Of a stretch of DNA of 64,000 nt, positions 1 through 64,000 are shown piece by piece. The DNA is from Prodigiosinella confusarubida. GTDB taxonomy: Bacteria > Pseudomonadota > Gammaproteobacteria > Enterobacterales > Enterobacteriaceae. The translations under genes and the position numbers were made by a program. The notes beneath the pieces are model-generated. The model did no database searches, had not been told where the DNA came from, and saw nothing but the letters and a program-made list of their open reading frames with translations. Each line of letters begins with the position of its first letter. Within the stretch, counting starts at the first letter, position 1. The DNA lies in assembly GCF_002847015.1 (NCBI RefSeq), contig NZ_CP025085.1, positions 4,898,001-4,962,000 of the forward strand, written 5' to 3'.

Positions 1-194
1 CCTCTTTTGCTGCGGTGTCAGCGCTGTTTGTACTACCTACTTACCCAACCCTACTGGCGGCGGTCGAAATGGATGACACCGGCTCAACCCGTATCGGCAA
101 GTTCGTGTTTAACCATTCATTCCTGATCCCAGGGGTTGTGGCAATTACACTCTCTGTCATCTTCGGATTTATCCTTGGCAATATTGTACTGTAA
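1..194 (+). CDS. dcuA: Anaerobic C4-dicarboxylate transporter DcuA, C-terminal end
   Basis: Only the last 63 or so codons are in the window, open at the left edge and ending TAA at 192-194. The peptide contains the stretch MDDTGSTRIGKFVFNHSF followed by a final hydrophobic helix, which matches the C-terminus of E. coli DcuA, an inner-membrane antiporter exchanging fumarate, malate or aspartate for succinate. The next genes, cutA and dsbD, follow dcuA in E. coli too, which supports the call. The start lies outside the window. Confidence 0.9.
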   Translation, partial: SFAAVSALFVLPTYPTLLAAVEMDDTGSTRIGKFVFNHSFLIPGVVAITLSVIFGFILGNIVL

Positions 195-201
195 TTGGTC
201 T

Positions 202-229
202 GCGGATCGGTATTGAGGTATCGATCCGC
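202..229 (+). terminator. Hairpin after dcuA
   Basis: Perfect 8-bp stem (GCGGATCG / CGATCCGC) with a 12-base loop, 8 bases after the dcuA stop. It is followed by a weak T-tract (TCTTAC), so it may be a partial terminator or an mRNA-end stabiliser between dcuA and cutA. Confidence 0.5.
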
Positions 230-294
230 TCTTACGCTCATCATCCGGGCAAGGTATAGTGTCTGGTGTTCAAACTCCCATCGCCGAGGTCACC

Positions 295-627
295 ATGTCC
301 GAACAGATTGTCTGTGATGCGGTTGTCGTACTCTGTACCGCCCCCGACGAAAACAGTGCACACGCATTGGCCACTTCTGCGTTGGAAGCCCATCTGACAG
401 CCTGTGTCACGTTACTGCCAGGAGCGACATCGTTCTATCATTGGGAAGGGAGGCTGGAACGACAGCAGGAAATTCAGTTACTGCTTAAAACCGATGCTCA
501 ACATCAGCAGTTACTAATCGATCACCTAAAGCAACATCACCCTTACCAAACACCGGAACTTCTGGTGATACCGGTTACTGGTGGTGACAACGATTATCTC
601 TCATGGCTCAACGCATCTTTACGCTGA
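295..627 (+). CDS. cutA: Divalent cation tolerance protein CutA
   Basis: A 110-residue protein of the trimeric CutA1 family, close in length to E. coli CutA (112 aa). The start at 295 gives [19 protein letters not shown], which aligns with the E. coli N-terminal region. Residues matching the E. coli copper ligands are visible: Cys14 in LCTAP and the HHPYQTPE segment at 81-88. The C-terminus [11 protein letters not shown] is the same as in E. coli. An in-frame ATG at 259 lies upstream but would add an extension without family support. dsbD starts inside its last codons, so the two are translationally coupled. The exact physiological role of CutA in metal tolerance is unsettled. Confidence 0.93.
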
Positions 628-2330
628 TTGTTCTGTTCTGCGCAGCAGTTTTCACCACTGACGCTGCGGCACAGAGCCCATTCGGGCAGAATACACAATC
701 ACAATTTTTGCCGGTGGATCAAGCATTCGCCTTCGACTTTCAACAACATGGCTCGCAACTCACACTGCAATGGCAGATTCACTCCGGCTACTACCTTTAT
801 CAGCAACAGATCAAGCTGGTCGCTAAAAATGCCACCTTGGGAAAGGTAGATTTACCCGCTGGGATTAGCCATCGGGACGAATTCTTTGGCGAGGTTGCCA
901 TTTATCGGCAACCATTGTCCTTGAATATTCCATTGACTGCCGCCCAGCAAGGCGCGCTGGTCAGAGTAACCTATCAGGGATGTGCCGATGCCGGATTTTG
1001 TTATCCACCGGAGACCCGTGAAGTACCACTCAGCGCAGTCAACGCAAGTAATACCAACCCACTGCCCAGCGCGGAAACAAAACCTGAAGCGCCATCCAGC
1101 ACCACTGAGAAACCCGAACTGCCGTTTTCACCATTATGGGCTCTGCTGATTGGTATTGGTGTCGCATTTACACCGTGTGTACTGCCGATGTATCCGTTGA
1201 TATCCAGTCTGTTACTCGGCAACCAGCAACGGCTCTCCACGAGACGGACATTTTTACTCGCCATGACCTACGTACAGGGTATGGCACTCACCTACACCAT
1301 GCTTGGTCTGGTGGTGGCCGCCGCCGGGTTGCGCTTTCAGGCTGCACTGCAAAACCCGTATATGCTCATTGGCCTGTCATTGCTTTTTATTGCGCTGGCA
1401 CTTTCCATGTTCGGGGTCTACAGCCTGCAATTGCCGTCTTCATTGCAAACCAAACTAGTGGAATGGAGCAACCGGCAGCAACAAGGCTCTCTGGCAGGTA
1501 TTTTCTCCATGGGAGCGTTGGCTGGGTTGATCTGCTCGCCCTGTACCACTGCTCCGCTTAGCGCTCTGCTGTTGTATATTGCCCAAAGCGGTAATCTGCT
1601 GGCCGGGGGCGGCTCTCTCTACCTGTATGCATTGGGCATGGGGCTACCATTGATAGTGGTGACACTATTTGGGAATCGGTTACTGCCCAAAAACGGCCCC
1701 TGGATGGTGACGGTTAAAGAAGCATTCGGTTTCATTATTCTTGCGTTACCGGTGTTCCTACTGGAGCGGGTACTGGGAGACGACTGGGGATTACGCTTAT
1801 GGAGTCTGCTGGGTGTTACGTTTTTCGGCTGGGCTTTTATCCTCAGCTTACGAAACCACACAGGCTGGATGCGGGGAATACAGATATTATTACTATTGGC
1901 TGCATTGGTAACTGTGCGCCCGTTGCAGGATTGGCTATTTGCTCCGGCCCAGACAGCGGACAACACATCGACAAAAAGTCTATTTATGCCAGTACGCAAC
2001 CGAGCTGAATTACAGACGGCACTGGTACACTCTGGTCGGGCGACGATGCTCGATCTGTATGCAAACTGGTGTATCGCCTGCAAGGAATTCGAAAAATATA
2101 CCTTCAGCGATAGTGCCGTCCGACAGCACCTGAAAACAATGCAGCGGCTACAAATTGATGTAACCGCTAACAGCAAAGAACAAAACGCGTTGTTGAAGCA
2201 ATATCAGGTACTCGGCCTACCCACTATTTTGTTTTTTGACGCCAGTGGCAAAGAAATATCCGGTTCACGGGTAACCGGCTTTATGAATGCCAAACAATTT
2301 CAGTTACATTTGCGCAAACTGGGGCAATAA
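603..2330 (+). CDS. dsbD: Thiol:disulfide interchange protein DsbD
   Basis: A 575-residue inner-membrane protein that carries reducing power from cytoplasmic thioredoxin to periplasmic DsbC, DsbG and CcmG. A signal peptide (about 1-23) leads into the periplasmic alpha domain, with its redox pair Cys127/Cys133 in [12 protein letters not shown]. The membrane domain (about 175-445) has Cys192 in FTPCVLP and Cys311 in CSPCTTAP. The C-terminal thioredoxin-like domain has a CIAC motif at 490-493 in [10 protein letters not shown]. All six expected redox cysteines are present. The start overlaps the end of cutA by 25 bases, as in E. coli. Confidence 0.96.
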
Positions 2331-2375
2331 ACAACAGCACGCGTTATCGGATACCCATCGTCAGAAGGAGGCGTT

Positions 2376-2951
2376 ATGCAGCGAGAAGAAGTTTTGGAAC
2401 ACGCACTTATTTTGCTGGAACAGCACGGTTTAGCCGTCACAACGCTGGATATGCTGGCAGACAGACTGAATATGACGACCGATGAACTGCGTCCTTTCTG
2501 GCCAGACTGCGAAGCGTTACTGTACGACAGCCTGCGTTATCACAGCCAGCAAGTAGATATTTGGCGCCGCCAGGTGCTGTTGGACAGCACGCTCAATACT
2601 CAACAAAAATTACTGGCTCGATATCAGGTACTGCACAAATCGGTACAGCAACAGCGTTATCCTGGTTGCCTGTTTATTGCGGCATGCAGTTTCTTTCCTG
2701 ATGTTGAACATCCTATTCACCAGATTGCGGAACAGCAGAAGAAAGCATCTTACCAGCACACTAAAACGCTACTGGAAACACTGGAAACCGACGATCCCGA
2801 GATGGTTGCCCAACAGTTGGAATTGATTTTGGAAGGCTGTCTTAGCAAATTGCTGGTAAAACGTCAGTTGTCCGACATTGCCATCGCAAAACGGCTGGCA
2901 GAAGACGTATTACGCCTGGCATTGTGCCGCAAGAATGGGGCGCTGACCTGA
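2376..2951 (+). CDS. yjdC: TetR-family transcriptional regulator YjdC
   Basis: A 191-residue protein with an N-terminal TetR-type helix-turn-helix (about 8-45, containing [20 protein letters not shown]) and an all-helical ligand-binding domain. The AAGGAGG Shine-Dalgarno just before the ATG fixes the start. The position directly after dsbD and before tRNA-Phe matches E. coli yjdC. Ligand and targets cannot be read from the sequence. Confidence 0.85.
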
Positions 2952-3041
2952 GTCACAGTGTGTGATGCAGAATAAAATCAACGCCTCTGGCTGAAAAGTC
3001 GGCAGTCAGTGTTATTTCCCCAAAACAGGCTCACAAAGCCG

Positions 3042-3070
3042 TTGACGCCACACCACCAATACGGTTTAAT
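3042..3070 (+). promoter_or_regulatory. Promoter of tRNA-Phe
   Basis: TTGACG (3042-3047), a 17-base spacer, then TTTAAT (3065-3070) form a good sigma-70 promoter ending 10 bases before the mature tRNA. The GC-rich stretch GCGCCCC right after the -10 box looks like the discriminator of stringently controlled stable-RNA promoters. Confidence 0.75.
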
Positions 3071-3080
3071 GCGCCCCGTT

Positions 3081-3156
3081 GCCCGGATAGCTCAGTCGGT
3101 AGAGCAGAGGATTGAAAATCCTCGTGTCCTTGGTTCGATTCCGAGTCCGGGCACCA
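3081..3156 (+). tRNA. pheU: tRNA-Phe (GAA)
   Basis: A 76-nt tRNA with a complete cloverleaf, acceptor stem GCCCGGA/TCCGGGC, anticodon GAA in the loop ATTGAAAAT, T-loop GGTTCGATTCC and an encoded CCA end. It differs from E. coli tRNA-Phe only in the anticodon stem. It lies after dsbD-yjdC like E. coli pheU, a common integration target for genomic islands, and an integrase fragment follows it here. Confidence 0.98.
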
Positions 3157-3317
3157 CCTTTCCTTTTTTATGCCTCCTTATCAATTCCTATGTGTATGTA
3201 ATTCAATAAGTTGGCGTAAAAATCTTTTCCGATGCGTTTTGATTTATCCCTTCGTATCGGGGAATTTGTGGGTCAGATTGCGGGTCATTCAGTTCGATGA
3301 ACGGGAGTGACCCTCAT

Positions 3318-3488
3318 ATGTTAACTGACAGCAAAGTCCGATCCGCGAAACCTCTCGCAAAATCTTACAAGCTCACTGACTCGCAAGGCCTGTACCTGAC
3401 GGTATCCACCAGCGGCGCTAAGCTATGGTATTTCCGTTATCGCCTTGGCGGTAAAGAAAGCCGAACAGGCAGGAGCGAAGGAGGATGT
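3318..3488 (+). pseudogene. Integrase (P4 type) N-terminal fragment
   Basis: The ATG at 3318 opens MLTDSKVRSAKPLAKSYKL, then DSQGLYLTVSTSGAKLWYFRYR, the arm-DNA-binding domain of P4-like tyrosine recombinases that integrate into tRNA genes. Similarity stops after about 49 residues (GGKESR), and the whole catalytic domain with its R-H-R-Y residues is missing. The frame then runs straight into mobC-like sequence. The location 160 bases after tRNA-Phe is where an island integrase would sit. It is a deletion remnant and cannot work as a recombinase. Confidence 0.88.
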
Positions 3489-3988
3489 ATGCTGACTTTT
3501 GATTACCGTGAGCGTCGGGCGCATAGTCACGAAAAGATGCGAGTCCTGCTCACCTTTCTGAAAGAAGAAACCTACGGCGATTTTAAGACCCTGATGCAGC
3601 TTTTCGATTTTAAACACCATAAGCCGCTTTATCTGCTGCTGGCAAAGGCCATCAGCATGGGGTTGATCCAAAAGCATGACGTCAACACAAAAAGGCGATA
3701 AAAATTGCGCTGAGGGGGATCACCCGTGACGGGCTGGACGCTGTCATCACATCTGAGGATGGCGTTTTTCCTGCACGTTTTGAACCTGCCAAAATTACTG
3801 GCTGGATGCTGGAACATCACCTTAATAACCAGCTCGCCCGGCTTATTCTGGAGAAAAAGGCGCTTATGGGTGGCTGCACGGCGACCGAACCGCCTTTCGC
3901 CGCCGTTATCAGACCAAACACCGCCCGGATGGAGTGACAACGATCCCGAACGGTCATCGCGATTGAAGCTATTGGCACGCACCAGTAA
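3489..3988 (+). pseudogene. mobC: MobC-type relaxase (CloDF13 family), decayed fragment
   Basis: With its own GGAGG ribosome site, the ATG at 3489 opens MLTFDYRERRAHSHEKMRVL and a winged-helix-like region resembling the start of MobC, the CloDF13-family relaxase also found in enterobacterial integrative conjugative elements. The frame breaks near 3690 at an A-rich run and continues as KIALRGITRDGLDAVITSED in another frame. It shifts again near 3855 (AFRRRYQTKHRPDGVTTIPN), breaks near 3957, and stops by 3988. The relaxase catalytic part is lost. The family name is from recalled similarity, not a search. Confidence 0.75.
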
Positions 3989-4055
3989 GTGTAAGCACAC
4001 CCATTTTAGTTCAACGTATTTTTTGAGGGGAGGTCAAAATAATCACAGTTTGAAA

Positions 4056-4300
<245 letters not shown>

Positions 4301-4377
4301 GGTGAAAATTCTAGTGCAGTTGCCGGTATAGCGTATGTTTACCTCATGCTGGGGAGTACCCGCCACCAGGTTTACCG

Positions 4378-5178
4378 TTAACTAGCAAAAGGCTGACGGG
4401 TGGCAAAAGGTGCTGCCCGCTGGCGTACTATCTCCCCCAGCACCACACTGACCTGCTGGCATAAAGCCTGCTGTCGTTCTAGGTTGGCATTCATCAGCGC
4501 CGCCATATCAACAGTTTTCGCGGCATCATAATGATGACCGCTGCCAATCTGCTGTTCAAAATCATTAGCCCACTGGTGTACCCGGAGCAAGTCTACCGCC
4601 ACCAACAACACCGCGTGTGCCAGCACGATGTGCCACCGTGGTTCGCCAGGTTCCTGTCCGGGCAATGACCGCCAGTATTGTGCGGTACCGGAGATTTTTC
4701 GCGCTGTAGCGTCAGTGCCACAGGCCAGGTTAAAGCGGCCGTCGCAAAAGGAGCCGCTCACTGACTGAAAGCGGCTGGCGATGCCAAAGGTTTGCAGCGT
4801 ATCCCGCAATATTTCACACAGGTGAAGATAAACCGGCGTTGCCGCTTCCCCCAGACTTTGCTGTATCGGGTAAGCGAGGCTGAGGTTGATGATGCCCGGC
4901 CCCTGAGGCACCAGGCCACCGCCGGATTTGCGCAGGAAAACGGGGCAACCCTGTGCAGCAAAACGTTGGCGCACCTGCGCTAAGGGCGCATAGCGGGTGT
5001 AGGTACGCGGTACAACCAGCGCCTGCGGCGCCTGCCAGATTTTAGCCACCGCGGTGCCCGCCGCCGCATAGCCAAACAGCTCGTCCTCGGCGGCGGTGGG
5101 ATCGTCACAGTGCTGTAATTGGTTGTGCAACCAGTGAAAAAGGCCGCAGCGTGCGGTTGCGGCCGATGAGTGCGGCAT
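4378..5178 (-). CDS. Lipoate-protein ligase A family protein
   Basis: A 266-residue protein of the BPL/LplA fold. Visible motifs are FLRKSGGGLVPQGPGIINLS (substrate loop, equivalent to RRxGGGxVxHD in LplA) and ARKISGTAQ with the conserved ligand-binding lysine. It is the last gene of the acetoin dehydrogenase cluster, 18 bases after acoC. A likely role is attaching lipoate (or moving lipoyl/octanoyl groups) to the lipoyl domain of AcoC. It is shorter than E. coli LplA (about 338 aa) and appears to lack the C-terminal accessory domain, so the donor substrate is uncertain. Confidence 0.8.
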   Translation of the reverse strand: MPHSSAATARCGLFHWLHNQLQHCDDPTAAEDELFGYAAAGTAVAKIWQAPQALVVPRTYTRYAPLAQVRQRFAAQGCPVFLRKSGGGLVPQGPGIINLSLAYPIQQSLGEAATPVYLHLCEILRDTLQTFGIASRFQSVSGSFCDGRFNLACGTDATARKISGTAQYWRSLPGQEPGEPRWHIVLAHAVLLVAVDLLRVHQWANDFEQQIGSGHHYDAAKTVDMAALMNANLERQQALCQQVSVVLGEIVRQRAAPFATRQPFAS

Positions 5179-5196
5179 TCGTTCACCATCCAGTTG

Positions 5197-6318
5197 TCAA
5201 ATAGCGCCCAGATGTTGCAGCAGTAGCTGGTTAACTTCCGCTGCCCTTTCCATCTGCGGCATATGGCCAGCAGCACTGAGGATCTCTACTCTGGCATACG
5301 CCTGCGCCTGTTCTGCGTGTTGTACAGGGATAATCTGATCTTCCGCGCCCCAAATCAACAGCAGTGGTATGCCGACATCATCCAACTTCAGGCCCGGTTG
5401 CGTGCTTTGCCTGCCATCGGCAAAGAGGCTGTTTTGCAAGGCAGTGAGTGCGTCGCCCACGCCGTCCAGCCGTTTGTACCTGAGCAGATCGTCCAACATT
5501 TGCCGGCTAACCAGCGCGGGATCGGAAAACAGCAGTTCAACCACCGGTTTCAGATCCCGGCGCACCTGTGCGTTGATAAAGCCTTCGGTATAACAGTGAT
5601 TAATCTCCTGGCCGAAGCCGGCGCTGTCGATCAACGCCAGTGAACGCACGCGCCCAGGGTGACGAACCGCCAGTTCGGCGGCGATAGCGCCGCCCAGCGA
5701 ATGGCCCACCTGGTGGGCGGCGGGCAGTGACAGCGCATCCATAAAAGCAGCGATAAAGTCAGCCAGATCGTTCAATTGAGCACCCGGTAATTGGGTGGCT
5801 GATTGCCCGTGTCCTGGCAGATCGAGCGCTATCACCCGGTAGTGCTCGGCCAGTGCGTCCAGGTTGAACAACCAGTTGTCCAGATCTCCGCCGAAGCCGT
5901 GGATAAACAGCACGGTTTCTTCGCCTGCGCCGCGGCTAGCATAGCGGATACGTAGGCCGTTCACTGTGAGAAAAGCAGCGACCGCCTGCTCGTCTTCACT
6001 CTCCTCCTCACTGTCGGGCGGGGTTTCCCAGGCGGCGATAAACGCGTTGATTTCCTCCTCGCTGATCTGCGATGGCGCCAGCACACCCAGTAGGGCTTTC
6101 ACCGGTAGAACATCACCCGGTTCTGCCACTTTGCGTCGCAGAATACCGGCATCGGTGGCTTCAACCGCATTGGCGATTTTGTCGGTTTCCACATTGAGAA
6201 TCGCCATACCCGGCGTGATCTCACTGCCTTCGTCAACCAGCCATTCATTGACTGTGCCTTCACGCATTGATAGCCCCCACTTAGGCATGACAACGGGAAT
6301 AATGGTGTTATTGCTCAT
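5197..6318 (-). CDS. acoC: Acetoin dehydrogenase E2 component AcoC (lipoyl domain fused to alpha/beta hydrolase)
   Basis: A 373-residue protein. Residues 1-80 form a lipoyl domain with the modified lysine at about 47 in VETDKIANAVEA. After an acidic linker (about 100-112) comes an alpha/beta-hydrolase domain with nucleophile Ser207 in GHSLGG, an acid residue in WGAEDQIIP and a histidine in AAGHMPQ. There is no classical E2 acyltransferase domain, which is typical of acetoin-specific E2 proteins. The ATG at 6318 is chosen because the family starts right before the lipoyl domain. It overlaps the acoB stop by a few bases. It takes the acetyl unit from acetoin via lipoate to make acetyl-CoA. Confidence 0.92.
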   Translation of the reverse strand: MSNNTIIPVVMPKWGLSMREGTVNEWLVDEGSEITPGMAILNVETDKIANAVEATDAGILRRKVAEPGDVLPVKALLGVLAPSQISEEEINAFIAAWETPPDSEEESEDEQAVAAFLTVNGLRIRYASRGAGEETVLFIHGFGGDLDNWLFNLDALAEHYRVIALDLPGHGQSATQLPGAQLNDLADFIAAFMDALSLPAAHQVGHSLGGAIAAELAVRHPGRVRSLALIDSAGFGQEINHCYTEGFINAQVRRDLKPVVELLFSDPALVSRQMLDDLLRYKRLDGVGDALTALQNSLFADGRQSTQPGLKLDDVGIPLLLIWGAEDQIIPVQHAEQAQAYARVEILSAAGHMPQMERAAEVNQLLLQHLGAI

Positions 6319-6319
6319 C

Positions 6320-7339
6320 TCAGCGTTCCCCCTTATGACTAAGCGTCCGCTGTACAGCACTGATAATGCTGTCTACGCCAGGCAGGTAGCGGTCCTCCAG
6401 AGCTGGAGAGAAAGGAACCGGGGTATGCGGGGCGCTAATCATCTGCGGCGGCGCTTTCAGTGCGCCGAACGCATGCTGCACCACCTGAGCGATAATGTCG
6501 GTGGCGATGTTACAGCGCGGGTGGGCTTCATCCACTACCACCAGTCGACCGGTGTTTTCTACCGTTTCGATAACGGTATCGAGATCCAGTGGCGAGAGCG
6601 AGCGCAAATCGACAATCTCGACGCTGACCCCCTGTTTCGCCAACTGTGCGGCGGCGTCGAGGGCACGGTGCACCATCAGCCCATAGGTGATAATAGAAAC
6701 ATCGCTACCGTCGCGCACGATACTGGCTTCGCCAAATGGGATTGCATACGGATGCTCGGGGACGTCGCCCTCCATACCGTACAGATTTTTATGTTCGCAG
6801 AAGATCACCGGATCATTATCGCGAATTGACTGGATCAGCAACCCCTTGGTGTCATACGGCGTACTGGGGCAGATGACCTTCAATCCGGGAATATGGGTAA
6901 ACAGCGGCGTCAGCATCTGGGAATGCTGCGCGGCGGCGCGAAATCCGGCACCGACCATGGCGCGGATCACCACTGGTGTTTGCGCCTTGCCGCCGAACAT
7001 ATAGCGGAATTTGGCGGCCTGGTTGAAAATTTGATCGAAACACACCCCCATGAAGTCAATAAACATCAGTTCGGCGATCGGGCGCATACCGCAAGCGGCG
7101 GCACCGATGGCCGCGCCGACGTAGGCCGATTCTGACAGCGGGGTGTCCAGCAGGCGATCGCCATGCTTGGCGTATAGCCCTTTGGTAACGCCAAGCACAC
7201 CACCCCAGGCATCTTTTTCCCCATCGGTTCCCATGCCGCCGACGATATCCTCACCGAGCATAATCACGCTGGGATCACGCGCCATTTCCTGGTCTATCGC
7301 TTCATTGATAGCGAGCTTCATACTAAGTTTACGAGCCAT
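6320..7339 (-). CDS. acoB: Acetoin dehydrogenase E1 beta subunit AcoB
   Basis: A 339-residue transketolase-like protein starting MARKLSMKLAINEAIDQEMA, with the E1-beta motif VIMLGEDIVGG, the TPP-side region and a C-terminal transketolase domain (SIITYGLMVHRALDAA, EIVDLRSLSPLD). With AcoA it forms the thiamine-diphosphate E1 that cleaves acetoin into acetaldehyde and a hydroxyethyl unit. AAGGAG sits 7 bases before the ATG at 7339. Upstream in-frame ATGs (7345, 7381) fit the ribosome site less well and would extend past the family start. Confidence 0.93.
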   Translation of the reverse strand: MARKLSMKLAINEAIDQEMARDPSVIMLGEDIVGGMGTDGEKDAWGGVLGVTKGLYAKHGDRLLDTPLSESAYVGAAIGAAACGMRPIAELMFIDFMGVCFDQIFNQAAKFRYMFGGKAQTPVVIRAMVGAGFRAAAQHSQMLTPLFTHIPGLKVICPSTPYDTKGLLIQSIRDNDPVIFCEHKNLYGMEGDVPEHPYAIPFGEASIVRDGSDVSIITYGLMVHRALDAAAQLAKQGVSVEIVDLRSLSPLDLDTVIETVENTGRLVVVDEAHPRCNIATDIIAQVVQHAFGALKAPPQMISAPHTPVPFSPALEDRYLPGVDSIISAVQRTLSHKGER

Positions 7340-7367
7340 GTCCATTCTCCTTCGGGTGAAATTATCG

Positions 7368-8372
7368 TCAGTAGCTGACATAAACGTCGGTTAATAAATC
7401 GTCGGCGCTGGGATCGGGTGCAGCTTTGGCTTCTTGTACCGCCTGTTCGATTAGCGCGGCCACTTCACGATCGATGGCGTGTAACTCTCCAAGGCGGAGG
7501 ATCCCGCTCTGTTGGACATGGTTGATAAAATGCTTCAGGCAGTCCTGGTGCTTGCGGATCGATTCCAGTTCGTCCGGTGCCCGGTAAGTTTGCGCATCCC
7601 CTTCAAAGTGACCGTAGAAGCGCACCATTTTGCACTCAAGCAGCGCAGGACCGCCGCCGGCGCGCGCATGGCGGATCAACTCACCGGCGGTTTCGTAGAC
7701 GGCGAAAAAGTCTGTACCATCAACAGTGACGCCGGGGATGCCAAACCCGGCTGCACGATCGACATAACTATCTACCGCGGTGGCGTACTGGCGTGATGTA
7801 GCTTCGGCATAGCCATTATTCTCGATCACGAACAGCACTGGCAGGTTCCAAACCGCCGCCAGATTCAGGCTTTCGAGAAACGTCCCCTGATTGGCGGCAC
7901 CATCGCCAGCGAAGCTGATGCCGATTTCACCCTTGCCGCGGAATTTGGCTGCCAGCGCCGCGCCGCACACCAGCGGTGCGCCCGCCCCTAAAATGCCATT
8001 GGCGCCCATCATTCCTTTGCTCAGGTCAGCAATGTGCATTGAGCCGCCCTTGCCGTTACAAGCGCCGCCAGTTTTACCGTAAATTTCTTTCATCATGGCG
8101 ATAACGTCGACGCCTTTGGCAATGCAGTGCCCGTGGCCACGGTGGGTACTGGCGATGCGATCGCCATCGGTGAGGTGGGATAAAATGCCGACCGCCGTCG
8201 CCTCTTCGCCAGCATACAGATGGACAAAACCAGGAATGTCGCCACGTGAAAAATCGACGTGTAGCCGCTCTTCAAAATCTCGGATGGTACGCATGCGGCG
8301 ATAGGCGCTCAACAAGGCTTCGCGAGTGAGCGGCAGGGAAGCAGAGTGTGGGTTATTATCGGTATTGTTCAT
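7368..8372 (-). CDS. acoA: Acetoin dehydrogenase E1 alpha subunit AcoA
   Basis: A 334-residue thiamine-diphosphate-dependent E1 alpha protein. The TPP-binding motif GDGAANQGTFLESLNLA ... IENN lies at about 156-186, and the phosphorylation-loop region and HRGHGH motif of the family are present. GGAG six bases before the ATG at 8372 supports that start; an ATG two codons earlier touches the ribosome site. It sits between acoX and acoB, with short gaps consistent with one operon. Confidence 0.93.
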   Translation of the reverse strand: MNNTDNNPHSASLPLTREALLSAYRRMRTIRDFEERLHVDFSRGDIPGFVHLYAGEEATAVGILSHLTDGDRIASTHRGHGHCIAKGVDVIAMMKEIYGKTGGACNGKGGSMHIADLSKGMMGANGILGAGAPLVCGAALAAKFRGKGEIGISFAGDGAANQGTFLESLNLAAVWNLPVLFVIENNGYAEATSRQYATAVDSYVDRAAGFGIPGVTVDGTDFFAVYETAGELIRHARAGGGPALLECKMVRFYGHFEGDAQTYRAPDELESIRKHQDCLKHFINHVQQSGILRLGELHAIDREVAALIEQAVQEAKAAPDPSADDLLTDVYVSY

Positions 8373-8398
8373 AGCCATCTCCAGACAGTGAGTGGTGA

Positions 8399-9478
8399 TT
8401 AAAGTAGGCCGCCGCTACAGCTGGCGGCGGCTCGTAATAATTTGTGTTCTGCGGCGTAATGCAGGCAGGCTTCGATGTTGAGGGCGCAGAAAGCGTGTTC
8501 GCGCAGCGTGATCTGTACAATGTCCTGTGGGCCGAACATCATTTCACGTTCGCCGTCCAGGGCAATGACACCCTGTCGCAAATGCGGGGTGCCTGCAACG
8601 CCGTGTTCGATGCGCTGCCAGTGAACGATGGGTACGCTACGCACCAGGCCAGGCGCCAGCGGGGCCAGCAGAGCTCCAGCGCCGGTGCCGAAAGTGACGC
8701 TAAGCCCGCCGGATGCATGGCGGCCAAGCGGCATCAATAAGCCGCCGATGGAAGACAGGCCCACGGTATGGGGCTCGGCAAAACACAGATAGAGCTGTGA
8801 CAACTGTTCGGGGCGCCACACCGAACGGGCGCCAACGAACTGTTCGGCCAGAATTGCGACGTCGACAATGGCGATATCGTGGCGGGCATCGGGGCGACCA
8901 GCATTGATGGTGATATCCAGCCGTTTGTTCCATTGCAACACCTGTGCATTGGGAACTTTTCCGCTGGCATACAGCCCCACCGCCAGCCCGACGATAGTGG
9001 GTTCGCGCAGTTCCGGCCAGGCGTTATTGGTGCCAGTCGAGATACCGGCAATCGGTACGTTGCCGCACTCTTTCGCTACCGCCCGATGTGTACCGTCACC
9101 GCCGAGAACCACGATGGCACGGGCTCCTCCGGCGTACATCATGTGGGCTGCCTGTAGGCTATCATTGACCGTGGCGCTAACGGCAAGCGGCAACCAGCTT
9201 AGCTGGGGAAGAGAAATGTCGTGGCGCTGCGCCAACATGCGGGTGAGGATCGCCTGTAGGCCTTCCCGATCCGGCATCATACGTACATCACCGATGCCGG
9301 CAGCACCCAGTGCGGCCAGTAGCCGGAAGATTAGGTTGGCGCGTTCAGCCAGCGTCAGACTGCCAGCATGGCCTACCACGCGGCGGATATCACGGGCCGA
9401 AACCGGATTGGCGATAATGCCGACCCAAGCAGTGGATACGGAATGTGTACTGGCGGAGCCATTTACAGGATCAGACAT
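8399..9478 (-). CDS. acoX: Acetoin catabolism protein AcoX (NAD kinase-like)
   Basis: A 359-residue protein related to ATP-NAD kinases, with the nucleotide-binding signature VVLGGDGTHR followed by ISTGTNNAWP. AcoX proteins head many acetoin operons; their exact reaction is not established. The ATG at 9478 follows AGAGGTCCCCCT. It is the first gene after the sigma-54 promoter at 9513-9528, and its stop is 26 bases before acoA. Confidence 0.87.
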   Translation of the reverse strand: MSDPVNGSASTHSVSTAWVGIIANPVSARDIRRVVGHAGSLTLAERANLIFRLLAALGAAGIGDVRMMPDREGLQAILTRMLAQRHDISLPQLSWLPLAVSATVNDSLQAAHMMYAGGARAIVVLGGDGTHRAVAKECGNVPIAGISTGTNNAWPELREPTIVGLAVGLYASGKVPNAQVLQWNKRLDITINAGRPDARHDIAIVDVAILAEQFVGARSVWRPEQLSQLYLCFAEPHTVGLSSIGGLLMPLGRHASGGLSVTFGTGAGALLAPLAPGLVRSVPIVHWQRIEHGVAGTPHLRQGVIALDGEREMMFGPQDIVQITLREHAFCALNIEACLHYAAEHKLLRAAASCSGGLL

Positions 9479-9512
9479 AGGGGGACCTCTTGTCATCAAC
9501 TGCAATCTCTAT

Positions 9513-9528
9513 GGCAAATTTCGGGCCA
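9513..9528 (-). promoter_or_regulatory. Sigma-54 promoter of the acoXABC operon
   Basis: On the minus strand TGGCCCGAAATTTGCC matches the -24/-12 sigma-54 pattern TGGYRYRNNNNTTGCW, with GG and GC at the required spacing and two deviations (C at the fifth position, C at the last). The predicted start is near 9502, about 24 bases before acoX. The activator gene acoR lies immediately upstream. A 7-base sequence CCTGTAT is repeated 23 bases apart in the minus-strand region upstream of the promoter and could be part of an AcoR binding region. Confidence 0.75.
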
Positions 9529-9622
9529 AGTGTTATTATTGTTTTAAATCAGTATATTAGAGGTTATTCCCCGACAAGCATCGGCCGGAACAATACAGGT
9601 GTCACCGGCCAGTTGATACAGG

Positions 9623-11599
9623 TCAGTTGCGCGTGTCCGTTTGGTTTGGGGAGCGGATACCAAAGCGCTGCATGCGGCGGTAGAGCGTCATCCGGCTGAT
9701 CCCCAACTGGCGGGCGACCGCGCTGTGGTTCCACTGTGCCGCACGCAGGTACTGTATCAACGCAAGTCCCTCGGGGCAGGTGGCAGGTGGTGATATGTTA
9801 TTCTGAAGGGCTATTTTGCCCGTTTCGGTAGGTGGCAGTGGCCGGGTGGACAGGTGTAGCTCCTCGGGCAGATCTTCGGGGTGGATACAAGCGTTTTCGC
9901 AGATAGCACAGGCGTATTCCAATGCATTGCGCAGTTCGCGCAAGTTTCCCGGCCAACGGTGGCGGTGCAGATGCACCCTGGCTTTGGCGGTGAGCACACA
10001 ACGCTTTCCTGCCAGCATGTTGTCAATCAGCCAGTCCAGATCGCTGCGCTCACGCAATGGCGGCAAAATTATGCGGGCACCGAGCAGCCGGTAGTAGAGA
10101 TCCTCACGGAATGATCCTTCAGCGATCAGCCGTTCCAGCGCACGATGCGAAGCGGATATCACCCGGATATCAACCGGTATCGGGCGAGTGGCGCCCACCG
10201 GCAGCACTTCACGCTCGGACAACACGCGCAGCAGGCGCGTCTGCATTTCCAGCGGCATATCACCAATTTCATCCAGGAACAGAGTACCGCCATCAGCGTC
10301 CTGAATCAGCCCACGGCGCGGTTTATTACCCGCGCCGGAAAAGCTACCCGGCATGGCACCGAACAGTTCGCTTTCAATCAGGGTGGGAGGGATTGCCGCA
10401 CAATTGACGGCGATAAACGGCCGCTGGCGACGGTTGCCCGACTGGTGCAATGCCCGGGCAAAAAACTCCTTACCGCAGCCGGTTTCGCCATGGATAAACA
10501 GATTAACCGGGGTATCCACCAGCTTCATCGCACGCTGTAACTGCAACTGTAACGTCGGATCACCGCCGCTGATGGCTCTTAACGGCGCGGGCAAGCTGGC
10601 TGATGCGCCGGCCACGCGCCAGCCGCGACGGTTGATCGGCGGTTGGGCGGTAAGAAACAGCGTGTTGTCACTGTTAACCAGATTGATGGTGCGTTGCCGC
10701 AGGCCCTCGGTATGCATATAGTCCGGCAGCTTATCGAAGCTGGCGTTGAAAACCTGTTCAAAGTGCAACCCCAATAGCGGGCTGGCCGCATGCTGTGCCG
10801 ACACAGGCAAACCAAGCTCATTTTGCAACAGTCGCCAGGCGTCATGGTTATGCCCCACGATTTTGCCGCTGGCGTCAAAGGCGAGCAGATAGTCCGGGTT
10901 GACGTTAACCAACGAGTATGACGTGCTGAGCTTGAGCATCCAGTCGCCGCGGTGCAGGTGCTCAAAATAGGCGTTTTCAATCTGGCCGGCGTAAATGCGG
11001 GCGATTTGCAGCGCCAACTGCTGGCTGGTTTTGGGCTGCGGCGAGTTAAGCGCCGAGATATCCAGTACGGCATGCAGTTGCCCTTGCGGATCAAACAGAG
11101 GCACTGCGGTACAGGTCAGTGGGATGTGGGTAGCGTCGAAGTGATCGCCCTGGTGCACCGTCAACGCTTCGCCAGAGGCCAACGCAGTGCCAACGGCACA
11201 GGTGCCAGCGCTGGCCTCTGACCATTCAGCGCCCAGAAATAGCCCCGCGCGCCGCAGGCTGATTTCAGTATTGGCGTCGCCCAGATAATCAACGGTGATA
11301 CCTTTGGCATTATTCAGCAGAACCACATAGCCGGCCGGTGCAATCTGCTGAAAAAGGCGCTCCATGCCCTGATGGGCGATACGGCGAAACTCTTCCAGAT
11401 TTCTCTGGTGTTCCTGCAATTCGTGCCAGGTGAGAATGCGAGCATCCTGCATGCGGCTGGGATCGAGCCCATGATCGTTAACGCAGCGCAGCCAGGAATC
11501 GCGGATGAGCCTATCGCAGCACTGCAAGGTTGTTGAGACGGTGTTTCCGTTAATGGTTTCGACTACCGCGTCAATATGATCACGCTGGTGTTGATTCAC
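9623..11599 (-). CDS. acoR: Sigma-54-dependent activator AcoR
   Basis: A 658-residue regulator with an N-terminal GAF-type sensor region (about 60-210), a PAS-like part (about 225-320), an AAA+ domain and a C-terminal Fis-type helix-turn-helix (NHSAVARQLGISRMTLYRRM). Walker A is GETGCGKE at 371-378 and Walker B is LFLDE near 440. The sigma-54-contacting loop reads GSFSGA at about 418-423 rather than the canonical GAFTGA. The start is a GTG at 11599 with GGAG upstream; no ATG fits better. It probably activates acoXABC from the downstream sigma-54 promoter in response to acetoin. Confidence 0.92.
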   Translation of the reverse strand: MNQHQRDHIDAVVETINGNTVSTTLQCCDRLIRDSWLRCVNDHGLDPSRMQDARILTWHELQEHQRNLEEFRRIAHQGMERLFQQIAPAGYVVLLNNAKGITVDYLGDANTEISLRRAGLFLGAEWSEASAGTCAVGTALASGEALTVHQGDHFDATHIPLTCTAVPLFDPQGQLHAVLDISALNSPQPKTSQQLALQIARIYAGQIENAYFEHLHRGDWMLKLSTSYSLVNVNPDYLLAFDASGKIVGHNHDAWRLLQNELGLPVSAQHAASPLLGLHFEQVFNASFDKLPDYMHTEGLRQRTINLVNSDNTLFLTAQPPINRRGWRVAGASASLPAPLRAISGGDPTLQLQLQRAMKLVDTPVNLFIHGETGCGKEFFARALHQSGNRRQRPFIAVNCAAIPPTLIESELFGAMPGSFSGAGNKPRRGLIQDADGGTLFLDEIGDMPLEMQTRLLRVLSEREVLPVGATRPIPVDIRVISASHRALERLIAEGSFREDLYYRLLGARIILPPLRERSDLDWLIDNMLAGKRCVLTAKARVHLHRHRWPGNLRELRNALEYACAICENACIHPEDLPEELHLSTRPLPPTETGKIALQNNISPPATCPEGLALIQYLRAAQWNHSAVARQLGISRMTLYRRMQRFGIRSPNQTDTRN

Positions 11600-12142
11600 G
11601 GTCGTGTACTCCTGAATTGCGTTTTGCCCACAGCGCCAAAACGGATATCAAGATGAGCAGTAATTGGCCACCGCTATTTATTCACTTTTTATTAACAATA
11701 AATTAACAATATGAGTATTACAGATAGCCGCCGTTTTTTCTGTGATCGAATGCAAAAGGCGGTTATTGTGCAGGGCATGACCGTTAAGCCAGGCATTTTT
11801 CTGATAGTTACAGGTAATGACTTTAAGGCTTTTAAATTCATGCCTCGCATGGATTTAAACATCGCCTCAATGCAATAAATCAGGCGTGCTTCAGATAATC
11901 TTTCAATATCCGTTACCTCATTTACTCCTGGTTCTCTTGCATATCTGTGGGTTATAGCCGAGATCAGCTATTCATCTCCAGGTAATTAAATCGAAGAAAG
12001 GAAATATTATGAGCAAGTACAATCTTGCCACCAAACGTACACAGCTTGTCTGTCCCGGCACACAGCAACAGAGGGTAAACCGGTAAATCAAGCCTACCCT
12101 GCTGCATTTACGCCGATATGGGCGATACCGGTAGCATGATGA
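11600..12142. other. Intergenic region between acoR and cobA
   Basis: About 540 bases without a full gene, AT-rich near 11680-11720. It presumably holds the acoR promoter (minus strand). The only coding signal I see is the short plus-strand reading frame at 12009-12086, listed separately. No tRNA, repeat pair or sigma-54 pattern was recognised. Confidence 0.5.
12009..12086 (+). CDS. Possible 25-residue small protein or gene remnant
   Basis: An ATG at 12009 stands 6 bases after a strong AAGGA ribosome site and opens a 25-codon frame (MSKYNLATKRTQLVCPG...) ending TAA at 12086. The ribosome site suggests a real translation start, but the length suggests either a small protein, a leader peptide or the stump of a deleted gene. 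It lies between two minus-strand operons. I recognise no family. Confidence 0.35.
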   Translation: MSKYNLATKRTQLVCPGTQQQRVNR

Positions 12143-12880
12143 TTACGTGTTCAATGCGGCGACGTGCCCCACGATGATCAGGCACGGGCTACTGAGATCT
12201 TGTGCCAATCGAGCCAGCGCTTGCAGTGTCCCCCGAACCACCCGCTGCGATGGCAGCGTCCCCTGTTCAATCAACGCTACTGGCATATCACCCGGCACTC
12301 CCTGAACGTGCAACTGCGCCTGAATCGCCGCAGCCTGATGCAGCCCCATATAGAACACCACCGTCTGCTCGGGGTGGCCCAGCCCCTGCCAGTCTGGCAG
12401 TTCTTCACCCCGCGGATGACCGGTAACCAGCGTCAGCCGATGAGCACAATCCCGATGAGTCAGCGGGATCCCGGCCGCCGCCGCGCAACCCGCGGCGGCA
12501 GTAATTCCTGCCACCACATGGACCCGAATACCCTGCGCTGCCAGACTTTCCATTTCCTCACCGCCGCGCCCGAAAATAAAGGGATCACCACCTTTGAGCC
12601 GGACGACACGCCGTTTAAGAACTGCCTGTTCAACAAGCAACGCAATAATCTCACTCTGGGCAATACAGTGATGGCCAGCGTGTTTACCGGCAAAGATCCT
12701 CTCAGCCGATTCAGGAATCATCGCTAAAATCTCCGCCGAAACCAGTCGGTCATACACCACCACATCGGCGCTGTGTAAATACCGCAATGCCTTTAGCGTC
12801 AATAGTTCCGGGTCGCCTGGTCCGGCGCCAACCAAGGCGACCTCACCCGGCTGAAGTGGTGTTTGATTTAATCCACTCAT
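12143..12880 (-). CDS. cobA: Uroporphyrinogen-III C-methyltransferase
   Basis: A 245-residue SUMT-family enzyme that methylates uroporphyrinogen III twice with S-adenosylmethionine to give precorrin-2, the precursor of siroheme. Motifs are VALVGAGPGDPELLTLKA near the N-terminus and VRLKGGDPFIFGRGGEE. It equals only the C-terminal half of CysG, so the oxidation and iron-insertion steps need another enzyme. The ATG at 12880 starts just before the family's first strand; upstream in-frame codons lie in asrC. It closes the asrABC operon and probably boosts siroheme supply for AsrC. Confidence 0.92.
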   Translation of the reverse strand: MSGLNQTPLQPGEVALVGAGPGDPELLTLKALRYLHSADVVVYDRLVSAEILAMIPESAERIFAGKHAGHHCIAQSEIIALLVEQAVLKRRVVRLKGGDPFIFGRGGEEMESLAAQGIRVHVVAGITAAAGCAAAAGIPLTHRDCAHRLTLVTGHPRGEELPDWQGLGHPEQTVVFYMGLHQAAAIQAQLHVQGVPGDMPVALIEQGTLPSQRVVRGTLQALARLAQDLSSPCLIIVGHVAALNT

Positions 12881-12887
12881 CGGCCAT

Positions 12888-13901
12888 TTAACCTGCATAC
12901 GATTTGATGTGAATATTGCCGACTGTTTCATCCTCGGCCCAATACATCTGTTCTGCCACCATGGCGCCCGGATTAAGCTTAACGCCCTGTAGTACTCGTT
13001 CCTTAAAGCGCTTATAGCCGCCACGATCAATCAAGTGGCCCATATGCAGGTATACTGGCTTACCATCAAGCATCTCTTTTTCAAACTCAAAGATGTTTGG
13101 AATCATCTGGGTGATCACCTCTTCGGTGACCCAATTGAGGAATATTTTACCAACCCGCGGGGTTTTCTTACTGGTCCGTCCGCCAAGGCGTACCTGATAA
13201 AGCTGTTCCGGTTCGCGCTGCCAAGCCAGCGTCGGGCACGCCAGTACACATTCACCGCAACCGATACACTGAGATTCCTGTTTCACCGCCTTACCATTTT
13301 TGAGTGACAGGCATCCCACCGCATGGTGACCGCAACTGGCCACACAGGCCCCGCAACCAATGCAACGTTCGGCGTTAAAGCGCATCCGCGCTACCCCAAG
13401 TATCCCAACATCGCACATGGTGGCTTTGGCGCAGTCATTGGGGCAACCGGCCAATACAATTTTTAGGTGATAAGGGCTCGGATAGATCAGCTTCTCCAGC
13501 CGACGGGCCAGCCCAGTGGTATCGGTATTACCTTTCTGGCAGATTCGATTACCCTGACAGGCCACAATATTACGCCCGCCAATGGCCTGATAACCGGCCT
13601 TGGTATCGTCCACCGGAACCTCACACAGTTCCATCTCGATTTCGCGAATGAAGGGTTCCAGTGCCGCATTCACTTTATCCATATCCTCATAACGGATCCC
13701 CGGCATCGCCAGTTTTTGCCGTGTGGTCAGATGGATCTGCCCGTTGCCATAGGTTTCGGCGATATACTGGGCAACAGACAACAAATGTGCCGGCAATATC
13801 CCCCCGGGAATCCGGACGCTGATCATCGCCTCACCGCGGACTTTGGACAGTCGAAATTCGTTTTGTGCCCGGGCCTTAATAATATCTACATCAACACTCA
13901 T
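12888..13901 (-). CDS. asrC: Anaerobic sulfite reductase subunit C
   Basis: A 337-residue siroheme/iron-sulfur subunit that reduces sulfite to sulfide in the cytoplasm during anaerobic growth. The siroheme-[4Fe-4S] cysteines are seen as CQGNRIC and AGCPNDC, and two ferredoxin clusters follow (CIGCGACVASCG and CIGCGECVLACP). GGGGGGAGCC precedes the ATG at 13901. It has the length and architecture of Salmonella AsrC. Confidence 0.95.
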   Translation of the reverse strand: MSVDVDIIKARAQNEFRLSKVRGEAMISVRIPGGILPAHLLSVAQYIAETYGNGQIHLTTRQKLAMPGIRYEDMDKVNAALEPFIREIEMELCEVPVDDTKAGYQAIGGRNIVACQGNRICQKGNTDTTGLARRLEKLIYPSPYHLKIVLAGCPNDCAKATMCDVGILGVARMRFNAERCIGCGACVASCGHHAVGCLSLKNGKAVKQESQCIGCGECVLACPTLAWQREPEQLYQVRLGGRTSKKTPRVGKIFLNWVTEEVITQMIPNIFEFEKEMLDGKPVYLHMGHLIDRGGYKRFKERVLQGVKLNPGAMVAEQMYWAEDETVGNIHIKSYAG

Positions 13902-13913
13902 GACGGCTCCCCC

Positions 13914-14732
13914 CTAGTCGATTAAGTGCCGTGCATCGGCATAGTTAAACACCGGCCCATCGACACACACATACACCTTACCGATCCGGCAGTGGCCACA
14001 TTTTCCCGTGGCACAGGCCATTCGCCGCTCATAATCAACCCAGATCTGCGCCGACGCGATACCGCGTTCCAACAACATCCGGACGGTAAACTGAATCATA
14101 ATTGGGGGCCCGACCACGATCGCCTGCATCTGCTCGATATCCGATAGCGGCAACGTCGCCAAAACATCCGTCACCCGACCAATCTGGAAGCGCTCATCCG
14201 CTTCCCCTTCATCAAGCGTCAGAATCAGATGGTCAACGTTGGACCAATTCGCCATCTCCTCACGATACAGCACGCTTTGGCGGTTCTTATATCCGAGGAT
14301 CATATCCAGTTGGCTGACCAACCCCGGATGTTCATTGAAATGGCGCAATAACCCCTTGACCGGAGCGACCCCGGTTCCGCCAGCGACCACCAGCAGCGGA
14401 CGGCCATAAAACCGCTCCATCGGATAGCCATTGCCATAACACCCGCGGATCCATACCGCATCGCCCACATCCAGTTGGAACAAGGCCGACGTTACCTTAC
14501 CAACGTTGCGGATCAGCAGATCCATCCAACCCGGACCACAATCTGAAACTGAAATAGGGGCTTCGCCAACCCGTGGCAGAGAAACTTCAACAAACTGGCC
14601 AAACCGAGCCGGCAAATCCGTACTGATCCGAAAATTCCACTCCAGTTCCGTGTGCTTTTCAATGGCGAGAATAGTGCATGGCTGAGGCATCAGGCTGTCC
14701 TGAACGCGTTCGCACTGACATTGTTCACTCAT
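13914..14732 (-). CDS. asrB: Anaerobic sulfite reductase subunit B
   Basis: A 272-residue ferredoxin-NADP reductase-like subunit that passes electrons from NAD(P)H to AsrC. The FAD-binding beta barrel is followed by a nucleotide-binding part ([19 protein letters not shown]) and a C-terminal [2Fe-2S] cysteine cluster ([17 protein letters not shown]), as in dihydroorotate dehydrogenase electron-transfer subunits. Its start overlaps the asrA stop by 8 bases and is preceded by GGGGAGG, indicating translational coupling. Confidence 0.95.
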
Positions 14733-15777
14733 GATTTGCCTCCCCGACCAGTGCCTGACGCACCGCGTCCGTCATTCGGTTGAGCACGGCTGAAAACTTA
14801 ATATATTGAGGGCAGCGATCATCACAACGACCGCAGCCAACACACATATGCTCAATCCCAAAGCGGTCCTTGAAGTCGTTGACTTTATGCAGCGCCCGGT
14901 AGCGCAATCGCGTCCCGGTATTAGCTCTGAACCCATGACCACCGGCCATATCGCTAAAACCCGGCACCATGCAGCTGGCCCACTGCCGACGGCGCTCGCC
15001 GCGTTGTGGCTGCTCCTGATAGGCGACATCAAACACACTGTAGCACGTGCAGGTCGGGCATCCCGTCGTACAGCGGCCACAGCCAATACAGCGTGACTGA
15101 TAGTCCGCCCAAAGCGGGTGATCTACCAGAATATCGCGGATCTGTTGCGGATCATCGCAAACACTGTCGGGTAACCGCACTTGTTGCAGGTTTTGTTCAA
15201 CAAACTGAACCTGGTGTTCACAACGCTGCCCTAAGCCATCAAGATAGCCAGACAATCTCTCATCATTAAGTGTCAGCCGTGCGCCGGTCGCATCAAAATG
15301 TACGGCGGCCGCGTAGTCATCGGTGCGGTTGGTCCCCATAGATACACAAAAACAGTTCTCAAACGACTGCTCGCACTCCATGAGCACAAACTGGATCCGA
15401 TCACGAATCGCCTGATAACGGTTATCCGCTGCCGGTCCGTTGTGCAGGTACATGGCATCCAACCGCGACATCGCATGGATGTCGCATGAACGGGCGAATA
15501 TCAGTAATGGTCGCGTGTCCGTTTCAGCAATCTGAATAGTTTGTTGGTCGAAATAGAATAACGTTTCCGTTATTGGCGTGATCACCGTATTCGGCGACAT
15601 ATGTGATTTTTCCCGCCAGACTATCTCATCAAAGTGGCTGACGGGTTGGTAAATAATATTGTCGGTATCGGAAAACCGACCGCCTCGATATTCGGCTTTC
15701 GGCGCATAGACACGCCAGGATTCATTCAGCCGTTTTAATAATTGACTAAATTCATCAGCAGTAAGTTGTATCGCCAT
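14725..15777 (-). CDS. asrA: Anaerobic sulfite reductase subunit A
   Basis: A 350-residue iron-sulfur electron carrier with two ferredoxin-type clusters, [14 protein letters not shown] and [12 protein letters not shown]. The start [21 protein letters not shown] at 15777 matches the Salmonella AsrA N-terminus, with GAGG six bases upstream; an ATG four codons earlier overlaps that ribosome site. First gene of asrABC-cobA. Anaerobic (FNR-type) control is expected, but I could not identify a convincing FNR box in the 275-base upstream region. Confidence 0.94.
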
Positions 15778-16023
15778 AACCTGCCTCATGTGTGGATGCA
15801 GAAATAAATAATCTGTATTTAAACTATTCCTGAATCACATGGCAGACTAATGGAAAAAAGCGATAAACAAACTCAGCATAATCGATAGATTAACAATCAC
15901 TTAGAGATATTAACAATAGGTGCTGAATATACACGCCAGCGGTATCTAATCACTATTCTGGATAAATTAAAGCCCTGACTATTCGGTAATGGTGCAAATA
16001 TTCAATATTGCGCCAGACTGAAA

Positions 16024-16045
16024 CAGCGCAGCAAAGGCTGCGCTG
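16024..16045 (-). terminator. Terminator after the proC-like gene
   Basis: Perfect 9-bp stem CAGCGCAGC/GCTGCGCTG with a 4-base loop, 7 bases after the minus-strand stop of the ProC-like gene. On the minus strand it runs into TTTCAGTCT, a short T-tract. It separates this operon from asrABC. Confidence 0.7.
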
Positions 16046-16052
16046 CCAGTCA

Positions 16053-16853
16053 TTATTTACTCGCCAGCTCCGTGGTACGTTTTACCGCTGCCAATACGCT
16101 GCGTTGTAAACCAGCGGCAAAGTCACTGTTATTAAGTTCGTACAGGCCATGCATACCGACGCCCGCAGGAGAATTATTGATATCCAGTAGCTGACGCGGA
16201 TGGCGATTACTGATTTTCAGCATTTCAACCGCTCCCACCAGATTTTCATAGGCGACCTCGGTGGCCTGCACGCGAGGTAAGCCAGCCAGCACACCGGCAT
16301 CCACCAGCGATTCAATAAAATAATACACATAGTTGGGTCCGGCGACGCCATAACCAGTAAAGACATCCAGCAGGCGTTCCTCCAGGAACATCACCTTGCC
16401 AAAACTTTCCAGAAACGCGCTGAGCGGTTCCACCTGCACATGGTCATTCAGTACCGCCCCGCTGTAACCATAACCAGTATCGGTCAGCGTATTCGGGATA
16501 ACACGGGCAATAGCGCGTTTTTCACCCAACAGCTCGGTCAACCTTGCTAACGTGACACCCGCAATAATCGAAATAACCGTGGCATGCGACGCGGCATACT
16601 GACAAATTCGCTTCGTCACGGCCGGGATATCATCCTGCGGACGCACGCCCATCACAATATAGTCAGCATTGGCCAGCGCCTGTTCACCATCTGGTTGGGA
16701 GGAGAGCTGATAGCGGGTTTGCAATGTGGTAATACGTTCGGCATCAATATCTTCAAGGGTGACCTTTTCAGGAGAAAGGTTACCGCTATTGATAGCGGCA
16801 CGAATAATAGCCTCTGCCATCTGCCCGGCACCGATAAAATGAATCTGACTCAT
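16053..16853 (-). CDS. ProC-like imine reductase (pyrroline-5-carboxylate reductase family), atypical
   Basis: A 266-residue protein with the ProC Rossmann start IHFIGAGQMAEAIIRA and the family's MGVRPQDD and IIAGVTLARL segments. The active-site region diverges: where ProC has HPGxLKDxVxSPGGTT, this has HPRQLLDINNSPAGVGMHG, so both threonines that shape the pyrroline pocket are gone. It is the last gene of the VOC-amidohydrolase operon and overlaps the amidohydrolase stop (ATATGATG). I read it as a cluster-specific imine or cyclic-imine reductase rather than the housekeeping proline enzyme. The substrate is unknown. Confidence 0.75.
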   Translation of the reverse strand: MSQIHFIGAGQMAEAIIRAAINSGNLSPEKVTLEDIDAERITTLQTRYQLSSQPDGEQALANADYIVMGVRPQDDIPAVTKRICQYAASHATVISIIAGVTLARLTELLGEKRAIARVIPNTLTDTGYGYSGAVLNDHVQVEPLSAFLESFGKVMFLEERLLDVFTGYGVAGPNYVYYFIESLVDAGVLAGLPRVQATEVAYENLVGAVEMLKISNRHPRQLLDINNSPAGVGMHGLYELNNSDFAAGLQRSVLAAVKRTTELASK

Positions 16854-18043
16854 CATATACTCCCGCAATCAGTGTTAAGTGAATGAACGGTCTTCAGTGA
16901 TCTCTCCACCAACGAAACCCAGACCCGGATCCCATCAGCGATAATTCCGTCATTAAAATCGTAAAACGCATTGTGCAGTGATGCGGATGGCGATACGCCA
17001 TCCGCTCCCAGCCAAAAGTAGGCACCGGGACAGGCCTGCAACATATAAGAGAAATCCTCAGCCGCCATTGACGGCGGATTACCCCAGTTCACCCGCGATT
17101 CCCCCAGTGCGGCGATTGCAGCATCCCGCAGCGTGAGTGCCGCCTCGGGATGATTCTCGGTGACCGGATAGCCATACTGCCAGTGCAACTCGCCGCTCAC
17201 CCCGAACGATGCCGGTAAAGTGGTGACCAAATCAGCGAAGAGCGCCAATACTTTTTCCCGTGTGTCGGCTTGCAGGCAACGCACCGTACCGGAAAGAACC
17301 GCCGTATCCGGAATGATGTTCATCGCATCGCCGGAATGGATCTGTGTGACACTGACCACTGCGGTTTCCTGTGGTGAGATTCGTCGTGAAGTGATAGTTT
17401 GCAACGCCAGTATCAACTCCGCTGCCGCGATAATCGGATCGATCCCCCGATCCGGCATCGCCGCATGGCAGCTTTTCCCGGTCAGCGTGATACAAAAACT
17501 ATCGTGCGACGCCATCATCGGACCAGGATTTACCGTAACGTTCCCGGCGGCCAACCCAGGCCAGTTATGCAGCGCATAAATTGCCTGCATTGGGAAGCGC
17601 AGAAACAGGCCCTCTTCCACCATCATCTGACCACCACCCGCGTTCTCTTCCGCAGGCTGAAACACAAAATGCACCGTACCGGAAAAACGCCGGGTTTCAC
17701 TCAGATAACGAGCCGTCGCCAGCAGTATCGCCATATGCCCATCGTGACCACAGGCATGCATACAGTTAGCGGTAGCGGATTGATGATCAAACGTATTTTT
17801 TTCCTGAATGGGAAGTGCATCCATATCCGCACGTAAGCCGATGCTGGGGCCATCACCATTACGCAGCGTTCCCACCACACCGGTTTTCGCTATCCCGCGT
17901 TGTACTTCCAGGCCAAAAGATTCCAGTAATGTTGCTACTCGCTCTGCGGTGTCATGTTCATGCAGGCCAATTTCCGGCCAGGCGTGAAAAGCCCGCCGCC
18001 AGTCAATGGCCTGCGCAAGAATGTGCTGGGGAATGCCTATCAT
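16853..18043 (-). CDS. M20D-family amidohydrolase
   Basis: A 396-residue dinuclear metallo-amidohydrolase of the hippurate hydrolase/IAA-amino-acid hydrolase group. Metal and catalytic motifs are ACGHDGHMAILLATARYL, PAEENAGGGQMMVEEG, HNWPG, GKSCHAAMPDRGIDPI and MAAEDFSYML. It probably removes an acyl or amide group from an N-acylated amino compound. The ATG shares its A with the TGA of the VOC gene upstream, and its stop overlaps the ProC-like gene, so all three are coupled. The substrate cannot be read from the sequence. Confidence 0.85.
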   Translation of the reverse strand: MIGIPQHILAQAIDWRRAFHAWPEIGLHEHDTAERVATLLESFGLEVQRGIAKTGVVGTLRNGDGPSIGLRADMDALPIQEKNTFDHQSATANCMHACGHDGHMAILLATARYLSETRRFSGTVHFVFQPAEENAGGGQMMVEEGLFLRFPMQAIYALHNWPGLAAGNVTVNPGPMMASHDSFCITLTGKSCHAAMPDRGIDPIIAAAELILALQTITSRRISPQETAVVSVTQIHSGDAMNIIPDTAVLSGTVRCLQADTREKVLALFADLVTTLPASFGVSGELHWQYGYPVTENHPEAALTLRDAAIAALGESRVNWGNPPSMAAEDFSYMLQACPGAYFWLGADGVSPSASLHNAFYDFNDGIIADGIRVWVSLVERSLKTVHSLNTDCGSI

Positions 18044-18957
18044 CACTGAACTTCCCGTTGGCTGACGTCAATAAACTCAAGAATGATATTGCCAGTGACT
18101 TCTGGCGCGACCAGTATTCGTCCCGGCGCACAGCAATGCGGTAACTGGTTGATCTCCAGGATATCGGCCAGCGCGCAAATATCCCGTGTACCGATAGTAA
18201 TGGCGATGGCATGGGGTTTGGTATTGGTGGATTGCGGCAGGGCGATCCCGTCATACATATCCGCGGCCTTATCAGGATGCACAGCACGCAGCAGCCCGGA
18301 GCGGGTGTCGGCGATCAATATGTCCGCCTGCCAGGTAACACGATCGCCATAATCCTTGCGCCAGCGCGATTCCAGTACGGCCAGCTCTTCATCCTGTGCC
18401 GTATAGGTCACGGCTTCAATGCAAGTTGCGCCGTTGGGATGATGACGCCATTCCTCGACCCAAATCAAATCCGGACGATGCTGCTGACAAATAAAACCGG
18501 ACGCTTCCGGATAGTCGGGATCAATCAGTAATCCGATGGAAACCACCACTTCATCTGTCTGGCCGTTATCCATAATGATTTTACGACGAAAATCCATCAG
18601 TCCTTGCTGGTGTGGATGCTGTTTTACCAGACGAGCATAATCACCGCAGGCATCCTTACTATGCAGGGCAATCAGCGAAACACCATCTTCCCCCCGATCA
18701 AGGAACGCCCCCATCTGGCGGCCAAAACAAAACCCATTTACCGCATTGGTACCGAATTTAGAGGCATCATTTACCCCTATCAGCTCAATAAAATTGTCAC
18801 CAAACATCATAAAGCAGGTGACCGTACCCCACGGGTGATAACTGACCGGTGACGGGGAAAAACCCATTTTACGGTAGTTGTCTAATGCCTGCTCATAGTG
18901 GTTCACGGTAACCAGCACATGGTCAAGACTCAATGTCGCTTTCTGGCTAATATTCAT
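18043..18957 (-). CDS. VOC-family (glyoxalase-like) protein
   Basis: A 304-residue protein with a vicinal-oxygen-chelate start (LDHVLVTVNHYEQALDNYRKMGF, FMMFGDNFIELIGV) like the glyoxalase_3 domain, and a second related half towards the C-terminus (ITIGTRDICALADI, GNIILEFIDV). It may be an enzyme or a metal-dependent ring/ester-opening protein; no specific reaction can be assigned. The ATG at 18957 lies 8 bases after AAGGA; an ATG two codons earlier overlaps that site. First gene of the minus-strand operon with the amidohydrolase and ProC-like reductase. Confidence 0.75.
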   Translation of the reverse strand: MNISQKATLSLDHVLVTVNHYEQALDNYRKMGFSPSPVSYHPWGTVTCFMMFGDNFIELIGVNDASKFGTNAVNGFCFGRQMGAFLDRGEDGVSLIALHSKDACGDYARLVKQHPHQQGLMDFRRKIIMDNGQTDEVVVSIGLLIDPDYPEASGFICQQHRPDLIWVEEWRHHPNGATCIEAVTYTAQDEELAVLESRWRKDYGDRVTWQADILIADTRSGLLRAVHPDKAADMYDGIALPQSTNTKPHAIAITIGTRDICALADILEINQLPHCCAPGRILVAPEVTGNIILEFIDVSQREVQ

Positions 18958-19129
18958 GGTCATATTCCTTTCCCTGAAACAATTTCAGGATTTACGCATC
19001 AATGTATTTCGCCGGCCATTATTTCCCCTGACTGAAAATAATGTTTTTCACCGGTAACAACAGGCTCCCTGATGGGCGCAACCAATAACATTTCATCGTT
19101 TGCATTGATGAAATAATAATAAGATATAC

Positions 19130-19253
19130 ATACTCGTCATCTTTCCAATTGCAGGTACGTTGACTGCGCCTCAGCTCCGAATCACTTACTTGAGTGAGTT
19201 CATCGGGATTTCTTTGCTTGTCGCCGGCCTACCATCCGAATTATTGAGAGTAT
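19130..19253. repeat. Enterobacterial intergenic repeat, about 124 bp
   Basis: Begins ATACTCGTCATCTTTCCAAT and ends near TTATTGAGAGTAT, with an internal imperfect stem around ACTTACTTGAGTGAGT. I recognise it as the intergenic repeat family often seen in Dickeya, Serratia and Yersinia genomes. Its first 25 bases (19130-19154) recur exactly, inverted, at 61845-61869. Confidence 0.7.
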
Positions 19254-19296
19254 AAATACACGCCGCCTCATTTATTACCGGCGATAACATTCCTGA

Positions 19297-19318
19297 CGGC
19301 AGATAAATATATCTGCCG
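19297..19318 (+). terminator. Strong hairpin with T-tract on the plus strand
   Basis: Perfect 9-bp stem CGGCAGATA/TATCTGCCG with a 4-base AATA loop, followed by GGTGTTTTATTTTTT. This is terminator-like for plus-strand transcription, although both flanking genes run on the minus strand. In the minus direction the T-tract would precede the hairpin. Confidence 0.6.
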
Positions 19319-19342
19319 GGTGTTTTATTTTTTAGATCATTC

Positions 19343-20050
19343 TCAGATTAATTTTCTAAAATAAATCCGCGCCAGTCCCTCTTTGGTAACTTCAACAGCA
19401 TGCTCCGCACTGAGTGAAACGTGTGTCTCAATTAACGGTATCCCTGTTTCCACATCTCGCTGACGTAATGCCGCGATAATTTCCACGTGTTCGTCGTAAG
19501 CGTTGTTACGTCGACTCGGGGTTTCCAGATCGATCCGACGAAAGAAACGAATCAGAGAATTCAGGCCATCAAGCGTTTCATACAATCGGGAATTCTTGGC
19601 GATTCTGGCAATCGACATATGAAATGCCTCATCAGCCTCGGCGACTTTTGTCCAATCGGTGATAGTGTCAGGGTCTGGCAATTCACGGCAACTCTGTTCC
19701 CAGATAGCCACCGTCTGCGCAATGTCACTGTCGCTGGCTCGCTGGCAGGCAAAGCGGAACGCGGCCTGTTCAATCACCGCCCGCAGTTCATAAAGTTCGC
19801 GTACACCGTCGGGCGTGATATCCCGGGAATAAAACCCGCGGTTAGGAACAAAGTTCATGAAGCCATCTTGCGCCAAACGATTCAACGCCTCACGAACTGG
19901 CGTACGAGAAACCCCCAACCGACTAGCCAGCTCAACCTCATTGACCCGTTCACCGGGCTTGAAGTGATAATCAATCGCCAGCGCTTTCACCACCTCGTAG
20001 ACTTTCTCAACACTGTCCGCGCTCCGCGCGGTTTTCTGGCTGACTGACAC
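19343..20050 (-). CDS. GntR-family (FCD/FadR type) regulator
   Basis: A 235-residue repressor-type protein. The N-terminal winged helix contains ERVNEVELASRLGVSRTPVREALNRLAQDGF, and the all-helical FCD ligand domain has its metal-binding-type residues in AFHMSIARIAKNSRL and H-containing C-terminal helices. The GTG at 20050 is preceded by GAGGATATAAC. It stands between the minus-strand VOC operon and the plus-strand ABC importer and probably controls both; the candidate operator pair is listed separately. Confidence 0.88.
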   Translation of the reverse strand: MSVSQKTARSADSVEKVYEVVKALAIDYHFKPGERVNEVELASRLGVSRTPVREALNRLAQDGFMNFVPNRGFYSRDITPDGVRELYELRAVIEQAAFRFACQRASDSDIAQTVAIWEQSCRELPDPDTITDWTKVAEADEAFHMSIARIAKNSRLYETLDGLNSLIRFFRRIDLETPSRRNNAYDEHVEIIAALRQRDVETGIPLIETHVSLSAEHAVEVTKEGLARIYFRKLI

Positions 20051-20186
20051 GTTATATCCTCTTTATGGTTCACCAACGGTTAATCACATTTTACGCTTAG
20101 GTCACCTTATTACCGTGGCAGAGAAATGGTTACATTGCCCTTTAATTCAATTCATAGCATGGCTGAATTCATAACACAATCACAAT

Positions 20187-20198
20187 GTGAATACACTT
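20187..20198. promoter_or_regulatory. Putative GntR operator, copy near the regulator gene
   Basis: GTGAATACACTT at 20187-20198 is the exact reverse complement of the 12-mer AAGTGTATTCAC at 20564-20575. It lies about 140 bases upstream of the GntR gene start. A shared 12-mer between the two divergent control regions suggests a common operator with autoregulation. Confidence 0.5.
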
Positions 20199-20531
20199 CT
20201 ATCTACACATTGAAATCCAATCCTGTCACTATAAAAAATCATTGCAAGAGAACAGGTTAAATCTATTATTTTCTTTTCTTATTACTCACCGGGTAATTAA
20301 TCACATTGCACCATAATGAATCCCACCGCACCAAACAGAAGCAGATCGTCTTTCACTAAAAACCATATTCAGCCTTTTTTTTCTCTTTTTTCTGTCGCGA
20401 ATAAAAAAATAATGATAGGTGAAAATCTGCGTCATGACATATTTATTCCTTGTTATTTCAAACAATCTTCTAGCGATATTTCACTTCTCTCAATGGCCGC
20501 TTAGCCAGAATTCCACCTGTTTTTTCTGAGA

Positions 20532-20547
20532 TGGCATAACAATTGCT
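20532..20547 (+). promoter_or_regulatory. Sigma-54 promoter of the ABC importer operon
   Basis: TGGCATAACAATTGCT matches the sigma-54 consensus TGGYRYRNNNNTTGCW at every defined position. The predicted start is near 20558, 180 bases before the substrate-binding protein gene. NtrC-like half sites TGCACCA (20307-20313) and GCACCA (20328-20333) lie about 220 bases upstream, hinting at nitrogen control. Confidence 0.8.
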
Positions 20548-20563
20548 GTCTTTTGAATAGTCA

Positions 20564-20605
20564 AAGTGTATTCACTTCATCATTCACTTTGTTATTCACT
20601 TTAAG
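20564..20605. promoter_or_regulatory. Operator region with palindrome and three 12-bp direct repeats
   Basis: The palindrome AAGTGTATTCACTT (20564-20577) overlaps the first of three ATTCACTT units spaced exactly 12 bases apart (20570, 20582, 20594). They fall just downstream of the predicted sigma-54 transcription start, where a bound repressor could block transcription. The GntR regulator encoded next door is the likely ligand. Confidence 0.55.
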
Positions 20606-20737
20606 ATAACAACCTGAAGTGGCTTGAATACAGCAAAGCACACCACGCGGGTGGTGATTGATGACAACACGGCAACGCCCCACATGATGACAGCCGCCAT
20701 AAACGCTGCCTCATTTCATCCAGACAGGAGACGCAGT

Positions 20738-21850
20738 ATGACAGTGCACATTCGTAACGCTTTCTTTGCTTCAGCGCTGATGAGCAGCGCACTTTTTGGC
20801 TTATCCAGACCCGCGATGGCCGATATCACTGTCGGTGCCATTCTGCCGTTGACCGGTACCAGCGCCAGCATTGGTGAAGATCAACGCCGTGGGGTGGAAC
20901 TGGCGGTTGATCAGGTCAATGCCCAGGGTGGCGTCGACGGGCAAAAACTGGCGGTGATAGTCGAAGATTCTGCCGGCAACCCGGTTACAGCGTTAGATGC
21001 CGTGCGCAAACTAACACAAGTGGATCATGTACCACTGGTGGTCGGTGCCTTTTCTTCCAGTGTCACTATTCCGATCGGGCAGTATCTGGTGAAAAACCAT
21101 TTAGTGCACATCAACATCTCTGGCACTAGCACAGATATCCGCAAAATAGGCAAGTTCTCCTACAGTGTTATCGGGCTCGATGATCTGTCCGCCCGCTTCT
21201 CCGCCAAAGATGTCTATGCCATGGGTTACCGTAAAGTCGCTTTCATCGCGCCGAACGGCGCTTATGGTCAGGGTATGGCGGAACAGTTCACCAAGTTCTT
21301 CCAGCAACTAGGGGGCAAGGTCGTAGCCAAAACACTGTATACCAGCGGCCAGTCATCATATCGGCGTGAGTTGGAGCAGTTATCTCGCTATAAGCCTGAC
21401 GTCTATGTTTACACGACTTACGGCCAGGATGCGGTAGTCCTCAACCGCGAGTCTTACGAGCTGGGACTGAATAAAACCCCTTGGTATGGCATGTATCTGA
21501 CCATGTGTACAGCCAATTCACCGGCACAATACACCCAGGGGAAAATGGGGATGGAAGTGGCCGGACTGAGTGACAAAGGCCAACGCTATACCGAACAGTA
21601 CCGCAAGCGCTATAACGAAAACCCAAAATCCGCCTATGGCAGTTATGCCTATGACAGCATCATGCTCGCTGCTGCCGCGATCAACAAAGCAGGTAGTGCC
21701 GACCCCGCCGCATTGCAGACAGCGATGCTAGCAGTGGCGCCGCACTTTGTCGGTGTGACCGGACCACTGAATCTGGATGCTGATCATATGCGCCAGACAC
21801 AACCATACGAAAAAGTGAAATCAGTAAACGGTGCCCTGGCACCTCGTTAA
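20738..21850 (+). CDS. Branched-chain-type ABC transporter substrate-binding protein
   Basis: A 370-residue periplasmic binding protein of the LivJ/UrtA-like family. A signal peptide (about 1-28, ending PAMA) precedes DITVGAILPLTGTSASIGED, the standard start of the mature domain. AGGAG seven bases before the ATG at 20738 fixes the start; an ATG at 20624 would give an implausible leader. The remainder shows two Rossmann-like lobes (VPLVVGAFSSSVTIPIGQYL, KVAFIAPNGAYGQGMAEQF). First gene of a five-gene importer operon. Confidence 0.9.
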   Translation: MTVHIRNAFFASALMSSALFGLSRPAMADITVGAILPLTGTSASIGEDQRRGVELAVDQVNAQGGVDGQKLAVIVEDSAGNPVTALDAVRKLTQVDHVPLVVGAFSSSVTIPIGQYLVKNHLVHINISGTSTDIRKIGKFSYSVIGLDDLSARFSAKDVYAMGYRKVAFIAPNGAYGQGMAEQFTKFFQQLGGKVVAKTLYTSGQSSYRRELEQLSRYKPDVYVYTTYGQDAVVLNRESYELGLNKTPWYGMYLTMCTANSPAQYTQGKMGMEVAGLSDKGQRYTEQYRKRYNENPKSAYGSYAYDSIMLAAAAINKAGSADPAALQTAMLAVAPHFVGVTGPLNLDADHMRQTQPYEKVKSVNGALAPR

Positions 21851-21900
21851 ACGGCGAGTGAGCCTGCTCACTGCACGATAGCCCTGTACAGGAAAGCATT

Positions 21901-22794
21901 ATGTTCCAGTTCATGCTTGATACATTAATACGTACCGCCGATCTATCCTTGATTGCGCTGGGATTAAGTCTGGTTTACGGCCTGGTCCGGTTCGCCAATA
22001 TTGCGCATGTGCAATATGCCATGGTCGGCTCATTTCTGACCGCTGCGCTGTTGCGGATTGGAGTGCCGTTTCCACTGGCGGTGATCATCTCCAGTGGCTT
22101 ATGCGGCGTCATCGCCATGTTATTACACCACTGGGTATTCCGGCGCCTGGTGAAAGCGGGTTCCGCCAATGCCATGATCGGCTCACTGGCGGTGTCGATG
22201 ATCATGCTGGCCCTGGTTCTGGGCATTGCCGGTTCGTCACCGGTGGGCTACGGCCTACCGATAAGTCCGGCACTCTCGCTGGATGGCACCCGCGTATCGG
22301 GTGATCAACTGTGGACAATCGCCATCACCCTACTGCTGTTATCAGGCTTTAGTTGGTTATTGTTTCATTCCACTCTGGGCCGCGCTATCCGCGCACTAAC
22401 CAGCAACCGCGATTTGGCGGCAGCTTCCGGACTTAATGCTAATGCTATCGTGCATGTGGTTAATCTCATTGCCGGTGCACTGGCCGGACTGGGCGGCTCT
22501 TTACTGGCTATGAACTCCAGCGCTTATCTCAATCAGGGTAATGATCTGCTGTTGCCCGTGCTGGCTTCCGCCATTTTGGGCGGATTGGGTAATCCAATGG
22601 GCGCGGTGCTGGGTGCCTTGTTGATCGCCGTGACGGAAACACTGGTGACCAACCTCAATTTTGGCTGGCTGACCGGTGGTGGTTTGGCATTTATTCCAGT
22701 GACTTACATCAATGCCGCCTCATTCATCATACTGTTGCTGGCACTGTTGTTGCGCCCGTACGGCTTATTTAACCGGGAGGTTCGCCGTGTTTGA
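21901..22794 (+). CDS. ABC transporter permease, LivH type
   Basis: A 297-residue inner-membrane permease with about eight hydrophobic segments and the family motifs GLSLVYGLVRFANIAH near the start and GALAGLGGSLLAMNSS in the coupling region. AGGAAAGC precedes the ATG. It pairs with the LivM-type permease whose start lies inside its last codons. Confidence 0.9.
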   Translation: MFQFMLDTLIRTADLSLIALGLSLVYGLVRFANIAHVQYAMVGSFLTAALLRIGVPFPLAVIISSGLCGVIAMLLHHWVFRRLVKAGSANAMIGSLAVSMIMLALVLGIAGSSPVGYGLPISPALSLDGTRVSGDQLWTIAITLLLLSGFSWLLFHSTLGRAIRALTSNRDLAAASGLNANAIVHVVNLIAGALAGLGGSLLAMNSSAYLNQGNDLLLPVLASAILGGLGNPMGAVLGALLIAVTETLVTNLNFGWLTGGGLAFIPVTYINAASFIILLLALLLRPYGLFNREVRRV

Positions 22795-23674
22795 CTTTCT
22801 GCTGCATATCATCACGATTGCCGGTATCTATGCACTGGTCGCACTGTCTTTGAACATACAGGCGGGCTATGCCGGGTTACTGAATTTTGGTCACATTGCA
22901 TTTGTGGGCATCGGGGCTTATGCCGCCGGGATAGGCGCACAACTGGGCATACCTTTTGTGCTATCCGGTGCCATAGGCATTGGTCTGGCGATGCTGTCAG
23001 GCGCTGGCATGGCCGTTCTCGGGCGTCAGCTGGCCGCCGATTATTGGGGGATCGCCACGCTGGCAGTGGCAGAAATCATTCGCATTGTGATCATTAATGA
23101 AAATGAACTCACTGGGGGTGCACAGGGTATTGGCAACATTGCCGCCCCCTGGTCCAGCGGATCGCAGCAAAGTGACAGTATCATTTTTGCCATTGTTATC
23201 CTGCTGGTGCTACTGCTGGTTACCCTGCTGTCACTACAGATAGGTAAAAGCCGATTCGGGCGCGCTCTACGTCTGATGCGAGAACAACCACAGCTCGCCA
23301 CCTGTATGGGTTATCACCTGCAATGGCTGAAATGCCAAACACTGATGTGCAGTGCAGCAATCGGTGCTCTCGCCGGCATATTGCTGGCCTGGTACACCAG
23401 TTATGTCAGCCCGGATTACCTGCTCTCCTCCGAAACCTTTCTGATCTGGAGCATGGTGATGATCGGCGGTATCGGTAATGTTGCCGGGGTATTGATCGGC
23501 GTATTGGTGGTAGAAAGCCTGTACAACTTTATTCCTTTTGCCAAAGACATGTTTCACATCAGTTCTGATATCACCGGAGCGCTTCGACTAGGTATGGTTG
23601 GGGTTATTTTGCTGGGCTGTTTATTAGGACGGGCGGGCGGGTTACTGCCGGAACGACTGAGGATAATACCATGA
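22787..23674 (+). CDS. ABC transporter permease, LivM type
   Basis: A 295-residue membrane permease. It begins at a GTG (22787) six bases after GGGAGG and gives MFDFLLHIITIAGIYALVALSLN, the normal LivM start; the earlier in-frame ATG at 22712 would read through the upstream permease in a non-hydrophobic frame. Family motifs include NIQAGYAGLLNFGHIAFVG and GGIGNVAGVLIG. It overlaps the LivH-type gene by 8 bases and the ATPase gene by 4. Confidence 0.9.
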   Translation: MFDFLLHIITIAGIYALVALSLNIQAGYAGLLNFGHIAFVGIGAYAAGIGAQLGIPFVLSGAIGIGLAMLSGAGMAVLGRQLAADYWGIATLAVAEIIRIVIINENELTGGAQGIGNIAAPWSSGSQQSDSIIFAIVILLVLLLVTLLSLQIGKSRFGRALRLMREQPQLATCMGYHLQWLKCQTLMCSAAIGALAGILLAWYTSYVSPDYLLSSETFLIWSMVMIGGIGNVAGVLIGVLVVESLYNFIPFAKDMFHISSDITGALRLGMVGVILLGCLLGRAGGLLPERLRIIP

Positions 23675-24450
23675 CGCCATTAATGCAGGTTGACGCCGTA
23701 TGTAAAGCCTTCGGCGGCAACCGTGTACTGGAAGGGGTGACGTTTACCCTGAAACAGGGAGAAATTCTCGGCTTGCTAGGCCCCAACGGTTCGGGAAAAA
23801 GCACCCTGTTAAACGCTATTTCCGGTTTCACTCCCATTGACAGCGGCACCATTACTGTCAGCGGGCAGCGTATCGACCGACTGGCGACACACCATATTAT
23901 CGAAACGGGTGTTGCCCGCACGTTCCAACTACCGGCAATGCCAGAAAAAATGACCGTGATGGAAGTGGTGATGGCTGCCGGGACACAACAGCACGGCTTT
24001 TGGGGCAGCCTGTTATCGTTACCGGCCACCCGGCGGGCAGAACGGGCCGGCAGAGAAAAAGCCGGGGCATTAATCGACGAGCTGTTACTGACACAGGTAC
24101 GTGATCTCCCCGCTGCCGCCTTGTCTGGCGGACAGAAAAAACTGCTGGGGATCGCCTGCGCCCTGATGGGGAACCCCAAAGTTTTGATGCTGGATGAACC
24201 CATGGCGGGCGTTCACCCCAATCTTCGGCGTGATATTGTCGAGACACTGCTGCGACTGAACCGTGATGGCCTGTCGCTGGTGGTCATTGAACACGATATG
24301 CATTTTATCCGCGAACTTTGCCAGCGCTGCATCGTGCTGGACAGAGGAGATATCGTCGCCAGTTGCCGTCCGGAGGAACTAGCGGACAATCCACAGGTAC
24401 TGGAAGCCTATCTGGGGCGCAACACGCAAATATTACAGGAGGCGGTATGA
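23671..24450 (+). CDS. ABC transporter ATPase, LivG type
   Basis: A 259-residue ATPase with Walker A GPNGSGKST, signature LSGGQKKLLGIACAL, Walker B VLMLDEPMAGVHP and the switch histidine in VVIEHDMHFI. VARTFQ and the LivG-specific insertion identify the LivG subgroup. The ATG overlaps the stop of the LivM-type permease (ATGA). Confidence 0.91.
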   Translation: MTPLMQVDAVCKAFGGNRVLEGVTFTLKQGEILGLLGPNGSGKSTLLNAISGFTPIDSGTITVSGQRIDRLATHHIIETGVARTFQLPAMPEKMTVMEVVMAAGTQQHGFWGSLLSLPATRRAERAGREKAGALIDELLLTQVRDLPAAALSGGQKKLLGIACALMGNPKVLMLDEPMAGVHPNLRRDIVETLLRLNRDGLSLVVIEHDMHFIRELCQRCIVLDRGDIVASCRPEELADNPQVLEAYLGRNTQILQEAV

Positions 24451-25166
24451 TTACGCTGAACGAGGTGATCGCTGGTTATACGCCGGGTATCGATATTCTA
24501 CAGGGCATTTCCCTGCACGTTGAACGGGCAGAGATCGTCACATTACTCGGCCCCAACGGTTGCGGTAAGTCCACCCTATTGAAATGCATTGCCGGTTATT
24601 TACGACCACGCTGTGGTCAGGTCATGCTCGATGGTCAGGATGTTAGTCAAATCCCGATTCACCGCAAAGTTCGTGAGTGCTCACTGGGGTTCGTACCACA
24701 AACAGACAATGTGTTTAACAATCTGACTATCAAGGAAAATCTGCAAACGGGCGGCCAGTTTTTATCGGATGCCGAACGCCAGCAACGCATGGAAGCGCTG
24801 TGCGAACGCTACCCATTACTGCGCAAAAAATGGCGAGCCACCGCATCAGCACTCTCCGGTGGAGAACGTCAGATTCTTGCCCTGACCCGTGCCCTGATGC
24901 CGAAACCCGCCACTTTGCTGCTGGATGAACCTTCTGCCGGGTTATCACCGAAAATGCTCAGCGATGTCTTTGCAGCGATTCAGGACATCCGGCGCCAGGA
25001 AGATGTAGCTATTCTGATGGTGGAGCAAAATGCGATGGAAGCATTGCATATCTCTGACCGTGCCTATGTCCTGGCGCTGGGCAAAGTCGCCCTGACTGGC
25101 AATGCTGATGAATTGTTATGCGACCCCCGCATGCGGGAATTGTATTTGGGAGGCCGGGCGGCATAA
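24447..25166 (+). CDS. ABC transporter ATPase, LivF type
   Basis: A 239-residue ATPase with Walker A GPNGCGKST, signature LSGGERQILALTRALM, Walker B LLLDEPSAGLSP and MVEQNAMEAL, typical of LivF. The ATG at 24447 follows AGGAGGCGGT and overlaps the LivG-type stop. It is the last gene of the importer operon. Confidence 0.91.
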   Translation: MITLNEVIAGYTPGIDILQGISLHVERAEIVTLLGPNGCGKSTLLKCIAGYLRPRCGQVMLDGQDVSQIPIHRKVRECSLGFVPQTDNVFNNLTIKENLQTGGQFLSDAERQQRMEALCERYPLLRKKWRATASALSGGERQILALTRALMPKPATLLLDEPSAGLSPKMLSDVFAAIQDIRRQEDVAILMVEQNAMEALHISDRAYVLALGKVALTGNADELLCDPRMRELYLGGRAA

Positions 25167-25248
25167 CGGAAGCACATACGCAGTAAAGCTGGTCATCATA
25201 GTAAGTAAGCGCTTACACCAATGACAAACACCATGATACTTAAACGAT

Positions 25249-25449
25249 AAGGCGGCTATGCCGCCCCAGACCGTTGACAAACCTACGTATAGCGTCAGAA
25301 CGGTGATAATGAGAGAGAAGAGTAAAGCATCCGCGCCAGGGATGGCGCGGCTTGAGCTTACAGGGAGGGACTTGCAGCGTCTTTACGATCTTCTCATTAT
25401 CGCCGCTATATAGACGTTGTCATCAAACTCAGGCGGCTATGCCGCCCCA
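25249..25449. repeat. Nested inverted repeat flanked by direct repeats
   Basis: Two 19-base copies of AGGCGGCTATGCCGCCCCA (25250-25268 and 25431-25449), each with an internal GGCGGC/GCCGCC hairpin, flank a long imperfect inverted repeat whose arms are CGGTGATAATGAGAGAG (25301) and TTCTCATTATCGCCG (25391-25405). Inside lies a perfect stem CCGCGCC/GGCGCGG (25331-25350). It occupies the space between the converging importer operon and chemoreceptor gene and resembles multicopy palindromic elements of Pectobacteriaceae. Confidence 0.7.
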
Positions 25450-25463
25450 TCGTTTATGATGGG

Positions 25464-27179
25464 TTAAAATGTCTCCCAGCCATCCTGACTGGCTGGGGTT
25501 TTGATCACAGATAACGACGGTGTTTTCAGTAATACCCGCTTTAGGGTTGGCGATATGGAAACCTGCCCCTCGGTCGACAATTCGCTATCAAGGCGGAAAG
25601 CAGATACGGCCTGATTTAATCTTTCTGCCTGTTCAGTCAGAGATGCTGCGGCTGATGTCGCCTCTTCCACCAGCGCGGCATTTTGCTGCGTCACATTGTC
25701 GATGGAATGGATCGCCTGCCCGACTTGATCAATACCCTTGCTCTGCTCCTGCGAAGCAACAGAGATCTCCGCCATAATATCTGTCACGCTAGTGACCGCG
25801 TTCACAATCTCCTGCATGGTGTCACCCGCTTTACCTACCTGCTCAGAACCCGTTCTGACCAGAGAAACCGATTCGCTGATCAGGCCTTCAATCTCCTTTG
25901 CCGCCTCAGCACTGCGCTGCGCCAGTGTTCGAACCTCACCGGCAACCACGGCGAAACCACGCCCTTGTTCCCCTGCCCGAGCCGCCTCTACCGCCGCATT
26001 GAGCGCCAGAATATTGGTCTGGAAAGCGATACCATTGATAATGTTGGTGATTTCGGAGATTTTTTTCGAGCTGCGATCAATGTTTCCCATGGTTTGAACC
26101 ACACCGGCGACAATATCACCGCCTTCGCGGGCTTTGCCGGACGCATTGCCTGACAATTGCGTGGCATGATTCGCGTTATCCGCATTATGTTTCACCGTAG
26201 ACGTCAACTCCTCCATGCTGGCAGATGTCTGTTCCAATGCCGACGCTTGCTGTTCTGTCCGAGCGGACAGATCGGTATTCCCTGCCGAAATCTCGGTAAT
26301 TCCCTGATAAATTGACTCAACCCCCTGGCGCACATTACTGACGGTTTTTACCAGCGATTGCTGCATATTTTGCAGATAATGCCCAAGTTGCCCTATCTCA
26401 CCTCGTCCCCATTGCATCAGCGGCATTGTCAGGTCGCCAGAAGAAATATGCTCGATACGGGTCACCAAATCTTTCATCGGCTGGATCACGACACGACTCA
26501 GACACAGGAAAGTAAACAGTGAAACCAATACTGCGGCCACAAAACTCCCACCCATCACCATATAACCAAGCCGTGACTCACTCTGCGCTTTGCTATTCAG
26601 GATTTCTGCCCGTTGGGTACGGATAGCCACCACCTTCAACAACACCTCATTGTATGCAAGATCCAGCTTACGGGTCTTTTTCCATTCAATATCAATAACA
26701 TCAGCATAGCGACCATTTTTTACCGCATCCAGCATGGGTTTAAGGCCAGTATTAACATAATCGTTATAACGTTGCTGCAACGCCTCATCCAGCGCGGCAT
26801 CTGCCGGGGTTTTTACTGCCCGTCCCTGGTAGGCCGCAAAGCTCTCTGCCGACTTTTTCAGCCGTGTTTCGGCCTGGGCAATACTGCTATTGGCCGTTTC
26901 CATGTCGCTTTCACGTGCAGCCGCAGCCGCCTGAATCAACATTAGCCGGGCAGCACGCAAGTGATTAGAACTATTTGAAACACCCATCCGTACCTGTATT
27001 TCAGCAGTAACATCGTTAAGAGAATGGTTACTCAGCATCAGAAAGTGAACGGCAAAGCCGATCGACACAGCAAACAAGAGCAGGATGAGACCAATAATGG
27101 CGTTAAACAGAGGCATCAGTCGCCAGTTATGCCAAAAACTCATATCTGACGAACCCGATGAAATGGCTGAAGTATTCAA
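25464..27179 (-). CDS. Methyl-accepting chemotaxis protein
   Basis: A receptor of about 571 residues: short N-terminal tail, first membrane helix ([21 protein letters not shown]), periplasmic four-helix ligand domain, second helix ([19 protein letters not shown]), HAMP domain and cytoplasmic signalling domain with the hairpin tip [20 protein letters not shown]. The C-terminus ends DGWETF, a match to the NWETF-type docking site for CheR and CheB. I prefer a TTG start at 27179, seven bases after AAGGA; an ATG at 27143 lacks a ribosome site. Ligand unknown. Confidence 0.9.
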
Positions 27180-27739
27180 TGTCTTTTCCTTTTCAAATAG
27201 AATAGCTGCCTGAATAAAATCAAAGTGGTCGAGCCGCCAGAGAACACAATCCATTGATTTAAAAGAGATTATAAAAAACAAGCATGACTGTATATAGATA
27301 AATGCCAGAATAATAAGGTCATTATTTTGGCAATATCACAATCACTAAGAGTAATACTTACAGCACCATATAATAGAGTAGCTATGTGGGTAATTGCCCA
27401 CTAACTTAATAAATTTAAAAGTTCAGAAAAACGGAAAAAATAATGAGTTACGCGGAATTAACATAATTAAGTGATTCAAATTTATTCCAATCACTTCTTC
27501 ACCATAAAATAATAAGGATGATAATATTAACCAGTACTGGCAGACAATACATATTCAAGCAATGGCTTGTCACAGATAAAAGCACCACACTTGGATAATA
27601 AAAAAAATAAAATACCGTAAAAGTCAAATAAACCGGAACCATGGTCCTTTTTAACCATGACCATAAGCATGGTATATCTTATTACCCCAAAACAGGCGTA
27701 AGATTAATAAAATGATAAAGCCGTTATATATCTATCAAC
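27180..27739. other. AT-rich intergenic region
   Basis: About 560 bases, strongly AT-rich, between the divergent chemoreceptor and exporter genes. It presumably carries both promoters. I see no RNA gene, convincing operator or repeat. The low GC extends into the next two genes. Confidence 0.5.
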
Positions 27740-28900
27740 ATGATCACATATTTTATTTTGATCTTTGCTACAGCGATATCTGCATTAGCAACCGACATGC
27801 TAGTTCCGGCATTGAATATTATCAAGGAAGATCTCTCTGTCAGTTATTCTACCGTACAGGCCACAATCAGTCTCTTTCTGATATTTTTTGCTATCGGACA
27901 ATTATTAGCGGGCTACTTATCTGATCGCGTAAAAAAACTGTATGTGCTTAATGGTGGAATGACTGTTTTTATCATCGGCAGCATTATTTGCAGTTATGCT
28001 GATAATGCCGCTGGATTATTGGCCGGACGGGCTCTACAGGCTATCGGTGCCAGTACGGGCCCGATTGTTGCACGGTCACTGGCGAAAGAGTGTTATGACG
28101 GCAAAAAACTTCAGCGTGTCATTGCTGATATTGCAACCGCCAGTGCAGTAATACCGCTTCTCGCGCCAGTATTGGGTGGTCAAATGGTGGAGCCGTGGGG
28201 ATGGCGTTCATTGTTTTATTTTATGGCGCTATTTGGGGCAGTTACCATACTGCTGAGCTTATTCGCACCATTTAGACATCAAATAGCAGCGGCAACAGAA
28301 CAAACATGTAATTACAACGATCTAATCCATAACCGTGCTTTCATTCATGGCACGTTGATTGTCACACTGACATTTTCCGGTTTGCTGTGTTTTATTTCTT
28401 TATCACCGGTGATCTATCACATCAGTATATTTTCATCACCCGCTTATTTCTCGTTTATTTTCTTTGGTGCGGTAGCCTGCTATATGCTGGGAACCCAATT
28501 AGCAAAAACAACAATCGCACATAACGTATCAATGGTTATCTCCGCACAAATCATCAGTGGTTTATTATTCCTTTTCAGTGGATTATTTTTCCCGGAAAGC
28601 CTGTCATTACTGATCATTGCTGGCATCGTTTTTAATATCGCTTCTGGTGCTATCTATCCGCAAGGCCATACCCAGGCGCTCAATGTCAATATAAAAATAG
28701 TTGGCACAGCCACTGCAATTACCGGGTTTACTCAAATGATCATCGCCGCTGTGCTCAGCTACCTTGCTGGTCTGGTTACTGACTATGTTCCACGAACAGA
28801 TATTGTGCTGGGACTGTTTATTATTATTATTACTTCAGGTCAATTTTTATTTATTTTTAAATCAAGGGGAAAAACCGATGATGTAAATTGTCTTAATTAA
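27740..28900 (+). CDS. MFS exporter, Bcr/CflA family
   Basis: A 386-residue transporter with 12 hydrophobic segments. Drug/H+ antiporter motifs are seen: GYLSDRVKKLYVLNGGM (motif A) and GRALQAIGASTGPIVARSLAKE, typical of Bcr/CflA proteins. The first membrane helix begins almost at the start codon and the ribosome site is weak. A different-frame ATG at 27712 encodes MIKPLYIYQ just upstream, so a start frameshift is possible. Base composition is visibly lower in GC than the surroundings. It is 14 bases upstream of the oxoamine synthase and probably exports its product. Confidence 0.85.
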   Translation: MITYFILIFATAISALATDMLVPALNIIKEDLSVSYSTVQATISLFLIFFAIGQLLAGYLSDRVKKLYVLNGGMTVFIIGSIICSYADNAAGLLAGRALQAIGASTGPIVARSLAKECYDGKKLQRVIADIATASAVIPLLAPVLGGQMVEPWGWRSLFYFMALFGAVTILLSLFAPFRHQIAAATEQTCNYNDLIHNRAFIHGTLIVTLTFSGLLCFISLSPVIYHISIFSSPAYFSFIFFGAVACYMLGTQLAKTTIAHNVSMVISAQIISGLLFLFSGLFFPESLSLLIIAGIVFNIASGAIYPQGHTQALNVNIKIVGTATAITGFTQMIIAAVLSYLAGLVTDYVPRTDIVLGLFIIIITSGQFLFIFKSRGKTDDVNCLN

Positions 28901-28914
28901 CAAAAGGAATAATT

Positions 28915-30138
28915 ATGAACAATTGGCAAGCAAAAAAAATACAACAATCTAGAACCCATCAGAACCGGGTTTTCAATGAACATGTAAACGAATTGGAAGT
29001 TTCAGAACGACACGGTAAAGTAATTACGCTGAGCGATGGCCGACGTATGGTTGAATTTGTTTCCTGCTCTTATTTAGGATTGGAAACACATCCTGATCTT
29101 GTCGCAGCAATACATAAAGCGGTTGATAAATTTGGCGCTCAACTTTCCGTTGCCAGAACCCGAATCAAAGTCGATATTTTTAATCGCTTTGAATCATTGC
29201 TTTCGTCTATTATAGCAGGGGTGCCGGTATTATCATTTAATGCAGTAACCCCCTGCCATTTGGCTGTATTACCTTTATTGGGTTCAGGGGAATTACCTCA
29301 CTTTACTTATAATAAAGGTCCGATATTTCTTTTAGATAAAACGGCCCATGCCACCATGCAAATCAATCGGGGATTATTATTGCAGTTCGGTGAAGTCCGT
29401 CGCTTTGATTTTCAGGATACTGACAGGCTGGAAAGCGAGTTTGCCGGAGCCGAGTCAAAAGGCCTGACGCCCGTATCCATTTCCGACAGTGTTGGTTCTA
29501 TGGGTGGAGTGGCGCCGGTAAACCTTCTGCTGCATCTGGCTGAAAAACATAATGGCTATGTCTATCTGGATGATGCACACGGAACCAGCGTTTTCGGCAA
29601 AAACGGGGCAGGATATGTGATGGAATGTACCAATAATCACTTCCCCGAACGCCTTATTCTTGTGGGTTCTCTATCGAAAGCGTTCGGCTCTCATGGCGGT
29701 TTTGTCGCCTGCCAGAAAGAAGACACTCATCTATTTATCAAGCAATTTGGTACGACCTATGCCTTTGGCGGCCCACCGTCACTGCCAGGTATTGCCGCAT
29801 GTGTTGCCGCTGCCGAGCTGCATTTAAATGGTGAAGTCACCAGGCGCCAACAATTATTGCAAAAAATGATCAACGTCTTTGATGAGGCGTTCAACGCACA
29901 TCACGTCATTAATCACAACGCGTTGATGCCAATACGTGGGCTGTTTATCGGTAACGAAGATCGCGCCATTTCAGTTTGCGCGGCACTTCACGACAAGGGA
30001 TTTGCAACGACAGTTGCCATGTTCCCAACCGTTGAACAGGGCAAGGCGATGTTGCGTTGCGCTATCTCAGCCAACCATAGTCCGGAACAAATCAACGCTT
30101 TCGCCTCCGCGTTTAAAGACGTGTTAGCGGTTCATTGA
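28915..30138 (+). CDS. Alpha-oxoamine synthase family PLP enzyme (CqsA/BioF/KBL-like)
   Basis: A 407-residue fold-type I PLP enzyme of the family that condenses an amino acid with an acyl-thioester and releases CO2. Visible residues are the stacking His145 (TAHATM), DSVGSMGGVAP at about 191, the PLP-ring Asp in YLDDAHGTSVFG (219-222) and the Schiff-base Lys255 in GSLSKAFGSHGGF. It is not BioF or Kbl by context: there are no bio or tdh genes, and it is paired with an exporter. The glycine-rich GSGGSR segment of BioF is replaced by GAQLSVARTRIK. A role in making a small amino-ketone (as CqsA does for CAI-1) is an inference. Confidence 0.82.
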   Translation: MNNWQAKKIQQSRTHQNRVFNEHVNELEVSERHGKVITLSDGRRMVEFVSCSYLGLETHPDLVAAIHKAVDKFGAQLSVARTRIKVDIFNRFESLLSSIIAGVPVLSFNAVTPCHLAVLPLLGSGELPHFTYNKGPIFLLDKTAHATMQINRGLLLQFGEVRRFDFQDTDRLESEFAGAESKGLTPVSISDSVGSMGGVAPVNLLLHLAEKHNGYVYLDDAHGTSVFGKNGAGYVMECTNNHFPERLILVGSLSKAFGSHGGFVACQKEDTHLFIKQFGTTYAFGGPPSLPGIAACVAAAELHLNGEVTRRQQLLQKMINVFDEAFNAHHVINHNALMPIRGLFIGNEDRAISVCAALHDKGFATTVAMFPTVEQGKAMLRCAISANHSPEQINAFASAFKDVLAVH

Positions 30139-30148
30139 TTCGTTCGTC

Positions 30149-30184
30149 CCACAGGACTGATGCGGCGTGTAATCAGCCCTGTGG
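30149..30184. terminator. Bidirectional terminator hairpin
   Basis: CCACAGGACTGAT pairs with ATCAGCCCTGTGG (one mismatch) around a 10-base loop, between the converging oxoamine synthase (+) and SDR (-) genes. There is no long T-tract, so it may act in both directions with moderate strength. Confidence 0.6.
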
Positions 30185-30206
30185 TCGGTTCCGCACTAAA
30201 CGTCAG

Positions 30207-30950
30207 TCAGGTTTCGTTGAACGCCCGGAATAATACTTCATAATTACCGTTTCGCTGGGCAAATCGGAAGGGTTGCGCCCGCTGCACCACAATTTCACCG
30301 GCAGTTGGCTGCGAAGATAATAACATCATGGTTTCACTGATAAATGCCTGTAATGGCATCGCCTGAGGATCGAACCCCCACTCGCCCTGTAAGCCGGTTT
30401 GTACCCAGGGAGGAATGATTTCAATCACCTGCACCGGGCTATTACGTAATTGGCAACGCAGTGATTGAGTGTAAGAGTGCAACGCCGCTTTGGTGGCACA
30501 ATACGTCGGTGTGATAGCCTGCGGCAGAAAAGCCAGCTCAGAGGTCACGTTCAGAATTGCCGCCTGAGATTGCCGCATCAGTTGAGGCAATAAGGCGGTG
30601 GTCAGATAAATCGGTCCCAGCAAATTGGTGGCTACCGTGTCCTCCACCGCTGACAACTGTGGACGAATAAGGTCTTCCCGGCGCTGAATTCCGGCGTTAT
30701 TGATCACTACATTCAACTGAGGATATCTGGCAGTGAGAGAGGCGACGAAAGCGCTCACGTCACTGGCGTTGCGCTGATCCAACACTTGATAACTCATACC
30801 CGGATTAGCTGCTGCCGCTTGTTGCAGCGGCGTTTCGTGGCGACCCGCAATAATCACCTGATTTCCTGCCACATGGAACGCTTCTGCCAACTCCCGGCCG
30901 ATACCAGAACCACCGCCAGTAATCAGTATCGTATTACCCGTCATCCTCAT
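30207..30950 (-). CDS. Short-chain dehydrogenase/reductase (DltE-like)
   Basis: A 247-residue classical SDR: coenzyme motif TGGGSGIG (11-18), NNAG (84-87), and catalytic Ser137, Tyr150 and Lys154 (YCATK). GGAG six bases before the ATG at 30950 favours this start over an in-frame GTG at 30968. It belongs to the DltE-like oxidoreductases whose substrates are mostly unknown. It lies tail to tail with the oxoamine synthase; CAI-1-type pathways also use an SDR, but co-function here is conjecture. Confidence 0.87.
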   Translation of the reverse strand: MRMTGNTILITGGGSGIGRELAEAFHVAGNQVIIAGRHETPLQQAAAANPGMSYQVLDQRNASDVSAFVASLTARYPQLNVVINNAGIQRREDLIRPQLSAVEDTVATNLLGPIYLTTALLPQLMRQSQAAILNVTSELAFLPQAITPTYCATKAALHSYTQSLRCQLRNSPVQVIEIIPPWVQTGLQGEWGFDPQAMPLQAFISETMMLLSSQPTAGEIVVQRAQPFRFAQRNGNYEVLFRAFNET

Positions 30951-31027
30951 TGGTCGCTCCGTACTCACCTGCCGCTTTTAAGCAGAATATTACGCCATGA
31001 TCGCCTCTCGCTGCATATATCTGTCAC

Positions 31028-31057
31028 AAAAAAAGCGTGATGGCGTTATCACCACGC
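31028..31057 (-). terminator. Rho-independent terminator after the PPTase gene
   Basis: On the minus strand an 8-bp stem (GCGTGGTG with CATCACGC, one G-T pair) is followed by seven T residues (31034-31028). It lies 11 bases after the stop of the phosphopantetheinyl transferase gene. Confidence 0.85.
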
Positions 31058-31067
31058 AGGTTGGAAT

Positions 31068-31787
31068 TCAACAACAAATAAACGTGGTCACATCCCGCTC
31101 ACGCATTCGGTAAATACCACGAAAACAGCGCCCTGCCGGGTAATCAGGAGCCAGTGCAGTGCGCAATTCCAGCGTAAAAATCTGTTTAATGGTATCTAGT
31201 TCGACCATTCGGACATCCAGAAAATCAAAATAGCGCTTCACATGTGGATACAGCGCCTTATACAAGCTCTCCTTTGCCGAGAAATTCAGCGTCAACATCT
31301 CAGTAACGGTGATCTGATCCTGTGAACGCAGCCAGTTGTACTCAACCTCATCCACGATACCTGGCCACAGGCTATCCGCCCGTTCAGTAGTCATCACAGT
31401 TTCAACGTCCAGCCCGATACAAGAGAAGGTCTCACTGTGGAAATGGGCGGCACAAAATGCGCTGTCCACATTGTGACTCAGTGAACCTGACACCGTTGCT
31501 GGCCATTGCGGAGAACGATCACGCCCGTTTTGCAGGACAAAGTCACTAATACCGAGACGTTCCAGTACCTGTTTCGCCAGATAGCGCCCCGCCAGAAACT
31601 CTGCCCGTCGCTTGGGTACCGAACGCTCCATTTCCGCCGTGAGAGGAATGCCAGCGAGGAAGAACATATCGTCCCGATACGCTGGCAGGTAAAAATAACA
31701 GCGAGCACTAAACCCTGGATAAATGGTGTTGTTATCAGCCAGGTGGAATGTCATCCACTCTATTTCTTTAATAAAATCAGAAAGCAT
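31068..31787 (-). CDS. 4'-phosphopantetheinyl transferase (EntD-like)
   Basis: A 239-residue enzyme that moves phosphopantetheine from CoA onto carrier proteins of peptide or polyketide synthases. Conserved blocks are KRRAEFLAGR (59-68), GSLSH (101-105), IGLDVE with the metal-binding Asp (124-129) and FSAKESLYKAL (169-179). No synthase lies in the window, so its carrier is elsewhere; a link to the nearby oxoamine synthase (acyl-ACP supply) is possible but unproven. A later ATG at 31754 is an alternative start. Confidence 0.9.
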   Translation of the reverse strand: MLSDFIKEIEWMTFHLADNNTIYPGFSARCYFYLPAYRDDMFFLAGIPLTAEMERSVPKRRAEFLAGRYLAKQVLERLGISDFVLQNGRDRSPQWPATVSGSLSHNVDSAFCAAHFHSETFSCIGLDVETVMTTERADSLWPGIVDEVEYNWLRSQDQITVTEMLTLNFSAKESLYKALYPHVKRYFDFLDVRMVELDTIKQIFTLELRTALAPDYPAGRCFRGIYRMRERDVTTFICC

Positions 31788-31886
31788 GTCACTAAACTCT
31801 CAACCGGTATGTCGAACCATCCGGTTATGTTGCTACACCACAGGGAAATGCAGGATGATAAAACTACACCTCACCCGAGGTTCGAC

Positions 31887-33164
31887 TTACAAAGCCAGAA
31901 AAAAACCCGCAATACTGGCGCTCATTAAATTGGACAACGTACCTGCCGCTACCGCTTTCAGCCCTAGTCTGGCAATATCATGACGACGTTGAGGCGCCAT
32001 ACTGCCCAACCCGCCAATCAAAATAGCAATCGAGGACAGGTTGGCAAATCCGCACAACGCAAAAGAGATAATCGCCTTGGTATGCGCTGACAAAACCTGC
32101 AACCCGGAGGCAGTCACCACATTATCCGGTTTCAAGTAAGCACTAAAATTCATGTAAGCCACGAATTCATTGAGTATCAGTTTTTGTCCAATGAATGAAC
32201 CCGCCACCATCGACTCATTCCACGGCACCCCAATCAGGAAAGCTATAGGCGAAAAAATCCAGCCGAGGATCATCTCCAGCGATAACTGCGGAAAATTGAA
32301 CCAGCCGCCGACACCGCCAAGAATACCGTTAAGCAGCGCGATCAACGCAATAAACGCCAGCAACATAGCACCAACATTCAGTGCTAACTGCATACCGGAA
32401 GCCGCACCGCTGGCAGCAGCGTCAATGACGTTGCTCGGTTTTTCTTCATCCCCGACAAAACTGCCGATCACATCCCGGTCATGCGTTTTTTCAGTCTCCG
32501 GCATGATTAGCTTGGCAAACAGCAATCCACCCGGTGCCGCCATAAACGATGCGGCAATCAAGTATTCCAGCGGCACGCCCATCTGAGCATAACCAGCCAA
32601 TACTGACCCAGCGACAGACGCCAACCCACCACACATCACGGCAAACAGCTCAGACTCAGTCATATTGGCAATATAAGGACGAACCACCAATGGTGCTTCG
32701 GTTTGACCAACAAAGATATTTGCGGTAGCAGAAAGCGACTCCGTACGCGATGTTCCGAGTACTTTCTGTAAACCACCGCCTAGAACACGAATCACCCATT
32801 GCATAATGCCCAGATAATAGAGCACCGCTATCAGTGAAGAGAAGAAGACGATAATGGGCAGAACCCGGAGGGCAAATACGAAACCGCCGCCACCAAAGAC
32901 CTCAAACATTTTGCTCGATACCAGACCACCAAACATGAATGAGATTCCCTGGTTGCCGTAGGAGATCACATTGGCGACGCCTTCCGACATGCCGTTCAGG
33001 ACTTCGCGTCCCAACGGAATATATAATACCAAGGCACCAATCCCGACCTGAATCAGAAACGCACCACTGACAGTACGACGGTTAATGGCCTTACGGTTGC
33101 CGGAAAGCATGACCGCAATCAATATCAGCACAGCCATACCCAACAGACTCATTAAGAGTTCCAT
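31887..33164 (-). CDS. Concentrative nucleoside transporter (NupC/NupX family)
   Basis: A 425-residue proton- or sodium-coupled nucleoside importer. The N-terminal nucleoside-transporter domain, central gate region and C-terminal core ([47 protein letters not shown]) are clear. [21 protein letters not shown] at 33164 resembles the E. coli YeiM/NupX start; upstream in-frame sequence is non-hydrophobic and unlikely to be translated. It stands downstream of the TatD-like gene on the same strand, separated by about 320 bases. Confidence 0.9.
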
Positions 33165-33487
33165 GCGAAATTCCCTGTAGCGAGAGTGAACATAAAAATA
33201 CCCGCCCAACAAAGCGGGAATACAGCCTGCCAATGGTAGCAGTTGATAACAAACACCCACGACGCAACATAGGCGAGTGGGATGCCACAAACTCATACAA
33301 CATCAGGCAAAGAAAAACATCAGATAATGAGAGTCATCACCTTTTTTTGGCACAAAATTTCATTTTAGCAAAGATTTCCATACGAAACTCCCGCTCTACG
33401 GCCATTAGCCACAAAAGAAAAATAAGTTATAGTTATGAAAATAATACCGGGAAGCCGAGGAAAAACCAGAAAAGCGACAGATAGCAC
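33165..33487. other. Intergenic region upstream of the nucleoside transporter
   Basis: About 320 bases, AT-rich near 33340-33440, presumably carrying the transporter promoter on the minus strand. A short CCCGC/GCGGG stem is near 33203-33220. Nothing else was recognised. Confidence 0.4.
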
Positions 33488-34321
33488 TCATTGGCAGGAC
33501 ACCGTCAACGGGAAAAGACGGTGAGTATTCTCATATAATACCGCCGCAAGCACCTCTGGCGATTCAGTACGCAGATCACATAACGACTGAAATACGGAAC
33601 GGATACGTTCAGGTCGGTTAGGTTCCCCTTGATAACCACACACGGGCATATCTGGCGCATCAGTTTCCAGTAGCAAACGATCCAGCGGCAAACGGGCGAT
33701 AGCCTGCCGTGTTTTATTGGCTCGCGGATAGGTAATGACACCGCCGACGCCAATATAATATCCCAATCGAATAAACGCCTGTGCCTGTTCAAAACTACCC
33801 GAAAATCCGTGTACCACCCCGGTACGTGGCAGTTGAGCCTGTTTCAATAATGCGGCCAACGGATTGTGACTCCGGCGTGAATGCAGAATAACGGGCAAAT
33901 CGTATTGCTTGGCCAGTTCCAACTGAGCGTTAAGGAAGACGCATTGCCGTTCAAACTGCGGATCGTCCCGGTAAAGATCCAAGCCTATTTCACCAACCGC
34001 AACCAATCGGTGGTCACGATCATGAAGCCGAGATTCCAGCAGCGCCAAATCTGCCTCGTGATGACGCTCAATATAAAGCGGATGTAACCCAAGTGCCGCA
34101 TACAACACCGGCCAGCTGTGGGCCAAATGCAGGATACGATCAAAATAATGGGACTCAACGGCAGGAATAATAATCCCTTCGACACCAGCTTGCGTCGCAC
34201 GATGCAAACTTGCCACTTCGTCCGCCGCAAAAGGTGGAAAATCAAAATGACAGTGGGTATCAATAAACGCAACAGACGCGGACTGCGCAATGTTAATGGC
34301 AGTATCTGAACGGGTTTGCAA
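33488..34321 (-). CDS. yjjV: TatD-family metal-dependent hydrolase YjjV
   Basis: A 277-residue TIM-barrel hydrolase of the TatD DNase family. Metal ligands appear in FIDTHCHFDFPP, GEIGLD, LHSRRSHN, HGFSGS and ETDAPDMPV. The N-terminal motif FIDTHCHFDFPP is shared with E. coli YjjV. No ATG precedes that motif; the frame opens at a TTG (34321) eight bases after GAAGG, so a TTG start is likely. A deoxyribonuclease role is known for the family. Confidence 0.88.
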   Translation of the reverse strand: MQTRSDTAINIAQSASVAFIDTHCHFDFPPFAADEVASLHRATQAGVEGIIIPAVESHYFDRILHLAHSWPVLYAALGLHPLYIERHHEADLALLESRLHDRDHRLVAVGEIGLDLYRDDPQFERQCVFLNAQLELAKQYDLPVILHSRRSHNPLAALLKQAQLPRTGVVHGFSGSFEQAQAFIRLGYYIGVGGVITYPRANKTRQAIARLPLDRLLLETDAPDMPVCGYQGEPNRPERIRSVFQSLCDLRTESPEVLAAVLYENTHRLFPLTVSCQ

Positions 34322-34583
34322 TGTTTAAACCTTCAGGACAGTGCAGGATGAATCGAGGATACCTTTTTCAGTACGTCATCGTCATGCGCTTATAACACAT
34401 CGGAAAGCAATTCGTGATCGTCCGCTAACCCGACTGCACAGCCGAATCGACGCTTCAGGACAATAACGGGCCACACGCCAGAAGCATACTGGTGTGAACA
34501 TGACGGCACGGAAGACATGCCATCATTGGCCGCAATATTACGGACTCGCTATCCACGATAGGCAGCCCGCATCCGACCCGGCC

Positions 34584-35204
34584 TTAGGATTTTACTGTGA
34601 GATCGTTTTTAACACTCTTAACGCCATCAACCGATTTTGCTATTTTTTCAGCACGATCAGACTGCGCTTTGTTACCCACCTGCCCTGTTAACTGTACAAC
34701 ACCATCAACAGTTTCCACTCTGACATGGCGTGAAGGCACAATGTCATCCGCCAGCAATTTGGCCTTGATCGTACTGGTCGTCACTGCATCTCCGGCATAG
34801 GCCATCAATGATTGGGAGCTGGCATCCTTTACTTGAAGCTTGTCGCTGACCGACTTAACACCTTCCGTTTTAGTGGCAATTTCTACGGCGCTGATGGCCA
34901 ATTTCTGACTGGTCACAAAACCGCTGAGTGTTACCACTCCCTGGGTTGTTTTAACAGAAATATCATCACTGTCGAGGGTTTTAGACGCCAATAATGCCGC
35001 TTTCACTTTCGCGGTAAGCGCGCTGTCATCAACATAACCAGATGCCGTCTGGACCGAGCTATCGATTTTATTCCCTGTGGTTTCTGCGATATTTTTTGCT
35101 TCTTGCCCGATAGTTTCCTCCGCTAGCACATAGCCACTACCGGCCAGAATCGTCACCAAAACAATCGCGATCCGCGATAGTGCAATCTTGTTAGTCTTTT
35201 TCAT
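34584..35204 (-). CDS. osmY: Periplasmic BON-domain protein OsmY
   Basis: A 206-residue secreted protein with a signal peptide (about 1-28, cleaved after VLA) and two BON domains (about 60-125 and 135-203; [19 protein letters not shown] and [16 protein letters not shown]). OsmY is induced by osmotic stress and stationary phase and acts as a periplasmic chaperone. The neighbouring prfC is also its neighbour in E. coli. AAGGA eight bases before the ATG at 35204 selects this start. Confidence 0.93.
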
Positions 35205-35594
35205 CAACATCGTCCTTACAGTTATCCTGTTTCATCAACAGGTTTCACTAACACCTTCCCGCCAGGATAGGCAGTCGTCATTAGCCTTGTCCCATCACAA
35301 CAAACAGATTATAGAATTACAAAAAATAAAAAAATTAATATAAGAATCCACTCAAAGTCACATTGGCAGTCAAAAAAACCAGACCGCCCTACACGCAGTT
35401 AACTATAGACGACAAAAAACAAAAACCCAGGCCGTTTATGAGAAAAAAACGTTTAGAGAACGATTTAAGATTTGTCTGTGAATTAATTCGGTGGGAAAGG
35501 CCGGAAGGTAAATGCACTTAATATAATGATTATTAAAAGAAAATAATAACACAGGCTGATGACAGGAAAAGTCATCAGCCAGTCATTACCAAGC
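35205..35594. other. Intergenic region between osmY and prfC
   Basis: About 390 bases, AT-rich, holding the osmY promoter (minus strand) and the prfC terminator at 35554-35580. No other element was recognised. Confidence 0.5.
35554..35580 (-). terminator. Terminator of prfC
   Basis: Perfect 10-bp stem GGCTGATGAC/GTCATCAGCC with a 7-base loop, 14 bases after the prfC stop. On the minus strand it leads into TGTGTTATTATTTTCTTTT. Confidence 0.8.
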
Positions 35595-37184
35595 TTAGTG
35601 TTCGCGGGTCTTATGAAACTGGACCTCAGGATAACGTTCCTGAGTCAGGTTAAGGTTTACCATGGTGGGTGCGATGTACGTTAAATTATCACCGCCATCC
35701 AACGCCAGATGCTGTTCATTCTTGCGTTTGAATTCTTCAAACTTCTTAACATCACTACACTCCACCCAGCGCGCAGTGGAAACGTTGACCGATTCATACA
35801 CGGCCTCTACGTTGTATTCAGTCTTCAGGCGCGCCACCACGACATCAAACTGTAGCACCCCAACCGCCCCGACAATCAGATCGTTATTGATTAACGGCCG
35901 GAATACCTGCACAGCCCCCTCTTCGGACAGCTGTACCAACCCTTTCAGTAACTGCTTCTGCTTTAACGGATCACGCAGCCGAATACGACGGAACAGTTCC
36001 GGCGCAAAGTTAGGAATACCGGTGAACTTCATATCTTCACCCTGGGTAAAAGTATCTCCAATCTGGATCGTACCGTGGTTATGTAACCCGATGATGTCGC
36101 CAGGATAAGCTTCTTCCACATGGGAACGGTCACCTGCCATGAACGTCAAGGCATCAGAGATAATAACGTCTTTGCCCGTACGCACCTGACGTAGCTTCAT
36201 GCCTTTTTCATACTTACCGGACACTATCCGCATGAACGCCACACGGTCACGGTGTTTCGGGTCCATGTTAGCCTGAATTTTGAACACAAAACCGGTGAAT
36301 TTTTCTTCACCAGCGTTCACCACACGAACGTCTGTTTTACGCGGCATCGGTGATGGCGCCCAGGACACAAGACCATCCAGCATATGATCCACGCCGAAAT
36401 TGCCCAACGCAGTACCAAAGAATACTGGCGTTAATTCCCCGGACAAAAAGTCTTCTTCATCAAATTCATTGGAAGCGCCTTTTACCAGATCCAGCTCTTC
36501 ACGCAATTGAGCCGCCAGGTCTTCCCCGACCGCCTTGTCCAGATCCGGGTTATTCAAACCTTTGACAATGCGTACTTCTTGAATGGTGTGCCCCATACCA
36601 CTCTGATACAGATAGGTTTCATCTTTATAGAGATGATAAACACCTTTGAACAACTTACCGCAACCAATCGGCCAGGTAATCGGCGCGCACGCAATTTTCA
36701 ATTCCCTTTCAACTTCGTCCAGCACTTCCATCGGATCACGGATATCGCGGTCCAGCTTGTTCATAAAAGTCAGGATCGGCGTATCGCGCAGACGCGTAAC
36801 TTCCATCAACTTGCGAGTACGATCTTCAACCCCTTTTGCCGCATCGATCACCATCAGACAGCAATCCACTGCGGTCAGAGTACGATAGGTATCCTCCGAA
36901 AAATCCTCATGCCCTGGTGTATCCAGCAAATTGACCAGACACTCGTGATAAGGAAACTGCATTACAGAGGTAGTAATAGAAATACCGCGCTGCTTTTCCA
37001 TCTCCATCCAGTCGGATTTGGCATGTTGACTGGATCCACGCCCTTTTACCGTGCCGGCGATCTGAATGGCCTGCCCGAGCAACAATACTTTTTCAGTAAT
37101 CGTCGTTTTACCGGCATCGGGGTGAGAAATAATAGCAAAAGTCCTGCGGTGGGAAATCTCTTGCAAAAATGAAGGATTTGACAT
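35595..37184 (-). CDS. prfC: Peptide chain release factor 3
   Basis: A 529-residue translational GTPase that recycles RF1 and RF2 from the ribosome. GTP-binding motifs are SHPDAGKTT (G1), the switch region, DTPGHEDF (G3) and NKLD (G4), followed by the EF-Tu-like domain II and the RF3 C-terminal domain. Length equals E. coli RF3 (529 aa). It stands alone, followed by its own terminator and osmY. Confidence 0.97.
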
Positions 37185-37525
37185 CTTTTTAAATCTTCTA
37201 TTTTAAATAGCGAGTTATATAAAGTTCTAATGGAGTCTACTGCAAATCGCTCCAAACATGGCCTCGTTTTATGAGGCCCAATTGGCGCTTATTCTTACTG
37301 ATCTTGGCACTATAAACAATCAAGGATGAGATAAATGCGCTCAAGGCTTAGTGTGGAAGAGAGTGTAGACAAGTCCAATAAGCAAGCTGATTACGTTGAT
37401 TTGGTGTTATTGCATCGCTGATCACACGGAAGTAAAACCTCTTTTGGGTAAAGCGTGTTGACATCGACCACAGAGAATTACCGGTAGCACTGATAAAAAT
37501 GGATACTATCCAACCACTGCCAGTA
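37185..37525. other. Intergenic region between prfC and smp
   Basis: About 340 bases with the prfC promoter on the minus strand and a short GGCCTC/GAGGCC hairpin at 37260-37278 that may end the smp transcript. E. coli has yjjG and rimI in this area; neither is present here. Confidence 0.45.
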
Positions 37526-38212
37526 TTACTCTTTCTTAATATGTTCTGACGGAGCCGCCTGCTCATCTGTATCTGCATCGGCATCTGTAGGCTCGTCCTG
37601 CACTGATGTATTGGCTGTGAGTAGATAAGGAGACTGCTGCCAGCGGGTACGTCGGTTTTGCAACAATGTTCGTGCCAGAATGATCCCTATCGCCAATGCC
37701 AGGAGAATCATTAAACGCAGAATATTGGTGGTGTTATCCACCTGCGTGGCTTCTGTCACCAATACATGAGTATCCAGCGTGATACGCAGGAAACCTATCG
37801 GTCCGTCTTTACCATTCACGGGTTCCACTAGTTGATGATTAAAGTAGCTGCCTACCCTATTTCCATCCAGCGCCAACCGATCCCGGACATCAATTTTTTC
37901 GCCGGCTCGCGCGACCAGCGTCCCATCCTGCTGATAAATTGCAGCGTCCAGAATACGGCTATGATCCGTTAAGTTCTTTAGCATGGCGTTGATTTTCTGG
38001 CTATTATCATCACTACTTTCCATCAAGGGCGTCAGTGTATAAGCCACCTGTTTTGCCAATGTGCGCGCCAGTTCTTCAACCTGCTCTGAACGTGCCATCT
38101 GATGGTTCAGGCTGAAGTAAGAAGCTCCCTGCATCAATATGACCAGCAGAGCCAAACAAATCAGAACGATGGCTGTGCGATGTAAACGAAATTTTATCCG
38201 GGTCCGAACCAT
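37526..38212 (-). CDS. smp: Membrane protein Smp (YtjB)
   Basis: A 228-residue inner-membrane protein with N- and C-proximal membrane helices (AIVLICLALLVILMQGASY and LRLMILLALAIGIILARTL) around a periplasmic domain, and a charged cytoplasmic tail. It matches E. coli Smp/YtjB throughout (for example RDRLALDG, EVDNTTNILRLM-type segment). The ATG at 38212 matches the E. coli start MARTKLKFRLHR; upstream in-frame codons run back over the serB leader. Divergent from serB as in E. coli. Function is poorly known. Confidence 0.92.
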   Translation of the reverse strand: MVRTRIKFRLHRTAIVLICLALLVILMQGASYFSLNHQMARSEQVEELARTLAKQVAYTLTPLMESSDDNSQKINAMLKNLTDHSRILDAAIYQQDGTLVARAGEKIDVRDRLALDGNRVGSYFNHQLVEPVNGKDGPIGFLRITLDTHVLVTEATQVDNTTNILRLMILLALAIGIILARTLLQNRRTRWQQSPYLLTANTSVQDEPTDADADTDEQAAPSEHIKKE

Positions 38213-38356
38213 GGGAATACCTACGCGATTTGGATACTTTAATGTTGCCAGAAGCGCCGACGATAGGATAGCTTGTTGCGTTGATTTATGATTGTCCTTT
38301 TTGTGACCATCCAACACACCATCAATTCATCGTTACCCGCTGGAAAGGATTTACCC

Positions 38357-39334
38357 ATGTCGAACCATTTAACCTATCGAGATCTACCGACAGAAATCAA
38401 CTGTTGGCCGAATCTGCCGCTCTCACTGAGTGGCGATGAAGTCATGCCTCTCGATTATCGGGCTGGCTACACTGGTTGGTTGCTGTATGGGGATGTGCTC
38501 GATAAATATCTACTTTCCCGGGTTCAGCAACACCTCGGCGATCCACTGGTCGTCGTCAGCGCCTGGAGTGTAGATGATTATCAGGTGGTGCGACTGGCCG
38601 GTATATTGACACCTCGCGCCACCCAAGTCGCCCATGACCTGGGGCTCGATGTCGCTGAAATGGACAATATGCCCAGCCTGCGCGCGCCAGGTTTACTGGT
38701 GATGGATATGGACTCGACGGCCATTCAGATTGAGTGTATTGATGAGATTGCCAAACTGGCCGGTACTGGCGAGATGGTAGCCGATGTTACCGAACGGGCC
38801 ATGCGTGGTGAACTGGATTTTGCTGCTAGTCTGCGCCAGCGGGTAGCAACCTTAAAAGGTGCCGATGCCAACATACTGCGTCAGGTTCGGGATAGTCTGC
38901 CTTTGACACCCGGACTGAAAGTGATGGTGAAACAGCTACAGGACGCTGGCTGGTATATTGCTATTGCCTCTGGTGGTTTCACCTATTTTTCCGACTATTT
39001 GCGTGAAGAGCTCGATCTGGTCGCCGCCGTGGCAAATGAAATGGGTATGCGTGACGGTAAACTTACCGGTGAAGTGGTTGGCCCGATTATTGATGCCAGA
39101 TATAAAGCGGATACGCTACGCCAGTTAGCAGAAAAGCTGGAAATACCGGTGAAACAAACGGTGGCTATCGGCGATGGCGCCAATGATCTGTTGATGATTC
39201 AAGCTGCCGGACTGGGCATTGCTTATCATGCCAAGCCCAAGGTTAACGCCCAGACATCAATCAGCATTCGTCATGCCGATCTGACCGGCGTATTGTGTAT
39301 CCTGAGTGGTAGTCTTCGGCACGAAATCCGTTAA
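38357..39334 (+). CDS. serB: Phosphoserine phosphatase
   Basis: A 325-residue HAD-superfamily enzyme that converts phosphoserine to serine. HAD motifs are DMDST (117-121, nucleophile Asp117), IASGG (motif II) and GDGANDLLMIQAAG (motif IV). The N-terminal part resembles E. coli SerB (PLSLSGDEVMPLDY). AAAGGA before the ATG at 38357 fixes the start. It is followed by radA 16 bases later, as in E. coli. Confidence 0.96.
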   Translation: MSNHLTYRDLPTEINCWPNLPLSLSGDEVMPLDYRAGYTGWLLYGDVLDKYLLSRVQQHLGDPLVVVSAWSVDDYQVVRLAGILTPRATQVAHDLGLDVAEMDNMPSLRAPGLLVMDMDSTAIQIECIDEIAKLAGTGEMVADVTERAMRGELDFAASLRQRVATLKGADANILRQVRDSLPLTPGLKVMVKQLQDAGWYIAIASGGFTYFSDYLREELDLVAAVANEMGMRDGKLTGEVVGPIIDARYKADTLRQLAEKLEIPVKQTVAIGDGANDLLMIQAAGLGIAYHAKPKVNAQTSISIRHADLTGVLCILSGSLRHEIR

Positions 39335-39350
39335 TTTATCGAGGTAATCC

Positions 39351-40736
39351 GTGGCAAAAGCAGCCAAACGCGCATTTGTGTGCAATGAGTGTGGCGCCGA
39401 TTATCCACGCTGGCAGGGGCAGTGCAGTGCCTGCCAGGCCTGGAACAGCATTACTGAAGTTCGCCTGGCCGCGGCCGTATCCTCATCGCGAAGCGACCGT
39501 TTCTCTGGCTACGCCGGAGAGAATGCCGGCATCAGCCGGGTACAAAAGCTTTCCGACATCAGTTTGGAAGACCTGCCGCGTTTCTCCACTGGATTCCTGG
39601 AGTTTGACCGCGTACTCGGTGGTGGTGTCGTTCCCGGCAGTGCCATTCTGATTGGCGGAAATCCGGGAGCCGGTAAAAGTACGCTGCTGCTGCAAACGCT
39701 GAGCAAACTGGCCGGACAGATGAAAACATTGTACGTCACGGGTGAAGAATCCCTGCAACAGGTGGCAATGCGTGCCCATCGTCTGGGATTACCGACTCAG
39801 AATATCAATATGCTGTCGGAAACCAGCATTGAGCAGATCTGTCTGATTGCCGAACAGGAACAACCCAGACTGATGGTGATCGACTCCATTCAGGTGATGC
39901 ATCTTGCCGATATCCAGTCCTCCCCCGGCAGTGTGGCGCAAGTGCGAGAAACCGCAGCATACCTGACGCGCTTTGCCAAAACCCGTGGTGTCGCCATTAT
40001 TATGGTCGGGCATGTGACCAAAGACGGTTCATTAGCCGGCCCGAAAGTACTGGAACACTGTATCGACTGTTCCGTCATGTTGGACGGCGATGCCGATTCT
40101 CGCTTCCGTACCCTGCGCAGCCATAAAAATCGCTTCGGTGCGGTTAATGAGCTGGGCGTATTTGCAATGACGGAACAAGGATTGCGGGAAATCAATAATC
40201 CATCGGCTATCTTCCTCAGCCGCGGCGATGAAGTGACTTCCGGCAGTTCGGTAATGGTGGTATGGGAAGGCACCAGGCCATTATTGGTGGAAATTCAGGC
40301 ACTGGTAGATCACTCCATGATGGCTAACCCACGGCGAGTAGCGGTGGGTCTGGAACAAAACCGTTTGGCTATTCTGCTGGCGGTGTTGCACCGTCACGGT
40401 GGTTTACAGATGTCTGATCAGGACGTATTTGTGAACGTCGTTGGGGGTGTGAAAGTCACCGAAACCAGCGCTGACCTGGCGCTATTGCTCTCACTGGTCT
40501 CCAGCCTGCGTGATCGGCCACTGCCGCAAGATTTGGTGGTGTTTGGGGAAGTCGGCCTGGCGGGAGAAATTCGTCCGGTACCCAGTGGTCAGGAGCGTAT
40601 CGCCGAAGCATCAAAGCATGGTTTCAAACGCGCGATTGTGCCTTTCGCCAACATGCCGAAAAAACCACCCACCACCATGCAGGTGTTTGGTGTAAAAAAA
40701 CTGGCCGACGCGCTGGCGATACTCGACGAGCTGTAA
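39351..40736 (+). CDS. radA: DNA repair protein RadA
   Basis: A 461-residue RecA-like helicase that assists branch migration. An N-terminal zinc finger (Cys11, Cys14, Cys25, Cys28), Walker A GGNPGAGKST (about 102-111), the RadA-specific KNRFG motif and the C-terminal Lon-like domain are present. Start is GTG at 39351 after GAGGTAATCC. Nearly colinear with E. coli RadA (460 aa). Confidence 0.97.
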   Translation: MAKAAKRAFVCNECGADYPRWQGQCSACQAWNSITEVRLAAAVSSSRSDRFSGYAGENAGISRVQKLSDISLEDLPRFSTGFLEFDRVLGGGVVPGSAILIGGNPGAGKSTLLLQTLSKLAGQMKTLYVTGEESLQQVAMRAHRLGLPTQNINMLSETSIEQICLIAEQEQPRLMVIDSIQVMHLADIQSSPGSVAQVRETAAYLTRFAKTRGVAIIMVGHVTKDGSLAGPKVLEHCIDCSVMLDGDADSRFRTLRSHKNRFGAVNELGVFAMTEQGLREINNPSAIFLSRGDEVTSGSSVMVVWEGTRPLLVEIQALVDHSMMANPRRVAVGLEQNRLAILLAVLHRHGGLQMSDQDVFVNVVGGVKVTETSADLALLLSLVSSLRDRPLPQDLVVFGEVGLAGEIRPVPSGQERIAEASKHGFKRAIVPFANMPKKPPTTMQVFGVKKLADALAILDEL

Positions 40737-40779
40737 CGGTGCATTTGCTTTGGATTGTCGCGGGCACTCTGTGATATTT

Positions 40780-40797
40780 TGTTTAGTTAGCTAAACA
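40780..40797 (+). promoter_or_regulatory. NadR operator (NadR box)
   Basis: TGTTTAGTTAGCTAAACA is a perfect 18-base palindrome fitting the NadR box TGTTTA-N6-TAAACA. It lies 13 bases upstream of the nadR start codon, which suggests autorepression when NAD is plentiful. Confidence 0.85.
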
Positions 40798-40810
40798 GGA
40801 GTGTCGGACA

Positions 40811-42052
40811 ATGTCACCATACGATTATCTTAAATCTGCTATCAGGCAAAAAGGATGCACCCTACAGCAGGTGGCTGATGCCACGGATATGACAAAAGGC
40901 TATCTCAGCCAGTTAATCAACGCCAAAATAAAAAGCCCCAGCGCCCAAAAACTCGAAGCACTACACCGTTTCCTCGGGCTTGAATTCCCTTATCATCAAA
41001 AAAGCATCGGCGTGGTGTTCGGTAAATTTTACCCGCTACATACCGGCCATATTTATCTGATTCAACGCGCTTGCAGTCAGGTGGATGAACTGCATGTGGT
41101 TTTAGGCTATGACGAACCGCGGGATCGTCTGTTGTTTGAACACAGTTCCATGTCTCAGCAACCTACCGTTAGTGATCGACTGCGCTGGCTGTTACAAACC
41201 TTTAAATATCAGAAAAATATTCATATTCATGCCTTCAATGAACAAGGTATGGAACCTTATCCGCATGGCTGGGATGTGTGGAGCCGGGGTATCAAGAATT
41301 TCATGGTCGAGAAGGGAATCGAGCCTAACTACGTCTACACCAGCGAAGAGCAGGATGCACCACAATACAACGAACATCTGGGCATCGATACTGTGTTGGT
41401 CGATCCTAAACGCTCATTCATGAACATCAGTGGCGCACAGATACGCCAGGACCCCTTCCGTTACTGGGAATATATTCCCACCGAAGTGAAACCGTTCTTT
41501 GTCCGCACGGTGGCGATTCTGGGTGGTGAATCCAGCGGAAAATCCACACTAGTGAACAAACTGGCGAATATTTTCAATACCAGTAGTGCCTGGGAGTACG
41601 GCCGTGACTATGTGTTCTCCCATCTTGGGGGGGATGAAATGGCACTGCAATATTCCGATTACGATAAAATCGCACTAGGTCAGGCACAATATATTGATTT
41701 TGCAATAAAATATGCTAATAAAGTTGCTTTTATCGATACGGATTTCATTACTACTCAGGCGTTTTGCAAAAAATACGAAGGCCGAGAGCACCCGTTCGTA
41801 CAGGCGCTGGTTGAAGAGTACCGTTTCGATCTGGTGATCCTGCTGGAAAACAATACTCCATGGGTCGCGGATGGCTTACGCAGCCTCGGCAGCGCATCAG
41901 ACCGGCAAGCGTTCCAGGATCTGTTGAAAGCCATGTTGATAGAAAACAAGGTGTCGTACGTTGATGTCAGCGACTCTGACTATGATGGCCGTTTCCTGCG
42001 TTGTGTTGAGCTGGTGCAGAACATGCTGGGACACCCACATAGAAATCAATAA
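40811..42052 (+). CDS. nadR: NadR: NAD repressor, NMN adenylyltransferase and ribosylnicotinamide kinase
   Basis: A 413-residue trifunctional protein. The N-terminal helix-turn-helix (about 1-58, LQQVADATDMTKGYLSQLINAK) binds operators. The adenylyltransferase domain has FGKFYPLHTGH (70-80). The C-terminal kinase domain has Walker A GGESSGKST at about 235 and a P-loop kinase body. It represses NAD synthesis genes and links NAD level to salvage. The NadR box right upstream indicates self-control. Confidence 0.96.
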   Translation: MSPYDYLKSAIRQKGCTLQQVADATDMTKGYLSQLINAKIKSPSAQKLEALHRFLGLEFPYHQKSIGVVFGKFYPLHTGHIYLIQRACSQVDELHVVLGYDEPRDRLLFEHSSMSQQPTVSDRLRWLLQTFKYQKNIHIHAFNEQGMEPYPHGWDVWSRGIKNFMVEKGIEPNYVYTSEEQDAPQYNEHLGIDTVLVDPKRSFMNISGAQIRQDPFRYWEYIPTEVKPFFVRTVAILGGESSGKSTLVNKLANIFNTSSAWEYGRDYVFSHLGGDEMALQYSDYDKIALGQAQYIDFAIKYANKVAFIDTDFITTQAFCKKYEGREHPFVQALVEEYRFDLVILLENNTPWVADGLRSLGSASDRQAFQDLLKAMLIENKVSYVDVSDSDYDGRFLRCVELVQNMLGHPHRNQ

Positions 42053-42075
42053 CCTAACCGTAGCATCCTCAGGAT

Positions 42076-42690
42076 TTACCACTGCCAGCAATGAGAAGGT
42101 GTAATAATTTCCGGTAACGCAACATCCCAATTATCCACGGGTAATGCCTCTACCTGCTGGCAATCATGTGCCAGCCCGATGGGATAAGGTCCACGCTGCT
42201 GCCAGTGTTGTAACGTGCGATCATAGAAACCACCACCCATACCCAACCGTTGTCCCCGCGCATCGAACGCCACCAGCGGAGCTAGCAAGATGTCCAGGTG
42301 CGTTGGAGGCAATACCTTGCGGACATCCAGACGTGGTTCCATCACCTTCAAGCGGTTTTGCACCAACTCGGTTTCACTGTCATAGCGTAAAAAAAGCAAA
42401 TGTCCCGGGCTGAATGGGTGCAGCACCGGCAGATAAACCTGTTTTTGCTGCTGCCAGAGCGCCTGAATCAATGGTTGAGTATTTAATTCGCCATCAAACG
42501 AAAGGAAGACTGCCACGCGCGTTGCATGTTGTAAACGGGGATGGCTCATCACCCGTTCTGTTGCCTGACGGGCAAATTCAGCCTGCTGTTCAGCACTGAG
42601 TTGACGGCGACGTTGTCGCACTTCCTGACGAAGAGACTGACGTAACAACTGGTTAGAAAGGGGATTAACTGAAGGAGCGATCACTGGCAT
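42076..42690 (-). CDS. fau: 5-formyltetrahydrofolate cyclo-ligase
   Basis: A 204-residue enzyme that turns 5-formyl-THF into 5,10-methenyl-THF using ATP. Motifs shared with E. coli YgfA are VAVFLSFDGELNTQPL, VYLPVLHPF, and GQRLGMGGGFYDRTL. ATG at 42690 is used; a TTG three codons earlier is an alternative. It lies just after the 6S RNA gene on the same strand, as in E. coli, where the two are co-transcribed. Confidence 0.92.
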   Translation of the reverse strand: MPVIAPSVNPLSNQLLRQSLRQEVRQRRRQLSAEQQAEFARQATERVMSHPRLQHATRVAVFLSFDGELNTQPLIQALWQQQKQVYLPVLHPFSPGHLLFLRYDSETELVQNRLKVMEPRLDVRKVLPPTHLDILLAPLVAFDARGQRLGMGGGFYDRTLQHWQQRGPYPIGLAHDCQQVEALPVDNWDVALPEIITPSHCWQW

Positions 42691-42737
42691 AGAAATCAAC
42701 TACCGTACTGAGTAATTCAGGAAACAAGAGAGGGAAT

Positions 42738-42920
42738 GGAATCTCCGAGATGCCGCCGTAGGCTGTAACCCTTGAACCCATGGTTCAAGGTGAACGCAAC
42801 GTCGCAATCTTAAGGCTTCTCGGCCGAACCGAGCGTGCTCACCAACCACGGATCGTTACATTCTATTGGTATAAATATCGGCTCAGGGGACTGGCCCACT
42901 GGCAAACATCTCAGAGAAAT
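42738..42920 (-). ncRNA. ssrS: 6S RNA
   Basis: About 183 nt on the minus strand. The 5' end ATTTCTCTGAGATG pairs with the 3' end CATCTCGGAGATTCC. Conserved blocks of E. coli 6S are clear: GGGCCAGTCCCCTGAGCCGA near the 5' side and AAGGGTTACAGCCT near the 3' side, forming the open bubble that mimics a promoter and traps sigma-70 RNA polymerase. It sits between zapA and fau as in E. coli. Ends are assigned by comparison with the E. coli RNA. Confidence 0.95.
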
Positions 42921-43003
42921 TTTGTTCTTTACTCGGGTTAACTTTAACACGTCTGGCAACGTAGTGTTACCACAAAATACCGGACTTTTGTCAAAACGCG
43001 ATG

Positions 43004-43333
43004 TTACTCAAACTGTGGGCCTTGGCGTTCTGTAATTTGCCCTTGTTCCAACAACGCCTGTTCAATGGTTTGTTGCAACATACGAATCCGCTGTTCCATG
43101 TTGGTCGCATAATCACGAGTTTTTAATCGTTCCTGCGCCAGTTCATGACACACATTGAGTGCGGCAATAAACACCAATTGCTCAGTGTTCGTGACTCTAG
43201 TGCGAATTTTGAGGTCTTGCAACCGCTGGTTAAGATCTTCCGCCGCCTGATTCAACGCATCCTGTTGTTCTGGCGGGCAATTAACTCTTAACGAACGACC
43301 AAATATTTGAATATCTACCGGTTGTGCAGACAT
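43004..43333 (-). CDS. zapA: Cell division protein ZapA
   Basis: A 109-residue FtsZ-ring stabiliser, the same length as E. coli ZapA. N-terminal [20 protein letters not shown] and the coiled-coil C-terminal half ([20 protein letters not shown]) match. The ATG follows AAGGTGAC. Divergent from ygfB, upstream of 6S RNA, as in E. coli. Confidence 0.96.
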
Positions 43334-43522
43334 GTCACCTTCCTGCCTTGTTTCATCTCACGCCCACATAAGATTTTATCCTGTGCCGCCGGGTAAGGGC
43401 CGGTTAAAAGCGGACGCTACTATATATATCCCAAAATATAAGATACAAGCCCTTTCTGGTGTAGCAACGGAGCTTGGTGGTAGCATAACACGAACTCCTT
43501 CTGCCAACGACGACGAATGCGC

Positions 43523-44107
43523 ATGTCTATAGTGAATACATTCCCAGGCTATGAAGCCATTGACCATTTGCTGCAACAACAACAAGTCGCCCTGACGGCC
43601 GCTGAAATGCACGGCCTAATCAGCGGTGTACTCTGTGCCGGTAACCAGGACGACAGCTGGAAAACGCTAGTTTCCGAATTAACCAATGAAGGGCTGGCTT
43701 TTCCGCAAACGCTGGCGCAACCACTGCAACAGCTCTATCAAGTAACCCGCGATACGCTGGAAGATGATGGATTTATGTTCCGGATGTTCCTGCCGGATGA
43801 CACGCAAAATGATGTCAGCGTATTTGATCGCGCCGACGCGTTGGCCGGTTGGGTTAATCATTTTTTGTTGGGGCTGGGCGTTGTGCAGCCACGGTTGGAC
43901 AAAGCCCAGGGTGACCTGAAGGAAGTGATTGACGATCTACGAAATATCGCTCAACTGGGCTATGACGAAGACGAAGACAAAGAAGAACTGGAACAGTCGC
44001 TGGAAGAAATCATCGAGTATGTGCGGGTCGCCGCCATCATGTGCCATAACGAATTTACACATCCGGCAGCCACGGCGCCGGAACAGAAAAAACCGACACT
44101 GCATTGA
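43523..44107 (+). CDS. ygfB: YgfB (UPF0149 family) protein
   Basis: A 194-residue helical protein with the family segments [35 protein letters not shown] and an acidic [20 protein letters not shown] stretch. Start at 43523 ([13 protein letters not shown]) aligns with E. coli MSIQNEMPGYNEM; an ATG two codons earlier lacks support. First gene of ygfB-pepP-ubiH-ubiI. Its function is not settled. Confidence 0.94.
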
Positions 44108-44162
44108 TCACGGCATGCCGCACCACGAGATATGTTCGATGCTGACTATTCAGGAGCAGATG

Positions 44163-45488
44163 ATGAACCAACAAGAATACCTCCGCCGCCGTCTGGCTCT
44201 GCTGGATAAAATGGTTCCCGCCAGTGCTGCGGTTATTTATGCCGCTCCAGAAGCCCAGCGCAACGCCGACAGTGATTACCCCTATCGGCAGAACAGTGAT
44301 TTCTGGTATTTCACCGGTTTTAACGAACCTGAAGCGGTGCTCCTGCTGATTAAGAGTGATGAAAACCACCACCATAGTGTGCTGTTCAACCGCGTTCGCG
44401 ACCTTACGGCGGAGATCTGGTTTGGCCGTCGTTTGGGCCAGGAAGGCGCTCTCGCTACGCTGGGAGTAGACCGTGCCTTACCGTTCGATGAAATCAAGGA
44501 CCAACTGCACTTATTACTGAATGGACTCGATGTGGTCTATCACGCACAGGGACAGTACCACTACGCGGATCAGCAGGTGTTCCACGCGCTGGAGATATTG
44601 CGTAACGGCACCCGTCAGGGCCTCAGTGCACCACCGACCATAACTGACTGGCGCCCGTTGGTGCATGAAATGCGGCTGTTCAAGTCACCACAGGAAATCG
44701 ACATCATGCGCAAGGCGGGGGAGATTACCGCACTGGCGCATACCCGCGCGATGGAGAAGTGTCGTCCAGGCATGTTTGAGTACCAGCTTGAGGGAGAAAT
44801 CCACCATGAGTTTACGCGCCATGGTGCTCGTTATCCTTCTTACAACACCATTGTGGGTAGCGGTGAAAACGCCTGTATTTTGCACTACACCGAAAATGAA
44901 TGTCAGATGCATGACGGTGATCTGGTATTGATCGACGCAGGTTGCGAGTATCAAGGCTACGCAGGCGATATTACCCGCACCTTTCCGGTCAATGGTAAAT
45001 TTACCGCCCCACAGCGGGCTATTTACGACATCGTCCTGGCGTCTGAACGCCGGGCAATCGAACTGTTCGCGCCAGGTCGCAGTATCCGGGACGTGAACGA
45101 AGAAGTGGTGCGCATCATGCTGAACGGGTTGATGAAACTCGGCATTCTACAAGGTGAAATAGAGACACTGATTTCAGAGCAGGCCCATCGCCCGTTCTTT
45201 ATGCATGGTCTGAGCCATTGGCTGGGACTCGATGTGCATGACGTTGGTGACTATGGTTCCACCGACCGCGGTCGCCTACTGGAACCAGGTATGGTACTGA
45301 CGGTAGAACCGGGCTTGTATATATCCCCGAATGCCGATGTTCCATTGCAATACCGTGGTATTGGCATACGAATTGAAGACGATATCGTGATTACCGAACA
45401 CGGTAACGACGTATTGACCGCCGGTGTAGTGAAAGACGCCGATGCCATTGAAGCGCTGATGGCAAACGCTATGGGTAAGATGCAATGA
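44163..45488 (+). CDS. pepP: Xaa-Pro aminopeptidase
   Basis: A 441-residue M24 metallopeptidase that removes N-terminal residues before proline. Metal-site motifs are LIDAGCEYQGYAGDITRTF, HGLSHWLGLDVHD, TVEPGLYI and IRIEDDI. AGGAGCAG precedes two adjacent ATGs (44160 and 44163); the second gives better spacing. Length and sequence match E. coli PepP. Its stop overlaps the ubiH start. Confidence 0.96.
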   Translation: MNQQEYLRRRLALLDKMVPASAAVIYAAPEAQRNADSDYPYRQNSDFWYFTGFNEPEAVLLLIKSDENHHHSVLFNRVRDLTAEIWFGRRLGQEGALATLGVDRALPFDEIKDQLHLLLNGLDVVYHAQGQYHYADQQVFHALEILRNGTRQGLSAPPTITDWRPLVHEMRLFKSPQEIDIMRKAGEITALAHTRAMEKCRPGMFEYQLEGEIHHEFTRHGARYPSYNTIVGSGENACILHYTENECQMHDGDLVLIDAGCEYQGYAGDITRTFPVNGKFTAPQRAIYDIVLASERRAIELFAPGRSIRDVNEEVVRIMLNGLMKLGILQGEIETLISEQAHRPFFMHGLSHWLGLDVHDVGDYGSTDRGRLLEPGMVLTVEPGLYISPNADVPLQYRGIGIRIEDDIVITEHGNDVLTAGVVKDADAIEALMANAMGKMQ

Positions 45489-46663
45489 CCATCATGATTG
45501 TCGGAGGAGGTATGGCGGGTGCCACGCTGGCGCTGGCGATATCCAACCTTTCCCAGGGGAAGATCCCGGTTGATCTGATTGAAGCCCGGTCGCCTTTCGA
45601 ACACCAGCACCCTGGTTTTGATGCCAGAGCCATCGCGCTGGCGGAAGGAACTAGCCAACAGCTGGATGCCATTGGTATCTGGTCATCACTGATGGATGCC
45701 GCGACCCCGATTACCACTGTACATGTCAGTGATCGTGGTCATGCCGGATATGTTTACCTGAACGCCTCAGATTATCGGGTTCCGGCGCTGGGACATGTGG
45801 TGGAACTACACGATGTGGGCAAACGGTTATTCTCCCTACTGCAACAGGCTCCCGGTGTCCGACTGCATTGCCCGGCAACCGTGGTGGACGTCGCCCGCAC
45901 AATAGATAACGCCACATTGACGCTAAATAACGGCATCCAACTCACCGGGCAGCTACTGGTGGCCGCCGACGGTTCCCGCTCTATGCTGGCGCAGGCGTCC
46001 GGTATCGGTTGGCAGCAGCATCCTTATCATCAGATTGCCGTTATCGCTAATGTCATGACCTCACAACCTCATCAAGGACGGGCGTTTGAACGCTTTACCC
46101 AGCACGGCCCACTGGCACTGCTGCCGATGAGCAAGAACCGCAGTTCGCTGGTATGGTGTCATGCACAGGAGCGTCAGGACGACGTCGACAACTGGAGCGA
46201 AGCCGAATTCCGTCATCAGCTACAGTTGGCCTTCGGCTGGCGGTTGGGTGCCTTTACCCACATCGGTGAGCGTCACAGTTATGCGCTAAATCTGCTTACC
46301 GCTACCCGCCACATCAGCCATCGTCTGGCGTTGGTGGGCAATGCGGCACAGACACTGCATCCCATCGCCGGTCAGGGTTTCAACCTCGGATTACGGGATG
46401 TGATGACGCTGGCAGAAACGCTGGTGGATGCGGTTCAACGTGGTGAAGATCCCGGCAGTTATGCAGTGTTGCACCGTTATCAGCAACGACGCCAATCTGA
46501 TCAGGACACAACTGTCGCCATTACCGACGGTCTGGTGCGCATGTTCGCCAACCGCTATTTTGCGCTGGAAGTCGGTCGTAACCTGGGCTTAATGGCCATG
46601 AATAGCCTGCCAGTGCTACGGGATGCGCTTGCGCGCCGTACTCTGGGTTGGGTGGAACGATAA
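45485..46663 (+). CDS. ubiH: 2-octaprenyl-6-methoxyphenol hydroxylase UbiH
   Basis: A 392-residue flavoprotein monooxygenase of ubiquinone synthesis. FAD motifs are MIVGGGMAGATLALA, the DARAIAL segment and GNAAQTLHPIAGQGFNLGLRD. The ATG overlaps the end of pepP (CAATGA), so translation is coupled. Order pepP-ubiH-ubiI is that of E. coli. Confidence 0.95.
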   Translation: MTIMIVGGGMAGATLALAISNLSQGKIPVDLIEARSPFEHQHPGFDARAIALAEGTSQQLDAIGIWSSLMDAATPITTVHVSDRGHAGYVYLNASDYRVPALGHVVELHDVGKRLFSLLQQAPGVRLHCPATVVDVARTIDNATLTLNNGIQLTGQLLVAADGSRSMLAQASGIGWQQHPYHQIAVIANVMTSQPHQGRAFERFTQHGPLALLPMSKNRSSLVWCHAQERQDDVDNWSEAEFRHQLQLAFGWRLGAFTHIGERHSYALNLLTATRHISHRLALVGNAAQTLHPIAGQGFNLGLRDVMTLAETLVDAVQRGEDPGSYAVLHRYQQRRQSDQDTTVAITDGLVRMFANRYFALEVGRNLGLMAMNSLPVLRDALARRTLGWVER

Positions 46664-46700
46664 ACCGCCACAGACGCGGACACACAGGAATTCACTCTTT

Positions 46701-47912
46701 ATGCAATCATTTGACGTGGTAATCGCGGGCGGTGGCATGGTCGGTCTGGCGCTGGCCTGTGGTCTACAAGGCAGTGGACTGCGCGTTGCCGTGCTGGAAA
46801 AGCAGCCGATGGACGAACAACCGTCGGGACCCGACCACACCTTGCGCGTCTCGGCCATCAATACCGCCAGTGAGTATCTGCTGCGACAACTGGGCGTCTG
46901 GCAATCCATTACGGAACAACGTGTCAGCCCTTATAACGACATGTTCGTCTGGGACCAGGACAGTTTTGGTCATATCAGTTTCAGCGGTAAAGAATTTGGG
47001 TTTTCCCATTTGGGCCACATCATTGAAAATAATGTGATTCAACGCGCGTTATGGCAACGAGCATCCCATGCCAGCGACATCACGCTGATGGCGCCAGTCA
47101 CGCTGAAACAGGTAGTCTGGGGCGATAACGAAGCGTTTATCACCCTGGAAGACGGCGGGATGTTAACCGCGCGGCTGGTGGTGGGTGCCGATGGCGCGCA
47201 TTCCTGGCTACGCCAGCACGCTGATATTCCGTTGACATTCCGGGATTACGGTCATCACGCGCTGGTGGCGAATATCCGTACTGTCAACCCGCATCAGTCC
47301 GTCGCCAGACAAGTTTTTCATGGTGACGGGATGTTGGCGTTTCTACCATTAAGCGATCCTTACCTGAGCTCCATTGTCTGGTCATTACCTCCCACGCGAG
47401 CCCAGATGCTGATGGCTCTGCCTGCGGACGAATTCAACAAACAACTGGCAATGGAATTCGATATGCGTCTTGGGTTGTGCCAGGTAGAGAGTCAGCGCCA
47501 ATCCTTCCCGCTGACCGCACGTTATGCCCGCAGTTTTGCTGCTCATCGGCTGGTGTTGATGGGAGATGCCGCCCATACCATTCACCCGCTGGCCGGTCAG
47601 GGTGTAAATCTGGGTTTTATGGACGTCGCCGAATTGATTGCCGAACTGAAACGACTGCAATCACAAGGTAAGGACATTGGGGAATATCTCTACTTACGTC
47701 GCTATGAACGCAAGCGCAAGCACAGCGCCGCGCTGATGCTGGCCAGCATGCAAAGTTTCCGCGATCTGTTCGCAGGCAACCATCCCGCCAAGAAATTACT
47801 GCGTGATATCGGTCTGAAACTGGCGGATACCCTGCCAGGTATAAAAACCACGCTGGTGCGCCAGGCCATGGGGTTAAACGACCTGCCGGCCTGGTTGGAA
47901 GAAAAACAGTAA
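46701..47912 (+). CDS. ubiI: 2-octaprenylphenol hydroxylase UbiI (VisC)
   Basis: A 403-residue FAD monooxygenase that performs the C5 hydroxylation of ubiquinone synthesis. Motifs are VVIAGGGMVGLALACGL, LRVSAINTASEYLL and GDAAHTIHPLAGQGVNLGF. The ATG at 46701 lies 37 bases after ubiH. In E. coli the gcvTHP operon follows; here the rhamnose cluster does. Confidence 0.95.
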   Translation: MQSFDVVIAGGGMVGLALACGLQGSGLRVAVLEKQPMDEQPSGPDHTLRVSAINTASEYLLRQLGVWQSITEQRVSPYNDMFVWDQDSFGHISFSGKEFGFSHLGHIIENNVIQRALWQRASHASDITLMAPVTLKQVVWGDNEAFITLEDGGMLTARLVVGADGAHSWLRQHADIPLTFRDYGHHALVANIRTVNPHQSVARQVFHGDGMLAFLPLSDPYLSSIVWSLPPTRAQMLMALPADEFNKQLAMEFDMRLGLCQVESQRQSFPLTARYARSFAAHRLVLMGDAAHTIHPLAGQGVNLGFMDVAELIAELKRLQSQGKDIGEYLYLRRYERKRKHSAALMLASMQSFRDLFAGNHPAKKLLRDIGLKLADTLPGIKTTLVRQAMGLNDLPAWLEEKQ

Positions 47913-48194
47913 TCGGTTGCCATAGTGGGGCGCGATCCCCGCTATGGACACTCCCCCCACACACACCATCCGGATATTCGCCTCGCTTTCTCACTCGATT
48001 CGTCATTGTGTTGTAAATCTGTGACATTTCCCCGTCATTCCTTTCACCCACTGCCTGCTTGACGAAAGAAGTGGCACGCATCGGAAGGTCAGCTACATTC
48101 CCCGCTCCCTATACTGTGACTGCCTGATGTCACTGGCGCTATTCATACATTGCGCACCTGAGTTTATTAAATATAAAACAAGGGGTTATAGACA

Positions 48195-49229
48195 ATGAGT
48201 TCATCTATTCTTCTCGGTATTTTCTGGCATTTTATCGGTGCGGCCAGTGCCGCCTGCTTTTATGCTCCCTTTAAGAAGGTAAGAAACTGGTCCTGGGAAA
48301 CCATGTGGTCGCTGGGAGGATTTTTCTCCTGGGTTATTCTGCCCTGGGTCATCAGCGCGCTGCTGCTGCCAGACTTCTGGGCCTATTACCGGTCATTCAG
48401 TCTGACCACCCTACTGCCCGTGTTTCTTTTCGGCGCCATGTGGGGAGTGGGCAATATCAATTACGGCCTGACAATGCGCTACCTGGGGATGTCGATGGGT
48501 ATCGGCATCGCCATTGGTATTACCCTCATCGTCGGTACGCTGATGACACCGTTACTACAGGGCAAATTTAGTCTGCTGTTCGGTTCAGTCGGTGGAAAAA
48601 TGACACTACTCGGCGTGCTGATCGCCGTGATCGGCGTAGGCATCGTCAGCTATGCAGGCTTATTGCGCGAACGCGCCCTGAAAATTCAGGTGGAAGAGTT
48701 CAATCTCAGGAAAGGATTAATCCTGGCTATCCTGTGCGGTTTTTTTTCTGCCGGTATGTCATTCGCTATAGCCGCCGCCAAACCCATGCACGACCAGGCA
48801 CTGGCGTTAGGTATCAATCCACTTTATGTCGCTTTACCCAGCTATGTGGTAATTATGGGTGGTGGTGCGATCATTAACCTTGGTTATTGCTTTATCCGGC
48901 TGGCAACCTGTAAGAACTTGTCCCTGAAAGCGGATCTCTCTCAGGCCAGGCCGCTGCTGATTGCCAACATCATCTTTTCCATCCTCGGCGGCACAATGTG
49001 GTACCTGCAATTTTTCTTCTACGCCTGGGGACAAGCCAACATTCCCGCCAACTTCGCCTATATCAGTTGGATGTTGCACATGAGCTTTTATGTGCTGTGT
49101 GGTGGAATTGTCGGACTGCTGCTGAAAGAATGGAACGGTGCAGGGAAACATCCCCGTCGAGTGCTGATCATTGGTTGTCTGGTGATTATTCTGGCTGCCA
49201 ATGTGGTGGGTATCGGCATGGCATCCTGA
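48195..49229 (+). CDS. rhaT: L-rhamnose/proton symporter
   Basis: A 344-residue transporter with ten hydrophobic segments, the same length as E. coli RhaT, from [29 protein letters not shown] to the C-terminal helix. AAGGGGTTATAGAC precedes the ATG. It heads the rha cluster, convergent with rhaR. The 282-base upstream gap presumably contains its RhaS- and CRP-responsive promoter, but I could not define sites there. Confidence 0.96.
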
Positions 49230-49288
49230 TAATAGGATTCTGAAGATTATTCACGGACACGACTGGAATAAGTTTGGCAATATCAGTA

Positions 49289-49320
49289 CGCGGTATCCCG
49301 CCATTACCTGGGATACCGCG
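49289..49320. terminator. Bidirectional terminator between rhaT and rhaR
   Basis: Perfect 11-bp stem CGCGGTATCCC/GGGATACCGCG with a 10-base loop, between convergent genes. No long T-tract follows on either strand. Confidence 0.7.
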
Positions 49321-49323
49321 CTA

Positions 49324-50181
49324 TCAGCTCACGGTCTGAAAGCGCTGTCGGTAGATGCTGGGAGAAACACCAAACGCCTGGTGGAATACTACCGAGAAGT
49401 AATTGCTGTCTTCAAAACCACACTGTGCCGCCACTTCACCGATTGTCCGCTGGTTATAGCGTAATAACTCCATCGCCCGACATAGACGCAGTTGACGCAG
49501 ATAGTGCGACACACTCATGCTGGTCTGTTGTTTGAAACGCGCGCCTAAGCTGCGCATGCTAAACCCGTGCAATTGGCAAAATACGTCAAAACGGAAAGGC
49601 AGCGCGATACTGGCACGCAGTGCGTTCATCAGTAAATCCAACTGATGGGCATCCGCCAATTGTGGGCTATCCGGATCATGACGATAACGCAGCGCCAGCA
49701 GGGCTATCTGCAATAACAGCGCTTCGCTGAGTTGGAGTGACAGCGCATCTGACTTCATACATTCCTGCGCTAATATATCCACATTGCCCCGTATGATATC
49801 CATGCTTTGCAATCCAAGGCGCCAGTAGCGCTGATGTTGTGGGATATCGACGCCCGGAAGCAGGTTTTGCCAGTCGGCAAGCAGCGTCAGACGGTCGCGG
49901 ATATACAGGATATTGTCCAGCTCCAGCTCGTGGACAGACTCGTAACTGTGACGATCACTGGACGTCACGTAGAACAAATCGCCACAAGTAATGCGATACG
50001 GTACATCATTCCAGATATGCAATCCGTTACCACGCCAGACGATCACCAACTCTTCAAAATCATGATGATGCATCGGAAACGCCGGTTGTGGACTACGTTC
50101 CGCTACCATGATCCGCATTTTATCGGTTAGAAAATAATCTTTCGTATGTAACATTAAGTCGCGTGAATTCACCTGACTCAC
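49324..50181 (-). CDS. rhaR: AraC-family activator RhaR
   Basis: A 285-residue regulator with an N-terminal cupin sugar-binding domain (PAFPMHHHDFEELVIVWRGNGLHIWND) and a C-terminal AraC-type double helix-turn-helix (TIGEVAAQCGFEDSNYFSVVFHQAFG). In E. coli RhaR responds to rhamnose and activates rhaSR. The likely start is a GTG at 50181 with AGG six bases upstream; an ATG at 50154 has no ribosome site. It lies 18 bases after rhaS. Confidence 0.93.
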   Translation of the reverse strand: MSQVNSRDLMLHTKDYFLTDKMRIMVAERSPQPAFPMHHHDFEELVIVWRGNGLHIWNDVPYRITCGDLFYVTSSDRHSYESVHELELDNILYIRDRLTLLADWQNLLPGVDIPQHQRYWRLGLQSMDIIRGNVDILAQECMKSDALSLQLSEALLLQIALLALRYRHDPDSPQLADAHQLDLLMNALRASIALPFRFDVFCQLHGFSMRSLGARFKQQTSMSVSHYLRQLRLCRAMELLRYNQRTIGEVAAQCGFEDSNYFSVVFHQAFGVSPSIYRQRFQTVS

Positions 50182-50199
50182 CTATCGCCTGTAACTGAA

Positions 50200-51036
50200 T
50201 CAATCCTCATTAAGCGCCTGATGGCGCAGCGATTTAGGTGCCAGAGAAAACGCTTTGCGAAACTGTGTCGAGAAATGGTTACTGTCGCCGAACCCACAAG
50301 CGTGAGCGATGGTCGTGATAGAGTCATCGCTTTGCTGCAAACGACGACGGGCCTCCAGCAATCGCAACCGGTTCAGATAACGTTGCGGCGTCATACCAGT
50401 ATGCTGCTTTAGCTGCCTATGCAGCGTGCGCAGCGACAGAGAAAACCGATCAGCCAACACATCCCAGTTCACGTCTTCACTGAAATTGTTCTGCAACCAT
50501 CCCAGCAACGCCTGAACGCCTTGTTGCTGGCTGCCATCACCCTGCATCTGAAAACATTTCTGCTTCAGCAGTACCAGGGTCTGCAAGAACAGGCTTTCAC
50601 TGGCCGCGATATCCTCGGGCTGGGCGCTGTCGGCCAGAGTGGCCAGCCGGGAAATCAACTGTTTGAGCTGTTGCATCACCGGCGTATTCACCTGCCACTG
50701 TCCCAACCATTCCCCATTGGCACCATAGGGCAGAAACGGTGCAATATCAGAAAGGAAACGAAAACCACGCGGGGAACGATACAGCACATTGGTCAGATGT
50801 AGCTCCTCCACCTGTTCAAACAGGTGGCGATCGTTGTCTCGCACAAAAAACACCGCACCACTGCACAACGCGTAAGGTTGGTCATTAAACACGTGCACAC
50901 CAACCCCCTGGTCTACCAGCACAATCTCCCAGAAATCATGATGATGTTCAGGGAAAGCGCACTGCGGCATCCTGGGTTCAACAGCGACGGTCGCTGCCTG
51001 TGAAGCAAAAAATTCATCGCCACAAAGTAATGTCAT
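50200..51036 (-). CDS. rhaS: AraC-family activator RhaS
   Basis: A 278-residue regulator, the same length as E. coli RhaS. The cupin domain contains PEHHHDFWEIVLVDQGVGVHVFND, and the C-terminal AraC domain has SITTIAHACGFGDSNHFSTQFRKAF. It activates rhaBAD and rhaT with rhamnose. GGAGGCTGGAA precedes the ATG. Divergent from rhaB. Confidence 0.95.
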   Translation of the reverse strand: MTLLCGDEFFASQAATVAVEPRMPQCAFPEHHHDFWEIVLVDQGVGVHVFNDQPYALCSGAVFFVRDNDRHLFEQVEELHLTNVLYRSPRGFRFLSDIAPFLPYGANGEWLGQWQVNTPVMQQLKQLISRLATLADSAQPEDIAASESLFLQTLVLLKQKCFQMQGDGSQQQGVQALLGWLQNNFSEDVNWDVLADRFSLSLRTLHRQLKQHTGMTPQRYLNRLRLLEARRRLQQSDDSITTIAHACGFGDSNHFSTQFRKAFSLAPKSLRHQALNED

Positions 51037-51167
51037 TTCCAGCCTCCTTCTTTTTACTGCGTGACACTGATAGTAGTCAGAAGCTGGGCACCTACGCCTT
51101 AAAATAGCGCCACACAGAAGCTATCTTGATGTCATTTTTTCAAGATCTGGCGTTTAAATCGCTGAAG

Positions 51168-51183
51168 TGTGGTTAGGATCACA
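51168..51183. promoter_or_regulatory. CRP-like site, rhaS side
   Basis: TGTGGTTAGGATCACA fits TGTGA-N6-TCACA with one mismatch. It lies about 130 bases upstream of rhaS in the divergent rhaS/rhaB control region. Confidence 0.6.
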
Positions 51184-51234
51184 GGCTATGGGCCGCCACA
51201 ACCATTCAAACGTCATCGCCGGAATAATCAGTAA

Positions 51235-51250
51235 TGTGAGCCGGTTCACA
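51235..51250. promoter_or_regulatory. CRP site, rhaB side
   Basis: TGTGAGCCGGTTCACA is a perfect match to the CRP consensus TGTGA-N6-TCACA, about 110 bases upstream of the rhaB start. The E. coli rhaBAD promoter also has an upstream CRP site. Confidence 0.85.
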
Positions 51251-51360
51251 GTCAGCTTTGCCATTTTGCCAATCTCTCTCCTTCTGATGGCACTCACCGG
51301 AAGGTTGTTTCCCCTGCATATACCTACACTGCCGACATAAGTTCAGAAAGGGGAATGGCA

Positions 51361-52833
51361 ATGGCGGTGAAAAATATTGTGGCGATCGATCTCGGCGCCT
51401 CCAGTGGACGAGTGATGCTGGCCGTCTTACAAACGACCACCCGACATCTGACACTCAAAGAAATCCACCGTTTCACCAATCAACTGGTTTATCAGAACGG
51501 CCATCATGTGTGGGATCTGGATGCGCTGGAACGCCATATCCTCATGGGTCTGAATCAGGTGGACATGATGGGGATTCGTCCCGACAGTATTGGTATCGAC
51601 ACCTGGGGCGTGGACTACGTCTTGCTGGATAAAAACGGTAACCGGGTGGGACAATCCTATTCCTATCGTGATCACCGTACCGACGGCATCATGGCACAGG
51701 TAACCACCGCACTCGGACAGCAACATATTTACCAGCGCACCGGTATTCAGTTCCTGCCGTTCAATACGCTTTATCAACTCAAGGCACTGCGTGAACAAAA
51801 CGCCAGTGACTGTGAACGCGTAGAACATCTGTTGATGATGCCGGACTACTTTCACTACCGGCTGACGGGCAAAATCAATTGCGAATATACCGATGCCAGC
51901 ACCACCCAATTGCTGAACCTTAGCAATGGCGACTGGGATAAAGGGTTGCTGGACTATCTGGGTATTCCGGCGCGCTGGCTAAGCCAGCCAGTACAACCGG
52001 GACACCGCATCGGCTACTGGACGGCACCCAGCGGTCGGCAAATCCCGGTGGTAGCCGTCGCCACACATGATACCGCCAGCGCCGTGGTCGCCACCCCGCT
52101 TGAGAGCGAAGACAGCGCCTATCTGAGTTCCGGTACCTGGTCGCTGATCGGTATTGAAAGCCCGGTTCCCTATAACCATGCTGCCGCGCTGTCTGCCAAT
52201 ATCACCAATGAAGGGGGTATCAACGGGACATTCCGCGTGTTGAAAAACATCATGGGACTTTGGTTATTACAACGCGTCTGTCAGGAGCAGAACATCAACG
52301 ATCTACCCGCGTTAATCCGCCAGGCTGCGGCACTACCGGCCTTTATCAGCTTGATTAACCCGAATGATGATCGCTTCATTAATCCATCTTCGATGAGTGA
52401 GGAAATCCGCGCCTTCTGCCGTGAATATCAGCAACCAGAACCGCAGAGTCACGCCGAACTGGCACGCTGTATTTTCGACAGCCTGGCGATGTCTTACCGT
52501 CAGAGTCTGCTGATGCTGGGTAAACTGCGTCAGACGCCGATCAGTCGCCTACATGTGGTAGGTGGTGGTAGCCAGAATGAATTTCTCAATCAGCTTTGCG
52601 CCGATGTCTGCCAGCTACCGGTACTGTCCGGGCCGGTGGAAGCCTCCACTCTTGGCAATATTGGCTGTCAGCTCATAGCGCTGGAGGCCGTAGCCGATCT
52701 TGCCGAATTCCGTTGCCTGTTAACCCACAACTTTCCCCTGCACCGCTACAACCCTGGTCAGACTATTGATTTTGCTGGTCACTGGCGCCGTTTTCAGGCG
52801 TTGTGCCACTCCAAAGAGGAACTCACTGTATGA
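51361..52833 (+). CDS. rhaB: L-rhamnulokinase
   Basis: A 490-residue FGGY-family kinase that phosphorylates L-rhamnulose. The actin-like fold motifs are [27 protein letters not shown], and [15 protein letters not shown] with [15 protein letters not shown] ahead of the ATG at 51361 is best spaced; an ATG two codons earlier is an alternative. The rhaA start overlaps the stop (ATGA). Confidence 0.95.
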
Positions 52834-54086
52834 ACACTGCTATTGAAACCGCCTGGCGTCTGGCGAAAGAACGCTACGCCAAACTGGATGTGGATGTGGA
52901 TGCCGCGCTACAACAATTGGATCTGATACCGATCTCCATGCATTGCTGGCAAGGCGATGATGTCACTGGCTTTGAAAACACGGGCGGTACGCTGACCGGC
53001 GGTATTCAAGCCACCGGTAACTATCCGGGAAAAGCCCGTACTGCCGATGAACTGCGGGCCGATCTGGAACGGGCGTTTACCCTGATTCCCGGCCCCAAAC
53101 GACTCAACTTGCACGCCATCTATCTCGAGTCTGACACACCGGTGGCGCGCAATGACATCGAGCCCAAACATTTCAGCAACTGGGTGGCGTGGGCCAAACA
53201 ACACCAGTTGGGACTGGATTTCAACCCGACCTGCTTCTCTCATCCGCTCAGCAGTGACGGCTTTACGCTGTCTCACCCGGATGAAAAAGTACGCCGTTTC
53301 TGGATCGAGCACTGTCAGGCCAGTCGCCGTATTTCAGCCTATTTCGGTCGCGAACTGGGTACCCCCTCAGTCATGAATATCTGGGTGCCGGATGGTATGA
53401 AAGATCTGACGATTGACCGTCTGGCATTTCGTCAGCGCTTGATGAACGCGCTAGATGACGTGATCGCCGAACCGCTGGACGCCGCACATCATATCGATGC
53501 CGTCGAAAGCAAATTGTTCGGACTGGGTGCCGAAAGTTTCACCGTCGGTTCCAATGAATTCTACCTGGGTTACGCCAGCAGCCGCGGCACCGCGTTGTGC
53601 CTGGACGCCGGTCACTTCCATCCAACGGAAGTCATATCCGACAAGATCTCCAGCGCCATACTGTATGTCCCGCGATTGTTGCTACATGTCAGCCGCCCGG
53701 TGCGTTGGGACAGCGACCATGTCGTTCTGCTGGATGACGAAACCCAGGCTATCGCCCACGAAATCGTGCGCCATAAACTCTTCGATCGTGTACACCTCGG
53801 CCTGGATTTCTTTGATGCCTCCATCAACCGCATCGCCGCCTGGGTTATCGGCACTCGCAATATGAAAAAAGCCCTACTGCGTGCACTGCTGGAACCAACC
53901 GACGCCCTGCGTGAACTGGAACTGAAAGGCGATTACACCACTCGACTGGCGCTGTTGGAAGAACAGAAATCCCTGCCCTGGCAGGCGGTCTGGGAACACT
54001 ACTGTCAACGGCATAATGTCGCGCCGGGCAGCGAATGGCTGCAAGACGTGCGTCAATATGAAGAAACCATCCTCAGTCAACGTTAA
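52830..54086 (+). CDS. rhaA: L-rhamnose isomerase
   Basis: A 418-residue TIM-barrel isomerase, close to E. coli RhaA (419 aa), converting L-rhamnose to L-rhamnulose. Conserved segments are [36 protein letters not shown] and [16 protein letters not shown] with the Mn2+ ligands. The ATG overlaps rhaB by four bases. Confidence 0.96.
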
Positions 54087-54099
54087 GGGTCACGTGATT

Positions 54100-54930
54100 A
54101 TGCAATCGATACAGTCTTCCTGGTTCGTGCAGGGAATGATCAAAGCCACCAGTGATATGTGGCTCAAAGGCTGGGATGAACGCAACGGCGGTAACATCAG
54201 CCTGCGCCTGACGGCAGAAGATATAACCCCCTATGAAAGCGATTTTTGCCCACTGCCCCGCCATGAATCGTTATCACAACCAATGCCGGACCTGGCGAAC
54301 TGCTGGTTTATCGTCACCGGATCCGGCAAATTTTTCCGCAATGTACAATTGGATCCCGCAGAAAATCTGGTGCTGCTACAAGTGGATCATGACGGCAAGG
54401 GTTATCAGATCTTCTGGGGACTGACGAGCGGTGGACTACCGACCTCCGAACTGGCTGCACATTTTCAGTCTCACATCGTGCGTATGGGCGTCAGCCGAGG
54501 ACGCGACCGCGTGATCATGCATTGTCATGCCACCAATTTGATTGCACTGAGCTACGTATTGGAGCTAAACAACGCCACGTTTACCCGCGAACTTTGGGAA
54601 GGCAGTACCGAATGCCTGGTGGTGTTCCCGGACGGTCTGGGGATTGTGCCCTGGATGGTGCCGGGTACCGATGGTATTGGCACCGCCACGGCGGAGCAGA
54701 TGCAGCGACATCCTCTGGTACTGTGGCCATTCCACGGTATCTTTGGCACGGGGCCGACATTGGATGATGCTTTCGGTCTGATTGACACTGCCGAGAAATC
54801 CGCAGAAGTCATGGTTAAAGTGCGTTCAATGGGGGGTAAAAAGCAGACCATTTCCACCGAAGAGCTGATTGCATTGGGACAACGTTTTGGCGTCACGCCG
54901 ATGGAAGCAGCCCTGCGCGTATCAAGGTAA
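54100..54930 (+). CDS. rhaD: Rhamnulose-1-phosphate aldolase
   Basis: A 276-residue class II aldolase that splits L-rhamnulose 1-phosphate into dihydroxyacetone phosphate and L-lactaldehyde. [27 protein letters not shown] (zinc histidines) and the downstream WPFHGIFG histidine are visible. Length matches E. coli RhaD (274 aa). Follows rhaA by 13 bases. Confidence 0.95.
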
Positions 54931-54951
54931 ATACCGGGCCTGGGCGCGCGC

Positions 54952-54978
54952 GTCATCCCCACAAACACAGGGGGTGAC
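54952..54978. repeat. REP-like hairpin in the rhaD-rhaM gap
   Basis: GTCATCCCC pairs with GGGGGTGAC (one G-T pair) around a 9-base loop, with flanking CGCG tracts that extend the symmetry. It lies in the 151-base gap between rhaD and rhaM and could protect the rhaBAD message or lower rhaM expression. Confidence 0.5.
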
Positions 54979-55081
54979 ACACGCGTTCGCATTAAATAAC
55001 TGCCAGAAACCGATTACGCCCAGGGCTATTGTCCATGCCCCGCGGCGATACCGTGACCACAGAACAACAGGAGCCGCTATT

Positions 55082-55396
55082 ATGTTACGAAAAGCGTTTG
55101 TGATGTCTGTTTTCCCAGAATGCCATGAAGAGTATCAACACCGTCACAACCCGATCTGGCCTGAACTGGAAGCCGAGCTGAAAGCACACGGAGCCCATCA
55201 TTACAGCATCTTTCTGGATAAAGAACGCCATCTGCTATTCGGGTATGTGGAAATTGAATCAGAAGCACGCTGGAATGCCGTGGCACAAACCGAAGCTTGC
55301 CAGCGTTGGTGGAAATACATGAAAGACATGATGCCTGCCAATTCCGACAACAGCCCGGTCAGCACCGAACTACAACCAGTTTTTTATCTGGAATAA
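55082..55396 (+). CDS. rhaM: L-rhamnose mutarotase
   Basis: A 104-residue protein, the same length as E. coli RhaM, interconverting rhamnose anomers. [29 protein letters not shown] start (with H and Y catalytic residues), [19 protein letters not shown] and the C-terminal VFYLE match. AGGAGCCGCTATT precedes the ATG. Ends the rha operon. Confidence 0.95.
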
Positions 55397-55724
55397 CCCT
55401 GGTGCAGCCTTTCGGCTGCACTGAAATAACAGCATGATTGCCTGGTTATAATAAAAACCGGCGTATTATTTTATTACCAACAGTAAATCGTTCCGCGGTG
55501 ATATTATTCGTTTAATTAATTATCAAGGGAAGCGGCTAACGACTAATAAGTCGTAAGAATAAAAGGTCCTTAAATAAAATATTTCCCGAACTCGCATCAC
55601 AAAATAGGAAATAAAAATTCCCTGCATTTTTATTGATGTCGTCATTTTCATCCTGAGATAAAAAATAAAGTTACCACACCCTTCGCCGTTAATATTAATA
55701 CCCTCTTTGACTAAAAAAGTGCTT
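55397..55724. other. Intergenic region between rhaM and the chemoreceptor
   Basis: About 330 bases, strongly AT-rich from 55440. It contains the rhaM terminator-like hairpin at 55402-55421 and presumably the chemoreceptor promoter. No other element was recognised. Confidence 0.45.
55402..55421 (+). terminator. Hairpin after rhaM
   Basis: Perfect 8-bp stem GTGCAGCC/GGCTGCAC with a TTTC loop, 5 bases after the rhaM stop. It lacks a T-tract, so termination strength is doubtful. Confidence 0.5.
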
Positions 55725-57305
55725 ATGAAAAAATTATCTCAACTCACTGTGCTCGCCAAACTCTTGTCTGGTTTTTCTGTGTTGGTCGCCATGATGCTGT
55801 TGCTGGGTGTGGGGTCCTTGTACCTGCTCAACACGAATAATGACCGTATTAAGGCATATAGCGACAGCAGCCTACCAGGGGTGCGTTATAGCCTGGAGAT
55901 GCGAGGAGTGCTCTCAGAACTACGTTTACAGCAGATACAGTATATTGATTCAAAAACCCCTGAAGAGCGTGAAGGGCATCGCCGGGAACTGTTACAAAAT
56001 CAGGATCTGTTCCTCGCCTCCCAGGCGAGTTATGAAAAACTGGACAAAAACCCGGAAAAACAAGCTCTTTTCCAACAGATCGCGGATAACTTCAAAAATT
56101 TCAGCGATGTTAACGTCAAGGTGATAGAGGCCGTCAACCGTGGTGATATAGCTGAAGCAGCCAAAATAAGCGGTGCCGTTTCGTCCAAGTATCGCAGCCA
56201 GATGATGAAGGACTTGGCTAAATTGGTAGAAGCGGAGGTTGGTACCGCCAAACAGGCCGTAGTCGAGGCTAACAAGACCTATAACACCGCCAAATATTCC
56301 ATGTTGGGCCTGTTACTGCTGGCACTGATCGCCACCGGCGTCATCGCGACCATTATTGCCCGCAGTCTGTCGCATCAATTGGGGGGAGAACCTTATTACG
56401 CAATGGAAATCATGGCACAGATCGCCGCCGGTAATCTGAACACCGAGATAAAACTGCGTCCAGGTGACGAAAGCAGTCTGCTAGCGACCATGAAATACAT
56501 GAACCAGCAGTTGGAGCACATCATTCATGGCATTGTACGCGGCAGTGAGTCCATTTCGCTGGCGGCCAATGAAATGGCCCAGGGGAACAGTGATCTATCC
56601 CAGCGTACCGAAGAACAGGCTGCGTCGTTGGTTCAAACCTCATCCAACATGCAACAAATCACCGAAACCGTGAAACGCAATGCTGACAACGCCAGTCAGG
56701 CCAGCGAATTGGCGCGTAGAACGTCAACAACCGCGACCAATGGCGGCTCTATCGTGGATGACATGCTGAAACGGATGCATGAAATTTCCGACAGTTCACA
56801 GAAGATTGTCGACATCATCTCCGTGATTGAAGGCATTGCTTTTCAGACCAATATCCTGGCACTGAATGCGGCCGTAGAAGCGGCTCGCGCCGGAAGCGAA
56901 GGTAAAGGTTTTGCGGTAGTTGCCAGTGAAGTGCGAACACTGGCGCAGAAAAGCGCCGACGCGGCCAAAGAGATCAAAGCGCTGATTGAAGGCACCGTAG
57001 ACAAAATCACCGATGGCTCACGGCATGCCGACAACGCCAGTCATGCTATGGCGGATATCGTGGAATCCGTCAATAAAGTGACTGACATCGTGGCTGAAAT
57101 TTCGATGGCGTCCAATGAACAACATGTCGGCATCAAAGAGATCAGTGTGGCGATTGATCAAATGGACCAGGTAACCCAACAGAACGCCGCGCTGGTGGAA
57201 CAGGCAGCGACCGCGGCCCAATCGATGACCGAACAAAGTGAACAATTGCGGGACTCAGTGCGTTTCTTCCAGTTGGAACAAGATGACCTGTTACGCATCG
57301 GCTAA
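55725..57305 (+). CDS. Methyl-accepting chemotaxis protein
   Basis: A 526-residue receptor: membrane helix (LLSGFSVLVAMMLLLGVGSLYLL), periplasmic four-helix MCP domain, second helix (MLGLLLLALIATGVIATIIA), HAMP domain and signalling domain with tip [29 protein letters not shown] sequence. It has no C-terminal NWETF pentapeptide, unlike the receptor at 25464-27179. The ATG at 55725 is chosen over an upstream TTG at 55707; the ribosome site is weak. Adjacent to the rha operon, but a rhamnose ligand is unsupported. Confidence 0.9.
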   Translation: MKKLSQLTVLAKLLSGFSVLVAMMLLLGVGSLYLLNTNNDRIKAYSDSSLPGVRYSLEMRGVLSELRLQQIQYIDSKTPEEREGHRRELLQNQDLFLASQASYEKLDKNPEKQALFQQIADNFKNFSDVNVKVIEAVNRGDIAEAAKISGAVSSKYRSQMMKDLAKLVEAEVGTAKQAVVEANKTYNTAKYSMLGLLLLALIATGVIATIIARSLSHQLGGEPYYAMEIMAQIAAGNLNTEIKLRPGDESSLLATMKYMNQQLEHIIHGIVRGSESISLAANEMAQGNSDLSQRTEEQAASLVQTSSNMQQITETVKRNADNASQASELARRTSTTATNGGSIVDDMLKRMHEISDSSQKIVDIISVIEGIAFQTNILALNAAVEAARAGSEGKGFAVVASEVRTLAQKSADAAKEIKALIEGTVDKITDGSRHADNASHAMADIVESVNKVTDIVAEISMASNEQHVGIKEISVAIDQMDQVTQQNAALVEQAATAAQSMTEQSEQLRDSVRFFQLEQDDLLRIG

Positions 57306-57315
57306 CATGGTCCAG

Positions 57316-57337
57316 CCCGTCTGTCCATGCAGACGGG
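57316..57337. terminator. Bidirectional terminator
   Basis: Perfect 8-bp stem CCCGTCTG/CAGACGGG with a 6-base loop, followed by TTGTTTC on the plus strand. It sits between the chemoreceptor (+) and the converging ABC ATPase gene (-). Confidence 0.75.
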
Positions 57338-57342
57338 TTGTT

Positions 57343-58101
57343 TCAGACTGACAACCCCACCACCGCATCCAGCAACCGACAGGCCATAGGGTGACGAACC
57401 TGATGTAGTGCGTGAATATCGTCTACCTGCTCGACAATGCGCCCCTGCGCAAGAAAAAGTACCCGCTGGCACAAGTAGGTAATGGCGGCCACATCATGGC
57501 TGATGAACAGATAGGTCAAGCCGTGCCGTTGCTGCAATTCTGCCAGCAAATCCAGAATTTGTACCTGTATCGTCATGTCCAGCGCGCTGACGGCTTCATC
57601 CAGTACAATCAACTGTGGCGTACTGGCAAGCGCTCTGGCGATACAGACACGCTGCATTTGCCCGCCACTTAGCTGATGGGGAAACCGCTGACACAGTGAC
57701 GCCGATAAACCGACTTGCTCCAGCAACCTATTCACCTGTGAGCGCATCACCACCCTATCAGGACACAACCGCTGTAATCGCAACGGTTCGGCGATGATGC
57801 GCTCAATAGTCATCACCGGATTGACGGATGAGGCGTAGTCCTGAAACACTGCACTGACGGGCAGTGGCAACGATACCGGACGCCCGTTGCGCCGTCCGGT
57901 GTACAATACCTGTCCGGCCAGTTTTACCTCGCCACGCCGTGGCGCTTCCAGCCCCAGTAAAATACGGCTCAGGGTGCTTTTTCCACTGCCGCTCTCACCC
58001 ACTATCCCCACACATTCACCCGCCCTCACCTGAAAAGAGACATCATCAAGGATCAACGTCTTCCCATAGTGATGATGCAGTCCCGTGACTTCCATCAGCA
58101 T
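57343..58101 (-). CDS. Peptide/nickel-type ABC ATPase, second of a pair (DppF/NikE-like)
   Basis: A 252-residue ATPase with Walker A GESGSGKST, signature LSGGQMQRVCIARAL, Walker B LIVLDEAVSALD and the switch histidine in FISHDVAAI. The LDEAVSALD form is typical of the NikE/DppF side of peptide-opine-nickel importers. AGGAG eight bases before the ATG at 58101 fits; the start overlaps the end of the partner ATPase. No permease or binding protein gene follows: the gene ends against the chemoreceptor. Confidence 0.85.
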   Translation of the reverse strand: MLMEVTGLHHHYGKTLILDDVSFQVRAGECVGIVGESGSGKSTLSRILLGLEAPRRGEVKLAGQVLYTGRRNGRPVSLPLPVSAVFQDYASSVNPVMTIERIIAEPLRLQRLCPDRVVMRSQVNRLLEQVGLSASLCQRFPHQLSGGQMQRVCIARALASTPQLIVLDEAVSALDMTIQVQILDLLAELQQRHGLTYLFISHDVAAITYLCQRVLFLAQGRIVEQVDDIHALHQVRHPMACRLLDAVVGLSV

Positions 58102-58964
58102 TCGTGTTTCTCCTGTGCAGACGCGGTTAGCGCGGAATAGCGCTGTTGCAGCATCTGCCGGGACGCCACCAGCTGTCGGGTATGTGGATGGCAAGGCTGA
58201 TGTAAAACAGATGCCGCCGAACCCTGCTCGACGGTTCGTCCGTACTGCATCACCATCACGTTATCGGCGATACGGCTGACCAGCCCCAAATCGTGCGAAA
58301 CAAAAATCAGGCTGGTGCCCCACTGCTCACGGATAGCCATAAACTGCCGCATAATGTCCTGCTGTGTCACACTGTCCAGTGCCGTGGTGGGCTCATCCGC
58401 AATCAGTAGCGTCGGTTTCAGCGCCAGTGCGATGGCAATAGTAATACGCTGTAATATGCCGCCGCTGAGCTGGGCAGGGTAGCGGTGATAAATCTGCTGT
58501 GGTTGCCGCAATTGAACCTGCGCCAATGCCTCCAGCGCCAGATCGCGGGCGGCGCGCCTACCCAGCGGCAGATGCGCCCGCAGTGTCTCGACCATCTGCC
58601 CGCCGACCGATTGCAGTGGATCAAAAGCCGTCATCGGCTGCTGCGGAATCAGGCTGATCATGCGACCGCACAGACGGCGCATCGCGACGTCATTCAGCGA
58701 TAGTAGTTCGGTGCCATCCAGCCAAATGTCGCCACGACGGATAAATTCCGGCCCCAGTACGCCCATCAATGCCTGACAGGCAAGGCTTTTGCCGCTACCG
58801 CTCTCTCCCACAATACCGACACAACCATGTCGAGACAGGGAAAAGCTGACCTGATGCAACAGACGCTGTCCATTGCCCGCCAACTCAAGCTGCAATTCAT
58901 TGACCCGCAGTAAAGTCTCTGGCGGTGTATCAGTACAAAGAGGTGGGAATCGGCTGTCAGACAT
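58095..58964 (-). CDS. Peptide/nickel-type ABC ATPase, first of a pair (DppD/NikD-like)
   Basis: A 289-residue ATPase with Walker A GESGSGKS, a NikD-like signature LSGGILQRITIAIAL, Walker B LIADEPTTALD and FVSHDLGLV. Its ATG (58964) lies inside the last codons of the YiaJ regulator gene, so it is translationally coupled to it, and its end overlaps the second ATPase. With no permease or substrate-binding gene nearby, the pair either energises permeases encoded elsewhere or is the remainder of a larger importer operon. Confidence 0.85.
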   Translation of the reverse strand: MSDSRFPPLCTDTPPETLLRVNELQLELAGNGQRLLHQVSFSLSRHGCVGIVGESGSGKSLACQALMGVLGPEFIRRGDIWLDGTELLSLNDVAMRRLCGRMISLIPQQPMTAFDPLQSVGGQMVETLRAHLPLGRRAARDLALEALAQVQLRQPQQIYHRYPAQLSGGILQRITIAIALALKPTLLIADEPTTALDSVTQQDIMRQFMAIREQWGTSLIFVSHDLGLVSRIADNVMVMQYGRTVEQGSAASVLHQPCHPHTRQLVASRQMLQQRYSALTASAQEKHEC

Positions 58965-59760
58965 CAATAAGTTGCCCCAAATCATGGGAAATCGCTTCGG
59001 CGGTATGTTTTAACGCCACTAACAATGCCTGTTCACCCAACTGCTGCAATTTGACCGTAGGCAACGAGATGGATATCGCATAGTTGACGTGCTGATGAAT
59101 ATCGAAAACCGGTACCGCCAGACAGGAAACACCCAGTTCATTCTCTTCCCGATCCATTGCCATGCCAGTCGCCCGAATCGCTGCCAATTCACGGTACATA
59201 TGCCCCAGGTCGGTAATGGTATTACACGTTAATGGCTTGATGTCGTTTTCATGCCGCAACCAGTAGGCGGGGACATCGTCCGGCGGACCATACGCCAGAT
59301 AAATTTTCCCCATCGCCGAGCAGAACAGCGCCAAATGCTGACCGATATAGGCTCGGGTACGCAGCATTCCGGTTGTCGGTTCCAGCTTATAAATCAGAAT
59401 GCCATGATCATTCTCTCGGGTAGAGAAATTGACCGTTTCACCGGTCATGACATTCAGTGCATCAAGATGTGGGGAGGCAAGGCGGATAACCTCTGGCGAA
59501 ATAAGTGATTTCTGCCCGACAGTAATAAACTTGGTCGTCAGGCGATAGCTTCCCGCGGCAGGTGCCGTTGTTACATAACCACTGGCCTGTAATCCCTGCA
59601 ATAGCCGATGTACCGTACTCTTATTCAGTTGAGCCAATTCGGCCAGATGTGCCAGTGGACACCCGTTAGGATAATTGCTCAAAATCTCGATCAACTGGAA
59701 TCCACGAAACAGGCTTTGGCTCCCCGTTGGCTTTTCTTTGCTGGAATTGACACCTTTCAT
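58957..59760 (-). CDS. yiaJ: IclR-family repressor YiaJ (PlaR)
   Basis: A 267-residue IclR-type regulator very close to E. coli YiaJ, repressor of the yiaK-S operon (called PlaR in Dickeya). The winged helix contains NGCPLAHLAELAQLNKSTVHR and the ligand domain LIYKLEPTTGMLRTRAYIGQ and NELGVSCLAVPVFDIH. GGGAG six bases before the ATG at 59760 sets the start. It is divergent from yiaK and overlaps the downstream ATPase gene. Confidence 0.95.
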   Translation of the reverse strand: MKGVNSSKEKPTGSQSLFRGFQLIEILSNYPNGCPLAHLAELAQLNKSTVHRLLQGLQASGYVTTAPAAGSYRLTTKFITVGQKSLISPEVIRLASPHLDALNVMTGETVNFSTRENDHGILIYKLEPTTGMLRTRAYIGQHLALFCSAMGKIYLAYGPPDDVPAYWLRHENDIKPLTCNTITDLGHMYRELAAIRATGMAMDREENELGVSCLAVPVFDIHQHVNYAISISLPTVKLQQLGEQALLVALKHTAEAISHDLGQLIDV

Positions 59761-59790
59761 CAACCGCTCCCTTCTCACATATTCCGACAC

Positions 59791-60095
59791 GCAAATAGGT
59801 TAGCGCAAAGTGTTCCGCGGCGCGACGCGCGGCGCATGATCTCCTCTTTTCATCCGCCAAACCATGACATCAAACATGCCGTTCTCTGGTCTTGTCCCTG
59901 TAAGCCGAATTTGTGGCCGCTATCACATTACTGAGATTAAATTGCTATTGCATTGATTTTACTTAATTTTAAAAACCAGTACGGCTTTGACTTGCGAAAT
60001 GCAGGCTTGTATTATTTTTGAAATTACATATCACATAGTGAAATTTAAAGAATAAAAAACAGACTTTTTCATCAGCGGGGTAACGGGAGAGCCCA
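59791..60095. other. Divergent control region yiaJ/yiaK
   Basis: About 305 bases, AT-rich towards yiaK. It should carry the promoters of both genes and a YiaJ operator. A direct repeat GAAATT (around 60019-60045, flanking TATCACATAG) is the only structured element I noticed; it includes a CRP-like half site TCACAT. No firm site can be assigned. Confidence 0.45.
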
Positions 60096-61591
<1,496 letters not shown>

Positions 61592-62005
61592 ACCAATATT
61601 ATTCACTGGCATTTATGGTCAAGGGAGCCTTGGGTGATATTCCAGTGTAATACCTTACTCTGCTTTATAAATATGCCCAATAGATTTCAAGATGCAGGGT
61701 ATGGCGAGAAAAAGTCCCGAATAACTTACCGGAGTAAGTTACTCGGCTGAAAAATTGCCGGAAGTACATTTCCACGCTATTTACAGCGGTCCTAAAGGAG
61801 CGAGGTTCAGGAATGGTCTGAATAATTAAACGTTGCTAACACATCTGCAATTGGAAAGATGACGAGTATATACAGAATAAATTTCAATATAACGGGCATA
61901 GCTCACAGGTTCATTTGCCCTGCTTTATTTCCGGGCAGCTTCATAGCAGTTCATTTCCATCAGATGGGAATATAACGCATCTCCGTATTGATAAAAGAAA
62001 ATAAC
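61592..62005. other. Intergenic region upstream of the MFS transporter
   Basis: About 410 bases interrupting the yia operon. Half is filled by the repeat element at 61671-61871; the remainder probably contains a promoter for the MFS-lyxK part. No gene was recognised. Confidence 0.5.
61671..61871. repeat. Long variant of the enterobacterial intergenic repeat, about 200 bp
   Basis: Begins ATATGCCCAATAGATTTCAA and ends with the exact inverted copy (61845-61869) of the first 25 bases of the repeat at 19130. It keeps the characteristic inner stem (AACTTACCGGAGTAAGTT at 61722-61739), but the central and right part is longer and diverged, about 80 bases more than the 19130 copy. Confidence 0.7.
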
Positions 62006-63373
62006 ATGGCATGGAGTAATATGAATATGAACGCAACAGCACTACAAAATACTATTCCTCACCATCGCTGGCTGAGGATTATTCCACCGATTCTGATTAC
62101 CTGTATTATTTCCTATATGGACCGCGTGAATATCGCTTTCGCTATGCCGGGCGGTATGGACCAGGAATTAGGCATTACCGCGTCAATGGCTGGGCTGGCA
62201 GGCGGTATCTTTTTTATTGGTTATCTGTTTTTACAGGTTCCCGGCGGCAAAATCGCAGTACATGGCAGTGGCAAAAATTTTATCGGTTGGTCGCTGGTGG
62301 CCTGGGCAATTATTTCCATACTCACCGGACTGGTTACCCATGCCTGGCAACTCCTGACACTGCGCTTCGCACTCGGCGTAGCGGAAGGCGGCATGTTACC
62401 CGTGGTACTGACCATGATTAGCAACTGGTTCCCCGATAAAGAGCGGGGCCGGGCCAACGCCATTGTCATCATGTTCGTGCCGATTGCCGGTATGGTGACT
62501 TCCCCGCTTTCAGGCTGGATTATCGCCACACTGGACTGGCGCTGGTTATTCATTATTGAAGGCCTGCTCTCCATCGTGATACTGACACTGTGGATGCTCA
62601 CTGTCAGCGACCGTCCGCAAGAAGCCCGTTGGATAACACCCGCCGAGAAAAACTGGCTTATCCGCGTACTGGGAGAAGAGCAGCACACCATCGCCAGCAA
62701 CAACATCAAAAATGCCTCGCTGGGAACAGTACTGTCTGAACCCATCATCTGGCAATTGATTGTGCTGAACTTCTTCTACCAGACTGGAATTTACGGCTAC
62801 ACCTTGTGGCTACCCACCATCCTCAAAGGATTGACACACTCCGGCATGGAGAAAGTGGGAATGTTGGCGATTCTACCATTCGTCGGCGCCATGCTGGGAA
62901 TGTACGCCATCTCGTTGCTCTCGGATCGTTCCGGCAAACGCAAGGTTTTCATCTTTCTACCCTTGCTGGGTTTTGCTCTGTGCATGCTCCTTTCCGTGGT
63001 TCTGAAACAGCACATCTGGTGGTCCTACGCCGCACTGGTGGGCTGTGGCGTATTCCTGCAAGCCGCTGCCGGGGTGTTCTGGACTATCCCGGCCCGGTTA
63101 TTCAATGCCGAATTGGCCGGGGGAGCACGCGGTGTCATCAATGCGCTGGGAAATCTGGGCGGTTTCTGCGGCCCCTATGCTGTTGGCCTGCTGATTACCT
63201 ACTACAGCAAAGATGCGGGTGTCTACTGCCTGGCGCTGTCACTGGCAGTTGCCGCGCTACTGGCGCTGCTGCTGCCGGCCCGCTGCGATCAGCCGCATAC
63301 CGCCGCGTCATCTTCACGCACTGCTCCTGAACATATTGGCGAACCACACCCGCAGGGCGCCGAAACAAGGTAA
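62006..63373 (+). CDS. MFS transporter of the ACS family (YiaX2-like)
   Basis: A 455-residue, 12-helix transporter of the anion:cation symporter family: ISYMDRVNIAFAMPGG after the first helix start, GYLFLQVPGGKIA, RFALGVAEGGMLPVVLTMI and a long central loop. In E. coli the position after yiaL is taken by TRAP genes yiaMNO; in Klebsiella oxytoca an MFS gene (yiaX2) is found instead, and this fits that arrangement. The ATG at 62006 is weakly supported; other ATGs lie a few codons downstream. Substrate probably a sugar acid such as ascorbate or diketogulonate. Confidence 0.85.
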   Translation: MAWSNMNMNATALQNTIPHHRWLRIIPPILITCIISYMDRVNIAFAMPGGMDQELGITASMAGLAGGIFFIGYLFLQVPGGKIAVHGSGKNFIGWSLVAWAIISILTGLVTHAWQLLTLRFALGVAEGGMLPVVLTMISNWFPDKERGRANAIVIMFVPIAGMVTSPLSGWIIATLDWRWLFIIEGLLSIVILTLWMLTVSDRPQEARWITPAEKNWLIRVLGEEQHTIASNNIKNASLGTVLSEPIIWQLIVLNFFYQTGIYGYTLWLPTILKGLTHSGMEKVGMLAILPFVGAMLGMYAISLLSDRSGKRKVFIFLPLLGFALCMLLSVVLKQHIWWSYAALVGCGVFLQAAAGVFWTIPARLFNAELAGGARGVINALGNLGGFCGPYAVGLLITYYSKDAGVYCLALSLAVAALLALLLPARCDQPHTAASSSRTAPEHIGEPHPQGAETR

Positions 63374-63378
63374 CGATC

Positions 63379-64000
63379 ATGGACTACTGGTTAGGCATCG
63401 ACTGCGGCGGCACTTACCTGAAAGCCGGGCTGTATGACAAACAAGGACAAGAACGCGGCATTAGCCGCCGCCCCTTGCCGGTCATCAGTAACCATCCCGG
63501 CTGGGCGGAACGTGATATGAACCAACTGTGGTCCATCTGCGCAGAAACCATCGCCGACGTACTGCAACACCATCAGGTAGCGGGAGATCAGATCCGCGCG
63601 ATTGGGATCTCAGCGCAAGGCAAGGGATTATTTTTGCTGGATAAACAACAGCGACCACTGGGGAATGCCATCCTGTCGTCCGATCGTCGGGCCATCACCA
63701 TTGTGCAGAACTGGCAGCGTGATGATATCCCCCGAAAACTTTATCCGCTGACCCGCCAGACACTGTGGACCGGCCATCCGGTTTCACTGCTGCGCTGGGT
63801 CAAGCTACATCAGCCGGAACGCTACCACCAGATTGGCGCCGTCATGATGGCCCATGACTATTTGCGGTTTTGCCTCACCGGTCAACAAGGTTGTGAAGAA
63901 ACCAATATCTCCGAGTCCAATCTCTACCATATGGAGGAAGACCGTTATCACCCCACTCTTGCCCGTTGGCTAGGTATTGAGGAAATCAGCGATGTCCTGC
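63379..64000 (+). CDS. lyxK: L-xylulokinase, N-terminal part
   Basis: An FGGY-family kinase start running off the right edge after 207 codons. It begins MDYWLGIDCGGTYLKAGLYD (phosphate-1 motif) and contains GISAQGKGLFLLD and MMAHDYLRFCLTG, resembling E. coli LyxK/YiaP. AAGG eight bases before the ATG at 63379 fixes the start, five bases after the MFS gene. It phosphorylates L-xylulose in the yia pathway. Confidence 0.9.
   Translation, partial: MDYWLGIDCGGTYLKAGLYDKQGQERGISRRPLPVISNHPGWAERDMNQLWSICAETIADVLQHHQVAGDQIRAIGISAQGKGLFLLDKQQRPLGNAILSSDRRAITIVQNWQRDDIPRKLYPLTRQTLWTGHPVSLLRWVKLHQPERYHQIGAVMMAHDYLRFCLTGQQGCEETNISESNLYHMEEDRYHPTLARWLGIEEISDVL

What the first reader, a model, noticed from the sequence alone, without database searches (positions are those of the whole stretch)
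27740..31787. Possible small-molecule signal locus: oxoamine synthase with exporter, SDR and PPTase
A low-GC pair of exporter and alpha-oxoamine synthase, with all PLP residues intact, stands outside any biotin or threonine context. A ketone-reducing SDR and a phosphopantetheinyl transferase lie immediately beyond. CAI-1-type signals are made by an oxoamine synthase and an SDR, so this may produce an exported amino- or hydroxyketone. No receptor kinase is visible here.
Basis: inference. Interest (0 to 1): 0.7.

Follow-up and report, generated by a model that had tools for sequence, protein, structure and literature searches.

The report
Mobile two-gene small-molecule bacteriocin cassette
This bacterium carries two neighbouring genes, which also sit together on plasmids of E. 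coli and Klebsiella, that are predicted to make a small amino-ketone and pump it out of the cell, likely as a weapon against rival bacteria with the pump as self-protection; the molecule itself is still unknown.

Summary
The exporter (27740-28900) and the alpha-oxoamine synthase (28915-30138) are real, with PLP residues intact. The SDR and PPTase are not part of the system: they run the other way, and a relative has MCP-SDR-PPTase with nothing between MCP and SDR. The synthase is not BioF, Kbl or CqsA: a 71-row tree puts it across a 100/100 branch from all three; Alb29, a natural-product enzyme, is its nearest solved relative. Close kin (61-64% identity) have the same exporter wherever I saw their surroundings: 34 of 34 plasmid records, contigs of Winslowiella, Klebsiella and Raoultella, and a second genome of this species. 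One carrier is a 6.7-kb E. coli plasmid with no other annotated cargo; on larger E. coli plasmids the pair lies beside colicin genes. Five of 39 plasmid records (two plasmid types) keep the exporter but lack most of the synthase. I read this as a mobile make-and-export cassette, most likely a non-peptide antibacterial whose pump also gives immunity (confidence 0.5). Substrates, product and target are unknown. A CqsA-type signal is unlikely; an exported metabolite with another role is the main rival.

The parts
27740..28900 (+). Bcr/CflA-like (DHA1-type) MFS exporter, 386 aa; first gene of the pair; predicted product exporter and self-protection gene
   Evidence: PF07690 120 bits; best NCBIfam model TIGR00710 Bcr/CflA 168 bits, below its 200.9 cut-off. 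Falls with the synthase-linked exporters, 100/100, against 7 other MFS
28915..30138 (+). PLP-dependent alpha-oxoamine synthase of the PRK07505 branch, 407 aa; second gene of the pair
27282..27739 (.). 458-bp AT-rich (30.8% G+C) intergenic stretch upstream of the pair; left part of the insertion between MCP and SDR, presumably holds the promoter (not located)
   Evidence: G+C; in relative G014 MCP is followed directly by SDR; promoter-like matches in 27200-30300 not clearly above shuffles

Best explanation
This is a two-gene cassette, likely gained by horizontal transfer, in which an alpha-oxoamine synthase of a branch separate from BioF, Kbl and CqsA is predicted to make a small alpha-aminoketone that the Bcr/CflA-like MFS pump likely exports, probably as an antibacterial against related bacteria with the pump as self-protection. 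Shown: the gene pair; the synthase's branch and intact PLP residues; linkage of synthase and exporter in every close relative whose surroundings were seen; plasmid carriage, in one lineage beside colicin genes; two small plasmid types with the exporter whole and most of the synthase gone; absence of the pair between MCP and SDR in a relative. Inferred: the reaction (decarboxylative condensation of an amino acid with an acyl thioester), export, the antibacterial role and immunity. Unknown: amino acid, acyl donor, product and target.
For: Mobility: 12 of 5,426 E. coli genomes by megablast, all 12 on plasmids; a 6,676-bp plasmid with the pair as its only annotated cargo. Bacteriocin setting: on two E. 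coli plasmid stretches the pair lies beside colicin lysis, immunity and pore-former genes; a third shows the immunity genes. One-sided loss: 5 of 39 plasmid exporter records lack most of the synthase (three of the five examined in sequence), pairwise dN/dS of the exporter 0.16-0.21; a further exporter at 74% aa identity stands alone on one E. coli chromosome. Exporter and synthase trees agree in their main splits. Rare: none of 59 relatives has a synthase above 30% identity.
Against: No activity, product or target has been shown. The five synthase-less records are only two plasmid types, and whether they stem from one or two deletions is unresolved (8/3/1 informative sites, junctions 2 nt apart), so the one-sidedness rests on two to three events. 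The exporter could be kept because it pumps some other drug; dN/dS is about the same between two exporters that still have the synthase (0.20). The colicin neighbourhood looks like one plasmid lineage, and some colicin genes there are annotated as broken (lysis gene, cui). No LexA box is conserved upstream. In Klebsiella, Raoultella and Winslowiella a tryptophan-permease-like gene follows the synthase, which the antibacterial reading does not by itself explain. The window pair is chromosomal and its exporter is only 35-40% identical to the others.
Confidence: 0.5

Rival explanations
1. Exported small metabolite with another role: a metal-binding, host- or plant-directed or pyrazine-forming aminoketone, with the MFS as plain exporter.
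For: Same anatomy predicts it. Some distant synthases of the family sit in small clusters with AMP-ligase-like, ATP-grasp-like (below cut-off), methyltransferase or iron-oxygenase-like genes (10 loci read by eye, 10 proteins scanned), as varied natural-product clusters do. A Trp-permease-like gene accompanies the pair in Klebsiella, Raoultella and Winslowiella.
Against: Does not predict retention of the exporter alone on two small plasmid types or carriage as sole annotated cargo of a 6.7-kb plasmid.
Confidence: 0.25
2. Cell-cell signal of the CqsA/LqsA kind: the synthase makes an aminoketone, an SDR reduces it, and a kinase elsewhere senses it.
For: Same enzyme superfamily; export fits a signal; SDR next door in the window; one distant synthase (L065) has a weak SDR hit right behind it.
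Against: CqsA equivalog 57 of 428 bits; 100/100 branch between them; the window's SDR is ancestral backbone; no SDR beside the pair in the kin that have it; an exporter kept without the synthase makes little sense for a signal.
Confidence: 0.1
3. Drug exporter with a passenger primary-metabolism enzyme (biotin-type 8-amino-7-oxononanoate or glycine acetyltransferase activity).
For: Bcr/CflA-type pumps export drugs (family knowledge); databases name some close homologues 8-amino-7-oxononanoate synthase.
Against: BioF 178.6 of 426 bits, Kbl 120 of 493; the genome has its own BioF and Kbl; the Asn both share and the Gly-rich loop are replaced.
Confidence: 0.08

Closest known systems
Alb29 (8XHA, 8XHD, 8I7U), oxoamine synthase of the albogrisin pathway, Streptomyces albogriseolus
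   Different: 27% identity; part of a Streptomyces natural-product pathway; the substrate loop differs; its gene neighbourhood was not looked at.
CqsA / LqsA autoinducer synthases
   Same: PLP oxoamine-synthase fold and catalytic residues.
BioF and Kbl
   Same: Same superfamily and chemistry type.
   Different: Below both equivalog cut-offs, separate branch, Asn and Gly-rich loop replaced.
Colicin and microcin plasmids
   Same: Small mobilizable carriers, possible self-protection gene in the cassette, plasmids with the protector but not the maker, beside colicin genes in one lineage.
   Different: No peptide or protein toxin in the cassette: the maker is an enzyme.
Historical non-peptide microcins 15m and 93m of E. 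coli
   Same: Small amino-acid-related inhibitors secreted by gut enterobacteria; 15m blocks homoserine succinyltransferase and is antagonised by methionine (PMC6795089 and PMC12162799, passages).
   Different: No genes for them were named in the passages read; a link to this cassette is a guess.

Membership tests
NF005697 / PRK07505 synthases | score above the curated cut-off (342 bits) | tested here: met
   440.6 bits over residues 2-405
CqsA/LqsA autoinducer synthase (NF005526) | score above the cut-off (428 bits) and place in the CqsA clade | tested here: not met
   57.1 bits; separated by a 100/100 branch from 5 CqsA rows
CqsA/LqsA quorum-sensing system | linked or genomic CqsS/LqsS-type receptor kinase | not tested
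   no query for the receptor was run
BioF (TIGR00858) | score above cut-off 426 bits | tested here: not met
   178.6 bits; true BioF at G000:C1:2467516 scores 459
Kbl (TIGR01822) | score above cut-off 493 bits | tested here: not met
   120 bits; true Kbl at G000:C1:398767 scores 704.7
Bcr/CflA efflux family (TIGR00710) | score above cut-off 200.9 bits | tested here: not met
   168.4 bits, best model but below cut-off; MFS_1 (PF07690) itself is met
Bacteriocin (colicin/microcin) system | ribosomally made peptide or protein toxin in the cassette | tested here: not met
   the only annotated cargo of the 6,676-bp plasmid is exporter and synthase; small unannotated ORFs were not searched
Bacteriocin (colicin/microcin) system | linked immunity gene, kept when the maker is lost | tested here: inconclusive
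   5 of 39 plasmid records keep the exporter without most of the synthase, but only two plasmid types; protection not assayed
Bacteriocin (colicin/microcin) system | SOS (LexA) control | tested here: inconclusive
   a perfect core pattern upstream in Raoultella and a one-mismatch one in a Klebsiella plasmid, none in the other 5 of 7 upstream regions
Anti-phage defence | match to a PADLOC model | tested here: not met
   0 families for both proteins at E 0.001

The most novel reading that the evidence does not exclude
A single enzyme and a single pump form a complete, plasmid-travelling, non-ribosomal bacteriocin: the synthase makes the antibacterial aminoketone in one step from primary metabolites, the pump exports it and gives immunity, and synthase-less plasmids are immunity-only cheaters. 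It could be the missing genetic basis of low-molecular-weight, amino-acid-reversible microcins such as 15m or 93m.
Probability: 0.3. Interest if true: 0.85.

Novelty: new variant of a known kind. Interest (0 to 1): 0.62.

Why it matters
If true, enterobacteria have a class of chemical weapon encoded by about 2.4 kb, small enough for Col-type plasmids, that searches for bacteriocin peptides or multi-gene clusters could miss. It would give a function to part of the PRK07505 group, named 'hypothetical protein' by its model, and make the 1980s small non-peptide microcins testable at the gene level. The window's genome looks like a genetically tractable laboratory strain (identity recalled from genome size), so the test is a pair of gene deletions. 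It would also separate a large synthase branch, joined to Alb29, from the BioF-type names now given to some of its members.

Tried and rejected
SDR and PPTase as members: rejected on synteny. BioF, Kbl, ALAS, SPT, CqsA: rejected by model scores and tree. Anti-phage defence: no PADLOC match. RNA element: no Rfam match in 27200-30300. Integration marks: no direct repeats of 14 nt or more in 27000-30500; the only tRNA of the window is at 3081-3156, so no attachment site was found. Promoter-like sites: 11 against a shuffle mean of 8.3, sd 3.2. Substrate prediction from the pocket: the residue that PMC11906848 names as a selectivity site (ThAOS V79; Val in Kbl, Ser in AONS and SPT, Thr in ALAS, Leu in Alb29) faces window Ala80 if Kbl, ALAS and SPT are followed and window Val79 if Alb29 is followed in the alignment, so it was not placed. 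R81, R83 and R341 are shared with the glutamate enzyme Alb29, while the reported ThAOS takes small amino acids; substrate not decided.

All ten paper searches: PRK07505 (0 papers); microcin 15m (passages read); alpha-oxoamine synthase+biosynthetic gene cluster (12 listed, mostly fungal); Alb29 (6 listed, passages of one read); oxoamine synthase+exporter+plasmid+Enterobacter; colicin+8-amino-7-oxononanoate synthase (5 listed, titles unrelated); Col156/MFS transporter/small plasmid (61 papers, 20 listed, one searched for passages: only a legend entry 'MFS transporter'); microcin/antimetabolite set (15 papers, 12 listed); ATCC 39006+MFS transporter+aminotransferase (1 listed, not read); oxoamine synthase+antibiotic+aminoketone+self-resistance (1 listed, not read). 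Nothing seen in these listings and passages describes the pair; unread listed papers may. The library holds open-licence papers only; the 1982 microcin 15m paper is not held.
Full report
What is there. The window is G000:C1:4898001-4962000 of a single-contig genome of 4,971,756 bp. The size, and a protein-cluster contig of 4,971,757 bp, fit Serratia sp. ATCC 39006 / Prodigiosinella confusarubida as I recall it; the name comes from no call (taxonomy entry only). MFS 27740-28900 and synthase 28915-30138 are on the + strand 14 bp apart; SDR 30207-30968 and PPTase 31068-31787 are on the - strand and meet the synthase tail to tail. G+C is 30.8% upstream, 41.5% MFS, 46.1% synthase, 49.6-52.8% in the neighbours.

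The SDR and PPTase belong to the backbone. In relative G014 (L115) the order MCP (77% identity), SDR (68%), PPTase (66%), TatD-like (65%), OsmY-like (59%), PrfC (92%) is kept, without the window's nucleoside transporter, and MCP is followed directly by SDR. Two other relatives with a more distant SDR (G011, G050) show no shared order there. A second genome of the same species (G273) has the pair in the same place at 99.5% identity. Loss in G014 instead of gain here is not excluded, but the pair is rare: of 60 genomes searched, own one included, three others match, at 29-30% identity; of 392 family genomes, own one included, 16 match NF005697 at 1e-90, of which 4 (own, G273, G457, G524) carry the 60%-or-better type, each with the exporter. 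The other 13 of 16 stretches fetched have synthases of 25-39% identity without this exporter; one (L172) has a weakly similar MFS (22-28%) beside it.

The exporter travels with it. Of 34 plasmid records with a synthase at 60% or more, 34 also carry the exporter (searches compared; 24 Klebsiella-type, 10 E. coli-type, many near-identical; two records are split by the record start). Contigs of Winslowiella iniecta, Klebsiella grimontii, K. michiganensis and Raoultella terrigena have it next to the synthase; G457 has it on a 5.28-Mb contig. The surroundings of most of the close database proteins were not seen. An exporter tree puts 12 rows (window, 7 from synthase-bearing loci, 2 from synthase-less plasmids, 2 database proteins whose surroundings were not seen) on one side of a 100/100 branch against 7 others, including 4 MFS of this genome, and its main splits follow the synthase tree. 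The window exporter's only hits at 1e-30, besides itself, are those two Klebsiella MFS proteins of 38-39% identity (word-based search, limited sensitivity). The exporter changes faster than the synthase: 36% against 64% identity to Winslowiella.

It is mobile and, in one lineage, keeps bacteriocin company. By megablast the E. coli-type pair is in 12 of 5,426 E. coli genomes, all on plasmids: 9 whole, 3 exporter-only; a more sensitive search adds one chromosomal exporter at 75% DNA identity. Two records of a 6,676-bp plasmid carry rep (annotated in one), exporter, synthase, mobQ and one small gene. On two larger plasmids (one with an IncFII repA in the stretch) the order is lysis gene, Cki, Cui, pore-forming colicin, two small genes, Exc2 lipoprotein, exporter, synthase; the lysis gene in one and cui in the other are annotated as broken. 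An IncF plasmid shows Cki, Cui, Exc2 and the pair, its colicin not listed in an incomplete gene table. These look like one lineage. Of five Klebsiella-type plasmid stretches read one has an S-type pyocin-domain gene about 4 kb away; the other four list no bacteriocin gene.

Loss is one-sided, on few events. In the plasmid collection 5 of 39 exporter records lack most of the synthase: three 3,838-bp records (two E. coli, one Salmonella) and two 5,654-bp E. coli records; I examined three of the five in sequence. About 1 kb of the synthase is gone, from just after its start, at a short repeat; the two types differ by 2 nt at the junction. The exporter ORF is whole; pairwise dN/dS is 0.16-0.21, much as between two exporters that still have the synthase (0.20); codon changes on the two exporter-only lineages are 19 silent to 11 replacement and 13 to 8, plus 6 to 1 at shared differences. 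One or two deletions cannot be told apart. An orphan exporter at 74% aa identity sits among IS66 and T6SS genes of one E. coli chromosome with no synthase in 15 kb. No case of the 60%-type synthase without the exporter was seen.

What it most likely does. Oxoamine synthases condense an amino acid with an acyl thioester, releasing CO2 (family knowledge; PMC11906848 passages). With no tailoring gene in common, the product is probably the aminoketone itself or what forms from it spontaneously (inference). An exporter that is kept when the maker is lost, on small plasmids of gut bacteria, is what an immunity gene would look like (inference); drug efflux would explain it too. In Klebsiella, Raoultella and Winslowiella a permease whose best equivalog model is the tryptophan permease, below its cut-off (only the Winslowiella one, of three scanned, passes the wider aromatic-amino-acid-transporter model), follows the synthase (cut short in K. 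michiganensis); it may feed the synthase or relieve starvation in the producer (speculation). It is absent from the window and from the E. coli-type plasmids read.

Against known kinds. It works like a bacteriocin plasmid cassette but is not one by definition, as no peptide gene is annotated. It shares its chemistry type with CqsA but is not a CqsA. The nearest solved enzyme is Alb29. Ten paper searches (listed under Tried and rejected) showed no description of the pair in what I saw, which was listings and passages of four papers; the library is open-licence only.

Noticed in passing
L160 (NZ_CP116169.1) 7127-8245 -: Orphan exporter, 74% aa identical to the E. coli plasmid one, on a chromosome among IS66 and T6SS genes, with a Rop-type plasmid gene about 6 kb away; no synthase in 15 kb.
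   Followed up: partly
L014 6258-6848 +; L019 7927-8841 +: The 'hypothetical protein' before the exporter on a Klebsiella plasmid looks like a decayed copy of the DMT-type transporter that precedes the pair in K. grimontii (44% over 174 aa, changed end).
   Followed up: partly
L017 5950-9230; L161 4669-6990: On IMI-2 plasmids of Enterobacter ludwigii and of E. coli isolate DH10B-pSB89A a 43% identical synthase follows an asparagine-synthase gene beside an arsenic operon; both genes look cut or split in L161.
   Followed up: no
L034 8109-12557; L024 523-5221; L043 9989-15372: Distant synthases sit in small clusters: Pseudomonas with a haem-oxygenase-like iron enzyme, a DUF3419 protein and an AMP-ligase-like protein; Bartonella with an ATP-grasp-like protein (below cut-off), another MFS and an unassigned protein; Photorhabdus similar by eye, with an O-methyltransferase.
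   Followed up: partly
L065 10001-11781: A Chlamydiae MAG has a 46% identical synthase (in two tblastn pieces) with a weak SDR hit (28%) right behind it.
   Followed up: no
P0057 (Photobacterium phosphoreum): A synthase inside the exporter-linked clade with otherwise conserved motif residues changed (DDTHGIS, SINSMGR); its neighbours are unknown.
   Followed up: no
window 20624-25166 +: A branched-chain-amino-acid-type ABC transporter set (binding protein, two permeases, two ATPases) next to a GntR-type regulator at 19343-20050 -, named from sequence by eye.
   Followed up: no
G000:C1:2554240-2554983 +: A second copy of the SDR at 55% identity elsewhere in the genome.
   Followed up: no
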